DNA of 12,319 nt from Solirubrobacterales bacterium (GTDB lineage Bacteria > Actinomycetota > Thermoleophilia > Solirubrobacterales > Solirubrobacteraceae): positions 1-12,319 of the forward strand of contig JACDAP010000153.1 in assembly GCA_013695395.1 (NCBI GenBank), written 5' to 3'. The position numbers and the translations under genes are program-made. Each line of letters begins with the position of its first letter. Within the stretch, counting starts at the first letter, position 1. Shown piece after piece: positions 1 through 12,319 of the stretch. Under the pieces are notes generated by a model. It worked only from the letters and a program-made list of their open reading frames with translations. It did no database searches and was not told the origin of the DNA.

Positions 1-399
1 GTCTCGGTACGCGCGGGCGACGGGCTCGAGCTGCACGACGCCTGGATCGCCTCCGCCGTGCGCTGCGCGCCGCCGGCCAACCAGCCGAGCCCGCAGGAGC
101 GGGACGCCTGCCTGCCGTGGGCGGTCCGGGAGCTCGAGCTGCTCACGTCGGTCGAGCTGATCCTCTGCCTCGGCGGCTTCGCCTGGCAGGCCGCGCTCCG
201 ACTGCGCACCGCGGCCGGTGAGCCGATGCCCCGCCCGCGGCCCTCGTTCGGTCATGACGCGTCGTGGGACGGCGGCGGCGGGCGCTGGCCGCTGCTCGGC
301 TGCTTCCACCCGAGTCAGCAGAACACGTTCACGGGCCGGCTGACCGAGAAGATGATCGACGGAACGCTCGTCCGCGCGCGCCACCTGACTGGCGCCTAA
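1..399 (+). CDS. Type-5 uracil-DNA glycosylase (UdgB-like), 3' part
   Basis: The reading frame is open from base 1 and ends at TAA 397-399, so the N-terminal part, including the first active-site motif, lies outside the window. The visible 132 residues carry two hallmarks of family 5 uracil-DNA glycosylases. One is a VRCAPPANQPSPQE...C-PW segment at 58-120, which resembles the region holding an iron-sulfur ligand cysteine. The other is the C-terminal motif HPSQQNTFTGR at 307-339. Family members remove uracil (and some deaminated or oxidised bases) from DNA, starting base excision repair in the cytoplasm. It reads in the same direction as the Lhr helicase gene, 201 bases downstream, but the gap holds a separate promoter-like region, so the two are probably separate transcripts. 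Family assignment is secure from the C-terminal motif. Family 4 UDG is the nearest alternative but lacks the QNTFTGR version of this motif. Confidence 0.88.
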   Translation, partial: VSVRAGDGLELHDAWIASAVRCAPPANQPSPQERDACLPWAVRELELLTSVELILCLGGFAWQAALRLRTAAGEPMPRPRPSFGHDASWDGGGGRWPLLGCFHPSQQNTFTGRLTEKMIDGTLVRARHLTGA

Positions 400-451
400 G
401 TGAGCCTTCGCATCTCGATATTTTGCCACCTTCAAGCCGTGGCCCTGTTCG

Positions 452-559
452 CCATCGAACCGGCCGGCTGATGGCATCGAGGTCTGCCGACGGATCCCCG
501 AGCTCACCCCGCCGGTGTCCGCCCGCGCGGTGATCCTCTCGGCCACCACCGAGGCCTGA
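452..559 (+). pseudogene. Possible remnant of a response-regulator receiver domain
   Basis: In the frame of bases 470-559 the translation reads DGIEVCRRIPELTP followed by ARAVILSATTEA and a TGA at 557-559. This resembles the stretch of a receiver domain running from the phosphoacceptor loop (MDGIEVCRRIRE) to strand 4 (VIILSA). Upstream in this frame there is no recognisable acidic pocket or phosphoacceptor aspartate, no plausible start with a ribosome site, and the frame stops before the conserved lysine of strand 5. The match is short, about 29 residues, so it could be chance in a GC-rich frame. If real, it is a decayed fragment left between the glycosylase and lhr. The left boundary given is arbitrary. 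Confidence 0.3.
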
Positions 560-566
560 CCGCGGT

Positions 567-580
567 CGAACGCCCGTTCG
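567..580. promoter_or_regulatory. Putative LexA/SOS box upstream of lhr
   Basis: CGAACGCCCGTTCG is a perfect CGAAC-N4-GTTCG inverted repeat, the core of the Gram-positive/actinobacterial LexA operator. The flanking T at 566 also fits the mycobacterial TCGAAC-N4-GTTCGA consensus; the opposite flank at 581 is T rather than A. It ends 7 bases before the TACGCT hexamer (588-593) and 20 bases before the lhr ATG, so bound LexA would cover the spacer of the putative promoter. I found no second match to this pattern elsewhere in the window. LexA itself is not encoded here, so the assignment rests on motif and position. Confidence 0.75.
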
Positions 581-587
581 TCCCGGG

Positions 588-593
588 TACGCT
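588..593 (+). promoter_or_regulatory. Putative -10 element of lhr (leaderless type)
   Basis: TACGCT matches the actinobacterial TANNNT -10 pattern and is followed by 7 bases and then the ATG at 601. That spacing puts the transcription start at or next to the A of the ATG, which implies a leaderless mRNA. No Shine-Dalgarno sequence precedes the ATG, in keeping with this. A convincing -35 was not seen. The same GGTACGCT octamer at the same distance precedes the FAD oxidase gene on the other strand. Confidence 0.55.
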
Positions 594-600
594 GAACGGC

Positions 601-5043
<4,443 letters not shown>

Positions 5044-5044
5044 A

Positions 5045-5100
5045 CCGGCCCGGGCGTGCCGGGGGGTGTGCGCTCCAGGTGACCATATGCGTCACTTTTT
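5045..5100 (+). terminator. Hairpins and T-run in the lhr/fkbM convergent gap
   Basis: Two inverted repeats follow the lhr stop. The first is CCGGC (5045-5049) with GCCGG (5058-5062). The second is GTGACCATATGCGTCAC (5079-5095), a nearly perfect palindrome with a 5-bp outer stem, immediately followed by TTTTT (5096-5100). The second arrangement looks like a weak intrinsic terminator for lhr. It could equally be a palindromic protein-binding site. A third hairpin, CCCGC-GCCA-GCGGG (5110-5123), lies just beyond the methyltransferase stop codon and could serve that gene, although no T-run follows it on the minus strand. Confidence 0.4.
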
Positions 5101-5135
5101 GCACAACCCCCCGCGCCAGCGGGCGGTTCGCGACC

Positions 5136-5954
5136 TCACCGTGGTCGAGCGAGGAGATGCGCGTGCGGCGGGGCGTCGCGGGCTGGGCCCTGACCGTCCA
5201 GGCGCTCGGCGAGGTAGCCCGCGGCAGCGAGCAGGTCGCAGACCTCCGCCGCGGTGTCGTGCAGTTCGATGACGAGCACCGGGCCGTGGGAGGCGAGCAG
5301 CTCTCGGCCCCCCCGGAGCACGTCGGCCTCGGAGCCCTCGACGTCGAGCTTGACCACGTCTGGCGGCCTCGCTCCGCCGGACAGCGCGGCGTCGAGCGTG
5401 GTGACGGAGACCTCCGTCACCCGGGTGCCCGCGACGTTGCCCCGCGAGGCGAGGTGGGACCAGCTCGCGTCCTCGCAGACGAGCAGCTCCTCGCTGCCGA
5501 CCGCAGCACCGACAGCCTCGCTGCGTACCTCCACCCGGGCCTCGAGCCCGGAGCGGAGCGCCGCCTCCCGGGCCAGCTCGGCCACCGCGGTCACGGGTTC
5601 CCACGCCACCACACGGCCCGCCTCGCCGACGAGCCGCGCCCCGAGCAGGCTGAAGAAGCCGACGTTCGCGCCGACGTCCCAGAGCACGCCGCCCTCCGGC
5701 AGGCTGCGACGCAGGGCCTCCTGCACCGGAACCTCGAGCTCGCCCCGGAGCAGCTGCCGGGTGTGCGCGTGCCCGGGTGGGAGCGCCCGGGCCGGGAAAC
5801 GCAGGCCGAGCGCGAGCCCGCCGACCACCCCGACCTCCCCACGGGCGAACAGGCGGGCGAGCCGCGCCCCCGCCGGGTGCCGGGTGGCCAGGAGCGCGAG
5901 CTGCGTGCGGTCGCTGCGGCCGTGCGCGTCGCGCGGATCCTCGTCGGTCACCAC
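5136..5954 (-). CDS. FkbM-family SAM-dependent methyltransferase
   Basis: The 272-residue product has the class I SAM-binding motif LWDVGANVGFFSLLG (91-105), the acidic residue ending strand 2 in VVAWEP (E119) and the FkbM signature VVKLDVEGSEADVLRGG (200-216), then VLVIELHD (226-233). FkbM-type enzymes usually O-methylate sugars or polyketide-like acceptors, but no acceptor can be inferred here. I chose GTG at 5954 because GAGG lies 8 nt upstream and because longer versions would run through the divergently transcribed Nudix gene; GTG 5951 is an alternative. The first 70 residues are not recognisable and are Arg/Leu/Ala-rich. It stands alone, with no glycosyltransferase or other glycan gene adjacent, and ends tail-to-tail with lhr. 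Confidence 0.87.
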   Translation of the reverse strand: MVTDEDPRDAHGRSDRTQLALLATRHPAGARLARLFARGEVGVVGGLALGLRFPARALPPGHAHTRQLLRGELEVPVQEALRRSLPEGGVLWDVGANVGFFSLLGARLVGEAGRVVAWEPVTAVAELAREAALRSGLEARVEVRSEAVGAAVGSEELLVCEDASWSHLASRGNVAGTRVTEVSVTTLDAALSGGARPPDVVKLDVEGSEADVLRGGRELLASHGPVLVIELHDTAAEVCDLLAAAGYLAERLDGQGPARDAPPHAHLLARPR

Positions 5955-6015
5955 CGCCCGAGCCTCGCAGACGCGGCGCGCACCCGTGATCCGCCCGCCC
6001 CCGCAAGCTGCTGGA

Positions 6016-6432
6016 ATGCACCGGGTGCCCGAGTTCGACCAGCACGGACGCGTCCTCGCCGCCGGCGGCGTGATCCTCCACGGTGGCCGCGTCTGCGTCA
6101 TCCACCGCCCCCGGTATGAGGACTGGTCGCTGCCCAAGGGCAAGCTCGACGCGGGCGAGGACTTCCAGACGGGCGCGCTCCGCGAGGTCTGGGAGGAGAC
6201 GGGCCTGACCGCCACCTGCGGCGACGAGCTCACCCCGCACGAGTACGTCGACCGCAAGCACCGCCCGAAGCTCGTGCGCTGGTGGCGGATGACGATCGAC
6301 GCGGACACGCCGTTCGTGGTCAACGACGAGGTCGACGAGCGACGCTGGGTCACGCCCGGGGAGGCCGAGCAGCTGCTCGACTACGAGCACGACCGGGCCC
6401 TCGTGCGCGAGGCGGTCGGCGCGACCGGGTGA
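6016..6432 (+). CDS. Nudix hydrolase, MutT/MutT1-like
   Basis: The 138-residue product contains a complete Nudix box: G42, E48, REVWEETG 56-63, matching GX5EX7REUXEEXGU. It is preceded by AAGGVILHGGRVCVIHRPRYEDWSLPKGKLD (from residue 16), of which VIHRPRYEDWSLPKGK strongly resembles the Nudix half of mycobacterial MutT1. MutT1 enzymes hydrolyse 8-oxo-(d)GTP and diadenosine polyphosphates. The C-terminal histidine-phosphatase domain of MutT1 is absent here; the protein ends after one domain. A role in cleaning the nucleotide pool fits the surrounding repair genes, but Nudix substrate cannot be read from sequence. It is divergent from the methyltransferase with a 61-bp gap in which I saw no clear promoter. 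It ends with a CGGTCG-GCG-CGACCG hairpin (6413-6427) inside the coding sequence, 9 bp from the convergent neighbour's stop. Confidence 0.9.
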   Translation: MHRVPEFDQHGRVLAAGGVILHGGRVCVIHRPRYEDWSLPKGKLDAGEDFQTGALREVWEETGLTATCGDELTPHEYVDRKHRPKLVRWWRMTIDADTPFVVNDEVDERRWVTPGEAEQLLDYEHDRALVREAVGATG

Positions 6433-6441
6433 GCGAGCCTC

Positions 6442-7761
6442 CTAGGTCGTCCGCACGCCGGCCCCGCCGACCACGCGCCACGGCACCTCGGGGTCACCGT
6501 CGTCGAGCCGGAGCACGAGACGCTCGACGGTGCTCGTCTCCCTCTCGCGGCTGCCCTCGACCACCGCGGCGGTCGAGCGGTCCTCGAGGTAGCGCCGGCC
6601 GCGGTAGCTGACCGAGACCGTCATCTCCACCGGGTCCCGGTCGGTGTGGAGCTCCACGATCCGCACCGTTTCCAGGCGGGGCGCCCGCACGACGAGCCTG
6701 ACCCGGTCGTCCCCCCGGGGGTAGAGCAGCTCGTGGACCGCCTCGGGCGTGGCCACGCGCAGCAGCGCGTCGTCGGCGCCGTCCACCGCGGCCACCCAGG
6801 CCGGGAGCACACCACGAACGGCGGCCTCGAGCACGTCCGGGGCGAAGCGGCCGTCGACGAGCGACAGGTCGAGCGCCGCCGCCCGGGCGTCGTCGGCGTA
6901 GTCGAGGTCGACGAGCTCGGCCGCGCGCGGCGAGCCGTCCGGTGCCGCGTCGGCGACCGCGCCCTCCACGAGCGCCTCGTCCCGCAGCCGCCCCTCGTCA
7001 CTCCACGGTGAGGGGACCAGCGGCGCGTCGAGCACCCCGGCGGCCTCCTCCTCGCTCTGGATCGAGTCCACGCGCCAGCCGTCCCCGCTCCAGCGGAGCG
7101 TCCAGAACTCACACAGGCGGACCCCCGCGGAGCTCTCGCCGTCCTTGTAGATCGTCGTGCCCCCGTCGTCGACGACGTAGTCCTCGAGCGTGCATTCGAT
7201 CGAGACCACGACGGTGTCCTGCGCGTCGTCCCCACGGTTCTCGAGCCCGACGTAGTGGATGTCGGGGTCGTGGGTGACCTGCACCCGGTTGTGCCAGCCC
7301 TTCTTCGCGAAGTCGTCCAGCCGGAGCTTCCACTCCTCGAAGAGGTCCTCGCCCGCGAGGCCACGCAGCCGGTCGCGATCGCGGGCCTCCCAGGCCTCCT
7401 GGACGCCCATGAAGAGCGCCCGGGCCGCGGCGAGCACCGTCTCGACCGCGAAGTGCTCGTCGTCCTCGACGGCCTCGGCGGCCGCCCGCTGGGTGATGAT
7501 CGAGCGTGCCTCGCGAGCCTCCCGGCTCCGGCGCCGCTTGCGGGCGGCGAGCAGGGCACCGGCGACGAGGAAGAGCACCACGGCCACCGCGACCAACGCG
7601 AACGCGCCAGGGCTCATCTCCCCGCTCCCGCCCGAGCCGCTCGAGCCGCCGCCGCTGAAGCCGCCCCCTCCGCCTCCGCCACCGAAGCTGGAGGAGCCGC
7701 CACCCCCGGCCGCGAGGACCCAGAGCGCTGCCATGCCGTCGGAGAGCTGCATCCGGGGCAT
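6442..7761 (-). CDS. Membrane-anchored protein with two Tim44/NTF2-like domains
   Basis: The 439-residue product starts with a Gly/Ser-rich stretch (19-47, including runs of eight Gly), then one strong membrane helix (about 52-72), then a basic stop-transfer segment KRRRSR (75-80). A Tim44-like domain follows at about 104-236 (FAVETVLAAARALFMGVQEAW...LRGLAGEDLFEEW..., ending FWTLRWSGDGWRVDSI). A second region at about 306-433 repeats the layout (FAPDVLEAAVRGVLPAWVAAVDGADDALLRVATPEAVHELL), so it looks like a diverged copy of the same fold. Tim44-like domains bind membranes or proteins in mitochondria, but their role in bacteria is unclear. No enzyme motif is visible. The gene begins 29 nt after the FAD oxidase stop, so co-transcription is likely. 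No Shine-Dalgarno sequence supports ATG 7761; ATG 7752 or 7734 are alternatives. Confidence 0.78.
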   Translation of the reverse strand: MPRMQLSDGMAALWVLAAGGGGSSSFGGGGGGGGFSGGGSSGSGGSGEMSPGAFALVAVAVVLFLVAGALLAARKRRRSREAREARSIITQRAAAEAVEDDEHFAVETVLAAARALFMGVQEAWEARDRDRLRGLAGEDLFEEWKLRLDDFAKKGWHNRVQVTHDPDIHYVGLENRGDDAQDTVVVSIECTLEDYVVDDGGTTIYKDGESSAGVRLCEFWTLRWSGDGWRVDSIQSEEEAAGVLDAPLVPSPWSDEGRLRDEALVEGAVADAAPDGSPRAAELVDLDYADDARAAALDLSLVDGRFAPDVLEAAVRGVLPAWVAAVDGADDALLRVATPEAVHELLYPRGDDRVRLVVRAPRLETVRIVELHTDRDPVEMTVSVSYRGRRYLEDRSTAAVVEGSRERETSTVERLVLRLDDGDPEVPWRVVGGAGVRTT

Positions 7762-7790
7762 GATGGCGGACCGCGGCGGACTTCAGGGGG

Positions 7791-9137
7791 TCAGACCGTC
7801 TTCTTGCCCGGGTTGAACAGGCCCTGCGGATCGAGCGCGGCCTTGATCGCCTCGTGCGCGGCCACAGCGCCGGGCGCCCACTGGCGGGAGAGCTGTCCGC
7901 GCTTGAGCCAGCCGAGCCCGTGCTCGCCGCTGACCGTGCCGCCGAGCCGGGTCGCCAGCGCGAAGAGCTCCTCGACCGCCGCGTGGGCACGCTCGAGCTG
8001 CGCCGCGTCGCCCGGTTCGAGCAGGAAGGTCGAGTGCAGGTTGCCGTCCCCCGCGTGCCCCCAGGAGCAGCCCTCCAGGCCGTGACGCTCAGCGATCTCG
8101 ACCGTGCCGGAGATCCCGTCGGCGAGCCGGTCGAGCGGCACCCCGATGTCCTCGGAGAGCTTGCCGCCCCGCCGCGCGGTGACCGCGAGGGAGACCCCGT
8201 CGCGCCACCGCCACATCTCGCGGGCCTCCGGGCGCAGCGCGTCTCCGAGCTCGCCGGTAAGCGCCTCGGCCAGCTCGCCGGCGTCCTCCTCGCTCGTGTC
8301 CGCCTCGCAGACCACGAGGAACGCCGCCCGGTCCGGGAGCCCGCCCGGGAACGACGCCGCGCTCGCGGCCAGAGCGCCCGCGTCGAGGTACTCGATCGTC
8401 GCCGGGACCACCCCGGAGGCGAGCACGCGCTCGATCGCCGCGCAGCCCTCCTCCACACCCGCAAAGGCGCCGACCACCGGGAGCTGCAGCGCGGGCGCGG
8501 GCATGAGCCGCAGCCAGGCGCCCGTGACGATCCCGAGCGTCCCCTCGCTCCCGCAGAGCAGGCCCGTGAGGTCATAGCCCGCGACGTCCTTGCGCACCGG
8601 GCCGCCGAAGCGGACGAGCGCACCGGGCGCGAGCACCGCCTCCACGCCGGTCACCCAGGCGCGGGTGACGCCGTACTTGAAGCAGTGCGGACCACCGGCG
8701 TTCGTCGCGATGTTCCCGCCGATCTGCGACTGCTCCGCGGCGCCCGGATCGGGCGGGAAGACGAGCCCGTTCTCGCGGGCGAGCCGCTGCACGGTCTGGG
8801 TGCTCACACCGGCCTCGGCCTCCATCCGCCACAGGCCGGGATCGAACGAGCGCACCCGGTCGAGCCGGTCGAGCGCGATCACGACCGCGTCCGGGTCGAG
8901 CGGGACCGCCCCGCCGGCGTAGCCCGTTCCGCCGCCCCGGGGGACCATCACGACGCCGCGCTCGCAGCACCAGGCCACCACGGTCGCGACCTCCTCGGCG
9001 CTCCCCGGCAGGACGACCGCGGCCGCCTCTCCGCGCAGCCCCATCGCCTGCGAGGCGTCGGCGAGGAAGTGGGCGTCGTGGCGGACGTGCTCGGCCCCGA
9101 CGAGCTGAGCGAGATCCTTCTCCACGGCGACGGACAC
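7791..9137 (-). CDS. FAD-linked oxidase, GlcD/D-lactate dehydrogenase type
   Basis: The 448-residue product has the PCMH-type FAD-binding fold: PRGGGTGYAGG (67-76), QSQIGGNIATNAGG (137-149) and GSEGTLGIVTG (196-206). The C-terminal part has the GlcD-type catalytic/metal motif GHAGDGNLH (360-368) and GEHGLG (404-409), ending in LDPQGLFNPGK. Such flavoenzymes oxidise D-2-hydroxy acids such as glycolate, D-lactate or D-2-hydroxyglutarate. Which one applies here cannot be told, and no GlcE or GlcF (iron-sulfur) partner is adjacent. Length matches the family. The start is GTG 9137: it has GGTACGCT with 7 nt spacing upstream, identical to the lhr layout, suggesting a leaderless mRNA. The gene is divergent from the Nei-type glycosylase and followed closely by the Tim44-like gene. 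Confidence 0.92.
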   Translation of the reverse strand: MSVAVEKDLAQLVGAEHVRHDAHFLADASQAMGLRGEAAAVVLPGSAEEVATVVAWCCERGVVMVPRGGGTGYAGGAVPLDPDAVVIALDRLDRVRSFDPGLWRMEAEAGVSTQTVQRLARENGLVFPPDPGAAEQSQIGGNIATNAGGPHCFKYGVTRAWVTGVEAVLAPGALVRFGGPVRKDVAGYDLTGLLCGSEGTLGIVTGAWLRLMPAPALQLPVVGAFAGVEEGCAAIERVLASGVVPATIEYLDAGALAASAASFPGGLPDRAAFLVVCEADTSEEDAGELAEALTGELGDALRPEAREMWRWRDGVSLAVTARRGGKLSEDIGVPLDRLADGISGTVEIAERHGLEGCSWGHAGDGNLHSTFLLEPGDAAQLERAHAAVEELFALATRLGGTVSGEHGLGWLKRGQLSRQWAPGAVAAHEAIKAALDPQGLFNPGKKTV

Positions 9138-9144
9138 GGGAGCG

Positions 9145-9150
9145 AGCGTA
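9145..9150 (-). promoter_or_regulatory. Putative -10 element of the FAD oxidase gene
   Basis: Read on the minus strand, GGTACGCT is followed by CGCTCCC and then the GTG start at 9137. TACGCT fits TANNNT, and the 7-nt spacing implies a transcript starting at the GTG. No Shine-Dalgarno sequence lies upstream of the GTG. A good -35 was not seen. Confidence 0.5.
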
Positions 9151-9173
9151 CCCCGCGACCTCGAAGGCCGAGA

Positions 9174-9262
9174 GCGGATGCGCGTCCACCATTCGGGCGC
9201 GAGCCAGCACTCACCGATCCGGGGGAGGCTTCAGCGCGGATGCGCGTCCACCATTCGGGCGC
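9174..9262. repeat. Pair of 27-bp direct repeats in the divergent promoter region
   Basis: Identical 27-bp copies lie at 9174-9200 and 9236-9262 (starting GCGGATGCGCG and ending ATTCGGGCGC), 62 bp apart start to start, separated by 35 bp of unrelated sequence. They occupy about half of the 176-bp gap between the FAD oxidase and the Nei-type glycosylase. No further copy was found in the window. They could be paired operator sites or a local duplication. Confidence 0.9.
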
Positions 9263-9273
9263 TCATCCGCGCT
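9233..9273. repeat. Inverted repeat overlapping the second direct repeat
   Basis: AGCGCGGATG (9233-9242) and CATCCGCGCT (9264-9273) are perfect 10-bp inverted arms enclosing a 21-base loop made almost wholly of the second 27-bp direct-repeat copy. The outer arm bases and the right arm are absent at the first copy, so only the second copy can form this hairpin. It ends 25 bases before the TACCGT hexamer upstream of the glycosylase, where it could act as an operator or as a transcript hairpin if transcription starts further upstream. Confidence 0.75.
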
Positions 9274-9298
9274 CGGCGCGACCCCGAGGTGCTCGCCC

Positions 9299-9308
9299 TA
9301 CCGTGGAG
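9299..9308 (+). promoter_or_regulatory. TACCGT hexamer and GGAG ribosome site before nei
   Basis: TACCGT (9299-9304) fits TANNNT and is directly followed by GGAG (9305-9308), 5 nt before the GTG at 9314. The GGAG supports this start codon. The hexamer could be a -10 giving a very short leader, but then the GGAG would lie upstream of the transcript start, so only one of the two is likely to be used. Confidence 0.4.
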
Positions 9309-9313
9309 CAGGC

Positions 9314-10090
9314 GTGCCCGAGGGCGACACCATCCACTACGCCGCCAACCGGATCCGCCCGATCCTCCAGGGCCACGTCCCGGACGAGCTCACCACTCCG
9401 CATCCGCGCTTCCGCGCCGACCGCTGGCCGGAGAAGCTCGCCGGCCGCGCGGTCGAGCGCGTCGAGGCGCACGGGAAGCACCTCTTCCTCCGCTTCGAGG
9501 GCGACCTCACGATCCACTCGCACCTGAGGATGTCCGGCTCCTGGGGCACCTACCCGGAGGGCGCCCGGTGGCGCCGCTCCCCCCGGCGCGCCTGGCTCGT
9601 GATGCGCCGCGGGGGCCGCGTCGTCGTCCAGTTCGACGGCCCGGTCCTCGAGCTCATGACCGGGCTGCGCGCGCGTGTCGACCAGCGGATCGCCGCCCTC
9701 GGCCCGGACATCATCAAGGACGACTTCGACGAGCAGCGCTTCCTGCGGCGCCTGCGTGAGGACGATCCGACGCGCCCGATCGGCGACGCGCTCCTCGACC
9801 AGCGCACGCTCGCGGGGATCGGGAACATGTGGAAGGTCGAGGCCTGCTTCGCGCAAGGGGTCGATCCGTGGCGGCCGACCGGCGAAGTGAGCGACGAGGA
9901 GGCGCTCGGGCTCGTGCGGTGGGCCCGCCCGGGGATGCGCGAATCGGCCGCCAACGGCACGCAGGACCGCTGGAAGCTGATCTACGGAACCTACGGCCGT
10001 CCGTGCCCGCGCTGCGGGACGAAGATCGCCCAGCGCGGCCAGTGGGACGACAACCGACCGACATACTGGTGCCCCGGATGTCAGAGCTGA
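9314..10090 (+). CDS. nei: Fpg/Nei-family DNA glycosylase (Nei2-like)
   Basis: The 258-residue product starts MPEGDTIHYAA, with the catalytic Pro2 and Glu3 of the Fpg/Nei family; PEGDT is the Nei-type version. Lys55 in AHGKHLFLRF is the conserved beta-clamp lysine. The helix-two-turn-helix lies at about 156-179 (IGDALLDQRTLAGIGNMWK), and the C-terminal zinc finger has C231-x2-C234 and C253-x2-C256 with Arg248 before the second pair. Such enzymes excise oxidised bases (mainly pyrimidines for Nei) and cut the abasic site by beta/delta elimination in base excision repair. All catalytic residues are present. In M. tuberculosis a Nei2 gene sits beside lhr; here both occur in the window but about 4.3 kb apart with other genes between. 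It overlaps the next gene by 13 nt, suggesting translational coupling. The GTG start is fixed by the need for an N-terminal Pro. Confidence 0.93.
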   Translation: MPEGDTIHYAANRIRPILQGHVPDELTTPHPRFRADRWPEKLAGRAVERVEAHGKHLFLRFEGDLTIHSHLRMSGSWGTYPEGARWRRSPRRAWLVMRRGGRVVVQFDGPVLELMTGLRARVDQRIAALGPDIIKDDFDEQRFLRRLREDDPTRPIGDALLDQRTLAGIGNMWKVEACFAQGVDPWRPTGEVSDEEALGLVRWARPGMRESAANGTQDRWKLIYGTYGRPCPRCGTKIAQRGQWDDNRPTYWCPGCQS

Positions 10091-10794
10091 CCCCACGAGC
10101 CACCCGCCGCATCGGCCACAAGGGCGCCGACCACATCGCGCCCGGCAACACGCTGGCCTCCTTCGACGCGGGCCTGGCCGCCGGCGTCGACATGGTCGAG
10201 TTCGACGTCCTCTCCGAGAACATCGACGGCACCGGTCGCCTCCTGCTCGCCCACGACTACGAGGACGCCGCGCGCCGCACCCCCCTCGAGCTCGAGGAGG
10301 GCCTCGCGCACTTCACCTCCGAGGCCTACGCCGGCATCGAGCTGGACGTCGACCTCAAGCTGCCCGGCTACGAGGATCGCGTCGTGACGGCGCTGCGCGA
10401 GCACGGCCTGGCCGCCCGGACGCTGATCTCCACGATGGAGGTCCCCTCGCTGCGGACGGTCCGCGCGCTCGCGCCGGAGATCCGCCTCGGCTGGTCGGTC
10501 CCGAAGGTCCGCCGGAACTACCTGGCCCACCCGGCGACCAAGCCGTTCGCCCTGGCCGCCCTCGTCTACGCGCGGCGCGTGCTCCCGCCAAAGCTCGCCG
10601 CGGCGATCCGTGCCGGGGAGATCGAGGCGGTGATGGCCCACTGGGCGCTCGTGACGCCCGCGTTCTGGCGGACGATCCGCGAGGCGGGCGGCGAGCTCTA
10701 CGTCTGGACCGTCGACGAGCGGCCGCGCATCGCGGCGCTGGAGGCGATGGGCGTCACGGGGATCATCTCCAACGACCCCCGCCTGTTCGACTGA
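10078..10794 (+). CDS. Glycerophosphodiester phosphodiesterase-like protein
   Basis: The 238-residue product is a GDPD-type TIM barrel: GHKGADHIAPGNTLASF (13-29), VDMVEFDV (37-44), LLLAHDYED (55-63), ELDVDLKLPG (88-97) and a late ELYVWTVDE segment. By family analogy His14 and His59 are catalytic, and Glu41, Asp43 and Asp92 are metal ligands. Two positions differ from the textbook HRG...PENT motif: Lys15 replaces Arg and Gly23 replaces Glu, so the substrate may not be a simple glycerophosphodiester. Family enzymes release glycerol-3-phosphate from deacylated phospholipids. There is no signal peptide, so it is probably cytoplasmic. ATG 10078 lies inside the end of the glycosylase gene (13-nt overlap), consistent with co-translation; there is no evident functional link between the two. 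Confidence 0.85.
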   Translation: MSELTPRATRRIGHKGADHIAPGNTLASFDAGLAAGVDMVEFDVLSENIDGTGRLLLAHDYEDAARRTPLELEEGLAHFTSEAYAGIELDVDLKLPGYEDRVVTALREHGLAARTLISTMEVPSLRTVRALAPEIRLGWSVPKVRRNYLAHPATKPFALAALVYARRVLPPKLAAAIRAGEIEAVMAHWALVTPAFWRTIREAGGELYVWTVDERPRIAALEAMGVTGIISNDPRLFD

Positions 10795-10805
10795 GCCGCG
10801 CTCAG
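10791..10805. terminator. Hairpin spanning two convergent stop codons
   Basis: CTGAGC-CGC-GCTCAG is a perfect 6-bp stem with a 3-nt loop. It contains the TGA of the phosphodiesterase gene (10792-10794) and, on the other strand, the stop of the secreted-protein gene (10802-10804). It could act as a compact bidirectional terminator, but no T-run follows on either strand. Confidence 0.35.
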
Positions 10806-11389
10806 CCGGCGCGCAGGATGCACTTGCCGGCCGAGAACCCCACCGGGTCGGCCCCCGCCGTGCCCGGGTGCTTCGAGGTCGTCCGCTTGCGGTGCCGACG
10901 GGTGACCTTCGTGCCCCGGCGCCACTCGAAGGTGACCGCACCGCGCAGGTAGAACGCGCCGGTCCGCGGGGGGCGGACCGTGAAGTTGCGGCCGCTCTCG
11001 CGGGCCCTGCGCTTGCTCGCCGAGCCGACCGGGACGAAGTCAGAGTCCCCGGACGCGCCGATGTTGTGCCACTCCTTCTCCTGCTGATCGAAGTACTGGA
11101 GCTGGAAGCGCATGTACATCCGCTCCCTGCTCTTGCCCGAGCCGGGCATCGAGCCGCGGATTCCGATCGTGTCCGGGTGCTCGTCCGTGTCGCAGATGTT
11201 CACGGTGGCCCACAGGTCGTTCTTGATCGTCGCGCGCGTGCTGCGCATCTTCGCTGCCGCCATCTTCGCCTTCGCGGAGCTCGTCGACGAGGTCGCAGCC
11301 GGAGCTCCGCCCGGGAGCGCGGCGCCCAGGCCGAGGGCCGTGATCAGCGCGGCGAGCACCGCGTGGCGGGTTGCGCGGGAGCGGGGCAC
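10802..11389 (-). CDS. Secreted protein of unknown function
   Basis: I do not recognise a named family. From GTG 11389 the product is 195 residues with a clear Sec signal peptide: basic start PRSRATRH, hydrophobic core VLAALITALGLGAAL (11-25) and a likely cut after the APA at 29-31. The mature part begins with a Ser/Ala/Lys-rich stretch, then a block WATVNICDTDEHPDTIGIRG (60-79), a segment rich in aromatic residues MRFQLQYFDQQEKEWHNIG (93-111), and a basic Arg/Lys tail. Two cysteines, C66 and C190, could form a disulfide. An ATG at 11452 would give 216 residues but would overlap the divergent sigma gene and place 21 extra residues before the signal peptide. GTG 11389 is preferred because TACCCT lies 6 nt upstream. 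It is divergent from the sigma factor gene, so it could be one of its targets. Confidence 0.7.
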   Translation of the reverse strand: MPRSRATRHAVLAALITALGLGAALPGGAPAATSSTSSAKAKMAAAKMRSTRATIKNDLWATVNICDTDEHPDTIGIRGSMPGSGKSRERMYMRFQLQYFDQQEKEWHNIGASGDSDFVPVGSASKRRARESGRNFTVRPPRTGAFYLRGAVTFEWRRGTKVTRRHRKRTTSKHPGTAGADPVGFSAGKCILRAG

Positions 11390-11395
11390 CGCGGC

Positions 11396-11401
11396 AGGGT
11401 A
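11396..11401 (-). promoter_or_regulatory. Putative -10 element of the secreted-protein gene
   Basis: On the minus strand TACCCT is followed by GCCGCG and then GTG at 11389. It fits TANNNT with 6-nt spacing, as expected of a leaderless transcript, and supports the shorter start of this gene. No Shine-Dalgarno sequence is seen upstream of the GTG. Confidence 0.4.
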
Positions 11402-11450
11402 TCCGCGGCGGGGCGTTGTGATGGATGTGGCGGCGCGGCGTAGTGCATGC

Positions 11451-11975
11451 ATGAGTGAGACCTTGACCTTGGCGTTCTCCAGATCGAATACCGCCGGCTT
11501 CTCGTTCGATGCGCTCTACCGCGAGAGCGCCGCCGACGTCCACGCCTACGCCTGGTCACTGCTGCACGATCGCGCGGCCGCCGAGGACGTCACGGCGTTG
11601 GCCTTCGAGCGCGCCTACCGGCGCCGCGGGAAGTTCGACCCCGACCGCGGCTCCGCCCGCTCCTGGCTCTTCGGCATCGCCCGCAACGCGGCGCTGGACG
11701 AGCTCCGTCGGCGCAAGCGGGTCGCGACGCTCGCCTTCGACCCCGCCGCCGGGCCCGAGCCGCTGGTGGGCGAGGAGGACGGCGACCCGGACCGTCGCGT
11801 GAGCGTCCGGGCCGCCCTGCAGCAGCTCGAGCCGCGCGAGCGCGAGCTGATCGCCCTGAAGTTCCACGCCGGGCTGAGCAACGCCGAGATCGGCGAGCTC
11901 GTCGGCGTCTCCGAATCGAACGCGGGCACCAAGGTGCACCGCGCCGTCACCAAGCTCCGGAAGGCCTGCGCATGA
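11451..11975 (+). CDS. ECF-like RNA polymerase sigma factor
   Basis: The 174-residue product has sigma region 2 at about 18-90 (FDALYRESAADVHAYAWSLL, AAEDVTALAFERAYRR, GSARSWLFGIARNAALDELRRRKR) and region 4 at about 118-172, with the helix-turn-helix GLSNAEIGELVGVSESNAGTKVHRA (141-165) and the PRERELIALKFHAGLS lead-in. Only regions 2 and 4 are present, as in group 4 (ECF) sigma factors. It directs RNA polymerase to a small regulon and is usually held inactive by a membrane anti-sigma factor. The next gene overlaps it by ATGA and encodes a membrane protein that fits this role. ATG 11451 leaves a usual-length N-terminus; in-frame ATG 11421 or GTG 11418 are alternatives. No Shine-Dalgarno sequence is visible before any of these, and no promoter in the 61-bp gap is convincing. 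Confidence 0.92.
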   Translation: MSETLTLAFSRSNTAGFSFDALYRESAADVHAYAWSLLHDRAAAEDVTALAFERAYRRRGKFDPDRGSARSWLFGIARNAALDELRRRKRVATLAFDPAAGPEPLVGEEDGDPDRRVSVRAALQQLEPRERELIALKFHAGLSNAEIGELVGVSESNAGTKVHRAVTKLRKACA

Positions 11976-12319
11976 CCCGCCACGAGAAGGACACCGACAC
12001 CCTCGACCCCCGCGAGGCGGCCGAGCTGGACGCCCTCGAGGCCGCGCTGGCCGGAAGCACCGCCGACCCCGAGTGGGCCGCCCTGGTCGCGGCTGTCCGC
12101 GACGAGCCGCCCGCGGCGGGTGATCGCGCCAAGGAGATCCTGAACGCCCGCGTGGCCGCCGGGTTTCCCCGCGAGTCGCGCCGTCCGGGCTGGCTCCACC
12201 TCCCGTCGCGCTCCCGCCTGCTCCCCGCGCTGGCGACCGCCTCGGCGCTCGTGATCGGCGGAGTGGTCGTCGGGACGGGCGGACTCGGGGAGAGCTCCTC
12301 GGACACGAGCGTCTCGTCG
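11972..12319 (+). CDS. Single-pass membrane protein, likely anti-sigma partner (5' part)
   Basis: The gene runs off the window; 116 residues are visible. ATG 11972 overlaps the sigma-factor stop as ATGA, indicating tight translational coupling. The N-terminal 80 residues are acidic, helical-looking and cytoplasmic by prediction, with a segment AKEILNARVAAGFPRE (53-68). One membrane helix (about 83-105, LLPALATASALVIGGVVVG) follows, then a Ser-rich start of the outer part. This layout is that of membrane anti-sigma factors in general, but there is no zinc-binding HxxxCxxC motif. The RVxxGFP segment before the helix recalls proteins from related actinobacteria that continue into a DUF4349 outer domain; this is from memory and the outer domain cannot be seen. 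Pairing with the sigma factor is inferred from the overlap. Confidence 0.75.
   Translation, partial: MTRHEKDTDTLDPREAAELDALEAALAGSTADPEWAALVAAVRDEPPAAGDRAKEILNARVAAGFPRESRRPGWLHLPSRSRLLPALATASALVIGGVVVGTGGLGESSSDTSVSS

Follow-up and report, generated by a model that had tools for sequence, protein, structure and literature searches.

In mycobacteria, Lhr guards the cell against interstrand crosslinks, and the induction of the lhr-nei2 operon by DNA damage is reported to depend on PafBC and to be independent of LexA and RecA (PMC11323726). The PafBC regulon includes lhr by name (PMC8922275), and the mycobacterial PafBC motif is described as tTGTCRgtg-N8-TAnnnT (PMC5656591). The LexA operator of Streptomyces venezuelae is reported as tCGAAC-N4-GNNCGa, and the main text of this account of the Streptomyces LexA regulon does not contain the word lhr (PMC9380542). 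For Solirubrobacteraceae, the matches listed for lhr, LexA, SOS box, Solirubrobacter and Conexibacter included no study of lhr regulation by LexA. A precedent for LexA repression of lhr comes from Myxococcus xanthus, a member of a different phylum. In that species, lhr (MXAN_0997) is reported to be negatively regulated by LexA (PMC12288472), and its likeness to the locus described here concerns this reported regulation.

The DNA analysed is a stretch of 12,319 nt from a soil actinobacterium of the Solirubrobacteraceae (hereafter the window), in which lhr is preceded by a predicted LexA operator. As in the mycobacterial lhr-nei2 operon, the gene encodes an Lhr helicase tied to DNA repair. The mycobacterial operon, however, is reported to be under PafBC control (PMC11323726), whereas the present locus has a LexA box, an opposite-strand FkbM-type methyltransferase gene and, among the frames submitted to Pfam, no nei2-type match. 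The earlier note on this DNA had drawn on the mycobacterial damage response as an argument for LexA control, but that response is reported to be driven by PafBC without LexA and therefore lends no support to LexA at this locus.

The lhr locus and its predicted operator

The following features surround the box:

1-399, + strand: 3' end of a uracil-DNA glycosylase (UDG) superfamily gene (Pfam UDG, E 1.4e-10)
458-558, + strand: between UDG and lhr, remnant of what resembles a response-regulator receiver gene (frame DGIEVCRRIPELTPPVSARAVILSATTEA-stop; identity assigned by eye)
567-580, + strand: predicted LexA operator (SOS box), CGAACGCCCGTTCG, a perfect 5-bp dyad with a 4-bp centre
588-593, + strand: TACGCT, -10 element of a leaderless promoter, at -13; TANNNT kept in relatives
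601-603, + strand: ATG, lhr start codon and predicted transcription start (from tblastn of lhr N-termini and the -10 spacing)
601-5043, + strand: lhr, encoding a full-length Lhr helicase (1480 aa; Lhr core and C-terminal winged-helix domains)
5139-6353, opposite strand to lhr: FkbM-type methyltransferase gene, profile-matched

The Lhr protein matched positions 14-1535 of the 1538 in profile NF007284 with 1350.9 bits, below the cut-off of 1496, and Pfam identified WH_Lhr, WH2, WH3, WH4_Lhr and DEAD_assoc domains. Beyond the methyltransferase gene comes a NUDIX gene in the + orientation, and no nei2-type match was obtained among the window frames given to Pfam. With an opposite-strand neighbour and no nei2-type partner, lhr may be transcribed alone. 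Upstream, a full 131-aa ORF with residues matching the response-regulator remnant occupies the equivalent place in the nearest relative (L014, 2051-2446). Of 80 loci in which the DNA preceding lhr extended for 1200 nt or more, 30 had a UDG gene no further than 1500 nt upstream. Among the box-bearing loci it was 6 of 8, a number too small for judging a link between box and UDG.

The inverted repeat CGAAC-GCCC-GTTCG at 567-580 agrees with the Gram-positive LexA core CGAAC-N4-GTTCG at all 10 consensus positions. Read with its flanks (T-CGAAC-GCCC-GTTCG-T), it agrees at 11 of 12 positions with the mycobacterial form TCGAAC-N4-GTTCGA, and both counts bear out what the earlier note had reported. The box spans approximately -34 to -21 relative to the lhr start codon and overlaps the lhr promoter, ending 7 nt before TACGCT and 20 nt before the ATG, with 7 nt between these two elements, just as the TACGCT-N7-ATG arrangement had been described. 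It had also been called the only such box in the window, and a scan allowing up to two mismatches agrees, giving this single exact match and 12 further sites that all carry two mismatches. The total of 13 is unremarkable, with a mean of 9.21 among shuffled sequences and 13 reached in 26 of 200 shuffles. Taken with the genomic and comparative evidence below, the site at 567-580 is very probably an operator of the genome's own LexA, placed on a leaderless lhr promoter.

LexA and its sites in the genome

The draft genome comprises 637 contigs and 3.25 Mb and is approximately 87 % complete. It has genes for both RecA and LexA. The LexA protein has the DNA-binding (PF01726) and S24 protease (PF00717) domains, is intact by its family score, which exceeds the TIGR00498 cut-off, and contains an Ala-Gly site plus Ser and Lys, which we take to be the cleavage-type site and the protease residues, respectively.

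Exact CGAAC-N4-GTTCG sites numbered 12 in the 3.25 Mb, while the reversed-pattern control gave none. When one mismatch was allowed, 217 sites were found as against 124 for the control. This shrinking of the excess means that only exact sites are informative by themselves, and the one-mismatch scan, with a control more than half as high, was dropped as evidence. Nine of the 12 exact sites adjoin likely gene starts:

lexA: TIGR00498, 220.7 bits, cut-off 110.95
radA: profile score above cut-off
dinB, DNA polymerase IV: one model above cut-off
dnaE2-type error-prone polymerase gene: 500-aa fragment, below cut-off
Rv2578c-type radical-SAM gene: 395 bits, below the cut-off of 430
lhr: 567-580
L010: gene without Pfam match, its start HTH-like by eye
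L008: divergent pair of an S4-domain gene and an unknown gene
L009: unknown ORF

The remaining three are inside ORFs (a methyltransferase gene, GAPDH and an unnamed ORF). The one in the methyltransferase gene (L002) repeats the lhr 14-mer letter for letter, so an exact match can arise where no function is apparent, which counts against taking every exact match as functional. Among 61 genomes, the present one included, the reversed control was usually below the exact count, and it equalled or exceeded that count in five (G011, G022, G030, G031, G040).

The earlier note had proposed checking the consensus against the operators of lexA and recA in this genome. Both follow it, lexA exactly and recA with one outer mismatch in the upstream box CGAACACCCGTTCC. 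The actinobacterial LexA regulons of S. venezuelae and mycobacteria share the operator consensus found here (PMC9380542). In this genome, lexA, recA, the dnaE2-type gene and dinB all have the box. Unlike the A/T-containing centres at lexA and dnaE2, the centre at lhr consists of G+C only, a point that weighs against the operator reading. The outer T and A of the mycobacterial form were discarded as support since this genome's sites lack them; T before and A after the box occur together in none of seven (lexA, radical-SAM, dnaE2-type, radA, L010, dinB, L008). At the dnaE2-type and radical-SAM genes (L003, L005; contigs C168, C212), the box runs into the likely start codon or lies directly against it, and LexA would therefore cover the transcript start there.

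The lhr promoter and its box in relatives

Loci with lhr were taken from the best 80 of 377 contigs of relatives, from 60 relatives and from 146 family genomes, of which 114 had an lhr match at the threshold used. The 204 loci provided 200 upstream regions (none from L245, L020, L079 and L087), of which 148 were distinct. The lhr matches of G057 and G059 were left out, as were those of G061, G111, G139 and G150, which start within the gene or at the end of a contig.

Comparison of these regions strongly supports the leaderless lhr promoter that the earlier note had read from the window. Of the 62 rows whose aligned first codon is a start codon, 59 had TANNNT between -16 and -11 (0-2 for seven control hexamers). 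When any possible in-frame start of lhr was accepted, the hexamer preceded it by 11-16 nt in 124 of 146 (0-7 for the controls). The conserved form of the -10 element is TAnnCTcg and a -35 element was not detectable in the collected regions. Among 114 box-less lhr promoters, no column upstream of position -3 from the -10 element exceeded 0.15 bits. The wide retention of TANNNT and this lack of further conserved columns indicate that the lhr promoter of the order is probably leaderless and consists of a -10 element only. Apart from the -10 element, nothing but the LexA box was detected at it.

A PafBC-type activator could nevertheless be the main control of lhr, as in mycobacteria, with the LexA box secondary. 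This is compatible with a LexA operator at 567-580 but appears unlikely. In its favour are the PafBC dependence reported for mycobacterial lhr-nei2 (PMC11323726) and a PafBC-like protein with two WYL domains, found in this genome and, across the family, in 142 of 146. The featureless DNA upstream of the -10 element in box-less promoters, where a PafBC motif of the family itself was sought as conserved columns, argues against it, as does the behaviour of the mycobacterial motif, although this may not be the motif of the Solirubrobacteraceae. As a candidate element at lhr the motif was rejected, being not clearly enriched in 105 rows over 60 shuffled motifs: up to two mismatches gave 2 of 105 rows (shuffled mean 0.32, maximum 3) and up to three gave 5 of 105 (shuffled mean 4.2, maximum 12). 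The two best rows carried two mismatches each, and the window was outside the 25 best of the 105. In six relatives, the two-WYL gene shares a contig with lhr, at a distance of approximately 5.5 to 22 kb (G003:C98, G005:C423, G014:C1, G062:C1, G035:C1, G007:C1), while in the present draft it is on another contig (C448) than lhr.

The LexA box recurs at lhr. With at most one mismatch, it was detected within 100 nt upstream in 15 of the 148 distinct regions of relatives (16 of 149 rows counting the window), nine times exactly. By comparison, 29 permuted palindromes of the same composition, scored over -100 to 0 of the aligned lhr start, had a mean of 0.41 and a maximum of 3, with no exact match for any of the 29. 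At up to two mismatches the excess was weak (26 of 148 vs a control mean of 7.55 and maximum of 21). For conservation in close relatives, to which the earlier note had looked, the outcome is mixed: the recurrence is real and far above the control, but it is patchy. The nearest relative (Lhr 91 % identical) carries GGAACACCCGTTCG at -32, with one outer mismatch, while the second nearest (L016/G003, Lhr 90 % identical) has no box at lhr. By genus, the box was present in five of six rows of g22, five of six of g19 (all five at -35), two of seven of the window's own genus (window excluded), one of three of g21, one of six of g12 and one of 26 of g25. No lhr box was found in the remaining listed genera, in 16 rows from other families of the order or in 26 rows without a genome handle. 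An identical copy of the window's 14-mer stands at -35 of lhr in L246, which belongs to a different genus. Of the named species, Conexibacter arvalis (L068) carries the box, and Solirubrobacter phytolaccae (L021) has none at up to two mismatches.

A tree of lhr, reconstructed by a quick method from 148 rows (the window and 147 relatives; L064, with a short frame, was excluded from the tree only), requires at least nine changes in the box pattern, gains and losses pooled. The window falls in a set of three rows with a support of 100, in which the nearest relative has the box and the other row does not.

The geometry of the boxes is also repeated. All 16 have an R-N-N-Y centre, a property not used in their selection, although related rows are not independent. 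Between the end of the box and the TANNNT that follows there are 6 nt in seven rows, 7 nt in the window, 8, 9 and 1 nt once each, 20 nt in four and 49 nt in one, so that gaps of 6, 7 or 8 nt account for 9 of 16 rows and the 20 nt gap for 4 of 16. In 15 of 16 cases the box is at most 20 nt from a hexamer of the -10 type, so that bound LexA would lie over the footprint of the polymerase. The count includes L153, whose TANNNT near the box is at -64, far from the aligned start, and is not the hexamer preceding it. The box of L097 (at -86, with an inner mismatch, the next TANNNT being 49 nt away) is probably due to chance and was likewise kept in all counts.

Among the 106 family genomes with an lhr upstream region (window excluded), the 15 box-bearing ones were all among the 88 in which lexA was found, and the box was absent from the 18 others (Fisher P 0.07; some of the genomes are incomplete). 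In the family as a whole, lexA was not matched at E 1e-30 in 27 of 146 genomes, including 5 of the 71 with a completeness of 90 % or more and a contamination of 5 % or less. Loss of LexA is possible in these genomes.

A chance palindrome in G+C-rich intergenic DNA, without LexA function at lhr, would account for the copy in the methyltransferase gene, the three of 12 exact sites within ORFs, the absence of a box at lhr in most relatives and the five genomes with a reversed control that is not low. It is improbable in view of the zero reversed-pattern count in this genome, the promoter position of the box, the near-identical box of the nearest relative at -32 and the recurrence with repeated geometry in two genera. 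The perfect 5-bp inverted repeat, with its 4-nt loop and its place beyond the end of UDG, might suggest an RNA hairpin or terminator of that gene instead of a protein site, but this is very improbable, as no T-run follows the dyad, the dyad recurs with the LexA consensus and R-N-N-Y centre, and two box-bearing loci (L097, L246) have no UDG found upstream.

Proposed control of lhr and its distribution

We infer LexA binding, repression and induction at lhr from the operator and its position. The lhr promoter would consist of the TACGCT -10 element, lack a recognisable -35 and direct transcription from the start codon or from a position right beside it. A LexA dimer on the box would occupy the spacer and the -35 zone (approximately -34 to -21) and block RNA polymerase. 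Upon DNA damage, RecA filaments on single-stranded DNA would stimulate LexA self-cleavage, the operator would be vacated and lhr would be transcribed as a leaderless mRNA. Thus lhr is probably switched on by DNA damage, a prediction that follows from the LexA-like site in its promoter.

The best reading is that the operator is a known kind of element and that its target, lhr, appears to have been recruited in patches within the Solirubrobacteraceae, perhaps repeatedly. A more specific history can be proposed tentatively, and we consider it a real possibility that stops short of being probable: from an ancestral state with a bare leaderless -10 element, lhr would have been captured by LexA several times independently in the family, with the operator growing between the -35 and -10 positions or over the -35, and the damage response run by PafBC in mycobacteria would have been repeatedly rewired to SOS.

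The interest of the locus is in this patchy, perhaps repeated, recruitment of lhr into the SOS response and in the contrast with mycobacteria. Control of lhr seems to differ between lineages, though Lhr protects mycobacteria against interstrand crosslinks (PMC11323726), and carrying the mycobacterial picture over to lhr of the Solirubrobacteraceae would mislead. A small leaderless promoter is conserved at the gene; some species have added a LexA operator to it, while close relatives lack one, and species with and without the box form natural pairs for probing the effect of SOS control on Lhr.
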